DNA of 64,000 bases from an uncultured Clostridia bacterium (GTDB taxonomy: Bacteria; Bacillota; Clostridia; Christensenellales; Borkfalkiaceae). Shown piece by piece: positions 1 through 64,000 of the stretch. Position numbers and translations under genes: made by a program. Position 1 is the first letter of the stretch. Every line of letters starts with the position of its first letter. Where the stretch lies: NCBI GenBank assembly GCA_905235785.1, contig CAJOMP010000001.1:18977-82976 (forward strand). Reading direction: 5' to 3'. A model generated the notes under the pieces. That model saw only the letters and a program-made list of their open reading frames with translations. It was not told the origin of the DNA and did no database searches.

Positions 1-675
1 ACAAAGCCTGTATTGTACGGTGAAGACGAGAGAAAAACTTGCGAAACGGTCAGCGTTCTTATTTACGTTCTCGATAAGGTAGTTAAACTTTTGCATCCGT
101 TCGTTCCGTTTATAACCGAACGTATTTACGGGAATTTGCCTGACAGTAACGGATTTTTAATGCTGTCCGAGTTCCCGAAGTACGACACGAAACGCAATTA
201 TTCGGTCGCCGTAAGCGAAATCGAGATGGTAAAGGAAATTATAAAGACTGTCAGAAACGTAAAAGCAAAAACAGGCGCTGCGCCGTCCAAAAAAATTACT
301 CTTTACGTTTCTACCGAAAAAGTTGCGGCGATAAAAGCGGGTACGTCTTATATTAAGAAACTTGCGGGCGTTTCGGAAGTTAAAATAGTTAAAAACAAAT
401 CGGAACTCACCGAAAAGATAATTTCGCAAGTTATAGACAAGGCTGAACTTTATATTCCGCTCGGCGAACTTGTGGATTTTGACAAAGAAATAAGCCGAAT
501 CAAAAGCGAACTCGAAAACGTCGAAAACGAGATTGCCCGCGCGAGCGGAAAACTTGCGAACAACGGGTTCTTGGAAAAAGCGCCGAAAGCGCTCGTCGAA
601 CAGGAACGCGCAAAGTACGATAAATTTATCGATATGCGCAATAAACTCAATAAACAATTAAATGAGTTGCAATAA
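1..675 (+). CDS. valS: Valine--tRNA ligase, C-terminal part (truncated by window start)
   Basis: Anticodon-binding domain text (KLLHPFVPFITERIYGNLP) and C-terminal coiled-coil arm (DFDKEISRIKSELENVENEIARASGKLANNGFLEKAPKALVEQERAKYD) typical of ValRS. Confidence 0.93.
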   Translation, partial: TKPVLYGEDERKTCETVSVLIYVLDKVVKLLHPFVPFITERIYGNLPDSNGFLMLSEFPKYDTKRNYSVAVSEIEMVKEIIKTVRNVKAKTGAAPSKKITLYVSTEKVAAIKAGTSYIKKLAGVSEVKIVKNKSELTEKIISQVIDKAELYIPLGELVDFDKEISRIKSELENVENEIARASGKLANNGFLEKAPKALVEQERAKYDKFIDMRNKLNKQLNELQ

Positions 676-726
676 TAATATATAAAATTTGATTTCATAA
701 AAAATAAAGTTAATTTACAATTTAAA

Positions 727-755
727 TTGACTTTATTTTTTTCGTATATTATTAT
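727..755 (+). promoter_or_regulatory. Putative sigma-A promoter for pgi/glg cluster (TTGACT-17-TATTAT)
   Basis: -35 TTGACT 727-732, 17-bp spacer, -10 TATTAT 750-755, upstream of the pgi start. Confidence 0.5.
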
Positions 756-792
756 ATAAGTATATTAAAATAAATATAATGGAGTAAAATGT

Positions 793-2223
793 ATGTCAAA
801 ATTAAATTCCGACTGGAAAAACAGTATGCAGATCAAAATCGATTATAACAATATGATGTCCGAATTTATCGGTGCTGAACAAGGTTTTACGGAGAAAGAA
901 TTGTATTCGGCAAAGTCCGTCGCCGAAAACGCTTTTAATAACGTTTCCGAAAACCGCGGGAAAGGCATGATGGGCTGGACGGAACTTCCTTACAATCAAA
1001 ATGAGATAGTTAAGGATATTACCGAAACCGCAAAGGATATCAGAAAGAAATTCGATAATTTCGTCGTTTTGGGGATAGGCGGCTCGGCATTAGGTCCGAT
1101 AGCGGTTTTTCAGGCGCTTTGCCATTTAAGGCATAACGAACTTTCTAAAAAAGCGCGTAAAGCCCCTAAACTGTACGTTGAAGACAACGTCGACCCCGAA
1201 AGGATGGCGGCGCTTTTAAGCGTTCTTGACCTTGAAAAAACCGTTTTCAACGTCGTAACAAAGAGCGGCGCGACGAGCGAAACAATGTCTCAATATCTCA
1301 TTATCTTCGATATTCTGAAATCGAAATTCGGCGATAAAGCGAAAGAGCATATGATTGCGACCACTTCCGAAAACAAAGGCAATCTTATTAAAATTGCGAA
1401 AGCGGAAGGTTTTAAGACGTTTTATATTCCGGAAAGCGTCGGCGGGAGATTTTCGGAACTTTGTCCCGTGGGGTTGTTGCCTGCGGCGGTTCTCGGTATA
1501 GATATTAAAGCAATGCTTAAAGGCGCGGCGTATATGGATAAACTTTGCAAATCCAAAGATTACAGAAAAAATCCTGCGCTCGTTTCTGCGCTTTTGCAAT
1601 ATTTATCAATGAAAAAAGGCAAAAATATTTCCGTTATGATGCCTTATGCCGACAGTCTTAAATATATTGCCGACTGGTATTGTCAGTTGTGGGGCGAAAG
1701 TTTAGGAAAAGCCGTCGATAAAGACGGAAAGACAGTATTTGCGGGGCAAACGCCCGTAAAAGCGCTCGGCGTTACGGATCAGCACTCGCAAATTCAGTTG
1801 TATAGAGAAGGACCTTTCGATAAAGTCATAACATTTATCGCCGTGGAAAAATTCCGCGCGGAAGTGGAAATAAGCGAAGGCTGTAAAGATTTCCCCGACG
1901 TTTCTTTCCTTTGCGGACATACGCTTTCGGAACTTATCAATTCGGAAAGAAAAGCGACCGAATACGCGCTTACGACCGCGCAGAGACTTAATTACACGAT
2001 AACTTTGCCTGAAGTTAACGCATTTACCATCGGCGAACTCTTATACTATTTTGAACTCGAAACCGCTTATACGGGTGCAATGCTCAATATAGACACGTTT
2101 AATCAGCCCGGGGTAGAAGGCGGTAAAAACGCGACTTACGCGTTATTCGGTAGAAAAGGTTACGAAAATACCAAAAAAGAAATGGACAACGCTCCGAAAA
2201 AGAAATCAGAGTATATCTGTTAA
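793..2223 (+). CDS. pgi: Glucose-6-phosphate isomerase
   Basis: FVVLGIGGSALGPIAVFQAL, VVTKSGATSET and DQHSQIQLYREGP motifs. Confidence 0.95.
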   Translation: MSKLNSDWKNSMQIKIDYNNMMSEFIGAEQGFTEKELYSAKSVAENAFNNVSENRGKGMMGWTELPYNQNEIVKDITETAKDIRKKFDNFVVLGIGGSALGPIAVFQALCHLRHNELSKKARKAPKLYVEDNVDPERMAALLSVLDLEKTVFNVVTKSGATSETMSQYLIIFDILKSKFGDKAKEHMIATTSENKGNLIKIAKAEGFKTFYIPESVGGRFSELCPVGLLPAAVLGIDIKAMLKGAAYMDKLCKSKDYRKNPALVSALLQYLSMKKGKNISVMMPYADSLKYIADWYCQLWGESLGKAVDKDGKTVFAGQTPVKALGVTDQHSQIQLYREGPFDKVITFIAVEKFRAEVEISEGCKDFPDVSFLCGHTLSELINSERKATEYALTTAQRLNYTITLPEVNAFTIGELLYYFELETAYTGAMLNIDTFNQPGVEGGKNATYALFGRKGYENTKKEMDNAPKKKSEYIC

Positions 2224-2226
2224 AAG

Positions 2227-4128
2227 ATGGCAAAAAATAATATAAAAACCACCGATAATAAAACGTCTTCCGCTCTTCCGCTGTATTTGTTTCATCAAGG
2301 AACAAATTATAACGCATATGAATTTATGGGCGCGCATTTTACTAATGTAAACGGGCAAGACTGTGTAATTTTCCGCGTGTGGGCTCCGCGCGCGGAGTTC
2401 GTTTCCCTTGTAGGGGATTTTAACGGTTGGAACGTTTTTGCTAACCCCATGAACAGAATCAGTGATGGCGGCGTTTTTGAGACTTTCGTCTGCGGACTGA
2501 AAGAGTATGACACTTATAAATATGCCGTTACTCATAACGGTATAACGGTCTTAAAGTCCGATCCGTATGCGTTTCACGCCGAAACCGCGCCCGCTAACGC
2601 TTCAAAAGTTTATTCGCTTGACGGTTACGGTTGGGGTGATGCTGATTTTATATCAAAAAGATGCGCTCCGTATGATAAACCTATAAACATTTACGAAGTA
2701 AATCTTGCGTCCTGGAAAAGGCACGCCGACGGTAATTATTACACTTACAGAGAATACGCTGACGAACTTGTTGAATACGCGTGTGAGATGGGTTACACGC
2801 ACATAGAACTCATGCCTGTATCCGAATATCCTTTCGACGGTTCGTGGGGGTATCAGGTAACGGGATACTATGCGATAAGTTCGCGTTTCGGCACGCCGAA
2901 AGATTTTATGTTTTTTGTCGACGAGTGTCATAAGCGCGGCATCTCGGTCATAGTCGACTGGGTACCTGCCCATTTTCCGAAAGACGAACACGGGCTTTAT
3001 GAATTCGACGGCACGCCTTGCTATGAAGGGCAGAGATTCGGACGTCAAGAACATAAAACCTGGGGTACGAGAATTTTCGACTGGGGCAGAAACGAAGTCC
3101 AAAGTTTTTTGGTATCCAACGCGGTTTTTCTTTTTGAAAAATTTCATATCGACGGTTTAAGAGTGGACGCCGTCGCGTCTATGCTGTATCTTGACTATGA
3201 TAAAAAGGCGGGAGAGTGGGTACCTAACGAAAACGGCGGCAATCAGGATTTACAGGCAATTGCTTTTTTAAGAAAACTCAATACGGAAGTTTTTAAAAGA
3301 TTTCCTAACGCTTTAATGATTGCGGAAGAATCTACCGCTTTTCCGCTTATAACAAGACCCGTGGATATCGGGGGGCTCGGTTTTAATTTTAAATGGAATA
3401 TGGGCTGGATGAACGACGTATTGTCTTATATGTCCTGTGATCCGTATTTCAAAAGCAGTTGTCATAATAAACTGACCTTCTCAATGGTTTACGCGTTCAG
3501 CGAAAATTATATTTTGCCCGTTTCGCACGACGAAGTCGTACACGGAAAAAGGTCGTTAATAGACAAAATGCCGGGGTATGTAGAAACTAAATTCGCAAAC
3601 CTACGCGCGTTTAACCTTTATATGTTCGCTCATCCCGGCAAAAAACTCAATTTTATGGGCAACGAATTCGGGCAATTTAAAGAGTGGAATTATAAAGAAG
3701 GTTTGGAATTTTTTATGCTGGATTTTCCCCTTCATAAACAGTTGCGCGATTTTAATCGTACGCTTAACGGGATTTATAAAAATACACCCGCGCTTTACGA
3801 GATTGACGACGGGTGGCAAGGCTTTGAGTGGATTTCCGAATACGAACGCGATAATAATGTTGTATCATTTATAAGGCGGGATAAAAAAGGCAACGTAATT
3901 GTTTGCGTTATAAATTTTTCAGGTAACGAGTATGGTAAATACGCGTTAGGAGTGCCGTGCGGAGCATACTCGGTACTGATAAATTCCGACGACGCGGAGT
4001 TCGGCGGAAACGGGGTTCTTAAACAAAAAATGTTTACGACTACGACTAAATCCGCGCACGGAAGAAAAAACTCTATTTCATTTACTTTGCCGCGATTTAC
4101 GGGTATTTATTTCAAAAAGATAAAGTAA
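2227..4128 (+). CDS. glgB: 1,4-alpha-glucan branching enzyme (GH13)
   Basis: CBM48-like N-terminus, GH13 motifs [48 protein letters not shown]. Confidence 0.96.
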
Positions 4129-4153
4129 AAATCACATTTGGGAGATTTTATAT

Positions 4154-5338
4154 ATGATAAGAAAAAAGAAATGTGTAGCGATGTTGCTTGCGGGGGGGCA
4201 AGGTAGCAGATTGTACGATTTAACCAGCGTTATCGCAAAACCTGCCGTCTCGTTCGGGGGAAAATACAGAATTATCGATTTTCCTTTGTCCAACTGCGTA
4301 AATTCCGGTATAGATACAGTGGGCGTTTTGACGCAGTATCAACCGCTTAAACTCAACGAGTATATCGGAAACGGTCAGCCTTGGGATTTGGACAGAGCGT
4401 TCGGCGGCGTTCATATTTTGTCGCCCTATCAGGGAAAGCACTCTTCCGACTGGTATAAGGGCACGGCTAATGCCATTTACCAGAATTTGCATTTTATAAA
4501 ACAGTTCGACCCCGATTATGTCTTGATTTTATCGGGCGACCACATTTATAAAATGAATTATTCTTTAATGTTAAATTATCACATACTTAAAAATTCCGAC
4601 TGCACAATCGCCGCAATAAACGTACCGATCGATGAAGCATCGCGTTTCGGAATACTTAATACGAAAGAAGACGGAACGATATACGAGTTTGAAGAAAAAC
4701 CCAAAAAACCCAAGTCGACTTTGGCGTCTATGGGTATTTACGTCTTTTCCGCGGAAAAACTTTATAAATATCTCGAAGAAGATAATTTCGACCCATCTTC
4801 ATCTAACGATTTCGGAAAAGACGTTTTACCGAAAATGCTTTCTTGCGGCGAAAAAATGCTTGCGTACGAATTCAACGGTTACTGGAAAGACGTCGGTACT
4901 ATCGATTCTCTTTACGAAGCGAATATGGACTTGCTCGGCGATAAGCCGAACTTTGACGTTGCGGACGCGTCTTGGAAAATACAATCGAGAAGTCCGCTCG
5001 CTCCGCCGCATTATATCGGCGACGGCGCAAAAACCGTCAACAGCATTATTATGTCCGGCTGCGAAATTTACGGCTCGGTGGAAAATTCCGTGCTGGCAAG
5101 CGGCGTCGTTGTTAAAAAAGGCGCTACTGTCAAAAACAGTATTTTAATGGCGGAAACCTGCATAGGTGAAAATTCCGTAGTGGATTATTCTATCATCGAC
5201 GAAAATACGGTTATAGGAAAAGATTGCGCTATCGGCGAAAGCAAAGAAACTGCCAAGGAAATAACCGTCGTTGCAAGGGATTTGACAATTAAAGACGGCA
5301 GTACTGTTTACGGCAGACAAAATTCGGTCAAGGCGTAA
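4154..5338 (+). CDS. glgC: Glucose-1-phosphate adenylyltransferase
   Basis: [42 protein letters not shown]-terminal left-handed beta-helix repeats. Confidence 0.96.
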
Positions 5339-5352
5339 GGGGGAAAATACAG

Positions 5353-6456
5353 ATGAGAGCAGTAGGGATAGTTTTTTCAAATATTCACGATAACAGCGTT
5401 CCGGAACTTTCAAGGATTAGAACGCTCGGTTCGATTCCGTTCGGCGGCAGATATCGTCTTATAGATTTTCCGCTTTCTAATATGGTCAATTCGGGTATAG
5501 ATACGGTCGGTATCATAACTAAAAGCAATTATCAATCGCTTATGGATCACGTAGGTAGCGGTAAAGACTGGGATCTTGCGCGTAAAGACGGCGGCGTTAT
5601 AATTCTTCCGCCGTATGGCGACGCAAATAACAGTACGTTATATAATTCACGGTTAGAAGCGCTTAAAGGCATAACGAGTTTTCTGTTCCGCGCGGACGAA
5701 GATTTCGTAGTTATGACCGATTGTGATGCCGTGTGCAGGATTAACTATAACGACGTTATAGAATCTCACATATTAAATCGCGCGGACATAACTTTGGTTT
5801 ATACCAAGCGTGAAAGCAACGAAAAAGCAACGGTTTTCGATTTAGACAATGAAGGCAGGATAGTCGGCGTGTCGTATAACGATCGTCCTTCGGAAGGCGT
5901 TGCGAACGTCTTTACAAACGTGTTCGTTATGAAACTTTCGCTGTTACAGAATATAGTTATGGACAGTATTACACATAATAAAGTACATTTTACAAGAGAC
6001 GTTATTGCGCCTAATCTCGAAAGTATGAAAATTATGGGGTACGAGCATAAAGGGTTTTATGCGGGAATTACGTCTTTACAAGCGTATTTCAACAGCAATA
6101 TGCTTATGCTTGACAGCGATATAAGACACGAGGTTTTCGGCGATAGAAGCGTTTTTACCAAAATACGCGATTCCGCGCCTACAAAATACGGCAATTGCGC
6201 GGTCGTCAAAAACTCGCTTATAGCCGACGGGTGCGAAATTTTCGGCGAAGTGGAAAACAGTATTATTTTCAGAAACGTTAAAATCGGCAGGGGCGCGGTT
6301 ATAAAAAACAGCATTGTAATGCAAAATACCGTTCTCGGCGAAAACAGTGCGCTTAACTGTATCATAGCGGATAAAAACGTTACCGTTACCGGTAGAAAAA
6401 ATCTGTCGGGGAGCGAAAACCATCCGTTCTACATCGGCAAAGGGATAATGATATAA
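5353..6456 (+). CDS. glgD: Glucose-1-phosphate adenylyltransferase, GlgD regulatory subunit
   Basis: GlgC paralogue with degenerate N-terminal nucleotide-binding loop (FSNIHDNSVPELSRIRTLGSIPFGGRYRLIDFPLSNMVNSGI), adjacent to glgC. Confidence 0.92.
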   Translation: MRAVGIVFSNIHDNSVPELSRIRTLGSIPFGGRYRLIDFPLSNMVNSGIDTVGIITKSNYQSLMDHVGSGKDWDLARKDGGVIILPPYGDANNSTLYNSRLEALKGITSFLFRADEDFVVMTDCDAVCRINYNDVIESHILNRADITLVYTKRESNEKATVFDLDNEGRIVGVSYNDRPSEGVANVFTNVFVMKLSLLQNIVMDSITHNKVHFTRDVIAPNLESMKIMGYEHKGFYAGITSLQAYFNSNMLMLDSDIRHEVFGDRSVFTKIRDSAPTKYGNCAVVKNSLIADGCEIFGEVENSIIFRNVKIGRGAVIKNSIVMQNTVLGENSALNCIIADKNVTVTGRKNLSGSENHPFYIGKGIMI

Positions 6457-6466
6457 GGGGGATAAA

Positions 6467-7993
6467 ATGGCAAACAAAAAATCAAGCGGCGCTGTAAGTA
6501 ACGCCGCCGATAAAGCGGTAACAAAGACAAAAACCGTTAAAAAAAGCGCGGCTTTACCTAAAATTACCGTAAAAGAACACAAAAAGGTTATATTCTTGGG
6601 GTCGGAAGCTGCTCCGTTTATCGCGACAGGCGGTCTTGCGGACGTGCTCGGTTCACTTCCGAAAGAACTCGCAAAAAACGACGATCTCGACGTAAGCGTA
6701 ATGTTACCGCTTTACAGCAATATCGCAGACGAGTATCGCAATAATTTTAAATTTTTGACAAATTTTTACGTGTCGGTCGGTTGGCGTCGTCAGTATGCCG
6801 GCGTGTTTTTGTTCGAATATCAAAAGGTAAAATTTTATTTTATAGATAACGAATATTATTTTAAGCGCGAAGGCAATATTTACGGGTTTTACGACGACGG
6901 GGAAAGATTTGCGTTTTTCTCCCGCGCGGCGCTTGACGCTATCGCAAGGCTCAACATTTATCCGGATGTTCTCCATTGTAACGATTGGCAAACCGCCGCG
7001 TCGGTAATCTATCTTAAAGGGATGTATTACGGCGACGAAAATTTCCGTAAAATCAAAACCGTATTTACGATTCATAATATAGAATATCAGGGGAAATTCG
7101 GCATGGAAACTTTTGCGGACCTTTTCGGATTTCCTGACAACGTAAAACAGTTCGTCGAATTCGACGGGTTTGTGAATTTAATGAAAGGCGCGATCGAAAT
7201 GACGGATATCGTGTCTACGGTTAGTCCGACTTACGCAAACGAAATAAAATTTCCGTTTTATGCTCACGGACTCGACCCGATAATTCGTCGCAACGAAAAC
7301 AAGTTGCGCGGTATACTTAACGGCATCGATATCGATTATTATAATCCGAAGACGGATAAGTGTATTTTTAAAAATTATTCTGTTTCCGACCTTTCAGGTA
7401 AAGCGGTGTGCAAAGCGGAACTTCAAAAAATGCTCGGACTTCCCGAACGGAAAGACGTACCGATTATTGCGGTAATTTCGCGTCTGGTTTCTCATAAAGG
7501 ACTTGATTTAATAAAGGATACGGCGGAAAAACTGCTGTCTTGCGACGTTCAACTCATTATTCTCGGCAAAGGCGAAATCGGCTATGAAAATTATTTCAGA
7601 TATATATCGGACGCCTATCAGGGGAAATGTTGCGTAATTATAGCGTATAATCAGGATTTATCGAGAAAAATTTATTCAGGCGCGGATTTGTTTTTAATGC
7701 CTTCTAAATCCGAACCTTGCGGTTTATCGCAAATGATTGCGTCGCGCTACGGAACCGTGCCTATCGTCAGGGAGACGGGCGGACTTAACGACAGCATAAA
7801 GGATATCAGTGAAGACGGCGGAAACGGCTTTACTTTCCACGAATATAATTCTGACGAAATGTTAGCCAAAATAAATCAAGCGCTTACGCTTTACAGCGAT
7901 AAGGAAAAATGGAATAAACTCGTAAACAGGGTAATTAAAACCGATTTTTCCTGGAAAAAGCAGGCCGAACTTTATAGTGAAATGTATAAATAA
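6467..7993 (+). CDS. glgA: Glycogen synthase (ADP-glucose), with basic N-terminal extension
   Basis: GT5 motifs FLGSEAAPFIATGGLADVLGSLPKEL, LHCNDWQTA, PSKSEPCGLSQMIASRYGTVPIVRETGGL. Confidence 0.95.
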   Translation: MANKKSSGAVSNAADKAVTKTKTVKKSAALPKITVKEHKKVIFLGSEAAPFIATGGLADVLGSLPKELAKNDDLDVSVMLPLYSNIADEYRNNFKFLTNFYVSVGWRRQYAGVFLFEYQKVKFYFIDNEYYFKREGNIYGFYDDGERFAFFSRAALDAIARLNIYPDVLHCNDWQTAASVIYLKGMYYGDENFRKIKTVFTIHNIEYQGKFGMETFADLFGFPDNVKQFVEFDGFVNLMKGAIEMTDIVSTVSPTYANEIKFPFYAHGLDPIIRRNENKLRGILNGIDIDYYNPKTDKCIFKNYSVSDLSGKAVCKAELQKMLGLPERKDVPIIAVISRLVSHKGLDLIKDTAEKLLSCDVQLIILGKGEIGYENYFRYISDAYQGKCCVIIAYNQDLSRKIYSGADLFLMPSKSEPCGLSQMIASRYGTVPIVRETGGLNDSIKDISEDGGNGFTFHEYNSDEMLAKINQALTLYSDKEKWNKLVNRVIKTDFSWKKQAELYSEMYK

Positions 7994-8026
7994 TAAACAA
8001 CTTATCTTACGGGAGCAAATAAAAAG

Positions 8027-10441
8027 ATGACTGAAAACGAGGCAATAACCTTAATTAAAAATAAATTATCGAAATACTACGCGGTTTCCGCAAAGGACGC
8101 GACCAAACAACAGGTATATAAAGCCGTTGTAATGTGTGTAAGAGATATTTTACTTGAAAAACGCAGCGCTTTCAACGAAAAATACGTTGAGCAAAACGGT
8201 AAAAGAGTATATTATCTTTGTATGGAATTTTTGCTCGGACAATCTTTGAAAAATAATTCTTATAATTTAGGTATTGAAAAAACTTTTGACAAAGTACTTA
8301 AAAAAGAATTCAATTTAAGCATGGAAGAACTGTACGATGAAGAACCGGACGCAGGGCTTGGTAACGGCGGACTCGGCAGGCTTGCCGCTTGCTTTATGGA
8401 CGCGCTCGCAACAGGCAATTATCCCGCCATGGGGTATTCGATAAGATACGAATACGGACTTTTTAAACAAAAAATTGTCGACGGTTGGCAAATGGAACTT
8501 CCCGATATATGGCTACCGGGCGGCGAAGTCTGGTTAACGCAGCGACCCGACAGAACGTATAAAGTTAAATTTGACGGCTATATTAAAGAAAACTGGACGG
8601 AAAACGGGTTGCGGATCGAACACATCGACGCGCACGAAGTCGAAGCGGTCGGCTACGATATGATGATTTCCGGCAAAAACAGCGAAGCGGTTTCTGTGCT
8701 ACGGCTTTGGAAAACACAGAATATTCATAAGTTCGATATGAAAACCTTTTCGCAAGGCGATTACATGCGTTCTATGCAGGAAGATAACGAAGCGGAACTC
8801 ATTTCAAAGGTTTTATATCCGTCCGACAACCATTTTGAAGGCAAATCTTTGCGCTTAAAACAGCAGTATTTACTTGTTTCGGCGGCTTTACAGGATATCG
8901 TTGCGTACCATATAAAACGTTACGGCTCTCTCGATACATTGCCCGATAAAGCGGCGATCCATATCAACGATACGCACCCCGCGCTTTGTATTCCCGAACT
9001 TATGCGTATTCTTATCGACGAAAACGGATATTCGTGGGACAGCGCTTGGGATATCGTATGCAGAACTGTGGCGTATACAAATCATACCGTTATGAGCGAA
9101 GCGCTCGAAAAATGGAACGAAGATTTGATTCAAAGACGTTTGCCGAGAATTTATATGATTTTAAAGGAAATCAACGAACGTTTCTGCGCGGATATGTGGA
9201 ATAAATTTCCTGGCGACTGGGATAAGATTGACCGTATGAGTATTTTTTCTCACGGACAGATTAAGATGGCGAATTTATCGGTTATCGCGTCCCATACGGT
9301 AAACGGTGTTTCCGCATTGCACAGCGACATAATAAAAAAGAGTATTTTCAAAGATTTTGCAGACGTTTATCCGGATAAATTTACTAACGTTACCAACGGA
9401 ATCGCGCATAGGCGGTGGCTGTGTCAGGCTAACCCCGAACTTTCTTCGCTTATCAAAAGTTGTATAGGCGATAAGTTTGTTATGGATGCGAAAAAACTTT
9501 CAGAATTTAAAAAGTTTGAAAATGATTCTTCTGTGTTAGAACAGTTAACCAAAATCAAAAAAACTAAAAAAATCCAGTTTTGCGAATTTGCAAAACGCAA
9601 ACAAGGCGTTATTATTGATCCTGAATCGCTTTTTGACGTTCAGGCAAAACGTATGCACGAGTATAAGCGCCAACTTTTAAACGCTTTGTATATAATTTCG
9701 CTTTATAACGATTTGCTTGATAATCCCGACGCTTTTGAGCAGCCGAAAACTTTTATATTCGGCGCAAAAGCCGCGCCGGGGTATTACTTTGCAAAGCAAA
9801 TTATAAAACTTATCTGCGCGCTGTCGGAAGATATTAAACGCCACCCGAAAATCAACGAAAAATTAAACGTCGTGTACATGGAAGACTATTGTGTTTCTAT
9901 GGCGGAAAAACTTATGCCGGCGACTGAAATTTCCGAGCAAATTTCGCAAGCGGGCAAAGAAGCGAGCGGAACGGGTAATATGAAATTTATGATCAACGGC
10001 GCTTTGACAATAGGAACGCTCGACGGCGCTAACGTTGAAATGCTATCCGCTTGCGGCGCGGAAAATATATTTATCTTCGGGCTTACTGCGCAGGAAGTAG
10101 ATAAATTATGGATGCGCGGATATAATTCTTCGGAATTTTATATAAACAATAATAAACTCATAAAAGTTTTGGACGCATTAAACAAGGGTTTCAACGGACA
10201 AAGTTTTTCGGATATTTCGCATTATTTACTCACCGGAAGTCCCATTGCCGACCCGTATATGTGCCTTGCTGATTTCGGAGATTATTGCGCAATCCACGAA
10301 AAGGCTGATAACGTTTACAAAACCAAAGATTTATGGGCAAAAATGAGTCTTAATAATATAGCGTCGGCAGGAGTGTTTGCCGCAGACCGCAGTATTAAAG
10401 AATACGCCGAAAGGATTTGGCATTTAAAGCCCGTTAAATAA
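8027..10441 (+). CDS. glgP: Glycogen/starch phosphorylase
   Basis: GT35 motifs EPDAGLGNGGLGRLAACFMDALAT and PLP-site text EASGTGNMKFMINGALTIGTLDGANVE. Confidence 0.96.
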   Translation: MTENEAITLIKNKLSKYYAVSAKDATKQQVYKAVVMCVRDILLEKRSAFNEKYVEQNGKRVYYLCMEFLLGQSLKNNSYNLGIEKTFDKVLKKEFNLSMEELYDEEPDAGLGNGGLGRLAACFMDALATGNYPAMGYSIRYEYGLFKQKIVDGWQMELPDIWLPGGEVWLTQRPDRTYKVKFDGYIKENWTENGLRIEHIDAHEVEAVGYDMMISGKNSEAVSVLRLWKTQNIHKFDMKTFSQGDYMRSMQEDNEAELISKVLYPSDNHFEGKSLRLKQQYLLVSAALQDIVAYHIKRYGSLDTLPDKAAIHINDTHPALCIPELMRILIDENGYSWDSAWDIVCRTVAYTNHTVMSEALEKWNEDLIQRRLPRIYMILKEINERFCADMWNKFPGDWDKIDRMSIFSHGQIKMANLSVIASHTVNGVSALHSDIIKKSIFKDFADVYPDKFTNVTNGIAHRRWLCQANPELSSLIKSCIGDKFVMDAKKLSEFKKFENDSSVLEQLTKIKKTKKIQFCEFAKRKQGVIIDPESLFDVQAKRMHEYKRQLLNALYIISLYNDLLDNPDAFEQPKTFIFGAKAAPGYYFAKQIIKLICALSEDIKRHPKINEKLNVVYMEDYCVSMAEKLMPATEISEQISQAGKEASGTGNMKFMINGALTIGTLDGANVEMLSACGAENIFIFGLTAQEVDKLWMRGYNSSEFYINNNKLIKVLDALNKGFNGQSFSDISHYLLTGSPIADPYMCLADFGDYCAIHEKADNVYKTKDLWAKMSLNNIASAGVFAADRSIKEYAERIWHLKPVK

Positions 10442-10442
10442 T

Positions 10443-12251
10443 ATGTATACAAATTCGGTTTATGACCCGCTTAACAAGTTTTATAAAAGTAAAACAGGGG
10501 CGGTAAAAGAAGGATATAAACTTACATTTAGGCTAACAGGGAATTACGCAAACGTCGATTTTATCTGTCATAAAGACGGTGAAAATCCCTTCTGTTTACC
10601 TATGGAAAACAAGGGCGGTTATTTTGAAATAGCCGTTTCTTTTTCCGTTGGGCTTTATTGGTATCATTTTGATTTACATAACGGTTTATTCGTTGGTTCG
10701 GACGACTGCGTTTACAGTAAAATAACAGCAAATCCTTGTGATTTTCAACTGTCGGTATACTCGAAACATTATTCTGTGCCGAAATGGATAAAAGGCGGAA
10801 TTATCTATCAGATATTTCCCGACAGATTTTATCGCGGAGATGTCAATTCGCATAATATTTTCGATAGAAAAATTCATAGCGATTTAAAAGAAGACCCTTA
10901 TTTTTTGCCAAATGAAGAAGGGGAAGTGTTGAACGACGACTTTTTCGGTGGCACGTTAAAAGGAATAACGGAAAAATTACCGTATCTTAAATCGCTTAAC
11001 GTAAGCATTATCTACTTAAATCCGATTTTTCAAGCGTTTTCCAACCATAGGTACGATACGGGCGACTATATGAAAATCGACCCTATGCTCGGTACTGACA
11101 ATGATTTGCGAGAACTTATTGAAAAAGCAAAACACATCGGTATAAATGTTATTCTCGACGGCGTATTCAATCACGTGGGCGCTGACAGCGTGTATTTTAA
11201 TAAATACGGTCGATATGACGGCGCGGGGGCATATCAGAGTAAGAATTCCGCATATTATGAGTGGTTTGATTTTATAAACTATCCCGACGAGTATAAATCT
11301 TGGTGGGGAATAAAGACGTTGCCCGCAGTTAATAAAGATAATAAAAATTATATCGATTTTATCTGTGGCAAAAACGGCGTTATCGAACATTATCTTAATT
11401 TCGGAGTAAAAGGTTTCAGACTTGACGTTGTGGATGAGTTACCGCAAAATTTCGTCAGAAAAATAAGAGAAAGAACAAAATCGACGGATAAAAACGCAAT
11501 AATCATAGGCGAAGTTTGGGAAGACGCGTCTAATAAAGTTTCATACGGTAAGCGCAGAGAATATTTTTTGGGTAAAGAACTGGATTCGGTAATGAATTAT
11601 CCGCTTAAAAACGCAATTATAGATTTTGTAAAAAACGGTAATGCAAGCGGATTGTCGAAAGTTATCAGAACACAAATTGATCATTACCCGAAAATTGTGC
11701 TTGATTCTCTTATGAATTTACTTTCAACGCACGATACTGCCCGAATTTTGTCCGCTGTAAGCGACATTGACATATTCGGAAAAACAAAAATCGAACTTGC
11801 AAAAATAAAACTAAACGAAGAAGAAAAACGTCATGCTGTTTTGCGGTTAAAAGCCGCAAGTTTATTGCAATATACGTTATTCGGCGTTCCGAGCGTATAT
11901 TACGGGGACGAAATAGGTATGGAAGGACTTTTCGATCCGTTAAACAGAAAATATTTTGCTTGGGACGAAATAGACGCAGAGATTTTATCGTGGTATAAAC
12001 TTTTAGGCGAAATAAGGCGCAATAACTCGGTTTTCAAATCGGGCGCATTTAAAGAAATTTATTTATCGGATGGGTTTTACGCTTTTTCAAGAAAATCTGT
12101 AAATGAAGAACTTTTAATTGTTGTTAACTTGAAAAACAAACGTTTCGATATCGGTTTTAAAGGGAAATTAGTTAATATTATCGACGGCACACAATATACC
12201 GATGGGATTAAAATAGAAAAAAATTTTTTGGGAATTTTTAAAAAAGTCTGA
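10443..12251 (+). CDS. GH13 alpha-glycosidase (neopullulanase/cyclomaltodextrinase-like)
   Basis: GGIIYQIFPDRFYRGD, VILDGVFNHVG, GFRLDVVDELP, IIGEVWED, LLSTHDTARI. Confidence 0.88.
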   Translation: MYTNSVYDPLNKFYKSKTGAVKEGYKLTFRLTGNYANVDFICHKDGENPFCLPMENKGGYFEIAVSFSVGLYWYHFDLHNGLFVGSDDCVYSKITANPCDFQLSVYSKHYSVPKWIKGGIIYQIFPDRFYRGDVNSHNIFDRKIHSDLKEDPYFLPNEEGEVLNDDFFGGTLKGITEKLPYLKSLNVSIIYLNPIFQAFSNHRYDTGDYMKIDPMLGTDNDLRELIEKAKHIGINVILDGVFNHVGADSVYFNKYGRYDGAGAYQSKNSAYYEWFDFINYPDEYKSWWGIKTLPAVNKDNKNYIDFICGKNGVIEHYLNFGVKGFRLDVVDELPQNFVRKIRERTKSTDKNAIIIGEVWEDASNKVSYGKRREYFLGKELDSVMNYPLKNAIIDFVKNGNASGLSKVIRTQIDHYPKIVLDSLMNLLSTHDTARILSAVSDIDIFGKTKIELAKIKLNEEEKRHAVLRLKAASLLQYTLFGVPSVYYGDEIGMEGLFDPLNRKYFAWDEIDAEILSWYKLLGEIRRNNSVFKSGAFKEIYLSDGFYAFSRKSVNEELLIVVNLKNKRFDIGFKGKLVNIIDGTQYTDGIKIEKNFLGIFKKV

Positions 12252-12259
12252 TAAAACCG

Positions 12260-12288
12260 TTGACAAGTTGTTTTCAAAATGTTATTAT
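12260..12288 (+). promoter_or_regulatory. Putative sigma-A promoter of the T-box/trpB2 unit (TTGACA-17-TATTAT)
   Basis: TTGACA 12260-12265, 17-bp spacer, TATTAT 12283-12288. Confidence 0.65.
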
Positions 12289-12309
12289 AAGGTCAAATTA
12301 AAGATTAAA

Positions 12310-12560
12310 CCGTTGACGTAAAGTAGTAAGTAATTTCAGCGTTTTTCAGAGAATTTGCGGTCGGTGCGAGCAAATAAACAAGATTTACCGAATGGGTTAC
12401 GGAGGGCAAGGGCGAAAATCAAAGTAGCCTTTGACGCAAAAAGTCGAGCGTTAAAGCGACAGGGTATGTAAGTACCCGAAAAGAGACAAAAGTTTTATTT
12501 CTTTTGTGAATATGGGTGGCAACACGGATAATTTCGTCCCAAGGAATTATCCGTGTTTTT
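12310..12560 (+). promoter_or_regulatory. T-box riboswitch, predicted tryptophan-specific
   Basis: T-box-like sequence GGGTGGCAACACGG (12514-12527), Rho-independent terminator AACACGGATAATT...AATTATCCGTGTT+T (12521-12560), stem I elements AGAGAATTTGCGGTCGGTGCGAG, candidate specifier GAA-TGG (TGG 12393-12395); gene downstream is trpB-like. Confidence 0.88.
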
Positions 12561-12591
12561 GTTTACAAAAAAAAGAAAAGGAGAAGAAAAA

Positions 12592-13974
12592 ATGTCAAAC
12601 AAAACAATTCCCACAAAACTTTTATTAACCGAAAACGAGTTGCCGAAATGTTGGTACAATATGAACGCGGTTTTGCCGGAAAAACACGATCCCGCATTGA
12701 ACCCGGCGACATTAAGACCTTGTACGGTCGAAGAATTCAAAGGTCCCTTCTGCGACGAATTAGCAGAGCAGGAATTTAACGTAACCGACGAATTTATACC
12801 TATACCGGAAGAAGTACGCGATTTTTATAAAATGATTCGTCCGTCTCCGTTGATAAGAGCGTACTGTCTTGAAAAAGCGCTCGGCACGCCTGCGGAAATA
12901 TACTATAAATTTGAAGGCAACAATACTTCCGGCTCGCACAAATTAAACTCGGCAATCGCACAGGCGTATTATGCCAAAAAACAGGGTTTAACTTCGCTTA
13001 CAACCGAAACGGGCGCGGGACAATGGGGCACGGCGCTTTCAATGGCGTGCGCATTTTTCGGTCTTGATCTCACGGTTTATATGGTCAAGGTTAGCGCCGA
13101 ACAAAAGCCTTTCCGTAAAACGGTTATGGAGACGTACGGCGCAAAGGTTATTCCAAGCCCGTCAACCACAACCGAAATCGGCAAGAAAATACTTGCGGAA
13201 GATCCCGATACGAACGGCTCGCTCGGTTGCGCTATTTCGGAAGCGCTCGAACTCGCTATGAAAACGCCCAAGTGTAAATACGTTCTCGGCAGCGCGTTGG
13301 ATCACGTTTTATTGCATCAATCAATTATCGGACTCGAAACTAAAACCGCGCTTGAAAAATACGATATAGAACCCGATATTTTGATAAGTTGTATCGGCGG
13401 TGGTTCTAACTTCGGCGGACTTATCGCTCCGTTTATTAAAGATAAGATAAACGGTAAAGCGAAATACGATATTATTGCCGTAGAACCTGCGTCTTGTCCT
13501 TCGCTTACACGCGGTAAATACGCTTACGATTTCGGCGATACGGGCAAAATGACGCCGCTTCTTAAAATGTATACTCTCGGAAACGGTTTTGTTCCGTCAG
13601 CCAATCACGCAGGCGGTTTGAGATATCACGGTATGAACCCGATAATTTCCAAACTTTATCACGACGGATACATTTCGGTAAATTCTGTAGAACAAACAAG
13701 AGTATTCGAAGCGGCGGTTCAGTTCGCAAAAACCGAAGGTATTTTACCTGCGCCCGAGTCATCGCACACCATCAGAGCGGTTATCGATCAAGCGCTTAAA
13801 TGTAAAGAAACGGGCGAGAAAAAGAAGATTGTATTCTGTTTGTCCGGTACGGGATATTTCGATTTGAAGGCTTATGAACAATACAATAATAAGACTATGA
13901 ACGACTATATACCGACAGACGAAGATTTAGCAAAAGGATTTGCGACTATCCCCGATATTCCGCAGAATAAATAA
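12592..13974 (+). CDS. trpB: TrpB-like PLP-dependent enzyme (TrpB2 type tryptophan synthase beta)
   Basis: EGNNTSGSHKLNSAIAQAYYAKKQG (PLP lysine), TETGAGQWGTALSMACAFFG, CIGGGSNFGGL; long N-terminal region typical of TrpB2. Start moved to ATG 12592 after an AAAGGAGAAG RBS. Confidence 0.92.
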   Translation: MSNKTIPTKLLLTENELPKCWYNMNAVLPEKHDPALNPATLRPCTVEEFKGPFCDELAEQEFNVTDEFIPIPEEVRDFYKMIRPSPLIRAYCLEKALGTPAEIYYKFEGNNTSGSHKLNSAIAQAYYAKKQGLTSLTTETGAGQWGTALSMACAFFGLDLTVYMVKVSAEQKPFRKTVMETYGAKVIPSPSTTTEIGKKILAEDPDTNGSLGCAISEALELAMKTPKCKYVLGSALDHVLLHQSIIGLETKTALEKYDIEPDILISCIGGGSNFGGLIAPFIKDKINGKAKYDIIAVEPASCPSLTRGKYAYDFGDTGKMTPLLKMYTLGNGFVPSANHAGGLRYHGMNPIISKLYHDGYISVNSVEQTRVFEAAVQFAKTEGILPAPESSHTIRAVIDQALKCKETGEKKKIVFCLSGTGYFDLKAYEQYNNKTMNDYIPTDEDLAKGFATIPDIPQNK

Positions 13975-14048
13975 ATTTCTCGTGTTATTGCTTGCATTAT
14001 CCTTTAAAATAAATTATAATATATATTGTAATTTAGGAGGAAATTTAT

Positions 14049-14282
14049 ATGGCAATTGCAGATCAAGTTAAAGATTTAATATCCAAACAATTAAATAAAC
14101 CCGTGGCGGATATTACGGAAGACAAAGAAGTAGTTAAAGATTTGGGCGCCGATTCACTCGACGTCGTTGAAATGCTTATGAATCTCGAAGAAGAGTGCGG
14201 CATAACTATTTCGGAAGAAGATGCCGTTAATATCAAAACGGTAGGCGATATCATTTCTTTGATCGAAAAAGAAAGTAAATAA
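14049..14282 (+). CDS. acpP: Acyl carrier protein
   Basis: DLGADSLDVVEMLMNLEEECGITISEEDA phosphopantetheine motif; AGGAGG RBS. Confidence 0.96.
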   Translation: MAIADQVKDLISKQLNKPVADITEDKEVVKDLGADSLDVVEMLMNLEEECGITISEEDAVNIKTVGDIISLIEKESK

Positions 14283-14290
14283 TTGATAAA

Positions 14291-14335
14291 AAAATGCCGT
14301 CCGTCGTGAATTCACGACGGACGGCATTTTTTTTT
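14291..14335. terminator. Bidirectional Rho-independent terminator (perfect 40-bp palindrome)
   Basis: AAAATGCCGTCCGTCGTGAA|TTCACGACGGACGGCATTTT then T-run, between convergent acpP and the P-type ATPase. Confidence 0.9.
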
Positions 14336-14342
14336 AGTTGTT

Positions 14343-16769
14343 TTATTTAACTTTTTTTATTTTAAATATTTTGTCAAAAAGTTTTTGCAATAAAACCGAT
14401 AACGGAAAATCTGCTACTATTATTCCGAAAAGAATTATAAGCGGAACGATATATTCCGAAAGTGGCGACATTTTAACAAAACCGAGCACTTCAAGCCCGC
14501 AAAATACGGTAATCGCAAATATGCCGATCAATATTGCCGCGCTTGCGGAAAACAAAACAGCGCGATATTTATTGAAGGGGCGGCAAATAATGATAAGATT
14601 TACAAGTCCCGAAAAGGTCAATGCGTATACGCTTAAAGTTTGGTAAAGCGCGTCTGAATACGTGCCTGTGCCTATCGTAACTTTAAATAACTCTATTATA
14701 CCGACGGACATTGCCATAAGCAATGCGCTCGGAACCGACTTTTTTATTACGTAATTTATGAATTTACCTTCGACGCGCGACTTGTTAGGTTGCAAAGATA
14801 AAAAGAACGAAGGAATACCTATTATCAGAATTTCCAGCAAATTCATCTGTCTCAATTCAAACGGGTATTTTGCAACAAAGGGTAGAACCAGCGTAATGAG
14901 CGCGATTAACATAGTAAAAAACGTTTTCATAAGATAAAGAGACGCTGAACTCTGAATATTATTTATAACACGCCTTCCTTCAAACACCACGTTCGGCATT
15001 GAATCGAAATTGTTGTCAAGAAGAACAATATGCGCTATATTTCTCGCGGCGTCGCTACCCGACGCGACTGTTACGGCGCAATCCGCTTCTTTAAGCGCCA
15101 GAATATCGTTTACTCCGTCGCCCGTCATCGCGGTCGTATGACCCGACGCTTTCATGCTTTTCACTAAAATCGCCTTTTGTTCGGGGGTAACTCTGCCGAA
15201 TACCGTATATTCGTTCGCGGCTGTTTTGACGTCTTCTTCCGTAAGCCCTTCAAGGCTGATAAATTTATCGGCGTTTTCTATGCCAACGCGTTTTGAAACT
15301 TCTGCGACGGTTACGGGATTATCGCCCGAAATAACTTTTACTTTAACACCGTTATCTTTAAACCATTTGATTGTCGCAACTGCGTCTTTACGTATATTAT
15401 CCGCTAAAAGAACAAGCGAATAGGGAATAAAATCACTCGGTAACTTGTCGCCGTATATATTGCCGTTGCTATGCGCCAGCAATAAAACGCGCAATCCCGA
15501 CGCCGCATATTCGTTGATTTGTGTTTCAATTTCGGAATATTTGTCTTTTGAAAGCACAAATTCGGGCGCACCGAGAGCGAACACACCCTTTTCTTTGAAT
15601 TCGACTGCCGAAAACTTTCGTTCGGAATTAAACGGAATGCTTGAAACGGCAATTAAAGCGACGTTATCTCCGAAATATTCTTTCAATGCGGCGGACGTTT
15701 GATTGCCGTCGTTCAGCGTGCCGACAACAGACGCAATTACCGAAGAAACTTCTTTCGTTGTTACGTTATTAAAGGGAACAACTGACTGCACCGTCATATT
15801 ACCGTCGGTTATCGTTCCCGTTTTATCAAAACAAATCGTATCGACGCGCGCGAGCATTTCAAGCGAATATAAGTCCTGAACAAGAGTGTTGTGCGCCGAA
15901 AGTTTTATTATTCCTACGGCAAGGGCAAGGCTCGTAAGTAGAAACATACCGCTCGGTATCATGCCGATAACTAACGTTGATGTTCGTAAAATCGCTTGTT
16001 GTAATTCAACGTCTCCGATAACTGCGGATTTTATCATATACGCAGCCGCGATAGGAATAATGATAAATCCGAGAATTCGGATTATAATCCTTAAAGATTC
16101 CATCAATTCGGAGTGCGGTTTTTTATATTTTTTCGCTTCGGCCGACAATTTGTTTACGTAATTATCTTTTCCAACCTTTTCCGCAATAACTTTACAGTTG
16201 CCGCCGACAATAAAACTGCCCGAAAGCAGAACGTCGCCAACTGTCTTTTTTACGTGTACGGATTCGCCCGTTAAGACCGATTCGTCCGCTTCTACCGTGC
16301 CTTCCAAAATTTTACAATCCGTCGGAACTTGATTTCCGAGCGATAAAACGACTACGTCGTCTAAAACTATTTCGTCGGGGGATATTTCAATTTTCTCTCC
16401 GTCTCTTATAACGACTGTTTTCTTGTTAGATAAAAGCGATAGTCTGTCAATGCATTTTTTAGCGCGTATTTCTTGTGTGATTCCGATTATAATATTCATC
16501 AGATACACAAGTACGAATACGAAATCAAAAAGTTTCGCGCCGGCAAATAAAAGCGAAATAAATACGATAAGTCCCAGCAAATTAAAAAAGGTGCAAAGGT
16601 TGCTTACAAAAATGCTGACGTAAGATTTAGAGTATTTTTCCGGATTAGCGTTTGTCAGTCCTGCGGCTTTTCTGGTTTCTGCCTGAACGGAAGATAGCCC
16701 CGACTGCGCGGTCGGGGTATATCTTTCAACGGTATCCGAAATAAAATTCTGCCTTGTTTTTTTTATCAT
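14343..16769 (-). CDS. Cation-transporting P-type ATPase (HAD-IC)
   Basis: VLTGESVHVKKTVGD, CFDKTGTITDGNM, MTGDGVNDILALKEADCAV. Confidence 0.93.
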   Translation of the reverse strand: MIKKTRQNFISDTVERYTPTAQSGLSSVQAETRKAAGLTNANPEKYSKSYVSIFVSNLCTFFNLLGLIVFISLLFAGAKLFDFVFVLVYLMNIIIGITQEIRAKKCIDRLSLLSNKKTVVIRDGEKIEISPDEIVLDDVVVLSLGNQVPTDCKILEGTVEADESVLTGESVHVKKTVGDVLLSGSFIVGGNCKVIAEKVGKDNYVNKLSAEAKKYKKPHSELMESLRIIIRILGFIIIPIAAAYMIKSAVIGDVELQQAILRTSTLVIGMIPSGMFLLTSLALAVGIIKLSAHNTLVQDLYSLEMLARVDTICFDKTGTITDGNMTVQSVVPFNNVTTKEVSSVIASVVGTLNDGNQTSAALKEYFGDNVALIAVSSIPFNSERKFSAVEFKEKGVFALGAPEFVLSKDKYSEIETQINEYAASGLRVLLLAHSNGNIYGDKLPSDFIPYSLVLLADNIRKDAVATIKWFKDNGVKVKVISGDNPVTVAEVSKRVGIENADKFISLEGLTEEDVKTAANEYTVFGRVTPEQKAILVKSMKASGHTTAMTGDGVNDILALKEADCAVTVASGSDAARNIAHIVLLDNNFDSMPNVVFEGRRVINNIQSSASLYLMKTFFTMLIALITLVLPFVAKYPFELRQMNLLEILIIGIPSFFLSLQPNKSRVEGKFINYVIKKSVPSALLMAMSVGIIELFKVTIGTGTYSDALYQTLSVYALTFSGLVNLIIICRPFNKYRAVLFSASAAILIGIFAITVFCGLEVLGFVKMSPLSEYIVPLIILFGIIVADFPLSVLLQKLFDKIFKIKKVK

Positions 16770-16787
16770 GGAAAACTTCTTCCGTTA

Positions 16788-19214
16788 TTATAATATTATA
16801 TTTACAAGACGTTTAGGCACGATTATCAGTTTTTTAATGGGTTTATCGCCGATTTCCGCCGAGAGTTTATCGTTAGCGAGAATAAGCGCTTTTAAATCAT
16901 TTTCCGATATTTCCGACGGAATAACCATTTTTGTGCGCATTTTACTGTTAATTTGAACGGCTATTTCAACTTCGTCAAGAATTAGCATCTTTTCGTCGCA
17001 TACGGGATATGTAGAGCGGAAAATAGATTCTTTTTTGCCGAGCATTTCCCAAATCTCTTCCGAAAAATGCGGAGCGCAAGGCGCAAGCAATTTTATAAAT
17101 TTAGTAAAGCAATCATAGAACAATTCGTAATTTTTGTTTTCGATAGCGTCGTACTTGGTGAGCGCATTTAAAAGTTCCATAAGCCTTGCGACGGCAGTAT
17201 TGAAAGAAAAATCTTCCATATCTTTATCGACGCATTTTATTGCGTAGTTTGTGGCGTATAAAAGTTCTTTTTCTTCTTTTCCGACAGTATTGTTTTTATT
17301 CGGCGTTGTAGCGATAAGTTTTGAAACCATACGTTCTATACGGTCTAAAAATTTAACTATCGCTTTAATGCCGTCGTCGCTCCACGGACCGCCTTCCGTA
17401 TATGAAAAACCGAACATAAGATACAGTCTTAATGTATCGGCGCCGTATTTTTCGACGTAGGGGTCTGGCGCGATAATATTGCCTTTGGATTTACTCATGC
17501 GAAGTCCGTCCGGTCCTAAAATTACGCCCTGATGCACGAGCGATTTAAATGGTTCGTCAAATTTAAGATAGCCCATATCGCGGAGCGCTTTTGTAATAAA
17601 ACGCGCGTAAAGCAGGTGCATACAAGCGTGTTCCGCGCCGCCAACGTATTTATCGACAGGCAACATTTTATTTATAATTTCGGGATTAAAAGGTTCTTTC
17701 GCGTTTTTAGCGTCGGGATAGCGTAAATAATACCAACTCGAACATACAAACGTGTCGAGAGTGTCGGGATCTCTTCTTGCAGGCGCGCCGCAGATGGGGC
17801 ACGTCGTATTCATAAATCCTTCGTGTTTTTCGAGCGGAGATTTTCCGTCGGGTTTAAATTCTACGTCGTAGGGGAGTTTTACGGGCAAATCGCTATATGG
17901 CACGGGAACTGCGCCGCAATGTTCGCAATGTATTATGGGTATGGGGGCGCCCCAATATCTTTGGCGCGAAACAAGCCAGTCGCGCAAACGGTAATTAGTT
18001 TTGTGTTCCGCTTTGCCTTCTTTTACAAGTTTATTGATGATGGCTTTTCTCGCTTCTTCACTTGTCATGCCGTCAAAGCCGGGGCTGTTTATAACGATGC
18101 CGTCCGAGCAGAAAGGAAGCTCGTCATTACAATTCACCCCTTTGACAACGCGGACGATAGGCAAATCGTATTTTTGAGCAAAAACATAATCTCTTTCGTC
18201 ATGAGAAGGCACGCCCATAACGGCGCCCGTACCGTATGAATACAGGACGTAATCGGCGACAAAAATAGGCACGGACTTGCCCGTTATAGGATTTATCGCA
18301 TTATGTCCTATATAGACGCCCGTTTTTTCGCGCGCCGTAGAAAGACGGTCGATTTCGTTGGTTTTCGAAGTCTCGACTATATACTCTTCGACCGCTTTTT
18401 TCTGTTTTTTAGAAGTAAGTTTTTTAACGAGCGGGTGTTCGGGCGCGAGCACAACGTAAGACACGCCGAACAGGGTATCGGCTCTTGTTGTAAAAACTTT
18501 GAATTTATCGCCGCTTTCCGCGGTGAACTCTATTTCTCCGCCCGTCGATTTACCGATCCAGTTCTTTTGCATAAGTTTGGTTTTTTCAGGCCAATCAAGG
18601 TCGTTTAATCCCTGTAAAAGTTCTTCCGCATAATCGGTGATTTTGAAAAACCATTGCGTTAAATCTTTCTTTACAACCGTAGCGCCGCATCTTTCGCATT
18701 GTCCGTTTACGACTTGTTCGTTGGCGAGAACGGTTTTACAATCGGGACACCAGTTGACAGGCGCTTCTTTTCTGTATGCAAGCCCTTTTTCGTACAATTT
18801 AAGAAAAATCCACTGCGTCCATTTATAATAGTCTTCGTTACAGGTTTTTATTTCGGCGTCCCAATCGAACATAGCGCCCATTTCGCGCAGTGTTTGTTCC
18901 ATGTTAGCGATATTTTGTTCCGTGGAATCTTTGGGATGCACGCCCGTTTTTATAGCGTAATTTTCCGCGGGAAGACCGAACGCGTCAAATCCCATAGGCT
19001 CAAAAACTTCGTATCCTTTCATTTTTTTATAACGGGCGAAACTGTCGGTAGGTCCGTAATTATACCAATGTCCAAGGTGCAATTTAGCGGCGGAAGGGTA
19101 TGAAAACATTTCAAGGCAATAATACTTTTTAGCGGCGTTCTTGTCGTTAAAATGCGCAATGCCTTCTTTTTCCCATATTGCCTGCCATTTTTTCTCAATC
19201 TTTTTCATGTCCAT
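16788..19214 (-). CDS. leuS: Leucine--tRNA ligase
   Basis: [21 protein letters not shown] (HIGH-like), [10 protein letters not shown] (KMSKS); start set at ATG 19214 after an AAGGAG RBS. Confidence 0.96.
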
Positions 19215-19426
19215 AAAACAGTTCTCCTTTGAAAAACAAAAAGATAGCAAATTACTAATAAACATTATATATTATAAAAAAAATCAAGTCAAGCGATATG
19301 TAGCGGCAAGACAGCAATTATGCGGCAAAAATTTTAATCTATTTAACTCTTTCGCCGAAATTTACGTTTACAAAACACGCGAAAAATGTTATACTTTAAT
19401 CATAATGAAAAAAGGATAAACGCATA

Positions 19427-20662
19427 ATGTTAAAATTACCTTTCAAGGATATATCGTTTTCCGACGACGTATTTACGGAGTTGTACGGTGAAAAGTCTGA
19501 ATTTCAGAGACAGCGATACCAAAACGCTTTTACAGAGTTTAAAAAACTTTTTAACGTAAACGAAACGTACATTTGCTCTTCGAGCGGCAGGGTAGAACTT
19601 CTCGGTAATCATACAGACCATAACGGCGGAAGAGTGATGTCGTGCGCGATAAGCCTTGATACTTTGGCGTTCTTTTTGCCGAATAGCATGAAAACCATTA
19701 ACGTTTTCAGCGAAGGTTACGGTAAAATTTCGGTCGATTTGGACGACTTGTCCGTTTCGGATAAAGGCACAACGAAAGCCCTGATAAAAGGCGTTGCGCA
19801 AGGACTTATCGATTTGGGCTATAAAGTCGGCGGATTTAACGCGTACGTAACGAGTACAGTGTTAAACGGTGCGGGTATTTCGAGTTCGGCAGCGTTTGAA
19901 GTCCTTATTTGTGAGATTTTTAATTTTCTATTCAATAACGGTGAAATTTCAATCGAGCAAAAGGTGAAAACGGCGCATTTTGCCGAAAATGTGTATTTCG
20001 GTAAGCCTTGCGGACTTCTCGACCAGTCAGCGATAGCGTACGGCGGACTTAAAAAACTCGATTTTGCAAATAAAGATAAAATAAAAGTTGAAAATGTAGA
20101 CGGTAATTTGGACGACTATACTTTAATATTGATAAATACAGGCGGTAGCCACGAAAATCTTACAGACGAATATGCCGCAATTCCTGCGGAAATGAAAACG
20201 GTTGCAAAGGCGTTCGGAAAAGAAAGACTCATTGAAGTTAACGAAAATGAGTTTTACAATGCCGATGTATTAAAAAAACTTTCGGATAGGGCAATTTCAC
20301 GCGCAATACATTTTTTTGAAGAGAATAAAAGAGTTGACCGTGCGGCAACTGCGTTGAATAATCGCGATCACGCGGACTTTTTGTCGTGCGTAAAAGAGTC
20401 GGGTATAAGTTCCTTATGTAAATTGCAGAACTGTTATGTTGCGGGTTCAACCGATCAATCCGTACCGAAAGCATTGTTCCTATCGGAAAAATATTTAAAT
20501 GGCGGGGTAAATAGAGTTCACGGCGGTGGCTTTGCCGGAACGATATTGAATATTGTAAAAAACGATAATGCAGATTTTTTTGTTGAAAACGCAAGCAGGC
20601 TTTTCGGTAAAAATAACATTATCAGACTTAAAGTAAGAAAAAAAGGTACAATCGTTATATAA
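19427..20662 (+). CDS. galK: Galactokinase (GHMP kinase)
   Basis: GRVELLGNHTDHNGGRVMSCAI, LNGAGISSSAAFEVLI, RVHGGGFAGTIL. Confidence 0.92.
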   Translation: MLKLPFKDISFSDDVFTELYGEKSEFQRQRYQNAFTEFKKLFNVNETYICSSSGRVELLGNHTDHNGGRVMSCAISLDTLAFFLPNSMKTINVFSEGYGKISVDLDDLSVSDKGTTKALIKGVAQGLIDLGYKVGGFNAYVTSTVLNGAGISSSAAFEVLICEIFNFLFNNGEISIEQKVKTAHFAENVYFGKPCGLLDQSAIAYGGLKKLDFANKDKIKVENVDGNLDDYTLILINTGGSHENLTDEYAAIPAEMKTVAKAFGKERLIEVNENEFYNADVLKKLSDRAISRAIHFFEENKRVDRAATALNNRDHADFLSCVKESGISSLCKLQNCYVAGSTDQSVPKALFLSEKYLNGGVNRVHGGGFAGTILNIVKNDNADFFVENASRLFGKNNIIRLKVRKKGTIVI

Positions 20663-20684
20663 TTACTAATAATTTTAAGTGTAA

Positions 20685-20699
20685 TTATGTTACACATAA
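20685..20699. repeat. Palindromic motif TTATGT-TAC-ACATAA (copy 1 of 4)
   Basis: Exact match to TTATGTNNNACATAA, 11 bp upstream of purB ATG. Confidence 0.6.
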
Positions 20700-20709
20700 A
20701 GGTGGTTAA

Positions 20710-22143
20710 ATGAGTACTGATGTATATGAAAATCCGCTTATAACACGATATTCGTCGAAAGAGATGGCGCAAAATTTTTCGGACGATAAAAAATTTAAAT
20801 TGTGGCGAAAATTATGGATTGCGCTTGCGGAATCGGAAAAAGAACTTGGGTTAAACATAACCGACGAACAAATTGCCGATCTGAAAAAATATGCAGAAGA
20901 CATAAATTACGATGTTGCACGGCAGTTTGAAAAAGAAGTTAGGCACGACGTAATGTCGCACGTTAAAGCGTATGGCGAGCAAGCGAAAAGCGCGGCGGGA
21001 ATTATTCATCTCGGCGCCACGAGTTGTTTCGTCGGCGACAATGCCGAATTGATTGTTATAAACGACGCGCTCGACATAATTATTTCAAAATTAGTAAACG
21101 TAATAAATAATCTTAAAAATTTTGCTTTGAAATATAAAGATTTACCTACACTTGGATTTACGCATTTTCAGCCGGCGCAATTGACGACTGTCGGTAAACG
21201 CGCGACTTTATGGCTCGAAGATTTGTTGATGGATTACGACGCGCTTAAAAATCTGAAAGAAAATATAAAACTTCGCGGCGTCAAAGGGACAACCGGAACT
21301 CAGGCGAGTTTTATGGAATTATTTAATAATGACGAAAACAAAGTAAAAGAACTTGAAAAACTTGTGCTTAAAAAACTCGGTTACAAAAAAGCGTTTTCGG
21401 TAACGGGGCAAACTTATCCGAGAAAATTCGATTATAACGTTCTGTCCGTTTTGTCCGGTGTGGCGCAAAGCGGGTACAGATTTGCTAATGATATCCGTCT
21501 TTTGCAAAGCATGAAGGAAATCGAAGAACCTTTTGAAAAAAGTCAGATAGGGTCGTCTGCAATGGCGTATAAACGCAATCCTATGCGTAGCGAAAGACTT
21601 TGTTCGCTCGCGAGATTTGTGATGAGCGCGCCTGTAAATACGGCATTTACCGCCGCAACGCAATGGTTTGAAAGAACGTTGGACGATTCCGCAAATAAGC
21701 GCATAGTAATTGCGCAATCCTTTTTAGCGGTTGACGGAATTTTGAAACTTTATATGAATATTTCCGAAAACCTTGTTGTTTACGAAAAAGTTATAGATAA
21801 ACACGTCAGGGCGGAACTACCTTTTATGGCGACTGAAAATATTATTATGGAAGGCGTTAAAAAAGGCGGAAACAGGCAGGAATTGCACGAAAAAATAAGA
21901 CAATTATCTATGAAAGCGGCAGAAAACGTTAAAATTAACGGTGGCGAAAACAATTTGATTGACCTGATTAAATCCGAACAGATGTTTTCAGGGGTGAAAG
22001 ATCAAATCGACAACGTTCTTGATCCGAAAAAATACACGGGCAGGGCGGCGTCGCAAGTTGTTGAATTTATTGAAAATGACGTCGATCCGATTTTAATGCA
22101 ACATAATAACGAACTCGGTCTAAAAAGCGAGATTTCTGTATAA
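20710..22143 (+). CDS. purB: Adenylosuccinate lyase
   Basis: TGTQASFMELF, fumarase/lyase signature GSSAMAYKRNPMRSE. Confidence 0.95.
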   Translation: MSTDVYENPLITRYSSKEMAQNFSDDKKFKLWRKLWIALAESEKELGLNITDEQIADLKKYAEDINYDVARQFEKEVRHDVMSHVKAYGEQAKSAAGIIHLGATSCFVGDNAELIVINDALDIIISKLVNVINNLKNFALKYKDLPTLGFTHFQPAQLTTVGKRATLWLEDLLMDYDALKNLKENIKLRGVKGTTGTQASFMELFNNDENKVKELEKLVLKKLGYKKAFSVTGQTYPRKFDYNVLSVLSGVAQSGYRFANDIRLLQSMKEIEEPFEKSQIGSSAMAYKRNPMRSERLCSLARFVMSAPVNTAFTAATQWFERTLDDSANKRIVIAQSFLAVDGILKLYMNISENLVVYEKVIDKHVRAELPFMATENIIMEGVKKGGNRQELHEKIRQLSMKAAENVKINGGENNLIDLIKSEQMFSGVKDQIDNVLDPKKYTGRAASQVVEFIENDVDPILMQHNNELGLKSEISV

Positions 22144-22169
22144 AATTAACTTAAAAAAGGCTTAAATAA

Positions 22170-22979
22170 ATGCTAATCGATTTTCACACGCATATTTTTC
22201 CCGATAAAATAGCAGAAAAGACAATAAACGTTTTAGCGTCAAACTCCGGCGCAAAACCGTTTACTGACGGTACGGACACAGGGCTTATTGCAAACATGCA
22301 AAAAGGCGGCGCGGATATTTCCATAAATCTTCCTGTACTAACAAAACCTAATCAATTTGACAGCGTGTTACAATTTGCGCTTTCTATAAATGAAAAATAT
22401 AAAAACGCCGATAAAAAAATCATTTCCTTTGCAGGTATGCACCCTGATTGCGATGACGTTAAAGGCAAAATGAAAAAGATAAAGGATGTGGGGATAAATG
22501 GTATAAAAATACATCCGGATTATCAGGAAACTTTTATCGACGACGAAAGATATATTGAAATATTATATGCGGCAAAAGATAACGATTTAATAGTCGTAAC
22601 TCATGCGGGGGTGGACGACGGGTACGTTGGAAAGCCCGTAAGATGCCCACCGGAACTTTCGGCAAAAGTTTTGAAAAAAGTCAATTACAATAAGATAGTT
22701 TTAGGGCATTATGGCGGACATAAACAATGGGATAAAGTTCTTGATTTGCTTGTTGATTTTGACGTTTATTTCGATACCGCTTTTACCTTTTACGGGATAA
22801 ATGAAGACTTATTTAAAAAGATACTTTACGCGCACGGAGAAGATAAGGTTTTATTCGCTACCGATTGTCCGTGGAGCGATATAAAACGCGATAAAGAAGT
22901 TTTATTGTCATACGGTTTGCCCGAGAACACACTCGATAAAATCTTTTGTAAAAACGCATCGAAATTATTAAATTTATAG
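22170..22979 (+). CDS. Amidohydrolase family protein
   Basis: DFHTHIFPDKIAE, GIKIHPDYQ, VVTHAGVDDGY, ATDCPWSD metal-site motifs. Confidence 0.85.
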   Translation: MLIDFHTHIFPDKIAEKTINVLASNSGAKPFTDGTDTGLIANMQKGGADISINLPVLTKPNQFDSVLQFALSINEKYKNADKKIISFAGMHPDCDDVKGKMKKIKDVGINGIKIHPDYQETFIDDERYIEILYAAKDNDLIVVTHAGVDDGYVGKPVRCPPELSAKVLKKVNYNKIVLGHYGGHKQWDKVLDLLVDFDVYFDTAFTFYGINEDLFKKILYAHGEDKVLFATDCPWSDIKRDKEVLLSYGLPENTLDKIFCKNASKLLNL

Positions 22980-22987
22980 GATAAAAT

Positions 22988-24175
22988 ATGAGTATAAACG
23001 AAAAATCTTTTGAATTAGGCAGTAAACGTTCGGTTATTAGAGAATTATTTGAGTACGGCAAAGTTCGGAAAACGGAAATCGGCGCGGATAACGTATTTGA
23101 TTTCAGTTTGGGTAATCCGAGCGTTGAACCGCCTGAAAAAGTAAAAGAAACTCTTAATAAACTCCTTGCTACGGAAAATCAAACTCTTTTACACGGTTAT
23201 ACTTCCGCGCAGGGCGACTTGGCGACTCGGCAAGCCGTGGCGAATTCTTTAAATAAACTATGCGACTTTAAAATCCCCGCTGACCTTATTTATATGACGT
23301 GTGGCGCGGCCGCTTCTTTAACCGTTTCGTTAAAGGCAATTGTAAACAATGGCGACGAGTGCATTGTTTTTGCGCCGTTTTTCACCGAATACAAAGTTTT
23401 TATTGAAAATGCGGGCGCTAAAATAGTTGTTTCCGAGCCGGATGAGAGCAATTTTCAAATAGATTTTGAAGATTTAAAAAATAAGATAACAGAAAAAACG
23501 AAAGCGGTCATCATTAACTCGCCTAACAATCCGAGCGGGGTAGTGTATACTACCGAAACAATAGTAAAATTAAGCGAAATTCTCGGCGCAAAATCAAAAG
23601 AAACGGGTCATACTATTTATCTGATATCCGACGAACCGTACAGAGAACTCGTATATAACGGAGAAAAGATACCTTTCGTAATGAATTATTATGACGACAG
23701 CATAGTTTGCTATTCTTATTCAAAATCACTTTCTTTACCGGGCGAAAGAATAGGTTATATCGCCGTTTCGCCGAAAGCGAAAGAAAAACGTTTGTATAAC
23801 GCTGTTTGCGGCGCGGGGAGAAGTTTAGGTTTTGTCTGTGCGCCGAGCTTATTCCAAAAATTGATTGCGGAGTGCGCCGAGCTTATGGTCGATGTAAGCA
23901 CTTATAAAGAAAACCGAGATTTACTTTACGAAAATTTACAATCCTTCGGTTATAAATGCGTAAAGCCTGACGGTGCGTTTTATTTGCTTGTTAACTGTTT
24001 CGGAGACGATGCAAACACTTTTTGCGAAAAGGCGAAAAAACACGAATTACTTGTCGTGCCGTGCGACGACTTCGGTATAAAAGGATACGTAAGAATCGCT
24101 TATTGTGTAAGCCGAAAAACGATTTTAAATTCTTTATCGGCATTTAAAAATTTAGCAAAAGAATATACTAAATAA
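22988..24175 (+). CDS. Pyridoxal phosphate-dependent aminotransferase class I/II
   Basis: FSLGNPSVEPPE, VIINSPNNPSGVVYT, YSYSKSLSLPGERIGYIA. Confidence 0.93.
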   Translation: MSINEKSFELGSKRSVIRELFEYGKVRKTEIGADNVFDFSLGNPSVEPPEKVKETLNKLLATENQTLLHGYTSAQGDLATRQAVANSLNKLCDFKIPADLIYMTCGAAASLTVSLKAIVNNGDECIVFAPFFTEYKVFIENAGAKIVVSEPDESNFQIDFEDLKNKITEKTKAVIINSPNNPSGVVYTTETIVKLSEILGAKSKETGHTIYLISDEPYRELVYNGEKIPFVMNYYDDSIVCYSYSKSLSLPGERIGYIAVSPKAKEKRLYNAVCGAGRSLGFVCAPSLFQKLIAECAELMVDVSTYKENRDLLYENLQSFGYKCVKPDGAFYLLVNCFGDDANTFCEKAKKHELLVVPCDDFGIKGYVRIAYCVSRKTILNSLSAFKNLAKEYTK

Positions 24176-24190
24176 ATTTTCAAAAAAACC

Positions 24191-24220
24191 TGCGCCCTGT
24201 ATAAAATTATACAGGGCGCA
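24191..24220. terminator. Bidirectional terminator hairpin
   Basis: TGCGCCCTGTATAA-AA-TTATACAGGGCGCA between convergent aminotransferase and ppa. Confidence 0.75.
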
Positions 24221-24235
24221 AGTTTATAATAAAAA

Positions 24236-24778
24236 TTATTTTGCCGTCAGTTCGTAAAGATGAGTTTTATAGTTTTCCATTGCGTTTAATATAATTTTGA
24301 TTGCTTCGTCTCTATCCGCAACAACATCAACGCTTGTATCTTTATATTCTAACTGTTTATATACCTGAAAAAAGTGTTTCATTTCGTCAAAAATATGTAC
24401 AGGCAAATCGTGTATACTTTTATAGGTATTATAGTTCGGGTCGGCAAACGGTATAGCGATTATTTTTTCATCTACCGCGCCGTTATCGTTCATCACGATT
24501 ACGCCTATGGGATAGCACTTAACAAGGCTCATTGATGCAAGGCTTTCGGAACAAAGTATCAAAACATCGAGCGGGTCGTTGTCTGCGGCAAGCGTATGCG
24601 GGATAAATCCGTAGTTGGCTGGGTAATGAGTGGATGTATAAAGAATTCTGTCAAGGCGCAAAAGTCCGGTTTTCTTATCCATTTCGTATTTTTGTTTTGA
24701 CCCCTTACTTATCTCCACTACTGCGATAAAATCTTCGGGGGTAATTCTGTTGCTTTCGATATCGTGCCAAATGTTCAT
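24236..24778 (-). CDS. ppa: Inorganic pyrophosphatase
   Basis: KYEMDKKTGLLRLDRILYTSTHYPANYGFIPHT, DNDPLDVLIL; start set at ATG 24778 after an AAGGAA RBS. Confidence 0.95.
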   Translation of the reverse strand: MNIWHDIESNRITPEDFIAVVEISKGSKQKYEMDKKTGLLRLDRILYTSTHYPANYGFIPHTLAADNDPLDVLILCSESLASMSLVKCYPIGVIVMNDNGAVDEKIIAIPFADPNYNTYKSIHDLPVHIFDEMKHFFQVYKQLEYKDTSVDVVADRDEAIKIILNAMENYKTHLYELTAK

Positions 24779-24893
24779 AAAAAATTCCTTTTTTTTTATT
24801 TTACCATAAAAAAATTTAATAAGCAAGCCATTGTTTGACACATACGGCAAATTTTGATATAATGAAAAAACTTACATCATAGGAGATTGCATA

Positions 24894-25709
24894 ATGAGTG
24901 AAAATTGTTCGCACGATTGTTCAAACTGCAGCGAAGAGTGCGCAAGCAGGGGAATAATAAAGGAAAAATCAAACGAAAAAAGCAATATTAAAAAAGTAAT
25001 CGGCGTAATCAGCGGGAAAGGCGGTGTTGGCAAATCTTTCGTCACGTCAATTCTTGCGGTAACTGCAATGAAAAACGGTCATAAAACAGCGATTTTAGAC
25101 GCCGATATTACAGGTCCTTCTATACCTAAACTTTTCGGTGTAACGGAAAAATCGTATTCGCCGGACGGAAAATTTCTTTTGCCGGTAAACAGCAAAGAAG
25201 GAATTAAAGTTATGTCCGTAAATCTTTTGCTTGAAAACGATACAGATCCGGTGGTATGGCGCGGCCCTATAATTGCGGGAACTGTTAAACAGTTCTGGAC
25301 GGACGTTGCGTGGGGAGACGTTGATTATATGTTCGTCGATATGCCGCCGGGAACAGGCGACGTGCCGCTTACCGTATTTCAAAGCCTGCCCGTTGACGGC
25401 ATAGTTATAGTTTCTACTCCGCAAGAGTTAGTAACAATGATTGTTGAAAAGGCAGTTAAAATGGCTGAAATGATGAATATTCCTATTCTCGGCATCGTTG
25501 AAAACATGTCGTATTATAAGTGCCCGAAGTGCGGAGAAAAACTTTATGTCTTCGGCAAAAGCAACGTAGAGAAAACCGCTGAAAAATACGGAATAAAAAA
25601 TTTCATACAAATCCCCATAGACCCGAAGGTTGCCGAATATGCGGATAAGGGGCTCACCGAAACAATCGAAACCGATTATTTACAGGATTTTTTTAAGTCA
25701 ATAAAATAA
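24894..25709 (+). CDS. Mrp/NBP35 family ATP-binding iron-sulfur carrier protein
   Basis: VISGKGGVGKSFVTSILA Walker A, VDMPPGTGDVPLTVFQSLP, CPKC. Confidence 0.93.
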   Translation: MSENCSHDCSNCSEECASRGIIKEKSNEKSNIKKVIGVISGKGGVGKSFVTSILAVTAMKNGHKTAILDADITGPSIPKLFGVTEKSYSPDGKFLLPVNSKEGIKVMSVNLLLENDTDPVVWRGPIIAGTVKQFWTDVAWGDVDYMFVDMPPGTGDVPLTVFQSLPVDGIVIVSTPQELVTMIVEKAVKMAEMMNIPILGIVENMSYYKCPKCGEKLYVFGKSNVEKTAEKYGIKNFIQIPIDPKVAEYADKGLTETIETDYLQDFFKSIK

Positions 25710-25726
25710 AACCGAATATAAAATTT

Positions 25727-25760
25727 AAGCGAGAGAAACCGTAAGGTTTTCTCTCGCTTT
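25727..25760. terminator. Bidirectional terminator
   Basis: AAGCGAGAGAAACC GTAA GGTTTTCTCTCGCTTTTT between convergent mrp and recombinase genes. Confidence 0.75.
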
Positions 25761-26822
25761 TTACGTGTCTTTTCTGCCAGACAAATCGAGCGACATTGCA
25801 GCCTTTTTTCTGATATCTTCCGTAATTGCCGCATAATGTTTTTTGGTCGTTTCAACGTTTTTATGACCGAGACAGTCCGCCACAACGTATATATCTTTTG
25901 TTTGTCTGTATAAATTCGTGCCGAACGTACTTCTTAATTTGTGCGGTGTTATATGTTTCAGCGGCGATACGATTTTGGCGTATTTTTTTACGAGTTCCTG
26001 TACGGTTCTTGTTGAAATACGTTTATTTTGCAAAGAAATAAACATAGCGCGTTCTTCTTTTGGAATAGAAAGGTTATTGTTGCGTTCCGTTAAATAAGCA
26101 TTTAACGCGGCGGCAACTTCGTCGTTAAAATATAAAACAGCGCGATTGCCGCCTTTTCTCGTTACGACAAAACTGCTTGTGTTAAAATCAAAATCTTCGA
26201 CGTTAAGACCTACAAGTTCACTTATACGGATACCCGTGCCTAAAAATAGGGTAATTATAGCCGAATCTCTCAATCTTGTAACGTCGTGAAACGCTTTTTG
26301 ACGCTCCGAAAGCCCGCTTCCGCTATCGACAACATATAACATATCGCCGATTTCGTCGATTTTTTCATTTGTATCTAACCGTATAATCTCTTTTTCATGA
26401 ATTTTAGGCATTTCTACTTTTGCGGCAACGTTTGAATTGAGCATATTTTTATTAAAAAAATATTTGTAAAAACTGCGTAGGGTAGACAATTTGCGCGCTT
26501 TACCGCTTTCGGTACACCGTTCGTATTTACCGTTTATTTTATAATGACTCAAATAACTCATAAAAAGCTCTATATCGGATGCTGTCAATAAATCTATATC
26601 TTTTAATTCGATATCTGCAATATTTTTGTCTTTGAAAACTTTTGATGACAGAAAGTCGAAAAAGACCCTTAAATCGTACGCGTAGTTTAACCGCGTTAAC
26701 GGAGAAGTTCTCATTTCAACGCCGATAAAAAAATCCTGCGTAAAATACGGCATTTCGGATAAAAGGGCATTGGTTCTTTCGATACAGTTAATTTCTCTCT
26801 TTTCAAAATAGGATTTTTCCAT
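25761..26822 (-). CDS. Tyrosine recombinase, XerS/XerC-like (353 aa)
   Basis: RDSAIITLFLGTGIRISELVGLNVED, VTRKGGNRAVLYF, ITPHKLRSTFGTNLY, CLGHKNVETTKKHYA (RKHRHY-type catalytic set); length and N-terminal layout resemble XerS. Confidence 0.88.
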   Translation of the reverse strand: MEKSYFEKREINCIERTNALLSEMPYFTQDFFIGVEMRTSPLTRLNYAYDLRVFFDFLSSKVFKDKNIADIELKDIDLLTASDIELFMSYLSHYKINGKYERCTESGKARKLSTLRSFYKYFFNKNMLNSNVAAKVEMPKIHEKEIIRLDTNEKIDEIGDMLYVVDSGSGLSERQKAFHDVTRLRDSAIITLFLGTGIRISELVGLNVEDFDFNTSSFVVTRKGGNRAVLYFNDEVAAALNAYLTERNNNLSIPKEERAMFISLQNKRISTRTVQELVKKYAKIVSPLKHITPHKLRSTFGTNLYRQTKDIYVVADCLGHKNVETTKKHYAAITEDIRKKAAMSLDLSGRKDT

Positions 26823-26870
26823 TTTTCTAAACCTTATTATTATATTTTACTTAAATGGGGAAAAGATATG

Positions 26871-26900
26871 TATCTATGCGTAAAATGAAACAACTTTTGC
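26871..26900. repeat. attL-like hybrid site: outer half-arm TATCTATGCGTAAAA + spacer TGAAAC
   Basis: Contains 15-bp direct repeat CTATGCGTAAAATGA (26874-26888), identical to 30342-30356; outer arm is the exact reverse complement of 30360-30374. Confidence 0.75.
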
Positions 26901-26932
26901 GCAGTGTATTAAGAACAATACATTGCGCAAAA
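26895..26932. repeat. Inverted repeat TTTTGCGCAGTGTATT-AAGAAC-AATACATTGCGCAAAA
   Basis: 16-bp arms with one mismatch and a 6-bp spacer, just inside the left end of the element. Confidence 0.7.
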
Positions 26933-27019
26933 AGGTCATTTTCCGCAAGATGTTTAAAATACTGTTATAATTTTAACATAAAAACAAGAACTTATCAAGT
27001 CAATTATGGTAAAGTTGTT

Positions 27020-27041
27020 TAGTTAACCGATTGCTTTTATT
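27020..27041. repeat. 22-bp inverted repeat, left copy (TAGTTAACCGATTGCTTTTATT)
   Basis: Exact reverse complement of 30323-30344; also part of local hairpin AACCGATTGC-TTTTATT-GCAATCGGTT (27025-27051). Confidence 0.85.
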
Positions 27042-27100
27042 GCAATCGGTTTTAATTTGAAAAAAAATAACTCCCGAGAAACGGGAAAGGAGAAAAGAAA

Positions 27101-27379
27101 ATGAAAGAACAAGACAAAAAGACAGTAGGCACGGCAACCGCCGAAGAACAGGAAGAGAAGGGTTTTACCGCGTATTTAGAGATTTACGGCGATTTTAAAA
27201 TGCTGGCAAAGGTATTTAGAGAGTTCGAAGGCGACCCCGATAAACTCGAACAAGATAAACTCGACGATATTGTTATTTACCTTGTAAACCTATCGGGCAT
27301 ACCCGAAACGGCAATTTCTCACAGTATATTAAAAATCGTATCCGACGACGAAGACGAAGAAGAAACGGACGAAGAATAA
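27101..27379 (+). CDS. Small acidic hypothetical protein (92 aa), element-encoded
   Basis: AAAGGAG RBS; stop overlaps the next start (TAATG); acidic C-terminus DDEDEEETDEE. Confidence 0.7.
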   Translation: MKEQDKKTVGTATAEEQEEKGFTAYLEIYGDFKMLAKVFREFEGDPDKLEQDKLDDIVIYLVNLSGIPETAISHSILKIVSDDEDEEETDEE

Positions 27380-28038
27380 TGCAAGCCATTTTACCCACCC
27401 CCGCCGAAGCGGACAAAATAAAACACGGCGACAAAAATTTAATTGACGATTTTTACTTACAAAATTACGAGTTAATTTCGCAAGTCGCAAAATCTTATTT
27501 TCGTAATCGTCAAATAGATAAATGCTATTCGGAAGATGCAATCAACGAAGTATATTTATATTTCGGCAAATTAAAATTTGCAAGCAATTCGGCATTTGTA
27601 CGCAGTATAAAAGACGTGTGCGTTTACGTTCGTTTTGGCGGGGAAAGGTCTTTCCATCAATTCAGACAAGGCGACACGGAAATTTTGACTATTTTGGACG
27701 AACCCGCAATAAGAGAACACAATCACGGCGGAGAAGTCGAAACAATCGGCGATTTAATCGAAGCTCCGTTTGATATTCTTGAACAGGTTGAGCCGAAAAA
27801 GACATATACGGACGAGATATACAAAATAGCGCGTTCGTATATGTCGCCAAGACAGAAAGAAGCGTTTAAGTATTTTTATTATACCGATTTAACTGCGCGA
27901 GAAATCGGCGCAAAAATGGGCGTGAATATAAACGGAGCGCAAAGCCTTAAAAATGGGTATATACGCAAATTAAAAAGCGTTGCGGAAGAATTCCGCAACA
28001 AAATAGTAAAACTCGGCTACTATGCCGAAGCAAATTAA
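27379..28038 (+). CDS. RNA polymerase sigma factor-like protein (219 aa), element-encoded
   Basis: Region 2-like YELISQVAKSYFRNRQIDKCYSEDAINEVYLYF and region 4 HTH-like MSPRQKEAFKYFYYTDLTAREIGAKMGVNINGAQSLKNGYIRKLK. Confidence 0.65.
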   Translation: MQAILPTPAEADKIKHGDKNLIDDFYLQNYELISQVAKSYFRNRQIDKCYSEDAINEVYLYFGKLKFASNSAFVRSIKDVCVYVRFGGERSFHQFRQGDTEILTILDEPAIREHNHGGEVETIGDLIEAPFDILEQVEPKKTYTDEIYKIARSYMSPRQKEAFKYFYYTDLTAREIGAKMGVNINGAQSLKNGYIRKLKSVAEEFRNKIVKLGYYAEAN

Positions 28039-28053
28039 AAGGAGCGAATTAAA

Positions 28054-28224
28054 ATGAAAACCGAATTAACTATTTCAAAGAAAACGTTTGTAAACGAAGC
28101 GAAAGAAGAAATCGAATACAACTCTTTTGAGTTTACCATTGACGGTAAAACTTTTTCTTTATTTCCCCGAAAGGAAGATAAGAAACTTATAAATTATATT
28201 TTAGAAAATTTAAGTCATAATTAA
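28054..28224 (+). CDS. Small hypothetical protein (56 aa), element-encoded
   Basis: ATG after AAAAGGAG RBS; MKTELTISKKTFVNEAKEEIEYNSFEFTIDGKTFSLFPRKEDKKLINYILENLSHN; not in the supplied ORF track (below length cutoff). Confidence 0.55.
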   Translation: MKTELTISKKTFVNEAKEEIEYNSFEFTIDGKTFSLFPRKEDKKLINYILENLSHN

Positions 28225-28237
28225 TTTCCTTTATGAT

Positions 28238-28300
28238 AGCGCATTCGAGCGGGGCGAAAGCCCCGCAAGAGTGCGCTCTTGATATATATAGAAATAACTC
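28238..28300 (+). other. Candidate double-strand origin (dso) of rolling-circle replication
   Basis: Stem-loop AGCGCATTC-GA-GCGGGGC-GAAA-GCCCCGC-AA-GAGTGCGCT followed by TCTTGATATATATAGAAATAAC; TCTTGATA matches the pC194/pUB110-family nick site; 20-40 bp upstream of rep. Confidence 0.7.
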
Positions 28301-28321
28301 TACACAAAAAGGACGGGTAAA

Positions 28322-29416
28322 ATGGATATAGACAGCGCAAAGATAAATAAATCTAAAATTAAAAAGTCGGCGCATAAAATACAAGGCAATGATCTTATAG
28401 CGGAATACTATAACCAACTTTACGAAGAAACGGGTTTTGCGGAAAAAAGGGCGGAAGCCGTTAAAGGTTGTTTAAAGTGGTGGGATATAGATTATTATCG
28501 GTTGCAAAAGGTCAAAGACATTTTGCGGGTTAACCTTTGTCGAGATAAGTTCTGCCCGAACTGTCAAAATCTTATATCGAAAAGGCGCTATTTAAAATAC
28601 AAGCCCGAACTTGATAAACTGTTAAACGAGTTTTCGCTCTGGCACGTTGTTTTTACCGTTCCGAACTGTACGGCGATTTCTTTAATAGGAACGATAAAAA
28701 CAATGTACGCAAAATTCGTTTATGTAGTGCAATATCTACAAGGCAAGCGAAAGGTTAAGGGCTTGGACTTTATGCGTTATAATTTTAAAGGCGCTATCCG
28801 TTCATTAGAGATTACCATTAAAGCCAAAAACAAAAACGAATATGAGTTTCACCCGCATTTTCATTGTATTTTCGTTTTGAAGAAAGGATTTCGAGAAGAG
28901 AGAAAATATATAAACGATTATTCGTTTGACGGACGAAAGAAAAGCAGATATTTTACCGATTTTGAAATATTATTGCAAAAGTCCTGGTATTTGTTTTATA
29001 ACGGCGAAAAGTTGACGAAGCAACGCTTTGATGACTTGGAGCAGGGTTATTCGGTGATTGCCGATAGAGTTAACGGAAATTATAAAGAAATCTTTAAATA
29101 CGCTGTAAAAGGCTTATACGACCCGCGAACGGGGTCTTTTGAATATCCGTATGAAGTATTTAAAGCGTTATATCCTGTTTTACATAGACGAAAGGTAATA
29201 CAAGGCTACGGCATTTTAAACAAATTTAAGTTCGACGAAAGCGACGAAGAAGAGTTCGACGGACTTTACACCGAAATTATTACAGAATTAAAAAAGATTG
29301 AGGAACCTTTTTTTCAGGCAATCAGGCTACAAGATTTATTAAAAGAATTTGACGAACGCGAAGAAATACAGTACATAAGCAGAAATTCTTTGCATAAAAA
29401 TATGCTTGAAAATTGA
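28322..29416 (+). CDS. rep: Rolling-circle replication initiator, Rep_1 (pUB110/pC194) family
   Basis: Cys motif CRDKFCPNC, HUH motif FHPHFHCIFVLKKGF, catalytic-Tyr region EIFKYAVKGLYD. Confidence 0.85.
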   Translation: MDIDSAKINKSKIKKSAHKIQGNDLIAEYYNQLYEETGFAEKRAEAVKGCLKWWDIDYYRLQKVKDILRVNLCRDKFCPNCQNLISKRRYLKYKPELDKLLNEFSLWHVVFTVPNCTAISLIGTIKTMYAKFVYVVQYLQGKRKVKGLDFMRYNFKGAIRSLEITIKAKNKNEYEFHPHFHCIFVLKKGFREERKYINDYSFDGRKKSRYFTDFEILLQKSWYLFYNGEKLTKQRFDDLEQGYSVIADRVNGNYKEIFKYAVKGLYDPRTGSFEYPYEVFKALYPVLHRRKVIQGYGILNKFKFDESDEEEFDGLYTEIITELKKIEEPFFQAIRLQDLLKEFDEREEIQYISRNSLHKNMLEN

Positions 29417-29432
29417 TAAAGGAAGTGTTATA

Positions 29433-29771
29433 ATGAAAAAGAAAACAAAAGATATTTATTATCACGGAAAAGGCACGGGCTGGCAAAAGAAAAGCAGAGA
29501 TAACAATCCTGTAAAAGGCTACCCGAATTCGAATATAGATTTTTACGATAAAAATACAGGTAAATTACATAGACGGCGTAAAATAGGGCAAAGCGGAAGT
29601 GCTGCAATAGATTACGACGTTGCAGATGCCTATCACGATAAAGACCATTCGCATAAATGGTTTGGTTTCGGGAAAGATTTAAAAAGAGAATACAAAGGGC
29701 AACCGTTGAATAAAAAACAGCAAAAAGAATTTAATAAAGCGAAGAAAAAGAGAAAAGGTATAAAAAAATGA
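29433..29771 (+). CDS. Small basic His/Asp-rich protein (112 aa) resembling polymorphic-toxin C-terminal domains
   Basis: YYHGKGTGWQKKSRDNNPVKGYPNSNIDFYDKNTGKLHRRRKIGQSGSAAIDYDVADAYHDKDHSHKW; AAGGAAG RBS upstream of ATG 29433; overlaps the next ORF by 4 bp. Confidence 0.55.
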   Translation: MKKKTKDIYYHGKGTGWQKKSRDNNPVKGYPNSNIDFYDKNTGKLHRRRKIGQSGSAAIDYDVADAYHDKDHSHKWFGFGKDLKREYKGQPLNKKQQKEFNKAKKKRKGIKK

Positions 29772-30052
29772 AAGACGATTTTAATCCCGTAGATTATTTT
29801 GATAGTGCAATAGAATCGGGTGATTTTATTGAATTTTCATATAAAAATGTTATTTATGTTATAAGCCCGCTTTATAAAGAAGAAAATGATTATAAATTTT
29901 CTGGTTTTTCTGTGGGGAAATATGACAGTGATAATAATAGGGCAGAAGATAAAGAATTTTGTAGTATTGACGATTTAAAACAAAATTGTTATATTGACGG
30001 TGTAAATATAATCGATGCTATCTCCAACGCCGATTATATTTGTGAAAATTAG
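29768..30052 (+). CDS. Small acidic hypothetical protein (94 aa), immunity/antitoxin-like by position
   Basis: ATGA overlap with upstream ORF; acidic composition; translationally coupled. Confidence 0.5.
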   Translation: MKDDFNPVDYFDSAIESGDFIEFSYKNVIYVISPLYKEENDYKFSGFSVGKYDSDNNRAEDKEFCSIDDLKQNCYIDGVNIIDAISNADYICEN

Positions 30053-30059
30053 TTTTTTG

Positions 30060-30082
30060 ATACTTTTTTTCAAAAAAAGTAT
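30060..30082. repeat. Perfect 11-bp inverted repeat ATACTTTTTTT-C-AAAAAAAGTAT
   Basis: Directly read; follows the stop of the 94-aa ORF. Confidence 0.7.
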
Positions 30083-30118
30083 AATAGCCCTTATCACCCA
30101 GATAGGAGCGGGAACGAA

Positions 30119-30319
30119 ATGAAAAAAGAGAATAAAAGTAAAAGCGGGAAGAACACTCTTTCCGCTTTATTAGCCCGCTTTAACGAGTATAAAGAAAAAC
30201 AAAAAGAAAAGACGACGCGTAAGAGCGGTTTAGCGCCGGCGCGTCGTCTTTTTTGTTTTCGAATTGTAGGGAAAATAAAAAAATTTTGTAATTTACTTGC
30301 TTTTTCCTTCAATAGGTGA
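30119..30319 (+). CDS. Small basic hypothetical protein (66 aa), uncertain
   Basis: AGGAG 10 nt upstream of ATG; contains the hairpin 30207-30252, so coding status is doubtful. Confidence 0.3.
   Translation: MKKENKSKSGKNTLSALLARFNEYKEKQKEKTTRKSGLAPARRLFCFRIVGKIKKFCNLLAFSFNR
30207..30252 (+). other. Large hairpin: candidate single-strand origin or terminator
   Basis: Perfect 13-bp arms AAAAGACGACGCG / CGCGTCGTCTTTT, 20-nt loop containing TAGCGC (similar to ssoA CS-6 TAGCG(T/A)); T-run follows. Confidence 0.5.
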
Positions 30320-30322
30320 TAA

Positions 30323-30344
30323 AATAAAAGCAATCGGTTAACTA
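30323..30344. repeat. 22-bp inverted repeat, right copy (AATAAAAGCAATCGGTTAACTA)
   Basis: Exact reverse complement of 27020-27041. Confidence 0.85.
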
Positions 30345-30375
30345 TGCGTAAAATGACGGTTTTACGCATAGATAA
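30338..30375. repeat. attR-like dif-type site (inverted arms, 6-bp spacer)
   Basis: CTATGCGTAAAA-TGACGG-TTTTACGCATAG perfect 12-bp arms (30342-30353 / 30360-30371), extending to 15/16 matches outward. Confidence 0.75.
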
Positions 30376-30561
30376 CTTATATTTTTAATTATAAAGGGTA
30401 AAATCAACGCTGTCAACCGAATTTTAAAAATAAATTGATTTTGTTATATAAATTTTAGTTTTTTCGCTATAATTTATGTCAGTCAAGTACGCTTAAAAAA
30501 ATCAATTGACTAATTCGCTATATTATTGTATAATATATTAAAAATTTATAGGAGTTTGTCT

Positions 30562-31779
30562 ATGGAAAATCAGCCGGCAATAAGCAGCGATCTTATTCGC
30601 GGTCATATAGACACGATTATTCTCCATACGCTTTTGGAAAGCGACAAATTCGCGCAGCAAATCAGCGACGCGATAGAATCAAAAAGTGAAAACGAATATA
30701 AAATCAATCAGGCGACTTTATACAGTTCGTTAAAAAGGCTTGAAACTTTAAAGTTGGTTTCGTCGTACTGGCATGACTATGACGATGGTCGTCGCAAGTT
30801 TTTTAAGATAACGGATTCAGGCAAACAAACTGTCGAAAATAATTTGTCTTCGTGGACGTATTCGCGCTCTGTTCTGGATAAATTGATGGATCTTTCGCCC
30901 ACTCCCGTTTTTATCAATAGTACCTTTAAAAAAGCCGAAAACGACTCCGTTTCGGTTTCAATTGTAAAAGAAAACGAAAAACCGACTCAAAATGATGCGG
31001 TAATGTTTAATAACTCGCATGTGATACGCGAAACTAAAACGGAAGAACCGATTAAAAATACAATCAATGAAGAACACGAACGCAATTTTAGGACTATTTT
31101 AAATGGTCTTATACAGATTTCGGAGCGTAGCGCACATACAGAATCGCCGCAAAACGTGATTGAACCGCTTGTTCCGATTGCAGATAATGCAAAAACTGAC
31201 GGCGACGTGATGAAATTCAATGAAACAATTGACGAAACGGACTACAATGCAAATAAAACTAATTTTAACGGAAAAATCGATTACGGCGATTTAACGTTAA
31301 AGGCCGAAAAAGAAGGATATTCTGTAAGAATTTCTTCAAAAGATTCGGCAAAACCGCACGGAAATATACTGCGCAATAAACTTAATTTTGTTACTGCCGT
31401 TTTAGTATTTATTGCGGCTTTAATAGAATTCGGTATATTGTATTTTATTTTTTCAAACGCCTTTACTGCGCCGTCAGTTATAATATTAAGTGCGATTTCG
31501 TTAATCCCGCTTTTGATTTTTGCGATTATTTATTTTGCAAATCGCGGCAAATTATTCAATGGGAAAATATCTGCCGACAGTATTTTGATTACCGCAATAA
31601 TCGCGTTTAACTTGATTTTAATAACACTTGCAATCGATTTTTTGATTGAAATAGATTTTTCCGATACGTCGATTTTGTTATCAGCGTTGATTCTTCCCGT
31701 AATTTATTATTTAGATGCCGTTTTGTTTTTCACTTTCAGATTTGTTCTGTCATCGCGTAAGGCATTTTATTGTAAATAA
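30562..31779 (+). CDS. PadR-family transcriptional regulator with C-terminal transmembrane region
   Basis: N-terminal PadR wHTH (ISSDLIRGHIDTIILHTLLESDKFAQQISDAIESKSENEYKINQATLYSSLKRLETLKLVSSYW...GRRKFFKITDSGKQ); several hydrophobic stretches from ~residue 275; start set at ATG 30562 after GGAG. Confidence 0.8.
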   Translation: MENQPAISSDLIRGHIDTIILHTLLESDKFAQQISDAIESKSENEYKINQATLYSSLKRLETLKLVSSYWHDYDDGRRKFFKITDSGKQTVENNLSSWTYSRSVLDKLMDLSPTPVFINSTFKKAENDSVSVSIVKENEKPTQNDAVMFNNSHVIRETKTEEPIKNTINEEHERNFRTILNGLIQISERSAHTESPQNVIEPLVPIADNAKTDGDVMKFNETIDETDYNANKTNFNGKIDYGDLTLKAEKEGYSVRISSKDSAKPHGNILRNKLNFVTAVLVFIAALIEFGILYFIFSNAFTAPSVIILSAISLIPLLIFAIIYFANRGKLFNGKISADSILITAIIAFNLILITLAIDFLIEIDFSDTSILLSALILPVIYYLDAVLFFTFRFVLSSRKAFYCK

Positions 31780-31799
31780 TTTTTAATTTGTTTAAAATG

Positions 31800-31832
31800 T
31801 AAGCGCCGTAGAAATTTTTTCTACGGCGCTTA
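31800..31832. terminator. Bidirectional terminator
   Basis: TAAGCGCCGTAGAAA-TTT-TTTCTACGGCGCTTA between convergent padR and rluB. Confidence 0.85.
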
Positions 31833-31845
31833 AAACTTAAATAAT

Positions 31846-32550
31846 TTATAACATTCTTAAATATTCTATTTCTTGCGCTGATAATTTGCGCACTTCTCCG
31901 CGATTTAAGCCGCTTAAAGTCAAATCCCCTATCTTTATCCGTTTTAAAAATTCGACGTTATTGCCTATCGTTTCTATCATTTTACGAATTTGGCGATTTC
32001 TGCCTTCGGTTATCGTAATATGTAGTTTTGCGCCCGCTTTTGTGGATTCTATAAATTTTACCGAACATTTTTTTGTTTTTACTCCGTCTATCACTACGCC
32101 TTGACGAAGTAAATTGATATCTTTATCAGATACGGGTCTTTCGGTTTTTACAAGATAAGTTTTCGGAATTTCGTTTTTAGGATGCGTTAATTTAAAAGTC
32201 AATTCCCCGTCGTTTGTGAAAATCAATAGCCCTTCGGAATCGTAATCGAGTCTGCCGACAGGAACTACTCGCTTAATGTTTTGCGGCAATAATTCCATTA
32301 CCGTTTTTCTGCCCTTGTCGTCTTTGACCGTACAAACGTAACCTTTCGGTTTATTCATCATATAATAATCAAACGTATTAGATATACTTAACTTTCTACC
32401 GTTTACTGTTACGGAATCTGAAAATTCGTCTATATCCTGCCCGATAAAGCAGACTTTTCCGTTTACTTTAACCTGCCCTTCTTCAATAAGTTTGTCAGCG
32501 TTTCTGCGCGAACAAACGCCGCTTTCCGCCAAAAATTTGTTTATTCTCAT
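31846..32550 (-). CDS. rluB: Pseudouridine synthase RluB/RsuA family
   Basis: S4 domain MRINKFLAESGVCSRRNADKLIEEG; VGRLDYDSEGLLIFTNDGEL; EGRNRQIRKM. Confidence 0.93.
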   Translation of the reverse strand: MRINKFLAESGVCSRRNADKLIEEGQVKVNGKVCFIGQDIDEFSDSVTVNGRKLSISNTFDYYMMNKPKGYVCTVKDDKGRKTVMELLPQNIKRVVPVGRLDYDSEGLLIFTNDGELTFKLTHPKNEIPKTYLVKTERPVSDKDINLLRQGVVIDGVKTKKCSVKFIESTKAGAKLHITITEGRNRQIRKMIETIGNNVEFLKRIKIGDLTLSGLNRGEVRKLSAQEIEYLRML

Positions 32551-32579
32551 ATTTATGCCTTTTTACGGTTTTTATATTA

Positions 32580-33662
32580 CTATACTATGGTATATATTTT
32601 TTCCGTAAAAATCAAGTTATTTTGACAATAAATTTTAACAAATCCTATTTCGGTGTCCTTAATTGTGCCGTTTTTGATTATTTCCGGCAGTTCATATACG
32701 ATTTTTACATTTTCCGTTTCGCTTTTATTAAGCGGCAACACAATATCTTTCTTTATATAAACTCCGCATAAATCGTCTGAATTTTCAACGGGAATAAAAT
32801 CTATTATATTTTCACTTTTCACAAGTTCGTGCATATCGAAAGTGTCAAATGCGTCCTGTAAAATCGACTTGGAGCGTTCAAACATCGGCCCGCAATTCAA
32901 TACAACGCTGACAATTTCCATACCGTTTCTTTCAGCGCTGCTGACAAGGCATCTGCCCGCTTTTTTTGTAAAGCCCGTTTTAATACCCGTAGAACCTTGA
33001 AATTCTTTAAGCATTTTGTTTTTATTTATTAAAAGTCTTTCCGTACCGTGAGTTGAAAACGGTATTTTGATTTTTTGTGTAGAAACTATTTCTTTAAAAG
33101 TCGGATTCTGTATAGCGTAGCAAGAAATAAGTCCCAAATCGTATGCGGTTGTATAATGATTGTCGTTATGCAAACCGTGCGGATTGACGAAATTACTCTC
33201 CGTAGCGCCGATTTTATGCGCTGTTTCGTTCATCAATGTCGCAAATTTATCTATACTCCCCGAACAATGCACGGCAAGCGTTTCTGCGCAGTCGTTTCCG
33301 GAGCGTAACATTAAGCCGTACAATAAATCTCTGACGCTTAATTTTTCACCCGTTTCAAGATAAATACTTGAACCTTCTACCCCTACGGTTTTTGCGCCGA
33401 CCGTTATAATTTCGTCTAAATCACAGTTTTCTATTATGACTATCGCCGTTAAAATTTTTGTCGTACTTGCCATGTATTTTTTTTCGTGGATATTTGACCC
33501 CGCAAGAACGCGTTTTGACGACGCTTCCATAACTATCTCGCTCGATGTTCCCGCATTAAAATCTTTTACAGCAAAAGCCGCGTTTGTGTTTTTTGTAAAA
33601 AACGGGTCGAGAAGGCAAACAAAAGCAAGAACGGCAATTAAAAAACGGATAAATTTACTCAT
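32580..33662 (-). CDS. D-alanyl-D-alanine carboxypeptidase (peptidase S11)
   Basis: YMASTTKILTAIV (SxxK), LRSGNDCAE (SxN), GIKTGFTKKAGRC (KTG); start set at 33662 after AAGGTG. Confidence 0.9.
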   Translation of the reverse strand: MSKFIRFLIAVLAFVCLLDPFFTKNTNAAFAVKDFNAGTSSEIVMEASSKRVLAGSNIHEKKYMASTTKILTAIVIIENCDLDEIITVGAKTVGVEGSSIYLETGEKLSVRDLLYGLMLRSGNDCAETLAVHCSGSIDKFATLMNETAHKIGATESNFVNPHGLHNDNHYTTAYDLGLISCYAIQNPTFKEIVSTQKIKIPFSTHGTERLLINKNKMLKEFQGSTGIKTGFTKKAGRCLVSSAERNGMEIVSVVLNCGPMFERSKSILQDAFDTFDMHELVKSENIIDFIPVENSDDLCGVYIKKDIVLPLNKSETENVKIVYELPEIIKNGTIKDTEIGFVKIYCQNNLIFTEKIYTIV

Positions 33663-34032
33663 TATTATCACCTTTTTGTAATTTTTCAAAAAAATCGCTC
33701 ACTTTATCTATTACGGAATCGATATTCCCCGTTCCTATCGACAAAACTTTGTATCCACCATCGCTCTTAATTAAAAATCCGCAAGGTTTTACGGATACGA
33801 TCGTGCCGTTCCCCGCAGAAAAAGGCAAATCCGAACCACTTTTGAAAATCGTAGTTTTTCCGTATTCACCCCCGCCTGCTAACACGCCGAACGTTACTTT
33901 TGAAACGGGTATAATACAGTCGCCCGTGTCCGTTTTAACGGGCTGACCCACAACTGTGTTTACGTCGACAAGGTTTGCCATGTTTTTCAGAGCGTTTTCC
34001 ACAATGTCATTTATTCTGTTTTCCGATTGCAT
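33655..34032 (-). CDS. ytfJ: GerW family sporulation protein YtfJ
   Basis: VNTVVGQPVKTDTGDCIIPVSKVTFGVLAGGGEYG. Confidence 0.9.
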   Translation of the reverse strand: MQSENRINDIVENALKNMANLVDVNTVVGQPVKTDTGDCIIPVSKVTFGVLAGGGEYGKTTIFKSGSDLPFSAGNGTIVSVKPCGFLIKSDGGYKVLSIGTGNIDSVIDKVSDFFEKLQKGDNNE

Positions 34033-34546
34033 TATATATTTTCTCCGATAAAATTCCTACTATAATAACTATTACGTCTATTAAGTTAAAAACCGTTTTT
34101 AACCTTAAATACGCTTCTAAAATGTTAACCCCTTCATATATGTTAATGTTGTTTTTTAGTTTTAAAAAAGGTTTATATGCGTTTAAAGCGGCGCATACGG
34201 GGACATTTGCAACGTTGAGCGAAAAAATCAAAGCAAGCGACGCAAAAGCATCTTCGTTTATTCCTATATTGAAAATCGTTTCAACGGATAATATGTTTAT
34301 ATTTTTTATTTTAGGCATTTTCCCGCGAAAGTTTAATGTTGGCAATAAACCTGTACTATAAGGCTTTTTAAACGTTTTTTTAACCGTTACTTGTGTGCCG
34401 ACTAATTTAGTATTGATTTTATATAAAGTTATGCCGAATATCGATATTGCAATGCACGCTGTTTTTTCCTGCCATTTTGCGCTTAGATAGACGGAAGAAA
34501 AAAACGGAAAAATCAATATAGAAATTACAATCAGCATTACAAGCAC
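34007..34546 (-). CDS. DUF2953-like membrane protein (YtfI-like)
   Basis: N-terminal hydrophobic segment, position adjacent to ytfJ, YLRLKTVFNLID region. Confidence 0.55.
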   Translation of the reverse strand: MLVMLIVISILIFPFFSSVYLSAKWQEKTACIAISIFGITLYKINTKLVGTQVTVKKTFKKPYSTGLLPTLNFRGKMPKIKNINILSVETIFNIGINEDAFASLALIFSLNVANVPVCAALNAYKPFLKLKNNINIYEGVNILEAYLRLKTVFNLIDVIVIIVGILSEKIYNAIGKQNK

Positions 34547-34583
34547 TCTAATAATATTTGCAAAGAAAACATATTTATACCGA

Positions 34584-34618
34584 TAAGCCCCCGACCGAAA
34601 ATTTCGGTCGGGGGCTTA
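34584..34618. terminator. Hairpin terminator
   Basis: TAAGCCCCCGACCGAAA-A-TTTCGGTCGGGGGCTTA between scpB and the DUF2953-like gene. Confidence 0.8.
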
Positions 34619-34660
34619 AAATCATTAGTATTTAAATAATTATTTTTTTAAGTAAAAGCG

Positions 34661-35389
34661 TTATATTTTATCTAACTCTTCTCCTTGCAAAAAGTCGGGA
34701 ATATCTTCTTCGGAAATATCCGGAAGTTCAAACTCTTCGGTTTTTTTGTCCGCACTTTTCGCGCTGTTATCGCCTGCATCCGCTGTGTCAACCGTTGCGG
34801 CGACTTCTTCGGTGTAAACGTCTTTTTTGTAAAGATAATTTTCGTCGTCAATAGGTCCGTGAATAAGTTGTATTCTGTTTATGAGTTCGTCATAATCGGG
34901 CAACTCGTCGAGAGAAGATATCTGAAATCGCTTTAAGAACTTATCTGTTGTTCCGAACATTACGGGTCTGCCAACTGCGTCTTTACGTCCAACCGGTTCA
35001 ATCACGCCAAGTTCCAAAAGTTTTTGTACGGCATATTCGCTGTTACCGCGTATTTCTTCAAGATCGATACGCGTAACCGGCTGCTTGTAGGCGATTATAG
35101 CCGCTACTTCGAGCATGCTTTTTGACAGTTCTTTTTCTTTTATGGGATTAAGTACCGCCGATACGTCTTCCGCATACGCGGGGTTAGACGAAAATTGCAA
35201 TTTTTTATTGAATTGCAAAAGTTGTATTCCGCTGTCGCCAGAATATTTTTGCTTTAAGTCGTTGATTGCCGCTGTTATCTGTTTTTCTGATAGACCGAGT
35301 TTTTCCGCAATATCCGATATTGCGACTTGCGTTCCCGAAACAAATAATATCGATTCAATTATATTCGTCAATTTCTCCGAGTTCTTCAT
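34661..35389 (-). CDS. scpB: Segregation and condensation protein B
   Basis: IIESILFVSGTQVAISDIAEKLGLSE; AYKQPVTRIDLEEIRG; GRPVMFGTTDKFLKRF. Confidence 0.94.
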   Translation of the reverse strand: MKNSEKLTNIIESILFVSGTQVAISDIAEKLGLSEKQITAAINDLKQKYSGDSGIQLLQFNKKLQFSSNPAYAEDVSAVLNPIKEKELSKSMLEVAAIIAYKQPVTRIDLEEIRGNSEYAVQKLLELGVIEPVGRKDAVGRPVMFGTTDKFLKRFQISSLDELPDYDELINRIQLIHGPIDDENYLYKKDVYTEEVAATVDTADAGDNSAKSADKKTEEFELPDISEEDIPDFLQGEELDKI

Positions 35390-36125
35390 TTCTGTCGTCC
35401 CTTAACGTTAAAGTTATATCTTCAAACATACCGTTTTGTTCAACGGTGATATATTGCAATTTTAAAAGTTCCAGCATTGCCTGAAATGTAGTTATCAATT
35501 CGTTTTTCGTGTAATGCGCGGAAAACATTTCAAAAAAACTCGCGCTTTTACGTTCTAATAAAACGTTTCTGATTTCGTCTACCTTATCTTTAACGGTAAA
35601 AACTTCTTTCGGTATTTCTTTTAGAACGTGCGCCTGCCGAGTTTTATCTTCCACTCGCATCAAAAGTTTAGAAAATGCGTTGATAAGTCCTTCTAAATTA
35701 AAGTCGCTGTAAACGATTTTCACTTCACCGACGGTCTTGTCCGGTTCTTTGTAAAAACGCAGTACGTTTTCCTGTTGCTTTAATTTTTCGCTTGCGTCTT
35801 TGAATAATTTATATTCTTCAAGTTGGCGTATAAGCGCTTGTTCCGCGTCTTCCGCGTTATCATCCAAAATTTCGATTTTCGGCAATAACGATTTAGACTT
35901 GATTTCCAAAAGCGTCGCCGCCATATTGAGATATTCGCTCGCCTTGTCGACGTCGAGCACGGAAACGCCGTTTATATACGCCAAAAACTGTTCGGTAACT
36001 TGTGAAACAAAAATATCTTTTATTTCGATTTTCGCTTCTTTAATAAGATGTAAGAGAAGATCCAACGGGCCTTCGAAATTAGCGAGTTTAGTCGAATAAT
36101 CAACAACCGATTCAAATTCAGCCAT
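35355..36125 (-). CDS. scpA: Segregation and condensation protein A
   Basis: FEGPLDLLLHLIKEAKIEIKDIFVSQVTEQFLAYI; start set at MAEFE (36125). Confidence 0.94.
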   Translation of the reverse strand: MAEFESVVDYSTKLANFEGPLDLLLHLIKEAKIEIKDIFVSQVTEQFLAYINGVSVLDVDKASEYLNMAATLLEIKSKSLLPKIEILDDNAEDAEQALIRQLEEYKLFKDASEKLKQQENVLRFYKEPDKTVGEVKIVYSDFNLEGLINAFSKLLMRVEDKTRQAHVLKEIPKEVFTVKDKVDEIRNVLLERKSASFFEMFSAHYTKNELITTFQAMLELLKLQYITVEQNGMFEDITLTLRDDRNEELGEIDEYN

Positions 36126-36787
36126 CAGAAAATCAACCCCCAAAATGCACCGATAGGTATGCTTATCACGTTTACAACGTAATTTATCGCAATGCCGAGA
36201 ACGTCAAGATAATATAATCCTGTAATATCTGCAATAAAACTTAATAAAATCAACGCGTATAAAATGTAAATACCGTAAGTTTTGTAATTATAATAAAATT
36301 TGTTTCTGCGCTTTATAAAACAATCAATTACTCTGTAACCGTCCAGCGGATATATAGGAATAAGATTAAACACGCAAAAAACAAGACTTAACCTGACGAC
36401 GTATAACAATGTATTTTGCAAAACCGCTGTGAAAAGTCCGAATTCAGGCACGTATACCGACAAGTAAAAAAGCGGTAAAAAAACAAAAGCGGTCAGATAA
36501 TTTGCCGCGACTCCGGCAATTGAAACCAAAAAACTGTCGAGTTTATAATGCTTGAAATTCGCCGGATTTACCGGAACGGGTTTTGCCCAACCGAAACCCG
36601 CAACAACAAACATAATAAGTCCCGTAATATCGAAATGAGCGAGCGGATTAAGAGTATATCTGCCGCTGACGCGCGGCGTAAAGTCGCACGACTTATCGGC
36701 AACGAACGCGTGCGCGAATTCGTGCAAAGGAAGGACGATTAAAAGCGCTAAAAATATGGAAATATATCTTATTATTCTTTCTGTCAT
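36125..36787 (-). CDS. Site-2 protease family (M50) membrane metalloprotease
   Basis: LPLHEFAHAFVAD (HExxH), FNLIPIYPLDGYRVID. Confidence 0.9.
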   Translation of the reverse strand: MTERIIRYISIFLALLIVLPLHEFAHAFVADKSCDFTPRVSGRYTLNPLAHFDITGLIMFVVAGFGWAKPVPVNPANFKHYKLDSFLVSIAGVAANYLTAFVFLPLFYLSVYVPEFGLFTAVLQNTLLYVVRLSLVFCVFNLIPIYPLDGYRVIDCFIKRRNKFYYNYKTYGIYILYALILLSFIADITGLYYLDVLGIAINYVVNVISIPIGAFWGLIF

Positions 36788-36898
36788 TTTATATTACTCG
36801 AATTTATATAAAATTATTATATAATATTAAGCGAAAAATTGCAAGAAAAAACGCTTGATTTACAAGCGTTTGAAGTTTGACGTTTAATTGTATAAAAA

Positions 36899-38215
36899 CT
36901 ATATATCGTTGCGGACAATATCGTTAAAGTCTTGTTTTTTTACGCACAAATAAGATTTTCCGTTTTCGACCATAACGACGGGCGGAATAAAATTACGGTT
37001 ATAGTTGCTTGCCATCGAATAATTGTACGCGCCTGTCGAAAGGACGGCAACAAGTTCGCCTTCGCGCATTTCGGGAAGAAAAACGTCTTCTGCTATAATA
37101 TCGCCGCTTTCGCAACATTTCCCCGCAATTGTGTATTTGATTTGCGGTTTATCTTGCAATCTTTCTGCGGCAACCACAGAATATTTTGCCTGATAAAGCG
37201 CAAATCTCGGGTTCTCAAACATCCCGCCGTCGATTGAAAGATAATTTTTAAGTCCCGAAATTTTTTTAATTCTTCCGACGGTGTAAAGCGTTATACCCGC
37301 TTCGCCGACAATCGACCGTCCAGGTTCTAATATAAGATACGGTTTTTTAATTCCTTTTTTATAAACGCTTTCGTTTAACCGTTCGCAAACGGTTTTCACA
37401 TAATCGGCATAATCTTCGGGAGTAAATTTAGGATCACCGTCAGCGTAATATATGCCGAAGCCACCGCCGAGATTTAACACCGAAAGATTTGCGTGATAAA
37501 CATCGGTTATTTTCTTATAATAGTCGGTCATTTTATCTACGGCAATGCCGAAAGACGTTTTTTCAAAAATCTGCGAACCTATATGACAATGCAAACCGCA
37601 AAAATCGATACAGTCTGCGGCAACCAGCCTTTTTGCAGCAATATCAGCGTCGCCGTTTTCGATGGAAAATCCGAACTTCGAGTCGGGTTTTGCGGTCTGA
37701 ATATAATGGTGAGTATGCGCTTCTACGCCGGGGTTTACCCTGAGCAATACTTTTTGACGGGTTTTAAGTTCCTTGCAGATTTTAATTATATCGTCGATTT
37801 CGGATAAAGAGTCAATAACAATATATCCGATTTTATTTTCGACAGCATACTTTAAATCGGCAAAACTTTTATTATTTCCGTGAAAACACATATTTTCGGA
37901 ATTAAACCCTACTGAAAGCGCAGTAAACATTTCGCCCGTAGAAACAACGTCCGCGCCAAGCCCCATATCGCCGACTATACGGTAAATTTCTTTGCAACTG
38001 AACGCTTTTGACGCGTAAAAAATCTTCCCGAAACCACCGTAATGTTTATCAATGCTTTCGGAAAAAAACTTACATATATTCTTAATATACGCTTTATCGA
38101 AAACATATAAGGGCGTACCGTATAAAGACGCCAGGTCTTTTACGTCTACGCCCCCGATTTGCAAATGTCCGTTTCCGTTTACAGACAAAGTATCTCTTGT
38201 ATTCATATTGCCCAC
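36899..38215 (-). CDS. lysA: Diaminopimelate decarboxylase
   Basis: FYASKAFSCKEI (PLP Lys), GLHCHIGSQIFE, LNLGGGFGIYY, EPGRSIVGEAG. Confidence 0.95.
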   Translation of the reverse strand: MGNMNTRDTLSVNGNGHLQIGGVDVKDLASLYGTPLYVFDKAYIKNICKFFSESIDKHYGGFGKIFYASKAFSCKEIYRIVGDMGLGADVVSTGEMFTALSVGFNSENMCFHGNNKSFADLKYAVENKIGYIVIDSLSEIDDIIKICKELKTRQKVLLRVNPGVEAHTHHYIQTAKPDSKFGFSIENGDADIAAKRLVAADCIDFCGLHCHIGSQIFEKTSFGIAVDKMTDYYKKITDVYHANLSVLNLGGGFGIYYADGDPKFTPEDYADYVKTVCERLNESVYKKGIKKPYLILEPGRSIVGEAGITLYTVGRIKKISGLKNYLSIDGGMFENPRFALYQAKYSVVAAERLQDKPQIKYTIAGKCCESGDIIAEDVFLPEMREGELVAVLSTGAYNYSMASNYNRNFIPPVVMVENGKSYLCVKKQDFNDIVRNDI

Positions 38216-38299
38216 CGCATCTTTTTTCTTAATTTTAACAGTTAAAATCAGCGGTTGTCAATAATTAAGCGATATTTTTTACTTATACAAGATATAAGT

Positions 38300-39517
38300 T
38301 TACGATACCACCGACCATTTAGCGGTAACGTCGCTTAAAATATCAAAATAGGTTTTCGCGTCAATATTTTCCGCCGCTGTTACGCTGACCGAATCTATTT
38401 TAATTCCGTTTTCGTATACGTCGAGAGTTCCGATAAATTCTCCGACCGTAACGGGCGCTTTAACCTTTGTTTTCGCTATAAAATCGAATTCAAATACTCG
38501 CTTTTCGTTTTTCTTATTAAGAATTTTAACCGAGCGGTCGCTTAAAACCGAAACGGAAGATTTTTTTCCGTTATTGACTGCGACTTCAAAATCTAACGGA
38601 GTTTCAGCCGATATTACGGTTTTACTTTCAAAATTCGCGAAACCGTAATTAAACATTTCGGAAACTTCTTTAAATCTGGTTTTGCTGTCCGGCTCGGAAA
38701 TTACGACCGAAATCAACCTTAATCCGTCGCGCAACGCCGAAGCGCACAAACAATGTCCCGCTTCCGAAGTGTATCCCGTTTTGCCGCAATCACAGCCTTT
38801 GTAAAATCTTATAAGTTTGTTAGTGTTTGAAATTTCAGTTACTCTGCCTTTCGGATGATTTATTTCGTCCATCCAGATACTCGAAAAACGGAAATAATCT
38901 TTGTGCTTTACAAGTTCGCCGAACATTTTTGAAACGTCGAGCGCGGATGAGTGTTGATCGGATTTCGGCAGTCCCGTGCAATTTACAAAGACCGTGTTTT
39001 CCATGCCGAGCGATTTGGCTCTTTCGTTCATTTTTTCAACAAAAGCGTCTTCACTACCGCAAATTCTTTCAGCCATCGCTACGCACGCGTCGTTTGCGGA
39101 CGCAACCGTTATGCTTTTTAATAAATCATTAACGGAGTATTCTGCGTTTGCTTCCAAAAACACTTGCGAGCCGCCCATACCTGCCGCGTTTTCGCTAACG
39201 ACGATTTTTTCTTCAAATGACATTTCTCCGCTGTCAATACTTTCAAAAGACAATAACAGCGTCATTATCTTGCACATGCTTGCAATCGGATAAGCCGCGT
39301 TTTCATTAGAAGAATATAAAATTGTCCCCGTGTCCGCATCGACTATAACTGCCGATTTAGCGGATGTTTTTAAGTTTGTAGCGCTTGCCGCTTTTTCATT
39401 TTTTTCGTATGAATATTCGTATGCAAACGCTTTATTCACCATAGCGTATCCGAAAAATACGCTACAAGATAAAATAAATGCAAGCGCAATAAAAAATACA
39501 GAAAAATTCTTTCTCAT
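38300..39517 (-). CDS. dacF: D-alanyl-D-alanine carboxypeptidase DacF-like (S11)
   Basis: YPIASMCKIMTLLLSFE (SxxK), ASANDACVAMAE (SxN), CGKTGYTSEAGHCL (KTG); next to spoIVB. Confidence 0.88.
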   Translation of the reverse strand: MRKNFSVFFIALAFILSCSVFFGYAMVNKAFAYEYSYEKNEKAASATNLKTSAKSAVIVDADTGTILYSSNENAAYPIASMCKIMTLLLSFESIDSGEMSFEEKIVVSENAAGMGGSQVFLEANAEYSVNDLLKSITVASANDACVAMAERICGSEDAFVEKMNERAKSLGMENTVFVNCTGLPKSDQHSSALDVSKMFGELVKHKDYFRFSSIWMDEINHPKGRVTEISNTNKLIRFYKGCDCGKTGYTSEAGHCLCASALRDGLRLISVVISEPDSKTRFKEVSEMFNYGFANFESKTVISAETPLDFEVAVNNGKKSSVSVLSDRSVKILNKKNEKRVFEFDFIAKTKVKAPVTVGEFIGTLDVYENGIKIDSVSVTAAENIDAKTYFDILSDVTAKWSVVS

Positions 39518-39567
39518 AATATACCACCTTGTAGAAATATTTTCTGTATTCTATAAATTTTTATTCA

Positions 39568-39582
39568 TTATGTCTGACATAA
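39568..39582. repeat. Palindromic motif TTATGT-CTG-ACATAA (copy 2 of 4)
   Basis: Exact match, 51 bp upstream of dacF-like start. Confidence 0.6.
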
Positions 39583-39596
39583 TTTTATGCTAAAAT

Positions 39597-40583
39597 CTAT
39601 TTATTTAACATATTATTTATTGAAATTCCAAAACCGCGTGTCGGGTCGTTTATAAAAACGTGCGTAACAGCGCCGATAAGTTTATCGTTTTGAATTATCG
39701 GGCTACCGCTCATACCTTGCACAATACCGCCGGTTGCTTCAAGCAGTTCTTTATCTGTTATTTTTATTACGTAGTTTTTAGTATCGGTTAAAACCGTGTC
39801 TGCTTTGATTATTGAAACCGAATATTTTTTAGGGCTTTTGCCGTTTATGGTTGTATAAATAAAAGCGTCTCCCATTTTGCCTTCGCCTATTTCTATTTCA
39901 TCCCTGCCCGACAAATCATGACTGTCCGTCAACGTGCCGAATACGCCGTATTCCGTATTGCGGTCGATTTTTGCAATCTCATTACTTTTCATAATAACCC
40001 CGCGAAGTTCGCCGGGGATCCCGCGTTCGCCCTTAACGTAACCCGTTATATTGCAAGAATAAATCGTTCCGCTTAAAATTTGCAATAATTCGCCGTTTTC
40101 ATTTAATACGGGATGACCGAGAGTTGCAATTTTTATGCCGTCTATAAAAGTAACCGTTCCTATGCCGCTTACGTCGTCTTTTATGAATATTCCTAACTTT
40201 TTTTCTCCGATTAAATCAGTTGCCGGTATAATTACTGTCGAATATGAATTACCGCATCTGATATAATCGATGTTTATTTCTTTATCGGATAAGTTAACCA
40301 CACGTTCAACGTCGCTTGCTCCGTTTACTTCTATTCCGTTTAAGTAATATATTACGTCGCCTTGCGCAAGTCCTGCGTCTTTTGCAGGGCTTAATATACC
40401 GTTTTCGGTTATAACGTCGGATAATCCCGCAACAAAGGCACCACGCGTTTGCATATAAAATCCCGCAGGATCACCGCCCAAAATAACTTTTCTGCTTTCG
40501 GCAAGCGCACTACTGCCGTTGTTTCCGAAAATATTAAAAGCGGTAAAAGCAATAAGTAAAAATACAACGATTTTCTTTTTCAT
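39597..40583 (-). CDS. spoIVB: SpoIVB peptidase (S55) family
   Basis: PDZ region, KIATLGHPVLNENGELL, GIVQGMSGSPIIQNDKLIGAVTHVFINDPTRGFGI. Confidence 0.93.
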   Translation of the reverse strand: MKKKIVVFLLIAFTAFNIFGNNGSSALAESRKVILGGDPAGFYMQTRGAFVAGLSDVITENGILSPAKDAGLAQGDVIYYLNGIEVNGASDVERVVNLSDKEINIDYIRCGNSYSTVIIPATDLIGEKKLGIFIKDDVSGIGTVTFIDGIKIATLGHPVLNENGELLQILSGTIYSCNITGYVKGERGIPGELRGVIMKSNEIAKIDRNTEYGVFGTLTDSHDLSGRDEIEIGEGKMGDAFIYTTINGKSPKKYSVSIIKADTVLTDTKNYVIKITDKELLEATGGIVQGMSGSPIIQNDKLIGAVTHVFINDPTRGFGISINNMLNK

Positions 40584-40642
40584 AAATACTCCGTCCGTTT
40601 TATAGTGCGTAAAATTGCGGAGAATTATTCGCGCAATAATAA

Positions 40643-40681
40643 AACTCCGTGAAAATTCAAACCATGAATTTTCACGGAGTT
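40643..40681. terminator. Hairpin terminator between recN and spoIVB
   Basis: AACTCCGTGAAAATTCA...TGAATTTTCACGGAGTT, 17-bp perfect arms. Confidence 0.75.
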
Positions 40682-40700
40682 AAATATACAAAAATTACAA

Positions 40701-42404
40701 TTAAACAATCGCGTTTTTAAATTGTTCAGCCTTTTCAATAAGTGTTTTTGCGTGTTCTACTGCGGAAGAATTGTCCGTTGTGCCACCGGAAAGTCTAACT
40801 ATTTCCGATATTTTACCGTTGTTATCAAGTGATCTTACAACAGTAGTCGTTTTATCATCCGACTCGGTTTTTATAATTAAGACATTATTGTCGGCAAAAG
40901 AAACGATTTGCGGCAAATGCGACACAGCGATAACCTGTACCGAGCGTGAAATTTTTACGAGTTTTTCGGCAACAATCCAAGCGATTGCCCCGCTGATGCC
41001 TGCGTCGATTTCATCAAAAATAAAAGTAGAAATTTCATTGTATTTGGCAGTCTGCGCCTTCACGGACAACATAAATCTACTCATTTCGCCGCCGCTTATA
41101 ACGTCTGAAAGCGGCTTAACGGGTTCTCCGGAATTTGCTGAAAACATAAACCTTATTGCATCAAAACCGTTTGCGCTGTCGAATTTGCACTCGTCAAACA
41201 ACGGAATTTCCGAAAATTCAACATAAAACCGCGCCTTATTCATGCCTAATTCTTTCAATTCGGTAAGAACGTTATCGGCAAATATCTGCGCGCTTTTTCT
41301 TCGCTTTTCACTCAATTCAGTATATAATGCGTACAATTCTTTTTGTTTTTTCAGTATATTGTTTTGCAAATCTGCAAAATATTCATTGAAATTTTCAAGT
41401 TTTTCACGCTCGGTTTTAGCGCCGATTAAAAATTCTTGCGCTCCGCTAAAATCTCCGCCGTACTTTTTAAATATGTTTTTGATAACGCCGAGCCTTTCTT
41501 CCACTTCGTCAAGGCTGTATTCGCTATATCCTAAATCGTCCAAAAGTTCGCCGGTCGAACTTAAAATATCGTCTATTTCCGCATAAACACCGTTGAGTCT
41601 TTCGGAAATTTCTCCGTAGTCCTTGTTAAGTTCGGCGATTCCGTTCAACGCTCTTACGGCGTTTGACAAAATATCCGAGACTCCACCCTCATCCCCGATA
41701 CCGCTTTTTACTGCGTTTAGTGCGAAAACGATTCTTTCTCTATTGAGTAATTTATCTTTAATCGCTGAAAGTTCTTCAAATTCGGTTTCTTTAATATCAG
41801 CGGTTTCTATTTCTTTTATCTGATAATTAAGTATATCGAGACGTATTAGTCTCGAAGTTTCATCGCCGCCCGCCGCGGTAAGTTCTTTGGATAACGCTTT
41901 TAATTCGTCGTATGCGTTTTTTATTTTATCCGATAGTCCGTTATCGTCAACCCCCGTGAATTTATCTAAAAGTTTTAATTGATTTGCGGTGTTAAGCAGA
42001 TAAAAATGCTCGCTCTGCCCGTGAACGTCGATAAGAGTTGCCGTGAGTTTTTTCACCATTGAAACCGTCGCGGAATTCCCGTTAATACTAACCGTGTTTT
42101 TCCCGGAAGCGGTAAATTTTCTCGTTATAATTAAAATATCTTCTTGTTCAAGTCCAAACTCTTCGATTACAGAATACGCGGCTAAATTATTTTCTATATC
42201 AAACTCAGCGGAAACAACGCACTCTTCTGCGCCGCTACGGATAAGCGTTTTATCCGCTTTTGCGCCGAGAACAAAATTAAGGGATTCGAGTATAACGGAC
42301 TTACCCGAACCGGTTTCGCCCGATAAAACGTTGAATCCCCGCATAAAATCTATTTCCGCGCTTTCGATTAAAGCGACGTTTTTAACGATTAACTTATTAA
42401 GCAT
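40701..42404 (-). CDS. recN: DNA repair protein RecN
   Basis: GFNVLSGETGSGKSVILESLNFVLGAKAD, DVISGGEMSRFMLSVK, FDEIDAGISG. Confidence 0.95.
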   Translation of the reverse strand: MLNKLIVKNVALIESAEIDFMRGFNVLSGETGSGKSVILESLNFVLGAKADKTLIRSGAEECVVSAEFDIENNLAAYSVIEEFGLEQEDILIITRKFTASGKNTVSINGNSATVSMVKKLTATLIDVHGQSEHFYLLNTANQLKLLDKFTGVDDNGLSDKIKNAYDELKALSKELTAAGGDETSRLIRLDILNYQIKEIETADIKETEFEELSAIKDKLLNRERIVFALNAVKSGIGDEGGVSDILSNAVRALNGIAELNKDYGEISERLNGVYAEIDDILSSTGELLDDLGYSEYSLDEVEERLGVIKNIFKKYGGDFSGAQEFLIGAKTEREKLENFNEYFADLQNNILKKQKELYALYTELSEKRRKSAQIFADNVLTELKELGMNKARFYVEFSEIPLFDECKFDSANGFDAIRFMFSANSGEPVKPLSDVISGGEMSRFMLSVKAQTAKYNEISTFIFDEIDAGISGAIAWIVAEKLVKISRSVQVIAVSHLPQIVSFADNNVLIIKTESDDKTTTVVRSLDNNGKISEIVRLSGGTTDNSSAVEHAKTLIEKAEQFKNAIV

Positions 42405-42850
42405 TAAATAGACCTTAAAATTTTGACTATAATATCCGCGTCGGAATTGTTTTTCGCAACTATTAAAAGAGTATCGTCGCCCGCAATCGTGCCTAAAATC
42501 TGCGGAATATGCATTTGGTCAATCGTCATCCCCGCAGAACTGCCGTTCCCGTTAAGCGTTTTTACAACGATTAGATTATTCGCCGCAACAATAGACACTG
42601 TAATTTGCTTGAAAAGATCTTTTATTTTTTGCGGAATTTCCGTGTTGAGTGCGCCCGCTCTTTTGTAAACGGATTTCCCCGTTAAGCCTTCGGCTTTTAT
42701 TAAATCAAGTTCGTTAATATCGCGCGAAACAGTTGCTTGCGACACATTAAAGCCCTTTTCATTGAGTTTTTCCGTAAGTTCGTCCTGTGTGCATATCTCA
42801 AATTCGCTTATTAAATCGCATATAGCGTTAAGTCTTTCTTTTTTAGTCAT
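42404..42850 (-). CDS. argR: Arginine repressor
   Basis: FNVSQATVSRDINELDLIK; GTIAGDDTLLIVAKN. Confidence 0.93.
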   Translation of the reverse strand: MTKKERLNAICDLISEFEICTQDELTEKLNEKGFNVSQATVSRDINELDLIKAEGLTGKSVYKRAGALNTEIPQKIKDLFKQITVSIVAANNLIVVKTLNGNGSSAGMTIDQMHIPQILGTIAGDDTLLIVAKNNSDADIIVKILRSI

Positions 42851-42867
42851 TTTACCCTTTATAACCC

Positions 42868-43671
42868 CTATCTGTTCTGTAATTTTTTATTGAGCCTAGT
42901 AAAGAATTCGAAACTTTTACGGCGTAAAAATACAGTTTTATTCTCTGCTTGCGAAACGTACACTATATCGTTGTCGCGTAACGTTGCAACTAATTTCCCG
43001 TCAATAAAAAGTCCGGCTTTTGCGCCGCCTTCGTGCGTTATTACACACGGATTATCGGAAGAACATACAATAGAGCGTGCAAAAAAGGAGTGTGCCGCAA
43101 CAGGCGTGATACACAGCGCGTTTACGTGCGGTTCTATTACGGGCCCGCCTGCCGAAAGAGAATATGCGGTAGACCCCGTGGGCGTCGAAACTATTATCCC
43201 GTCTCCCATTATTTTTCTCATGTTTGCCGAGCCTATCGTTATGCCGAAACTAACTACCATACGAGTATTTTCTTCGTAAATTCTCGAAAAACTAACGTCA
43301 TTAAGCGCATAATACTCGTTACCGTTATATCGGATTTTAAGGGTTAGTCGCTCGTCCCTGACCAAATTGCCGTTTTTAAATGATAGAATCGCGTCTTCCG
43401 CTTCGTCAAATTCAAATTCCGATAAAAAGCCTAATCTTCCGCAATTTATACCTATTATCGGAATATTGTATAAATTCGCAATTTCAGTTCTGCGCAAAAG
43501 CGTGCCGTCGCCACCCACGACGAGCATTGCGTCGTAAAAGTTTTGGGTCAAGTTTACATTGCCGCTCAATAAATCAAATAATATATCGTGTTTTTTTAAA
43601 AGCGATACTATTTTTGCGCTGTATTCCCCGCCGTTGTCTTTATCGGGATTGACATACAATAAAATCTTCAT
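42868..43671 (-). CDS. nadK: NAD kinase
   Basis: VVGGDGTLLRRTEIA, GINCGRLGFLSE, VSTPTGSTAYSLSAGGPV. Confidence 0.94.
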   Translation of the reverse strand: MKILLYVNPDKDNGGEYSAKIVSLLKKHDILFDLLSGNVNLTQNFYDAMLVVGGDGTLLRRTEIANLYNIPIIGINCGRLGFLSEFEFDEAEDAILSFKNGNLVRDERLTLKIRYNGNEYYALNDVSFSRIYEENTRMVVSFGITIGSANMRKIMGDGIIVSTPTGSTAYSLSAGGPVIEPHVNALCITPVAAHSFFARSIVCSSDNPCVITHEGGAKAGLFIDGKLVATLRDNDIVYVSQAENKTVFLRRKSFEFFTRLNKKLQNR

Positions 43672-43734
43672 ACTAATCAAAGGATAACATATTTTAATAA
43701 AAATTACAACCTAATAAATAGAAAATGAATAAAA

Positions 43735-44496
43735 TTAAAATTTATACAATTCGTTAAAGGTAAAATCTTTACCGCCGTTTTTAGTGAGCAAAATCAAAAA
43801 TTCGGTGTTTTTATCTTCTTTAAGCGGCGCAACGGTCATATCGAGCGCGTGAAAACCGACGATACGCGCTGTTTCGTACACTTCTAAACAGACTTGTTTT
43901 TTAAGTTTTTCGTCCTTTATGATGCCGTTTTTAAATTTCCTTTTTTCACCTATTTCAAACTGCGGTTTTATCAGAAGAATAACTTTTCCGTCCGCCGGCA
44001 AAATATTGTAAAAAACGGATAAAACCTGCTTTAACGATATAAAACTCAAATCGGCGGTAATAAGGTCAAGCGAATCGGTAAAATCGGCAAGAGTAAGATT
44101 TTTCGCATTTTTTATTATTCTTACTACTTTATCGTTATTTTTAAGCGAATTATGCAATAGGTCGTCGTTTAAATCGACAGCGTAAACTTTCGCCGCGCCG
44201 TTTTTTATAAGACAGTCGGTAAATCCGCCCGTACTAGCCCCGATATCCGCAACAATAAGATTTTTAACGCTGAAATTAAAGTCCTTTAAGGCTTTCGAAA
44301 GTTTGTAACCGCCGAGAGAAACAAAACTTTCATCAGCGGTAACGGAAATTTCTATTTTTTCGCTTTCACTAACGTCTTTCGACGATTTTAATATTTTTTT
44401 ACCGTTAAATAAAACGTTTCCGTTTTCAATTGCCTGTTTCGCCTTTGTTCTTGAATCGAAAAAACCTTTTCTGAACAGATATTCGTCGATTCTCAT
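43735..44496 (-). CDS. tlyA: TlyA family rRNA methyltransferase
   Basis: S4 domain RIDEYLFRKGFFDSRTKAKQAIENG; VADIGASTGGFTDCLIKNGA. Confidence 0.93.
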   Translation of the reverse strand: MRIDEYLFRKGFFDSRTKAKQAIENGNVLFNGKKILKSSKDVSESEKIEISVTADESFVSLGGYKLSKALKDFNFSVKNLIVADIGASTGGFTDCLIKNGAAKVYAVDLNDDLLHNSLKNNDKVVRIIKNAKNLTLADFTDSLDLITADLSFISLKQVLSVFYNILPADGKVILLIKPQFEIGEKRKFKNGIIKDEKLKKQVCLEVYETARIVGFHALDMTVAPLKEDKNTEFLILLTKNGGKDFTFNELYKF

Positions 44497-45371
44497 GATT
44501 GTCTTTCGTACATCTTATCTGTAAAAGCGGTTAAAAACCCGATTTTATCTATTTCGCTGATTATTTTTTTTGCTTGTGTATAATGCGTAAACGCTCTCTC
44601 TTTCGCCCCGTCGAGCCCGAAAATTCTCACGGAAGTAAGTTTGTTTTCGGCGTCGTCTTTATGCGGGGTTTTGCCTATCTGTTCGAGCGTTCCGCACTCG
44701 TCCATAATATCGTCGGTTATCTGAAACAAGATTCCCAAATGATAACCGTATTCTTTAATTTCATCATAATACTTTTTGCCGTTGACACAAGACGCGGCAA
44801 GCATAGGCGCGGAAATAAGTTTCGCCGTTTTATTCAGATAAACGTCATATAGATCTTTTTCCGTGGCGTTAGCGTTGTTTTCGTTTTGCAAATCGAGCGT
44901 CTGACCGCCTATCATGCCGCTATATCCCGCATATTCGGCGATAAGCGACATTGCCGCAAGATAAAACTGCGACGGATTTTCTTCTTTCAGCATCGTTTCA
45001 AAGGCAAAGTTTAAAAGCGCGTCGCCGGCCAAAATTCCGATGGCTTCCCCAAACTTTTTATGTGTGGATAACTTCCCACGTCTATAATCGTCGTTATCCA
45101 TAGCGGGCAAATCGTCGTGAACCAAAGAATAAGAGTGAATAAACTCTATGCCGAGCGCAAGGTTTTTTACCGCGCTTTTATCTTTCCCAAGCATTTCGCA
45201 AGCGGCAAAACACAATATGGGGCGCACTCTTTTTCCCCCGTCGCCAACCGCATAGCGCATTGCGTCTTTAATCACATTTGGCGCTGTTTTATCGACCGAA
45301 TTAAGGCAATTTTCAAGGCTTATGTTGAAAAAATTCAAATATTCGTCGTATTTTTCGGCGAAATTAAACAT
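44493..45371 (-). CDS. ispA: Polyprenyl synthetase (farnesyl diphosphate synthase)
   Basis: GGKRVRPILCFAACEM, SLVHDDLPAMDNDDYRRG, ITDDIMDECG. Confidence 0.94.
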   Translation of the reverse strand: MFNFAEKYDEYLNFFNISLENCLNSVDKTAPNVIKDAMRYAVGDGGKRVRPILCFAACEMLGKDKSAVKNLALGIEFIHSYSLVHDDLPAMDNDDYRRGKLSTHKKFGEAIGILAGDALLNFAFETMLKEENPSQFYLAAMSLIAEYAGYSGMIGGQTLDLQNENNANATEKDLYDVYLNKTAKLISAPMLAASCVNGKKYYDEIKEYGYHLGILFQITDDIMDECGTLEQIGKTPHKDDAENKLTSVRIFGLDGAKERAFTHYTQAKKIISEIDKIGFLTAFTDKMYERQS

Positions 45372-46215
45372 TTTCTCTCCTTAATGCGCAGGTGTACGCA
45401 TTATACATAAGCATTGCAATGGTCATAGGTCCGACGCCGCCCGGAACCGGCGTTATGTAAGACGCCTTATCTTTAACCGTTTCAAAATCCACGTCGCCGC
45501 AAAGCCCCGTTTCCGTTCTGTTTATTCCTACGTCAATAACAATCGCGCCGTCTTTTACCATATCAGACGTAACAAATTTAGCCTTTCCCATAGCGACGAC
45601 GAGAATATCCGCCTGCTTTGTTATACTCTTTAAATCGACGGTTTTACTATGACAGACTGTAACTGTGCAATTTTCTTTAAGCAACATAAGCGCAATCGGT
45701 TTTCCGACAATGTTGCTTCTGCCGATTATGACAGCATGTTTACCGGAAAGCGGTACGTTGATACTTTTAAGCATGTACATAATTCCTGCGGGAGTACAGG
45801 AATTAACGCAATCTTTAAATAAAGTCGCATTACCGACGTTTTCGGCGGTAAAACCGTCAACGTCCTTTTCGGGCGGTATAAGCGCAAGAATTTTTTCTTC
45901 GTCTAAATGTTTCGGGAGCGGAAGTTGAACGAGTATTCCGTCGACCGATTTATCGCGCGCGAGATTATTTATAAGATCTTCCACGTCCTTTTCTTCTGTG
46001 TTTTCGGGAAGAGAAAATGAAAGCGATTTTATCCCTATGAATTCCGCCGCTTTTATCTTATTTTTAACGTATACGCAAGACGCCGGATTTTCGCCGACAA
46101 GAATAACCGCAAGCGTAATTTTACGACAGTATTTCGCTTCGAATTCCGCCGCTTTTAATTTAAGGTCTTCTTTGATTTTAGTTGAAAGCAATTTCCCGTC
46201 TAAAAGTTCTGCCAT
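45364..46215 (-). CDS. folD: Methylenetetrahydrofolate dehydrogenase/cyclohydrolase
   Basis: VGENPASCVYVKNKIKAAEFIGI, GILVQLPLPKHLDEEKIL, VIGRSNIVGKPIALML, PVPGGVGPMTIAML. Confidence 0.96.
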   Translation of the reverse strand: MAELLDGKLLSTKIKEDLKLKAAEFEAKYCRKITLAVILVGENPASCVYVKNKIKAAEFIGIKSLSFSLPENTEEKDVEDLINNLARDKSVDGILVQLPLPKHLDEEKILALIPPEKDVDGFTAENVGNATLFKDCVNSCTPAGIMYMLKSINVPLSGKHAVIIGRSNIVGKPIALMLLKENCTVTVCHSKTVDLKSITKQADILVVAMGKAKFVTSDMVKDGAIVIDVGINRTETGLCGDVDFETVKDKASYITPVPGGVGPMTIAMLMYNAYTCALRRENV

Positions 46216-46226
46216 TATAATCTCCT

Positions 46227-46613
46227 TTATACGCTCTTCGAGTATTCGGCAAGAATACCGTTTACGTAATCCGTGCTTTTTTCCGAAGAAAATTTTGCGG
46301 AAAGTTTGACTGCCTCGTCAATCGCTACAATTTTCGGCGTATCTTTGAACAATTTTAATTCCGCCATACCGATATAGATGGCGCATCTGTCCGCGGCAAA
46401 AATCCTTTCAAACCTGAAATTTTCGGATAAATTTTGCAATTCTCCGCTAAATTCCGTTTCGTTATCCGTAACGGCATTTAATAACGACACGGCGAACTTT
46501 TTATCGTCGGCTGACAGGTTGCGCGCCAAAACATCAAAAAGCCCTTCATCGCTTTGATTGAAGAGCCTTGCAAAAACATATTGAAACACGATTTCTCTTG
46601 CCACACTTCTCAT
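46227..46613 (-). CDS. nusB: Transcription antitermination protein NusB
   Basis: MRSVAREIVFQYVFA; TPKIVAIDEAVKLSAKFSSEKSTDYVNGILAE. Confidence 0.92.
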   Translation of the reverse strand: MRSVAREIVFQYVFARLFNQSDEGLFDVLARNLSADDKKFAVSLLNAVTDNETEFSGELQNLSENFRFERIFAADRCAIYIGMAELKLFKDTPKIVAIDEAVKLSAKFSSEKSTDYVNGILAEYSKSV

Positions 46614-47056
46614 TTGTTGTTTTCCTTTTCGGGGCGAGATTTTGTACCGTCGGAACTGTCGTTAGCGGTTTCCGCATTATGCTTTTCTTCCCCGTTCTGT
46701 TCATGATTTGTAACGGGCAACTCGCTGAAAGTTACGCCCTTGACGTTTACGTTTACGGATATTACGTTATAATCCGTCATGGATTCCACGTTATATTTTA
46801 TCGATTCCTGAATTTTAAACGCCATATCGGACACGCATTGCGAATAATGAATAGACACGGTTACGTCAACGGTAACGTTTGATTTATCGATCACGACTTT
46901 AACCGCGCTTTCCGCAGGGCGTTTCCCCATTACTCCGCGATAAATTTCGGCATAAGGTATTTCGGAAACCGCCAATAAAACGATACCTTCCACAATTCCG
47001 TCGCCGTAAACGAGTTTATCGCGGCTTTCTCTCGGTCGAAACTTTTTTACTCGCAT
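46610..47056 (-). CDS. Asp23/Gls24 family protein
   Basis: Position between nusB and spoIIIAH; VTVDVTVSIHYSQCVSDMAFKIQESIKYNVESMT. Confidence 0.85.
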   Translation of the reverse strand: MRVKKFRPRESRDKLVYGDGIVEGIVLLAVSEIPYAEIYRGVMGKRPAESAVKVVIDKSNVTVDVTVSIHYSQCVSDMAFKIQESIKYNVESMTDYNVISVNVNVKGVTFSELPVTNHEQNGEEKHNAETANDSSDGTKSRPEKENNK

Positions 47057-47126
47057 TACAAATATTCTCCGATAAAATAAATTTATAATTATTTTACCAC
47101 AAAATATTCATTTTGCATAGTGTTTT

Positions 47127-47606
47127 TTAAGAAATAGGAATAATTTTTACGTTTTCGGGCGAAACCGACGCTTCTTCCGAAATAATCGTATAAATCGCAA
47201 CGGCGTCATCAGTCGTCAGGTTATTAGATTTTGCTATTACGTTTACGTTTTCCGAATCAAGTCCTATCACTACCACGGCGTCTTCAAACCCGTATGCTTT
47301 AATTAGTGTTTCAAGCAACATTTCTTTTTCGGTATTCGCAGTTAAGTTGGTTTTCATCGCAAGCGCCGCGGCATATTCGTTGCTACCGCTTTCCGCAACC
47401 GACAAAACCGAGTCGAGTTGCAATAACTCTTCGTTTCTGTTAGAAAGTCTTTCCGCTCTGTACTGCGCAAAATATCCGGCAGCGCTTGCCGATACTGTCT
47501 GCGAAGTTGCGGAACTATTGCCGGTAAACACGTAATTGAACACCGCGGTTACTGCAAGCAATGCTACCATGCACGATAAAATAATGATTTTCTTCTTTTT
47601 TGCCAT
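47127..47606 (-). CDS. spoIIIAH: Stage III sporulation protein AH
   Basis: N-terminal TM, YFAQYRAERLSNRNEELLQLDSV, C-terminal SpoIIIAH-like domain. Confidence 0.88.
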   Translation of the reverse strand: MAKKKKIIILSCMVALLAVTAVFNYVFTGNSSATSQTVSASAAGYFAQYRAERLSNRNEELLQLDSVLSVAESGSNEYAAALAMKTNLTANTEKEMLLETLIKAYGFEDAVVVIGLDSENVNVIAKSNNLTTDDAVAIYTIISEEASVSPENVKIIPIS

Positions 47607-47622
47607 AATTTTTACTCCTTTT

Positions 47623-48126
47623 TTATTTCATAGCCAGAATTTCTATCTGACTTGCTTTTACGTCTAAAAGCGACAACGTCGCTTGCTGAATTTTGTTGTA
47701 AACGGATAATTTCTCCGCGCCTTCCGCAACTATCAAAACTCCGCATATTTTAGGATAAACTTCTTTTAATACGACCGTTTTTCCGTTCACCAGCACCGGT
47801 GTTGACACAATTTCACGCCCCGCGGAAGTTTCTTTTGTCGTAGTAGTCATGGCAAGCACCGTTTCCATACCCGACTCTACGTTTATGGCGACTGAAACTT
47901 TGCCTGCACCGTCCACCTTATTTAAAAGTTTTTCAAGTTTTTGTTCAACAGTTTCGATATATTCCGCGACCGAATCGGCGCTCACGGTTTTTTCATTGTT
48001 TTTAGGAAAAAAGTTTATTCCAAGCAAAATAATAAGCAAAATAACGCATACGGCAATTAAAATAAAACGTGTTTTTCCATCGGTTTTGATTTTATCTAAA
48101 ATCCCTTTTATTCGGAAATTACTCAT
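47623..48126 (-). CDS. spoIIIAG: Stage III sporulation protein AG
   Basis: EYIETVEQKLEKLLNKVDGAGKVSVAINVESG...ICGVLIVAEGAE. Confidence 0.9.
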   Translation of the reverse strand: MSNFRIKGILDKIKTDGKTRFILIAVCVILLIILLGINFFPKNNEKTVSADSVAEYIETVEQKLEKLLNKVDGAGKVSVAINVESGMETVLAMTTTTKETSAGREIVSTPVLVNGKTVVLKEVYPKICGVLIVAEGAEKLSVYNKIQQATLSLLDVKASQIEILAMK

Positions 48127-48598
48127 AAAAATCAACCCCCGATTCGTCTATTTTCAGATAATCGCTTATTTCCTTTTTAAGGCTTTGCAATATAACTATA
48201 TGCTCCGATTCCGAACTTATTACAGCATTTTGCAAATTAACCGAAACGCCGTAAATATTTATCGTTCCTTGTTTGTCGATACTATATTTTATTAGGATAT
48301 CGCTACCGATTATGCCGTTTTTTTCGGCTGTTTTTATACAATTTTTTGTATAAAAGTCGATTTTTGATGCGGCTATATATTCTAAAAAATCGGCGTCGGT
48401 TTCTAATAAGTTTTCGCTTGCGTTAAAAATGCCGTCTAATGCCGCATCGCTTTTAACTATCGGTGAAACGATAATTAAAATCAGGACGAGAGATATAAAC
48501 GGTTTTACGAATTTTGACGTCCTTCCGTCCGGTAAAACCATTGAAATGATAGACACTATAATAACCGCAGAAAAAACACTGACAATCCAGCCCGTCAT
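48119..48598 (-). CDS. spoIIIAF: Stage III sporulation protein AF
   Basis: Two N-terminal TMs, VLPDGRTSKFVKPFISLVLILIIVSPI; operon position. Confidence 0.85.
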   Translation of the reverse strand: MTGWIVSVFSAVIIVSIISMVLPDGRTSKFVKPFISLVLILIIVSPIVKSDAALDGIFNASENLLETDADFLEYIAASKIDFYTKNCIKTAEKNGIIGSDILIKYSIDKQGTINIYGVSVNLQNAVISSESEHIVILQSLKKEISDYLKIDESGVDFYE

Positions 48599-49753
48599 CT
48601 AAATCACCGAATTTGCGGATATAACCATAAGTAAAACGGTTAAAAACGCCATAAGTCCCACCGTAAGCGAAGACGCGATAAGATAATTTACGGATTTAGA
48701 TATACTCGTTAAAAATGACGGCACGGTATCGCTTGCAAAAACGTCGGTAACAGTGGCAACAAGTTTTAATAGTAAAGAAAATACTACCATATGTAATACA
48801 GGAGACAATATAATGTAAAATATACCCGTAAGCCCCGCCACACCAAGCGCATTTTTGACTATTATACTACCCGCAGCAACAATGTCGATTCCGTCTTTAA
48901 TAAGTCCGCCGACAATAGGAACGGAATTCGATATCGCATATTTTGCGATTTTAGCGGAAATCCCGTCGGTTGCCGACACCGATAAACCTTGCATTGTGAT
49001 AAATAAGCCGTAAACCGAAAGCAAAATGCCGAATATCCACTTTAATATTCCACCGAAAAAATCCGAAAATTTATTCAATTTTACATCTTTTGAAAAATGC
49101 GACATAACGTTAAAAGCCGTTAAAACACCTATAAGCGGCAACACAACCGCGTAGAAAGTGTTTATAACTACATCTGTAAATAACAAAACGGAAGGTTTAT
49201 AAACTGCGGCAGACGCGCCACCGCCCGAAGCGACCATTAGAGTCAATATTATGGGTGACATAATTTCACTAAATTTCGCTATATTTTCTATAAGGTTTTT
49301 AGTTTTATTCCAAATCAAAATAAATTCGGGAACAAGAAGCAATAACACAGTCAATACGGTTACAAATTTTACTATTGTTCCGACGCTTGCGGAAAGATAA
49401 ACGCTTTTAGAATTCTGCGCTATTTCGCATAAAAACGCTACAATTAAAATTCCGATCATTATCGGGAGCAAACTTTTTATTTCGGAAAAAATTATATTTT
49501 TTATATAATCAAAAATATTTGCCCCGCCACCGTATTCCCCGCTAAGTAAGTTTTTGAACACGGACAAAAAATCATAATTATCTGCGCCGCTTGTGGAAAA
49601 AAAATCTTTTAATTCTTCAAGGTCGAGATTGTTTGCTTGGTCGATTACAGTATCGGATAACTCGTCCGCGCTAACAGTTTGTCCGCTGAAAGAAAATAAA
49701 AAAAGCAGCGAGAAAAATACTGTAAGCAATATAAAAATGAAACGTTTTTTCAT
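48599..49753 (-). CDS. spoIIIAE: Stage III sporulation protein AE
   Basis: Polytopic membrane protein, KYAISNSVPIVGGLIKDGIDIVAAGSIIVKNALG; operon position. Confidence 0.9.
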   Translation of the reverse strand: MKKRFIFILLTVFFSLLFLFSFSGQTVSADELSDTVIDQANNLDLEELKDFFSTSGADNYDFLSVFKNLLSGEYGGGANIFDYIKNIIFSEIKSLLPIMIGILIVAFLCEIAQNSKSVYLSASVGTIVKFVTVLTVLLLLVPEFILIWNKTKNLIENIAKFSEIMSPIILTLMVASGGGASAAVYKPSVLLFTDVVINTFYAVVLPLIGVLTAFNVMSHFSKDVKLNKFSDFFGGILKWIFGILLSVYGLFITMQGLSVSATDGISAKIAKYAISNSVPIVGGLIKDGIDIVAAGSIIVKNALGVAGLTGIFYIILSPVLHMVVFSLLLKLVATVTDVFASDTVPSFLTSISKSVNYLIASSLTVGLMAFLTVLLMVISANSVI

Positions 49754-50130
49754 TATAATAATTCCGAAAAAAGGTTGAATACGGCGTAGATTATAGGCAT
49801 AGACGCTACAAAAATAGCGGTTTTCCCTACAAAAACCAACTTGTCCGAAATGCTTTTAAGCCCCAAATCTTCAATTATACCCGCGCCGAATTCCACCACG
49901 TACGCTATACCCGTTATTTTTAATATCACGGAAAAATATTTTGCATTTATCCCAGAAGAGTCGATGATTTTTTGTATAAACTCTACCGTTTCTGTCAAAT
50001 AATCTATTCCGAGCGCCGTTATAATTACTCCTGCGCCAAGTACGGCAACTGAAAAAAATTCGCTGTTGATCGTTTTCAGATAAGTTAAAATAAAAACGCA
50101 AACTATGGCGCAAGCGACTATTTTTATCAT
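49753..50130 (-). CDS. spoIIIAD: Stage III sporulation protein AD
   Basis: MIKIVACAIVCVFILTYLKTINSEF...GVIITALGIDYL; operon position. Confidence 0.88.
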   Translation of the reverse strand: MIKIVACAIVCVFILTYLKTINSEFFSVAVLGAGVIITALGIDYLTETVEFIQKIIDSSGINAKYFSVILKITGIAYVVEFGAGIIEDLGLKSISDKLVFVGKTAIFVASMPIIYAVFNLFSELL

Positions 50131-50131
50131 T

Positions 50132-50329
50132 TTAATATAGATAGAATATGTTTTTAACTGTGTCAAACAACTCGCTTACCATATTGATTACTAATGTAAG
50201 CACTATTATAAGCCCGACAATAGAAACAAGCGTTGCTATATCGTCCCTGTCGCTTTTTTTAAGCACTTGCGTTATCACCGTAATAAGTATACCTATCGCG
50301 GCGATTTTAAAAATAATATCAACGGTCAT
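50132..50329 (-). CDS. spoIIIAC: Stage III sporulation protein AC
   Basis: 65-aa membrane protein VDIIFKIAAIGILITVITQVLKKSDRDDIATLVSIVGLIIVL. Confidence 0.9.
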   Translation of the reverse strand: MTVDIIFKIAAIGILITVITQVLKKSDRDDIATLVSIVGLIIVLTLVINMVSELFDTVKNIFYLY

Positions 50330-50336
50330 ACACCAC

Positions 50337-50775
50337 CTATATTGCCAGAATAAAAACGATAAGTCCGAACAAAAATCCCAATTTAACTAAAACTTGCCGA
50401 TACTTTTTATTGTTACCGTCGGCAATGCGCAAAAAGTTTTCAAGTTCGGGCTCAAAAGAATTAAGCAAGTCCACTTGCGACGATTTATCCGTTTTGCCGA
50501 GATTTTGCAAATATTTATGCAAAAAAGCAACTTCTTCCTTTGAAAGTTTTCTCGGTCAAATATTCGTTCGCCGCAATTAAAAACACGTCGTTTTGTTCAT
50601 TGCCCGATAGAATTTCCGGCAACGACTTTTGAGAAAACGCTATTTCCGCTTTGATTTTTTTGTGCCAAAATTCAAACTTATCCCAAAAATCTTTTGTCTG
50701 TCTGTATTTAAGCGAAAAAATATATCCTATCGCGGCTGTTAAAATCGGAATAAGCGTGAGAACTATTATTCTCAT
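50337..50775 (-). pseudogene. spoIIIAB: Stage III sporulation protein AB, interrupted by a single-base frameshift
   Basis: Two adjacent ORFs in different frames (50515-50775 and 50337-50522) together make one SpoIIIAB-length protein; frame 2 gives KEEVAFLHKYLQNLGKTDKSSQ continuing from EYLTEKTF. Confidence 0.75.
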
Positions 50776-51644
50776 AAAATCGGATTAAAATCCTTGTCCA
50801 AAATTTCTCTCACATTTCCCGCAGGCTTGTCTGCATCTAAAAAAACGTACCTTTCAAAAACGTTATCTTTAAAAAAATCTTTTTTTTGTAAATCGTCTTT
50901 GTTCTTGCCGTGGCAACTCGCTATTATTTTTATCCCGCACGACGCCGCATCTTCCGCGCTTTTCCAGTCGTCTTTTGTTTGAAGTTCATCCGTTATAACT
51001 ATATGCGGCGACATAGACCTGATTGCATAATTTAAGGCATAATTTTTATCGGAATATTTTATCGCATCGATATTCTCACCCGTAATTTTGCCAAATTCAC
51101 CGCGCTCGTCTATTATCATTATAGAATAATCTGTATATTCGTTGAATTTTCTTGCAAGGTCTTTTAAGATAGTTGTCTTTCCCTTTGCCGGCGGCGAAAC
51201 TATCAAAGTGTTAAAAATGTATTTTAGAAACAAGTTATTAAAAATTTTTGAAGAACAGTTTTTTATTTCATGCGGAACTCTGATATTAAGCGAAGATATT
51301 TTTTTAATAGTGATAATTTTACCGTTTTCAAACACGCAGTCGCCCGCTACGCCTATTCTCACTCCGCTTTTAGTTGTAATAAATCCTTGCTTTAATCGGT
51401 CGTTAAACGCGTATAAAGAGCGCTCTGTGGCGTTTTCGATTATTTCCGATATTATTTCTTGCGAGCAAGTAAAAGCCTTGTTACGGTCAACAGAAACTCT
51501 GTTTTCTGTTATATAACACTTTTTCCCATTAAAAATCCCGAATACGGGAAATCCGAGTCTGAACCGTAATTCGGAAAGCCCTTCTGTATTCGTGCCTTTT
51601 ATAGCGGCAAAAATTTTATCAGGTAGAAAACTTAAACAATCCAC
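50772..51644 (-). CDS. spoIIIAA: Stage III sporulation protein AA (ATPase)
   Basis: ILIVSPPAKGKTTILKDLAR-type P-loop (TLIVSPPAKGKTTILKDLARKF), IIDERGEFG. Confidence 0.92.
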   Translation of the reverse strand: MDCLSFLPDKIFAAIKGTNTEGLSELRFRLGFPVFGIFNGKKCYITENRVSVDRNKAFTCSQEIISEIIENATERSLYAFNDRLKQGFITTKSGVRIGVAGDCVFENGKIITIKKISSLNIRVPHEIKNCSSKIFNNLFLKYIFNTLIVSPPAKGKTTILKDLARKFNEYTDYSIMIIDERGEFGKITGENIDAIKYSDKNYALNYAIRSMSPHIVITDELQTKDDWKSAEDAASCGIKIIASCHGKNKDDLQKKDFFKDNVFERYVFLDADKPAGNVREILDKDFNPIL

Positions 51645-51745
51645 ATTACAATATATTTTTTATTTTATAAAATAGAACGAAAAGCACACAAAAAAGACCC
51701 GTAAATTTTACGGGTCTTTTAAATCGCATTTAAACTCTTTTATAG

Positions 51746-53950
51746 TTATTTATCGGAATTTTGAAGGATATCCGCAATCGAAACACCGCCGCTCACGTCG
51801 TCTTTCCATTCGTGAAGTTCGGGTCCGTCTTCGGTTTCTTCATTTTTACCGCCCTTTTTGCCTTTTGTCTTTTCGTCATCTTTAACGGGTTTTTCAACTT
51901 CGGGCAAAAGCGCTTTGATCGATAACGTCATTTTTTCTTTTTCGACGTTGATGTCGAGTATTTTTACCGTAACTTCCTGACCAACCTGCAAAGCGGTAAC
52001 GGGATTTTCCAGCCACTCGTTAGAAATCTGCGAAACATGAACGAGTCCGTCGATTCCTTTTTCCACTTCGACGAAAGCACCGAAACTGACTATTCTTACG
52101 ACTTTACCGGTTATAACGTCGCCGACAGCGTATCTTTCAAGCACGGAATCCCAAGGTTTTGGCTGTAATTGCTTGTAGCCGACGGATACCTTTTTATTTT
52201 CTTCGTCGATTTTAAGAATTTTAAACTCATATTCTTTACCGAGTTCCAAAATGTCGGAACATTCTTTGCACCCCGTCCAGGAAAGATCGGATATGTGCGC
52301 AAGACAATCGAAACCGTTTACGTTAATGAAAGCGCCGAACGCCGCAAATCTGACAGGAGTACCCAAAACGACGTCGCCTTCCTGAACGTTTGCGAAAAAC
52401 TCCGCTTCTTTTTCTGCTCTTATAGCGTCTCTTTCCGCTTTTTCCGCTTCGAGAATAACGCGTTGAGAACCGACGATCTGACGGCGCGCGCCTCTTGATT
52501 CAACTTTTTCGGCTTTAAGTCTTAAACTCTTGCCGACATATTTTTCCAAGTCTTTGACAAATCCCAAACGAATTTGCGATGAAGGAACGAAAATGTCGTA
52601 ACTGCCGAATTTTCCGGTAAGTCCGCCTTTGTTCGTACCCGTGATTTGCGCTTCAAAAATTTTACCGCTTCTGATTTCTTCGATTTCGGCTTCCTCTTTT
52701 AAAACGCCTTCCATTTTCTTTTCGGAAAATTTCAAGGGTTTTTTACCGATAACCATAACGCGAATAACTTCGCCTATTTTATCTTTATAATCTTCTTTAT
52801 TATAATTTTCAGTAAGAAGTTCCTCTTTCGGAAGTTCAAAATTGTCAACCTTTGCATTATTGACCGAAAGCGTTAAACCTGCGTCGGTTGCAGAAGAAAT
52901 TTTGGCTTTAACGATCTGACCGATACGCAAGTCTTTTGTCGGCTTAATCTTATCGAAAGCCTCTTCCATCTCCGATTTTGCGGCCGCTGCGGGTTGTTCT
53001 GCGACAACAGGTTCTTCCGCCGTTTCGGTCGGAGTTGCTGTGACCGTAACGTTTTCTGTTTCCGCGGCAACTTTTGCGGTTTCGGTTTCAACTGTTTCGG
53101 TCGTTATGATTTCTTCTGTAACGTTAGCCATATAAGACATTACCTCTTGGTATTGTTCGTCGGGCGTAGACGCGCCCATTACAATACCTACCTTATTAAA
53201 TTTTTTTATTTTATCGTAATCAAAGTCTTTCGGACTTATAATTCTGTACGTGTTGTCGCAATTTAGTCGGCATATTTCAAAAAGTTTATTCGTATTATTA
53301 CTGTTTCTGCCGCCGAGCACTAACACGGCGTCGCAACGCCTTGAAATTATGTCCGCTTCTTTTTGACGCTTGGTTGTAGTATAACAAATTGTTTTGAAAA
53401 TATCAACTGTTTTGACCTTGTTACGGCTAAAATTTTTAATTATACGGTCAAATTTTTCTTCGGAAAAGGTCGTTTGGACAACAATACACAGTTTATCGGC
53501 AGAAATTGCTTCCAAATCCTGTTCGTTTTCACATATAAACGCGCTATTATCGCACCAACCGTTAATTCCTATAATTTCGGGATGGTTTTTATTTCCGATT
53601 ATCGCGATAGTATAACCGTCTTTATGCCGTTTTTCAACGATAGAGTGAATTTCTTTAACGTAAGGACAAGTACAATCGACTACATTGACTTTTTTCGCAT
53701 TAAGCAAATCGTACGTTTCTTTGGGTTCACCGTGAGTACGGATAAGCACTGTATCGCCGCTTTTGATTTTATCGTCTTGTGCGCTTTGAACAACCTCGAC
53801 GCCCGTCGTTTTAAGTTTGTCGTTAACGTCTTCGTTATGGATGATTTCTCCTAACACGAATCTTTTTTCGCCTTGTAGCGAAAACGCATTTTCTATCGCT
53901 CGTTTCACGCCAAAACAAAATCCGTTATTTTTACCGATAATTACACGCAT
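51746..53950 (-). CDS. ispH: Bifunctional IspH (HMB-PP reductase) / S1 RNA-binding domain protein
   Basis: IspH N-terminus IIGKNNGFCFGVKRAIENAF, VDCTCPYVKEIH; low-complexity T/E/A linker; C-terminal S1 repeats (GDVITGKVVRIVSFGAFVEVEKGIDGLVHVSQIS). Confidence 0.94.
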   Translation of the reverse strand: MRVIIGKNNGFCFGVKRAIENAFSLQGEKRFVLGEIIHNEDVNDKLKTTGVEVVQSAQDDKIKSGDTVLIRTHGEPKETYDLLNAKKVNVVDCTCPYVKEIHSIVEKRHKDGYTIAIIGNKNHPEIIGINGWCDNSAFICENEQDLEAISADKLCIVVQTTFSEEKFDRIIKNFSRNKVKTVDIFKTICYTTTKRQKEADIISRRCDAVLVLGGRNSNNTNKLFEICRLNCDNTYRIISPKDFDYDKIKKFNKVGIVMGASTPDEQYQEVMSYMANVTEEIITTETVETETAKVAAETENVTVTATPTETAEEPVVAEQPAAAAKSEMEEAFDKIKPTKDLRIGQIVKAKISSATDAGLTLSVNNAKVDNFELPKEELLTENYNKEDYKDKIGEVIRVMVIGKKPLKFSEKKMEGVLKEEAEIEEIRSGKIFEAQITGTNKGGLTGKFGSYDIFVPSSQIRLGFVKDLEKYVGKSLRLKAEKVESRGARRQIVGSQRVILEAEKAERDAIRAEKEAEFFANVQEGDVVLGTPVRFAAFGAFINVNGFDCLAHISDLSWTGCKECSDILELGKEYEFKILKIDEENKKVSVGYKQLQPKPWDSVLERYAVGDVITGKVVRIVSFGAFVEVEKGIDGLVHVSQISNEWLENPVTALQVGQEVTVKILDINVEKEKMTLSIKALLPEVEKPVKDDEKTKGKKGGKNEETEDGPELHEWKDDVSGGVSIADILQNSDK

Positions 53951-53957
53951 AATATGT

Positions 53958-54620
53958 TTATTTTATGTGTGACATAACGCAAGCGACAACTTGCTCGATA
54001 TTCATATTTGACGTATCGATTAAGATTGCGTCTTTGGCTTTTACAAGCGGAGCGAATTCCCTATGCGAATCGTTATAATCCCTTTCTTCGATTTCTTTTT
54101 TCAGGCTATTAAAATCCACGTTAAAACCTTTCTCTTTAAGTTCTTTAAATCTTCTTTCTGCCCTGACGTCAACACTTGCCGTTATATAAAATTTAAAATC
54201 AGCGTTAGGCAGAACAAAAGAACCTATATCTCTTCCGTCAAGTACGCAAGAAACGGATTCCGCAATTTTCCTTTGCATTTCAACCATTTTTAGCCTTACG
54301 CATTTTAAACTGCTAATGTTTGACGCCGCCATCGAAACTTGCGGTTCGCGTATTTTTTCCGAAACGTTTTCGCCGTCCAAATACGTCTGTTGACTGCCGT
54401 TTTCATATTTGATATTGAGATCTAAATCGTTTATAAAACCCAAAACGCCCGTTTCATCAAGAGTATCAACGTTCAATTTTAACGCCTTTAAGGCAGTCGC
54501 CCTATACATTGCGCCTGTATCAAGATATAGAATATCGAGTTCTTTAGATAATCTTTTAGCAATTGTACTTTTACCGCTTCCGGACGGCCCGTCAAGCGCA
54601 ATTTTTAATGTTTTTATCAT
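53958..54620 (-). CDS. cmk: Cytidylate kinase
   Basis: IALDGPSGSGKSTIAKRLSKELDILYLDTGAMYRATAL, VLDGRDIGSFVLPNA. Confidence 0.96.
   Translation of the reverse strand: MIKTLKIALDGPSGSGKSTIAKRLSKELDILYLDTGAMYRATALKALKLNVDTLDETGVLGFINDLDLNIKYENGSQQTYLDGENVSEKIREPQVSMAASNISSLKCVRLKMVEMQRKIAESVSCVLDGRDIGSFVLPNADFKFYITASVDVRAERRFKELKEKGFNVDFNSLKKEIEERDYNDSHREFAPLVKAKDAILIDTSNMNIEQVVACVMSHIK
53963..53977. repeat. Palindromic motif TTATGT-GTG-ACATAA (copy 3 of 4)
   Basis: Exact match, 13 bp upstream of ispH-S1 ATG, overlapping the 3' end of cmk. Confidence 0.55.
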
Positions 54621-54662
54621 ATTGTTCCCCTTTTAGTTAAAAAACGTAATTTGTAATGTTAT

Positions 54663-55304
54663 TTATGCGCCGAAAAATTCGTTTTCAAGGCACATACAGA
54701 ATAAATGGTAAATCGGCAAATGCTTTTCCTGTATAAGATAAGTTTCATCAGAGCGGACTATAATGCTTAAATCCGCAACCTGTTTCAATGCTCCGCCGTC
54801 TTTCCCCGTTAAAGCGATGGTAAAAGCGCCTTTTATTTTTGCCGTTATAGTGGCAAGCCGAACATTTTGGGCGTTACCTGACGTCGATATACCGATAAAT
54901 ATATCTTTATCGGTCAAAAGTCCGTAGGCTTGCTGAGCAAAAACCATTTCTGCGCCGTTATCGTTTATAACGGCTGTCGATATAGATTCTGTACCGGATA
55001 GCGCCACGGCAGGTATACCGTATTGAAGTTTTTGGGCTATAAGTTTTCCGTCTTCGCCGAAATTATCGAATTTTTCCTTATCTTCTCTCGTCAATTTACG
55101 GGGAAGAACAAATCCTTTAAGCAGTTCGCCGACAATATGCGTGCTATCCGCGGCGCTACCGCCGTTACCGCAAACAACGATTTTTCCGCCGTTTTTTATA
55201 CGAATTACCGCAGTTTCAACCATATTTTTCAAGTCCGCGTATAAATATGTTAAATCGTTATTATTTAAAATCTTATTCATAAGCGCAACTGTCGAATCTT
55301 TCAT
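54663..55304 (-). CDS. SIS domain protein (phosphoheptose isomerase/DiaA-like)
   Basis: KIVVCGNGGSAADSTHIVGELLKGF; GISTSGNAQNV. Confidence 0.85.
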   Translation of the reverse strand: MKDSTVALMNKILNNNDLTYLYADLKNMVETAVIRIKNGGKIVVCGNGGSAADSTHIVGELLKGFVLPRKLTREDKEKFDNFGEDGKLIAQKLQYGIPAVALSGTESISTAVINDNGAEMVFAQQAYGLLTDKDIFIGISTSGNAQNVRLATITAKIKGAFTIALTGKDGGALKQVADLSIIVRSDETYLIQEKHLPIYHLFCMCLENEFFGA

Positions 55305-55375
55305 GTTTCACTCCAATAATTTAATGAACGAAAATATTATATCAAATTTATAATAAAAAAGCAAGGAATAACGCT

Positions 55376-56599
55376 TTAAGCGTTATTCCCCGCAACAAAA
55401 CCCGTCGAAAAGGCTATCTGAATATTAAATCCGCCGGTAAAAGCGTCTACGTCTAATACTTCGCCGGCAAAAAACAACCCGCTAACAAGTTTACTTTCCA
55501 TCGTTTTGGGATTTATTTCTTTTACAGACACTCCGCCTGCCGTCACGATTGCTTCCTCTATCGGGCGTAACCCTTTTACATGGAAAACAAAGCCCTTTAA
55601 TGCCGCAACAATATTTTCTCGCTCGCATTTTGAAATGTCGCAACAGCGTTTTTCCGCATTTATGTTCGCTCTTTTTAATATAGTGTTTATTAGCGTTTGA
55701 GGTAATAGAGAACGCATTGCGTTTGATACTGTTTTAAGTTTACCCGCATTTAATTCGCGAACCAACCTTTCGTTTAACGTTTTTGCCGTGAGCGCGGGCT
55801 TTAAATCAATGCTAAGTTGTATATCTTTAACTTTAACCCTGTTCAATATACAAGACGCCGAAAGAATAATAGGACCTGATACGCCGAAATGAGTAAACAA
55901 CATTTCACCGAAATCTTTATAAAGTTCACGCCCTATATCGTCACAAAAAGAAATTGCAACGTTTTTAAGCGACAAGCCTTGTAAATCGATAAAATCTTTT
56001 CCTGAAAGTTCTATCCCCACAAGCGAAGGTTTTAACGGTGAAACTCTATGCCCCGCTTTTTCGGCAAACCGATACCCGTCTCCTGTACTACCCGTAAGCG
56101 GATACGACACTCCGCCTGTACAAACAATAACAGAGTCGCAAGGTAAAAAACCACTTTCGGTTTCCACTCCTGTGATGTGATTGTTGTCGGTTTTTATACC
56201 CGTTACAACAGTATTGAGTAAAATTTTTACTCCTAGTTTCAATAAAACTTTTTGCAAAGTATTTGATATATCGCTTGCCTTATCACTTATCGGAAAAACC
56301 CTGTTGCCCCTTTCGGTCTTTAACGGACAACCGTTATTCTCAAAAAAATTTATGACATCCGCCGGCGACAACTCGTTAAGCGCGCCATACAGAAATTTAG
56401 GATTACCTACTACGTTATTTAAAAATTCGGAAACGGGTACGTTATTAGTAAGATTACAACGTCCCTTTCCGGTTATATAAAGTTTTTTACCGAGTTTTTC
56501 ATTTTTTTCCAATAAAAAAACGCGGTTGCCGTTTTTAGCTGCGGAATATGCGGCAAACATCCCCGCAGCGCCACCGCCAACAACAATTACAGTATGCAT
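55376..56599 (-). CDS. NAD(P)/FAD-dependent oxidoreductase (HI0933/YhiN family)
   Basis: VIVVGGGAAGMFAAYSAAKNGNRVFLLEKNEKLGKKLYITGKGRCNLTN; GGVSYPLTGSTGDGY. Confidence 0.92.
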   Translation of the reverse strand: MHTVIVVGGGAAGMFAAYSAAKNGNRVFLLEKNEKLGKKLYITGKGRCNLTNNVPVSEFLNNVVGNPKFLYGALNELSPADVINFFENNGCPLKTERGNRVFPISDKASDISNTLQKVLLKLGVKILLNTVVTGIKTDNNHITGVETESGFLPCDSVIVCTGGVSYPLTGSTGDGYRFAEKAGHRVSPLKPSLVGIELSGKDFIDLQGLSLKNVAISFCDDIGRELYKDFGEMLFTHFGVSGPIILSASCILNRVKVKDIQLSIDLKPALTAKTLNERLVRELNAGKLKTVSNAMRSLLPQTLINTILKRANINAEKRCCDISKCERENIVAALKGFVFHVKGLRPIEEAIVTAGGVSVKEINPKTMESKLVSGLFFAGEVLDVDAFTGGFNIQIAFSTGFVAGNNA

Positions 56600-57324
56600 T
56601 TCTCACCGATTGTTTGTAGAATATCATAATCGTTTTTATCGTATTTTAAAGGCGTTAGTGTAACGTAACCGCGCTTATTCCACTCAACGTCGCAATCATA
56701 AAACTCAGTTGAATCGTCAATAACGCCATAAAGTTTATAATTCCCGAAATTGTCAAGAACATATTGATCAGCGTATACTTTCGCGCCGAGCGGAGTAAAT
56801 TTTTTACCTTTTATTTTAACGTTAAAATCGGGAAAATTTACGTTCCATATCTGACCGCTTGTAGTTAAAGGCAATAATTTATCGATAATTTCCGAAGATA
56901 TTTGCGCAAAAAGACTGAAATCGCCTTCGTCATGTGAAAAAGAAGAAAAAGCAAACGCGGGAAATCCGAAAAAAGCCGCTTCGTAAGCAATTGCGACAGT
57001 ACCGGAATACATAATATCCGAACCGAGATTGTGTCCCTTATTTATTCCCGACAGAACAACATCCGGCGTAAACTCGCTAAAAACATGTTTCGCTATTTTA
57101 ACGCAATCTGCGGGAGACCCTGAAATTGAATACGCTCTGCACCCGCTTATTTTGTCATATTCGGCGATTTTTATAGAATCTCTTACGGTCAACGTGTGCG
57201 AACACGCCGACCTGTTCCCGTCAGGCGCGATAACCAAAACTTCGTTTTTTTCCGCAAGTTTTTCTGCAAGCGCTTTAAGTCCGCCGCTTTTAATTCCGTC
57301 GTCATTACAAATTAAAATCTTCAT
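56587..57324 (-). CDS. surE: 5'/3'-nucleotidase SurE
   Basis: MKILICNDDGIKSGGLKAL; VIAPDGNRSACSHTLT; SGINKGHNLGSDIMYSGTVAIAYEA. Confidence 0.95.
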   Translation of the reverse strand: MKILICNDDGIKSGGLKALAEKLAEKNEVLVIAPDGNRSACSHTLTVRDSIKIAEYDKISGCRAYSISGSPADCVKIAKHVFSEFTPDVVLSGINKGHNLGSDIMYSGTVAIAYEAAFFGFPAFAFSSFSHDEGDFSLFAQISSEIIDKLLPLTTSGQIWNVNFPDFNVKIKGKKFTPLGAKVYADQYVLDNFGNYKLYGVIDDSTEFYDCDVEWNKRGYVTLTPLKYDKNDYDILQTIGEKCIL

Positions 57325-57333
57325 TTTGCTGTT

Positions 57334-57348
57334 TTATGTCAGACATAA
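57334..57348. repeat. Palindromic motif TTATGT-CAG-ACATAA (copy 4 of 4)
   Basis: Exact match, 10 bp upstream of surE start. Confidence 0.6.
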
Positions 57349-57371
57349 TTTATTCTATTAAGATAAGTAAT

Positions 57372-57815
57372 TTACTTATCTTTTGCGTTTTTATATATTC
57401 CAACTGCTATTTTATCGCAACGATTGTTATATTCGTTATCGGAATGCCCTTTTACTTTAATAAAATTAACGTTATGCTTTTTGAGTAACGGAATTAACGC
57501 TTGCCACAAGTCCACGTTTTTAACGCCGCGCTTTGAGTCCGCGCGCCAACCGGAATTTACCCACTTATCCAGCCAGCGTTCATTTATTGCATTTATAACG
57601 TATTGAGAATCGCTGTATAAATTCACATCGCAAGGCTCTTTAAGCGCTTTAAGCCCCTCTATCACCGCGATAAGTTCCATGCGGTTATTCGTAGTATTTT
57701 CCTCGCCACCGCTTACAATCTTTTCTATTCCGTTAAAAATAAGTATAGCACAATATCCGCCTGCGCCCGGATTGCCGCTACATGCGCCGTCCGTATAAAT
57801 ATCTACATTTTTCAT
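57372..57815 (-). CDS. rnhA: Ribonuclease HI
   Basis: VDIYTDGACSGNPGAGGYCAIL; TTNNRMELIAVIEGL; start set at 57815. Confidence 0.94.
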   Translation of the reverse strand: MKNVDIYTDGACSGNPGAGGYCAILIFNGIEKIVSGGEENTTNNRMELIAVIEGLKALKEPCDVNLYSDSQYVINAINERWLDKWVNSGWRADSKRGVKNVDLWQALIPLLKKHNVNFIKVKGHSDNEYNNRCDKIAVGIYKNAKDK

Positions 57816-58627
57816 GACAGGTTTTCCAACTCTTCCGCGCGCTTTACGCAAGCGGAAACGGCTTTATCGGTTATTTCATTTAAATTACACTCGTTAAAAA
57901 CTTTGATTGCTTCTATCGTAGTTCCGCCTTTACTACAAACCGCGGAAATAAGTTCGTCAAGCGACTTATCGGCATTTTCAAAAATCATTTTGCCGCTACC
58001 GATCATAGTGTTGACCGCTAGATTTTTAGCATCCTGCTCCGATAGCCCCTGTTTTACGCCCGCATCTATCAAACACTTGATAAATAAATAGAAGTATGCG
58101 GGCGAACTACCGCTTATACCCGTAACAGCGTTTAACTTACTTTCGTCAACCAACACTACCTTTGCAAAAGAAGAAAATAAGTTTTTTATAAAATCAATAT
58201 CGGACGAAACGTCGTAATCTGATAAATCTATTCCAACCGCGCCGTTACCGACAGAACAAGGCGTGTTCGGCATACAGCGCGCAACTTTTATGCCTGCGTA
58301 ATTTAAGGCTGTTTTTATAGTAGATTTTTTCACCCCTGCCATTATTGAAATAAATTTTGTGCAACTTAAATTTTTCACCCCGCTCAATGCATTAACAAAA
58401 TGTTGAGGCTTGACAGCGAAAAGCACAAAATCGGATTTATGTAAAACTTCGGCATTGTCCAAAGTAGTTTTTACGCACTTTTCGTTAAATTTAACAAGCG
58501 AAGATTCGTTTACATCGCTTACTAAAATATCGTCGGCAGATAAAAACCCCGCGCTTAACGCCCCGCTAACGATTGAATAAGACATAAAGCCTGCGCCTAT
58601 CACGCCTAATTTAAATTTCTTTTCCAT
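57812..58627 (-). CDS. proC: Pyrroline-5-carboxylate reductase
   Basis: LGVIGAGFMSYSIVSG; VARCMPNTPCSVGNGAVGI; SGSSPAYFYLFI. Confidence 0.95.
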   Translation of the reverse strand: MEKKFKLGVIGAGFMSYSIVSGALSAGFLSADDILVSDVNESSLVKFNEKCVKTTLDNAEVLHKSDFVLFAVKPQHFVNALSGVKNLSCTKFISIMAGVKKSTIKTALNYAGIKVARCMPNTPCSVGNGAVGIDLSDYDVSSDIDFIKNLFSSFAKVVLVDESKLNAVTGISGSSPAYFYLFIKCLIDAGVKQGLSEQDAKNLAVNTMIGSGKMIFENADKSLDELISAVCSKGGTTIEAIKVFNECNLNEITDKAVSACVKRAEELENLS

Positions 58628-58643
58628 TTTTACCTCATTTTAA

Positions 58644-58672
58644 TTGACTAAAACGCGCTTTTATATTATACT
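58644..58672 (+). promoter_or_regulatory. Putative sigma-A promoter of tRNA-Trp (TTGACT-17-TATACT)
   Basis: TTGACT 58644-58649, 17-bp spacer, TATACT 58667-58672. Confidence 0.65.
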
Positions 58673-58686
58673 TTAAGGGTACTTTT

Positions 58687-58761
58687 AGGGGAGTGGCTCA
58701 ACGGTAGAGCAGCGGTCTCCAAAACCGCCGGTTGCGTGTTCGAATCGCGTCTCCCCTGCCA
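58687..58761 (+). tRNA. tRNA-Trp (anticodon CCA, 58719-58721)
   Basis: AGGGGAG/CTCCCCT acceptor stem, D-loop GGCTCAACGGTAGAGC, anticodon stem-loop GCGGT-CTCCAAA-ACCGC, TTCGAATC T-loop, encoded CCA. Confidence 0.95.
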
Positions 58762-58762
58762 G

Positions 58763-58795
58763 AAATATCGAGTGTTATCGCTCGATATTTTATTT
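58763..58795 (+). terminator. Terminator after tRNA-Trp
   Basis: AAATATCGAG...CTCGATATTT followed by TATTTT. Confidence 0.75.
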
Positions 58796-58822
58796 TACAG
58801 CAAAAGACAAACTAATGTCAAT

Positions 58823-59005
58823 TTAATCCTTGTCGCCCGTTACGATTTTAGTGATTTTTATAATCTTGTAATTTTTTTCTTCTTCTAAACACTTGCCGCA
58901 ATTATCGCAAATTTTGGTTTTGTCTAAATCACAAAAATCGTCTTCACATTCGTTAAATTCAGCCGTGTTTTTTAAATATTCGGAATACTTTTCTTTTTCA
59001 CTCAT
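58823..59005 (-). CDS. Small Cys-rich conserved-type hypothetical protein (60 aa)
   Basis: CEDDFCDLDKTKICDNCGKCLEEE; coherent short ORF upstream of and divergent from lexA. Confidence 0.6.
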   Translation of the reverse strand: MSEKEKYSEYLKNTAEFNECEDDFCDLDKTKICDNCGKCLEEEKNYKIIKITKIVTGDKD

Positions 59006-59082
59006 TATCTTGCTCTTTTTACTTATTGATTATATTTTATCATATTTATCTTATAAATCAAACTATTTAAATTAAAAAATCT

Positions 59083-59096
59083 CGAACATTTGTTTG
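59083..59096. promoter_or_regulatory. LexA/SOS box CGAACATTTGTTTG
   Basis: Matches the Gram-positive SOS consensus form CGAAC-N4-GTTYG, overlapping the putative -35 (TTGACT) of lexA. Confidence 0.85.
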
Positions 59097-59128
59097 ACTT
59101 TTCGTTTTTTTTGTGATATTTTATAAAT

Positions 59129-59722
59129 ATGAAAAAAATAAATGAAAAAACGGACAAAGTTTATAAGTTTATAATCGATTATATCGATAACAACGGCTAC
59201 CCCCCTTCGATACGGGAAATCTGCGCAAAACTTAATATAAAATCCACTGCCACAGCCTATTCTTATATAGACAGATTAAAACAACGCGGACTTTTGGAAA
59301 AATCACCTATGAAAAAACGCGCGTTAACCCCCGTAACCAAAAAAGCAAATTTTACAAGTATTCCGCTTGTCGGCACCATTACGGCAGGCACGCCGATTTT
59401 TGCCGTTGAAAATTTAGAAGGCTACTGTCCGCTCCCCGAAGATTTTAACGGCGCGGAAGACGATTTTGCCCTTCGCGTTTCGGGCGAAAGTATGATAAAC
59501 GCAGGGATATACGATAAAGATATAATTATCGTAAAAAAATGCGATACTGCCGATAACGGCAATATCGTAGTCGCATTGATTGACGACAGCGCAACAGTCA
59601 AACGCTTTTATAAAAAAGACGGGAAAATCGTCCTTCATCCCGAAAACGACTTTATGTCGGATATGATTTTCGACAACGTTCAGATTTTAGGAATAGTTAA
59701 AGGGTTAATAAGGAAATTTTGA
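59129..59722 (+). CDS. lexA: LexA repressor
   Basis: GYPPSIREICAKLNIKSTATAYSYIDRLKQRG; VSGESMINAGIYDKDIIIV. Confidence 0.95.
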   Translation: MKKINEKTDKVYKFIIDYIDNNGYPPSIREICAKLNIKSTATAYSYIDRLKQRGLLEKSPMKKRALTPVTKKANFTSIPLVGTITAGTPIFAVENLEGYCPLPEDFNGAEDDFALRVSGESMINAGIYDKDIIIVKKCDTADNGNIVVALIDDSATVKRFYKKDGKIVLHPENDFMSDMIFDNVQILGIVKGLIRKF

Positions 59723-59764
59723 TAAAGTTCAACTGTTTTTTATTTCATCCCCAAATATAAGGTG

Positions 59765-59802
59765 CTTTCAGCGGCGTGGCAAATTTGCCCCGCCGCTGAA
59801 AG
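59765..59802. terminator. Hairpin between convergent lexA and htrA-like gene
   Basis: CTTTCAGCGGCG...CGCCGCTGAAAG perfect 12-bp arms. Confidence 0.6.
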
Positions 59803-59818
59803 GTTTAATCTCTTTATA

Positions 59819-61147
59819 CTATTCCAAAGTATCGCAGAATCGGAAACTCGTCGCTACCATGCTTACCGTTTTTTCTTGCGTTGTTACTCTCCATCCCGAC
59901 GTTACAGTTCTAATCACCGTTATATATACCGTTTGCCCCGCTTCTAACCCGCTCATTATCTCTTCAAACTGCGCAATCGTGTTTACGCTTTGTTCCGCGC
60001 CGTCGTCTACTTTTATCTTGGTTATCTCGTCGTTGACTTTTAGCCCTTTCCCCGCGGCGATACTTCCGCTCGTTACAGAAGATACTACAAGATACGTTGT
60101 CCCGTTATCGGTCGCTTCCGAGACAGAAAATCCGAATTTTACTCTTCTGCCCGATATATATCCGTAATTCGTGTCGCTTGCCGTGCCGACAAGACTCTTT
60201 GCTATTTCCACAAATCCGTTGCCGCTTTCAAGATAACAAGGTATTGCAAAATTGATATTAGTATAATTCGTGTTACCCGCGTTCGTTATGCCGATTAGTT
60301 CGCCGTATAAATTATACAATCCGCCGCCGGAATTGCCCGGGTTCGTCGAAACGTCTATCTGCATTAGATTCATTTCCCCTATTTCGTCAACAGCCGTCGG
60401 GCGCGAAAGATAACTGACTATCCCGCGGGCGACTGACCCCGGCAGCGTTCCCGTCGGATTGCCTATCGAAAACACCGTTTCACCGAGTTCCGTGTGATAC
60501 GTGTCATCCGGTATTTGCGCTTTTACTATTTTATCTTTCGAAAGCGTTTTCCCCGATTTTGCCGCTATGCTTAAATCGAGTTTCAAAACAGCTATATCCG
60601 ACTCGAAATCACCTCCGACGAGCGTTATCGCATACTTTACACCGTTATATCCGTTGTTATATACCGAAGGCTTTTCGTTACCTATATATCCGTAAAATAT
60701 ATAATCCGCATTATAATACGAATAATTCTCGTCGGGAATACGGATTTCTATCTCGCCTATACCTTCCGTGCCGAATGTCCCCGATTTAGATACCATATGA
60801 TGACAGGTTACTATATACACCATATTTTCGTTTTGTTTCCATGCGGCGGGCTCGTCAAAACTTATATCCACGATAACGCCCGACCCCGCGCCGCTACCCG
60901 TTACTACCTGTACGGCGGAACGCTTTACCGCCGCTACCGCGTCGACAAACGCGTCTTCTATATCGCGGGTTTTTGCAGTCGTGTTAAAATTGACAGACTG
61001 CGCGGCGATATCCGAATCGCTCGGCGTTACGATGCCGCGGCTACCCGATTTTGACGAAGTTCCGATAAAGGAACACCCGCTTGCGATAACTATCGCAAGC
61101 ACCATTGCCGAAAGAGCAACTATTATAGCGGAAAATTTCTTTTTCAT
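59819..61147 (-). CDS. Trypsin-like serine protease (HtrA/DegP-like) lipoprotein with PDZ domain
   Basis: Lipobox IVIASGCS; triad-like YIVTCHHMVS / FESDIAVLKLD / STNPGNSGGGLYNLYGELIGI; C-terminal PDZ-like region. Confidence 0.88.
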   Translation of the reverse strand: MKKKFSAIIVALSAMVLAIVIASGCSFIGTSSKSGSRGIVTPSDSDIAAQSVNFNTTAKTRDIEDAFVDAVAAVKRSAVQVVTGSGAGSGVIVDISFDEPAAWKQNENMVYIVTCHHMVSKSGTFGTEGIGEIEIRIPDENYSYYNADYIFYGYIGNEKPSVYNNGYNGVKYAITLVGGDFESDIAVLKLDLSIAAKSGKTLSKDKIVKAQIPDDTYHTELGETVFSIGNPTGTLPGSVARGIVSYLSRPTAVDEIGEMNLMQIDVSTNPGNSGGGLYNLYGELIGITNAGNTNYTNINFAIPCYLESGNGFVEIAKSLVGTASDTNYGYISGRRVKFGFSVSEATDNGTTYLVVSSVTSGSIAAGKGLKVNDEITKIKVDDGAEQSVNTIAQFEEIMSGLEAGQTVYITVIRTVTSGWRVTTQEKTVSMVATSFRFCDTLE

Positions 61148-61237
61148 AAATAACTCCCGAATATATTTTATTATTTTATTCTTTATTGTAGTTTACACCT
61201 AAAACCTTAAAAAAAACTTGAAAATTGTAAAAAAAAT

Positions 61238-61326
61238 AAAAGGGGCGGATATTTTGCCCCTTTTCCCGCAAGATCTGCGGGAAAAAACAACTGTCGCAAA
61301 TCGAGCGGTATATTTAAAGCGACAGT
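61238..61326 (-). terminator. Cluster of tandem hairpins between the phosphoglycerate mutase and htrA-like genes
   Basis: AAAAGGGGC/GCCCCTTTT (61238-61264), CCCGCA/TGCGGG (61265-61281), ACTGTCGC/GCGACAGT (61290-61326); T-runs follow two of them on the minus strand. Confidence 0.6.
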
Positions 61327-61414
61327 ATTTTTTTAACGGTTTTCCTATTAAAAAGCCGTTTTACCGCCGATAAAATGAGTATAGGCAAAAAGCGGCTTTT
61401 TATACAAATTATAA

Positions 61415-62623
61415 TTAAACGCAGGTTAAAAACTTTTTCATTAAACTTACGCCGCTATCGACAAATACGCCCGTTTTTTCGGCTTCTTTTTCGCAATACT
61501 TTTCCGCGCCGCAGTTTACCGTTTTTAAGCTGTTATATAAAACGTAAGGCACGGGGTCGGATACGTGCGTCATTACGTCAAGCGGCGTGGGATGGTCGGG
61601 CATTATTAAAAGCGAAAAGTCTTCGCCGCGCGCCCTTAATCCGTCGGCAATCGTTTTCACTACCCCGTCGATTTGCTCTATCGAGTAGATTTTATGTTCG
61701 TGGTCGCCGTGATGTCCGCACTCGTCGGGCGCTTCCATATGAATATACACAAAATCGTCGTCTTTTAAGGCGTCAAGGGCGGCTTGCGCCTTTCCCTGAA
61801 AATTCGTGTCGTAATTGCCCGTCGCGCCGTCTACTTCGATAACGCGCATACCCGTGAGTTTGCCTATCCCCTTTAACAGGTCAACGGCGGAAATCATTGC
61901 GCCGCTAAGCCCGTAACGCTCGGTAAAAGATTGCAGTTTGGGTTTTGTGCCTTCGCCCCAGAACCACAGGGAATTTGCGGGGCGTTTACCCGCGTTTATT
62001 CTCGCGATGTTTACGGGATGATTTTTCAAAAGTTGCGCGGAACGCTCCATAAGAGAAAGATATTCTTTGCCCGTTTCGCTCGTCGGCAAATGCCCTTTTA
62101 CGGGTTTACCCGTTATGTCGTGCGGGGGCGTAAGGTCGCCCGCTATCTTGCCGTTATCGACGACAAGACAATGACGGTAACTTATACCCGAAAACAAACG
62201 ATATTTTTCATTATTTAAATGCCTTGCAAGATATTCTATTAAACTCTTGGCTTCGGCTGTAGAAATCTCGCCCGCGCTGTAATCTATCATGGTTTTATCG
62301 GCAAAATTTTCTTCGTCGGATAAACACACCAAATTCGCGCGCGCCGTTACGTCCGTATCTTTTAACGCTATCCCGATAGACGCCGCTTCTAACGGCGAAC
62401 GTCCCGTGTAACACTCTTTTGGGTCGTAGCCCAAAACCGAAAGGTTAGCAACGTCGCTCCCCGGTTTTAAGCCGTCTGCGACCGTTCTGCAAAGACCGAC
62501 TTCGGAAACTTTACAAAGTCCGTCGATAAAAGGTTTTTTCGCAAGATCGAGCGGGGTTTTGCCACCCAAAACTTTTTGCGGATAGTCCGCCATGCCGTCG
62601 CCTAAAATTACCGCGTATTTCAT
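61415..62623 (-). CDS. Cofactor-independent phosphoglycerate mutase (ApgM-type)
   Basis: YAVILGDGMADYPQKVLGGKTPLDLAKKPFIDGL; SDVANLSVLGYDP; IHMEAPDECGHHGD. Confidence 0.92.
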   Translation of the reverse strand: MKYAVILGDGMADYPQKVLGGKTPLDLAKKPFIDGLCKVSEVGLCRTVADGLKPGSDVANLSVLGYDPKECYTGRSPLEAASIGIALKDTDVTARANLVCLSDEENFADKTMIDYSAGEISTAEAKSLIEYLARHLNNEKYRLFSGISYRHCLVVDNGKIAGDLTPPHDITGKPVKGHLPTSETGKEYLSLMERSAQLLKNHPVNIARINAGKRPANSLWFWGEGTKPKLQSFTERYGLSGAMISAVDLLKGIGKLTGMRVIEVDGATGNYDTNFQGKAQAALDALKDDDFVYIHMEAPDECGHHGDHEHKIYSIEQIDGVVKTIADGLRARGEDFSLLIMPDHPTPLDVMTHVSDPVPYVLYNSLKTVNCGAEKYCEKEAEKTGVFVDSGVSLMKKFLTCV

Positions 62624-62624
62624 A

Positions 62625-63290
62625 TTATTTACTCCACTCTATCGGCTTTATGCCGTGTTTAATAAGATATTCGTTAGCCTGTATAAAATGTCCGCACCCG
62701 AAAAATCCGTTGTATGCGGAAAGGGGGCTGGGATGCGCGCACTCTAAAATCAGGTGTTTGGTTTCGTCGATAAGCGGTTTTTTTGCGCGGGCGTTTGCGC
62801 CCCACAAAAAGAATACCACGTGTTCTCTGCCGTCCGATATTTTCTTTATTACGCCGTCGGTGAATTCTTCCCACCCCTTGCCTTTATGGGAATTAGCCGC
62901 GTGCGCTCGCACCGTTAAAACGGTATTCAAAAGCAGTACGCCCTGTTTTGCCCAGTCCGTAAGGTCGCCGCTCGCAAACCCCTGCGTACCCGTTTCGTCT
63001 TTTATTTCTTTGAAAATATTGATAAGCGACGGCGGAATATCCACGCCTTCCGGCACGGAAAAGGCAAGTCCCATCGCCTGACCTTCTTCGTGATAGGGGT
63101 CTTGACCCAAAAGCACGACCTTTATCCCGTTAAACGGCGTTATCTTCATACTGTTAAAAATTTTGAACATATCGGGATATACCGTTTGCGTCGAATATTC
63201 GGATTTTAAAAATTCTCTTAATTTAAGATAGGACGGCGATGAAAATTCTTCTTTTAATATCTCATCCCACTCTTTCGTTATTTTTACCAT
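62625..63290 (-). CDS. ung: Uracil-DNA glycosylase
   Basis: VVLLGQDPYHEEGQAMGLAFSVP; LLLNTVLTVRAHAANSHKGKGWEEFTD; AHPSPLSAYNGFFG. Confidence 0.97.
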   Translation of the reverse strand: MVKITKEWDEILKEEFSSPSYLKLREFLKSEYSTQTVYPDMFKIFNSMKITPFNGIKVVLLGQDPYHEEGQAMGLAFSVPEGVDIPPSLINIFKEIKDETGTQGFASGDLTDWAKQGVLLLNTVLTVRAHAANSHKGKGWEEFTDGVIKKISDGREHVVFFLWGANARAKKPLIDETKHLILECAHPSPLSAYNGFFGCGHFIQANEYLIKHGIKPIEWSK

Positions 63291-63368
63291 AATTATATAT
63301 ATTTTATCATTTTACTTTGACAAAATCAATATAATTATATATAATTAAAAGGTTTTACGGTAAATAAA

Positions 63369-63956
63369 ATGAGTGCTTTGGAAATTATCGCGATTGCCGT
63401 CGCTCTCGCAACGGACGCTTTCGCGCTCACAATCGCAAACTGCGCGACATACGAAAAAACGCTTACCCGCATAAAAGAGTGGTCTATGCCGTCCGCGTTC
63501 GCGTTTTTTCAATTCTTAATGCCGCTTATAGGATTTTTTCTCGGCGGGCTTATTTCCGGATTTTTACAATCCTTCGCAAAATTTCTTGCGGCGGGAATTT
63601 TCTTTATTCTCGCGATAAAAATCGTCTTTGACGTTACCGAAGAAAAGCGCAAGAGCGAAAAACCCGACGAACGCGTTAGAAAAACGCAAAGTTTTAATTT
63701 CGGCGTGCTCTTTATTCAGGCTATCGCCACGAGTATAGACGCTTTCGCTATCGGCATAACGCTCGCCGCGGTATCTCTCCCGTTTTCCGTGTTCTTCGCG
63801 GCGGGAATAATCGGCGCGATAACCTTTGCGGTCGTCTCCGTCGCCCTGCTTATCGGAAAATCGCTCGGAAAACTTTTAGGCAAATACGCCGTATGGCTCG
63901 GCGCGATTATACTTTTCGTTCTGGCAATAAAAAATCTTGTCGAAGGTTTTGTTTAA
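63369..63956 (+). CDS. mntP: Manganese efflux pump MntP family
   Basis: IIAIAVALATDAFALTIANC; IQAIATSIDAFAIGITLA; six hydrophobic segments. Confidence 0.9.
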   Translation: MSALEIIAIAVALATDAFALTIANCATYEKTLTRIKEWSMPSAFAFFQFLMPLIGFFLGGLISGFLQSFAKFLAAGIFFILAIKIVFDVTEEKRKSEKPDERVRKTQSFNFGVLFIQAIATSIDAFAIGITLAAVSLPFSVFFAAGIIGAITFAVVSVALLIGKSLGKLLGKYAVWLGAIILFVLAIKNLVEGFV

Positions 63957-63973
63957 TTATTTGTTATTTTTTA

Positions 63974-64000
63974 GCGGGCGGCGATAGTTTATCGCCGCCC
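63974..64000 (+). terminator. Terminator stem after mntP, cut by window end
   Basis: GGGCGGCGATA-GTTTA-TCGCCGCCC at the window edge. Confidence 0.55.

What the first reader, a model, noticed from the sequence alone, without database searches (positions are those of the whole stretch)
26871..30375. Integrated rolling-circle replicon whose ends rebuild a perfect dif-like site
Seen directly: CTATGCGTAAAATGA occurs at 26874-26888 and again at 30342-30356, bounding ~3.47 kb. The sequence just outside the left end (TATCTATGCGTAAAA, 26871-26885) is the exact reverse complement of the sequence just outside the right end (TTTTACGCATAGATA, 30360-30374). Excising the interval therefore restores TATCTATGCGTAAAA-[6 bp TGACGG or TGAAAC]-TTTTACGCATAGATA, a perfect 15-bp inverted repeat around a 6-bp spacer, the geometry of Xer dif sites. 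The interior encodes a Rep_1-type HUH initiator. Established: IMEX elements integrate at dif using host Xer. Inference: a pUB110/pC194-type replicon has integrated into a chromosomal Xer site in a Clostridia-like host. I do not recall this combination as a described class.
Basis: partly seen in the sequence, partly recalled or inferred. Interest (0 to 1): 0.9.

Follow-up and report, generated by a model that had tools for sequence, protein, structure and literature searches.

The report
Integrase-less replicon inserted at XerS dif
A 3.5-kb rolling-circle element with no integrase of its own sits in the chromosome's dimer-resolution site next to the host recombinase gene xerS, and its ends suggest that its single-stranded DNA folds into a mimic of that site, as in cholera phage CTXphi, in a gut Clostridia lineage where this was not described in the papers we could search.

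Summary
Observation confirmed; interpretation mostly right. A 3,468-bp element (core repeats at 26875 and 30343) is inserted in the chromosomal dif: an 11-6-11 palindrome at the GC-skew flip, beside the gene for a XerS-like recombinase. Twenty congeners carry the empty palindrome there (synteny checked in five), so the recombinase is host property. The element has a pUB110/pC194-type Rep_1 initiator and its origin, and no integrase, coat or Zot gene. New: its joined ends fold, as single strand, into a 187-nt forked hairpin (z -9.8) whose inner stem rebuilds a dif-like duplex from two inverted half-copies; only three spacer bases next to one arm match dif. This is the anatomy of CTXphi attP(+), so integration of folded ssDNA by XerS is the best explanation (inferred, not shown). 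The dif is a hotspot in this family: inovirus-like elements occupy it in four genera, and Rep_1 relatives use either dif without an integrase or tRNA genes with one. Insertion also separates xerS from a perfect sigma-70-like promoter. Verdict: new variant of the IMEX kind.

The parts
25761..26822 (-). Host xerS-type tyrosine recombinase, 353 aa; not part of the element
   Evidence: Best NCBIfam model XerS NF003462, 213.6 bits, under the cut-off of 267. Conserved next to dif in congeners lacking the element.
26875..26885 (+). attL left arm TATGCGTAAAA (chromosomal half of dif)
   Evidence: About 60 bp from the xerS start, as in empty relatives.
26886..26903 (+). attP1 remainder, element-derived: 9-nt central region TGAAACAAC plus degenerate right arm TTTTGCGCA; only TGA matches the dif spacer TGACGG
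26922..26949 (-). attP2: second, inverted dif-like site CTTGCGGAAAA TGACCT TTTTGCGCAAT (16/22 arm matches)
   Evidence: about 0.005 expected per 150 nt
26877..26947 (+). Inner hairpin of the folded attP: 26877-26888 pairs with 26936-26947; internal loop AACAAC/AGG; 26895-26910 pairs with 26917-26932
   Evidence: ssDNA fold of the joined ends, MFE -44.9, z -9.8
27020..27041 (+). 3' arm of the outer 22-bp stem of the forked hairpin
   Evidence: 100% complementary to 30323-30344 (I4); folds
30323..30344 (+). 5' arm of the outer stem, at the element's right end
26970..26998 (-). Candidate element-borne promoter reading into xerS (TTGATA-17-TAAAAT, extended -10)
   Evidence: consensus match only
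27101..27379 (+). 92-aa acidic protein, unknown
   Evidence: no meaningful family hits
27379..28038 (+). 219-aa sigma-70-like regulator
   Evidence: TIGR02937 E 8e-8, below cut-off; 58% identical to one in the G212 element
28054..28224 (+). 56-aa protein shared with other Rep_1 elements, some with Zot
   Evidence: 60% identity in L073; relatives in L126 and L130
28249..28309 (+). Double-strand origin (dso): conserved non-coding block with TCTTGATA (28277-28284) after a GC-rich stem
   Evidence: 84-89% DNA identity with L125, L073, L122, L039; TCTTGATATAT also precedes rep in Clostridium aceticum CACET_5p
28322..29416 (+). Rep_1 HUH initiator, 364 aa
   Evidence: PF01446 above gathering score; invariant HPHFH and YxxK; 37-40% identity to Clostridium/Bacillus plasmid Reps
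29433..29771 (+). 112-aa basic protein, unknown
   Evidence: no hits
29768..30052 (+). 94-aa protein; weak match to phrog_3711 (unknown function)
   Evidence: E 4e-4
30119..30319 (+). 66-aa ORF overlapping a strong stem-loop at 30201-30258
   Evidence: may not be a gene
30343..30370 (+). attR = intact dif TATGCGTAAAA TGACGG TTTTACGCATA
   Evidence: GC-skew flip at 30-32 kb
30388..30416 (-). Perfect sigma-70-like promoter TTGACA-17-TATAAT reading through dif toward xerS; separated from xerS by the insertion
   Evidence: 12/12; same 12/12 promoter beyond dif in 7 congeners

Best explanation
The element is an integrative mobile element exploiting Xer (IMEX). It replicates as a rolling circle with its own Rep_1 and dso and encodes no integrase. 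During replication its plus strand exists as single-stranded circles. The region around the joined ends folds into a forked hairpin whose stem pairs two inverted, individually defective dif-like sites (attP1, attP2) into a dif-like duplex with a bulged centre. Host XerS, encoded next door at the terminus, recombines this folded attP with the chromosomal dif by one pair of strand exchanges at the edge of the left arm, where three spacer bases (TGA) match; replication then resolves the junction. This leaves an intact dif on the padR side, so dimer resolution can continue, and a non-functional attL on the xerS side, so the element is expected to be stable. Shown by sequence: the insertion, its target, the missing integrase, the Rep and dso, the complementary half-sites and the one-sided spacer match. 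Inferred: ssDNA as substrate, XerS as the enzyme, single-strand exchange, and stability.
For: Empty dif beside xerS in 20 of 21 other congener loci read; the 21st (L013) is itself occupied. Synteny mrp-xerS-dif-padR in close relatives. GC-skew flip at the site. XerS is the only XerD-like recombinase found in most congeners and none passes the XerD cut-off. Fold of the joined ends MFE -44.9, z -9.8, 0 of 200 shuffles as good. The second inverted site is improbable by chance. Published CTXphi attP(+): two inverted dif-like sites with an over-long central region, forked hairpin of about 150 nt, specificity set by bases next to one arm, one functional dif restored (PMC3089051, PMC4246890). An unrelated inovirus-like element at the same kind of site (G465) also folds its two sites together (MFE -33.4, z -5.4). 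In all five cases with both junctions, and at attL of a sixth (G626), the left arm is shared and the intact dif is on the far side from xerS. Rep_1 relatives in tRNA genes carry an integrase beside rep, while the complete dif-borne ones do not.
Against: The fold is computed and the minus strand folds equally well. Dif-borne inovirus-like elements G217, G471 and G016 show no comparable two-site hairpin, and G217 and G016 match all six spacer bases, so a double-stranded route probably exists in the same niche. The G465 spacer matches in only one base. No reads show a circle or ssDNA for the window element. XerS activity on folded ssDNA was not reported in the papers searched.
Confidence: 0.7

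Rival explanations
1. The element integrates by XerS as ordinary double-stranded DNA (VGJphi/GGI-like), and the hairpin is a single-strand origin (sso) or a leftover of it.
For: Inovirus-like elements G217 and G016 at the same target share the full spacer and lack the hairpin. RC plasmids need an sso, often a hairpin (general knowledge). LME-1 uses a 22-bp att matching dif (PMC9765430).
Against: As duplex, attP1 has either a 9-bp centre or a poor right arm (AACTTTTGCGC) and matches only 3 of 6 spacer bases. The hairpin specifically contains a second inverted dif-like site. The integrase-bearing sister G212 shows no significant sequence match to the hairpin region.
Confidence: 0.22
2. On lifestyle (compatible with the main explanation): the element is a satellite of inoviruses that use the same dif, like RS1 or TLC in Vibrio; its ssDNA would be packaged by a co-resident filamentous phage.
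For: Rep_1 is shared with dif-borne inovirus-like elements in G471 and G577 and with a Zot-bearing Clostridium aceticum plasmid. No coat or Zot gene in the window element. An inovirus-like element occupies dif in congener G016.
Against: No packaging signal or helper identified; the sister element G212 lacks a detectable Zot and looks like an integrative plasmid.
Confidence: 0.35
3. The recombinase at 25761-26822 belongs to the element, which is an ordinary integrase-bearing element.
For: Adjacency to the left end.
Against: It lies outside the att repeats and stays next to dif in congeners with no insertion; best model is XerS.
Confidence: 0.02
4. Decayed remnant: inserted long ago, no longer mobile.
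For: One 66-aa ORF looks doubtful; no reads to test activity; attL is not a full site.
Against: All main ORFs open, Rep motifs and dso intact, hairpin arms perfect over 22 bp, element absent from the congeners sampled.
Confidence: 0.15

Closest known systems
CTXphi attP(+) and its satellite RS1 (Vibrio cholerae, XerC/XerD)
   Same: No integrase; host Xer; two inverted defective dif-like sites folding into a forked hairpin of similar size; homology limited to bases next to one arm; one functional dif restored (PMC3089051, PMC4246890).
   Different: Host is a Clostridia with a single XerS-like recombinase; attP1 centre 9 nt (12 in CTXphi), attP2 6 nt; separation much shorter; no phage genes; Rep_1 rather than RstA.
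LME-1 of Legionella (XerL)
   Same: IMEX of a single-recombinase dif system; leaves one intact and one modified dif (PMC9765430).
   Different: Phage-like element of a gammaproteobacterium; no hairpin attP reported; xerL far from dif.
XerS/difSL of streptococci and lactococci
   Same: Single recombinase of about 355 aa with dif immediately adjacent (PMC5357621).
   Different: difSL is 31 bp with an 11-bp centre; here 11-6-11 and a nearly perfect palindrome; bit score below the XerS equivalog cut-off; no exploiting element reported in papers found.
pUB110/pC194-type RC plasmids (Rep_1)
   Same: Rep_1 with HUH and Tyr motifs; TCTTGATA-type dso upstream of rep.
   Different: Integrated in the chromosome at dif.
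Clostridial inovirus-like elements with Rep_1 (CACET_5p; G471, G577 here)
   Same: Homologous Rep; G471 and G577 occupy the same dif niche.
   Different: They carry Zot-like and coat-like genes; the window element does not.

Membership tests
IMEX | Located in the chromosomal dif site | tested here: met
   Palindrome at skew flip, empty in relatives
IMEX | No integrase or transposase of its own | tested here: met
IMEX | Integration catalysed by host Xer | not testable with these tools
   needs an assay
CTXphi-type attP | Two inverted dif-like sites that pair in ssDNA | tested here: met
   by computation:
CTXphi-type attP | Over-long central region in attP1 | tested here: met
   9 nt against 6 in dif
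CTXphi-type attP | Spacer homology next to one arm only | tested here: met
   TGA shared; AAC against CGG
CTXphi-type attP | Recombination of ssDNA by one pair of strand exchanges | not testable with these tools
   inferred only
Inoviridae | Zot/pI ATPase and coat genes | tested here: not met
   no hits
Rep_1 RC plasmid | Rep_1 initiator with HUH and Tyr motifs | tested here: met
Rep_1 RC plasmid | dso near rep | tested here: met
   (by sequence conservation)
Rep_1 RC plasmid | Autonomous circular form | not tested
   no reads available
XerS | NCBIfam XerS equivalog cut-off (267 bits) | tested here: not met
   213.6 bits; best model all the same, so called XerS-like
XerS | Gene adjacent to dif, single recombinase | tested here: met

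The most novel reading that the evidence does not exclude
A CTXphi-like strategy (ssDNA folded into a dif mimic) exists in a non-viral or satellite rolling-circle element of Clostridia with a single XerS-like recombinase, arisen independently of Vibrio phages. Rep_1 elements switch repeatedly between their own integrase and host XerS, and insertion inside the xerS leader puts the host dimer-resolution gene under the control of the element.
Probability: 0.4. Interest if true: 0.82.

Novelty: new variant of a known kind. Interest (0 to 1): 0.7.

Why it matters
Integration of folded single-stranded DNA by Xer has been worked out for CTXphi and a few relatives that need two recombinases. A natural substrate for a single XerS-like enzyme would test whether one protein can do both jobs, and whether rolling-circle replicons in general can settle in chromosomes this way. 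The family gives a natural series: same Rep lineage with integrase at tRNA genes, without integrase at dif, with and without phage genes. Because dif lies between a predicted xerS promoter and the gene in the window's clade, insertion should also change expression of the chromosome-dimer resolvase.

Tried and rejected
The recombinase as element cargo: rejected, conserved without the element. IS91-like transposase reading of Rep: NCBIfam IS91 26.6 bits against a cut-off of 125, while Rep_1 passes its own. Chance repeat: rejected by empty loci. Rfam scan of the element: nothing near a gathering score. Direct search of viral contigs with Rep: nothing; with an alignment, only distant relatives. 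Structure prediction of the 219-aa protein alone: mean pLDDT 51.8, not used. Contig-split candidates G475 and G496: xerS has another gene directly upstream, so not counted; G581 is a contig break next to an intact dif. G409 has contig ends near both and was left undecided.

Full report
1. The observation. The right copy is a complete 28-bp site, TATGCGTAAAA TGACGG TTTTACGCATA (30343-30370). The left copy keeps only the left arm and TGA; then it departs (TGAAAC AACTTTTGCGC). From one core copy to the next is 3,468 bp.

2. The target is the chromosomal dif. GC skew and the main gene direction flip from + to - at about 30-32 kb. The gene at 25761-26822(-) is a tyrosine recombinase whose best NCBIfam model is XerS (213.6 bits, below the 267 cut-off). 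Across the genus the only XerD-like gene in most good genomes is this one, and none passes the XerD cut-off. In 20 of the 21 other congener loci read (L002-L022) an intact palindrome TATGCGYAAAA-N6-TTTTRCGCATA (one or two variant bases in some) lies upstream of xerS, mostly 50-220 bp away, about 650 bp in L017; in the last, L013, it is interrupted. Gene order mrp-xerS-dif-padR is kept in five close relatives (G023, G003, G025, G499, and G011 with part of mrp), with rsuA and dacF following where the contig reaches. The right flank of the window resembles that of the empty locus L004 (by eye). Record titles of relatives name rumen Clostridia MAGs.

3. The element. All main ORFs point rightwards. 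Rep_1 passes its Pfam gathering score and has the HPHFH and YxxK motifs, invariant among six relatives. It is 37-40% identical to Reps of small Clostridium and Bacillus plasmids. The best conserved non-coding DNA is 28249-28309 just before rep, with TCTTGATA; it matches four relatives at 84-89%, and TCTTGATATAT also precedes rep in the C. aceticum plasmid CACET_5p. From general knowledge of pC194/pUB110 origins this is the nick region of the dso. No integrase, transposase, coat or Zot gene was found.

4. The folded attachment site. Joining the right end (30323-30342) to the left end (26875-27041) reproduces the circle junction. As single-stranded DNA it folds at -44.9 kcal/mol (shuffles -16.3, sd 2.9, z -9.8, 0 of 200 as good). 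The outer 22-bp stem pairs the two ends of the element. An inner stem pairs TGCGTAAAATGA (26877-26888) with TCATTTTCCGCA (26936-26947) and TTTTGCGCAGTGTATT with AATACATTGCGCAAAA, around an AACAAC/AGG internal loop: a dif-like duplex assembled from two inverted sites. The second site scores 16/22; about 0.005 such sites are expected per 150 nt in these genomes. The published CTXphi attP(+) has this plan: attP1 with a 12-bp centre, attP2 with 5-7, inverted, forked hairpin of about 150 nt, compatibility set by the bases next to the XerC arm, one functional dif left (PMC3089051, PMC4246890). Here too only TGA is shared with dif and attR is an intact dif. The reverse strand folds as well, so the strand used is inferred from the Rep direction.

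5. Not alone. In the family, 223 of 301 genomes sampled have xerS and 132 have a site matching the genus dif pattern with up to two mismatches. I found seven occupied sites: the window; G016 (Rep_OBD, coat-like and Zot-like genes); G217 (7,598 bp, Zot-like); G465 (4,294 bp, Zot-like); G471 (6,960 bp, Walker-motif Zot-like gene and Rep_1); G577 (two elements in tandem with Zot-like genes, the second with Rep_1; no intact dif left); G626 (Rep_1, 46% identical). I call those with Zot-like and small membrane proteins inovirus-like; the assignment rests on gene resemblance, not on a curated inovirus model. In G626 two contigs share an exact 111-bp stretch and part at the end of the spacer, one into the element and one into an intact dif: the assembly holds both occupied and empty alleles, which fits two strains or excision. 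In the five with both junctions, and at attL of G626, the orientation is the same: shared left arm on the xerS side, intact dif on the far side. G465 also folds its two sites together (z -5.4); G217, G016 and G471 do not do so clearly. The count is not exhaustive; other genera have other dif sequences.

6. Integrase or host Xer. Rep_1 relatives G212, G449, G644, G488 and G413 have an integrase next to rep and a tRNA gene beside it. The complete dif-borne ones (window, G471, and the Rep_1 element of G577) have none. On the Rep tree the window pairs with G212 (98/98) and G577 with G644 (100/99); the labels need at least three changes. Shuffled labels need about as many, so the tree shows mixing, not clustering. 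G212 shares the sigma-like protein (58%) and the 56-aa protein (60%) with the window. The simplest reading is that closely related replicons swapped integrase for dif mimic, or the reverse.

7. Effect on xerS. Facing xerS on the far side of dif is TTGACA-17-TATAAT (30416-30388, 12/12). Seven congeners have a 12/12 promoter at the same relative place; others have one between dif and xerS instead (that script stopped before the last loci). In the window the insertion puts 3.5 kb between this promoter and xerS. The element has a 10/12 extended -10 candidate facing xerS at 26998-26970. Whether it drives xerS is open.

8. Novelty. IMEX, dif-integrated inoviruses and single-recombinase IMEX (LME-1) are known. 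In the papers searched no element exploiting XerS/dif and no CTXphi-type folded attP outside filamentous phages turned up; the library lacks most subscription journals, so this is a limited negative. I therefore call it a new variant of a known kind. Confidence: insertion at dif 0.97; no own integrase 0.95; XerS as enzyme 0.9; folded ssDNA as substrate about 0.7.

Noticed in passing
L122 (G577), between xerS and the right flank: Two inovirus-like elements in tandem at the dif locus with degenerate dif-like sequences between and no intact dif; how such a host resolves dimers is unclear.
   Followed up: partly
L104/L105 (G438 C9 and C16): Two dif-like sites with the same left flank, plus a repeated post-dif sequence at a contig end about 0.8 kb away: perhaps a tandem array at dif.
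   Followed up: partly
L140:3099-3126 and L141:1278-1305: Two viral contigs carry a perfect XerS-type dif palindrome near large ORFs that look like tailed-phage genes; not identified by any search.
   Followed up: no
L096, L098, L101, L122 near the xerS start: A dif-like half site (TCTTCGTAAAA or TATGCGTAAAA followed by TTGACA-like bases) overlaps a -35 box upstream of xerS; possibly self-regulation by XerS.
   Followed up: no
L085 (G475) and L087 (G496): In some members of one genus xerS has another gene directly upstream and dif lies on another contig, so the xerS-dif linkage is not universal.
   Followed up: partly
L041:6841-11379 (G023): Rep_1 gene next to large secreted-looking proteins beside a ribosomal protein operon, while that genome's dif is empty; inovirus-like, boundaries not determined.
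   Followed up: partly
window 27025-27055: Terminator-like stem-loop just inside the left end shares its arm with the outer hairpin; transcription there could compete with folding.
   Followed up: no
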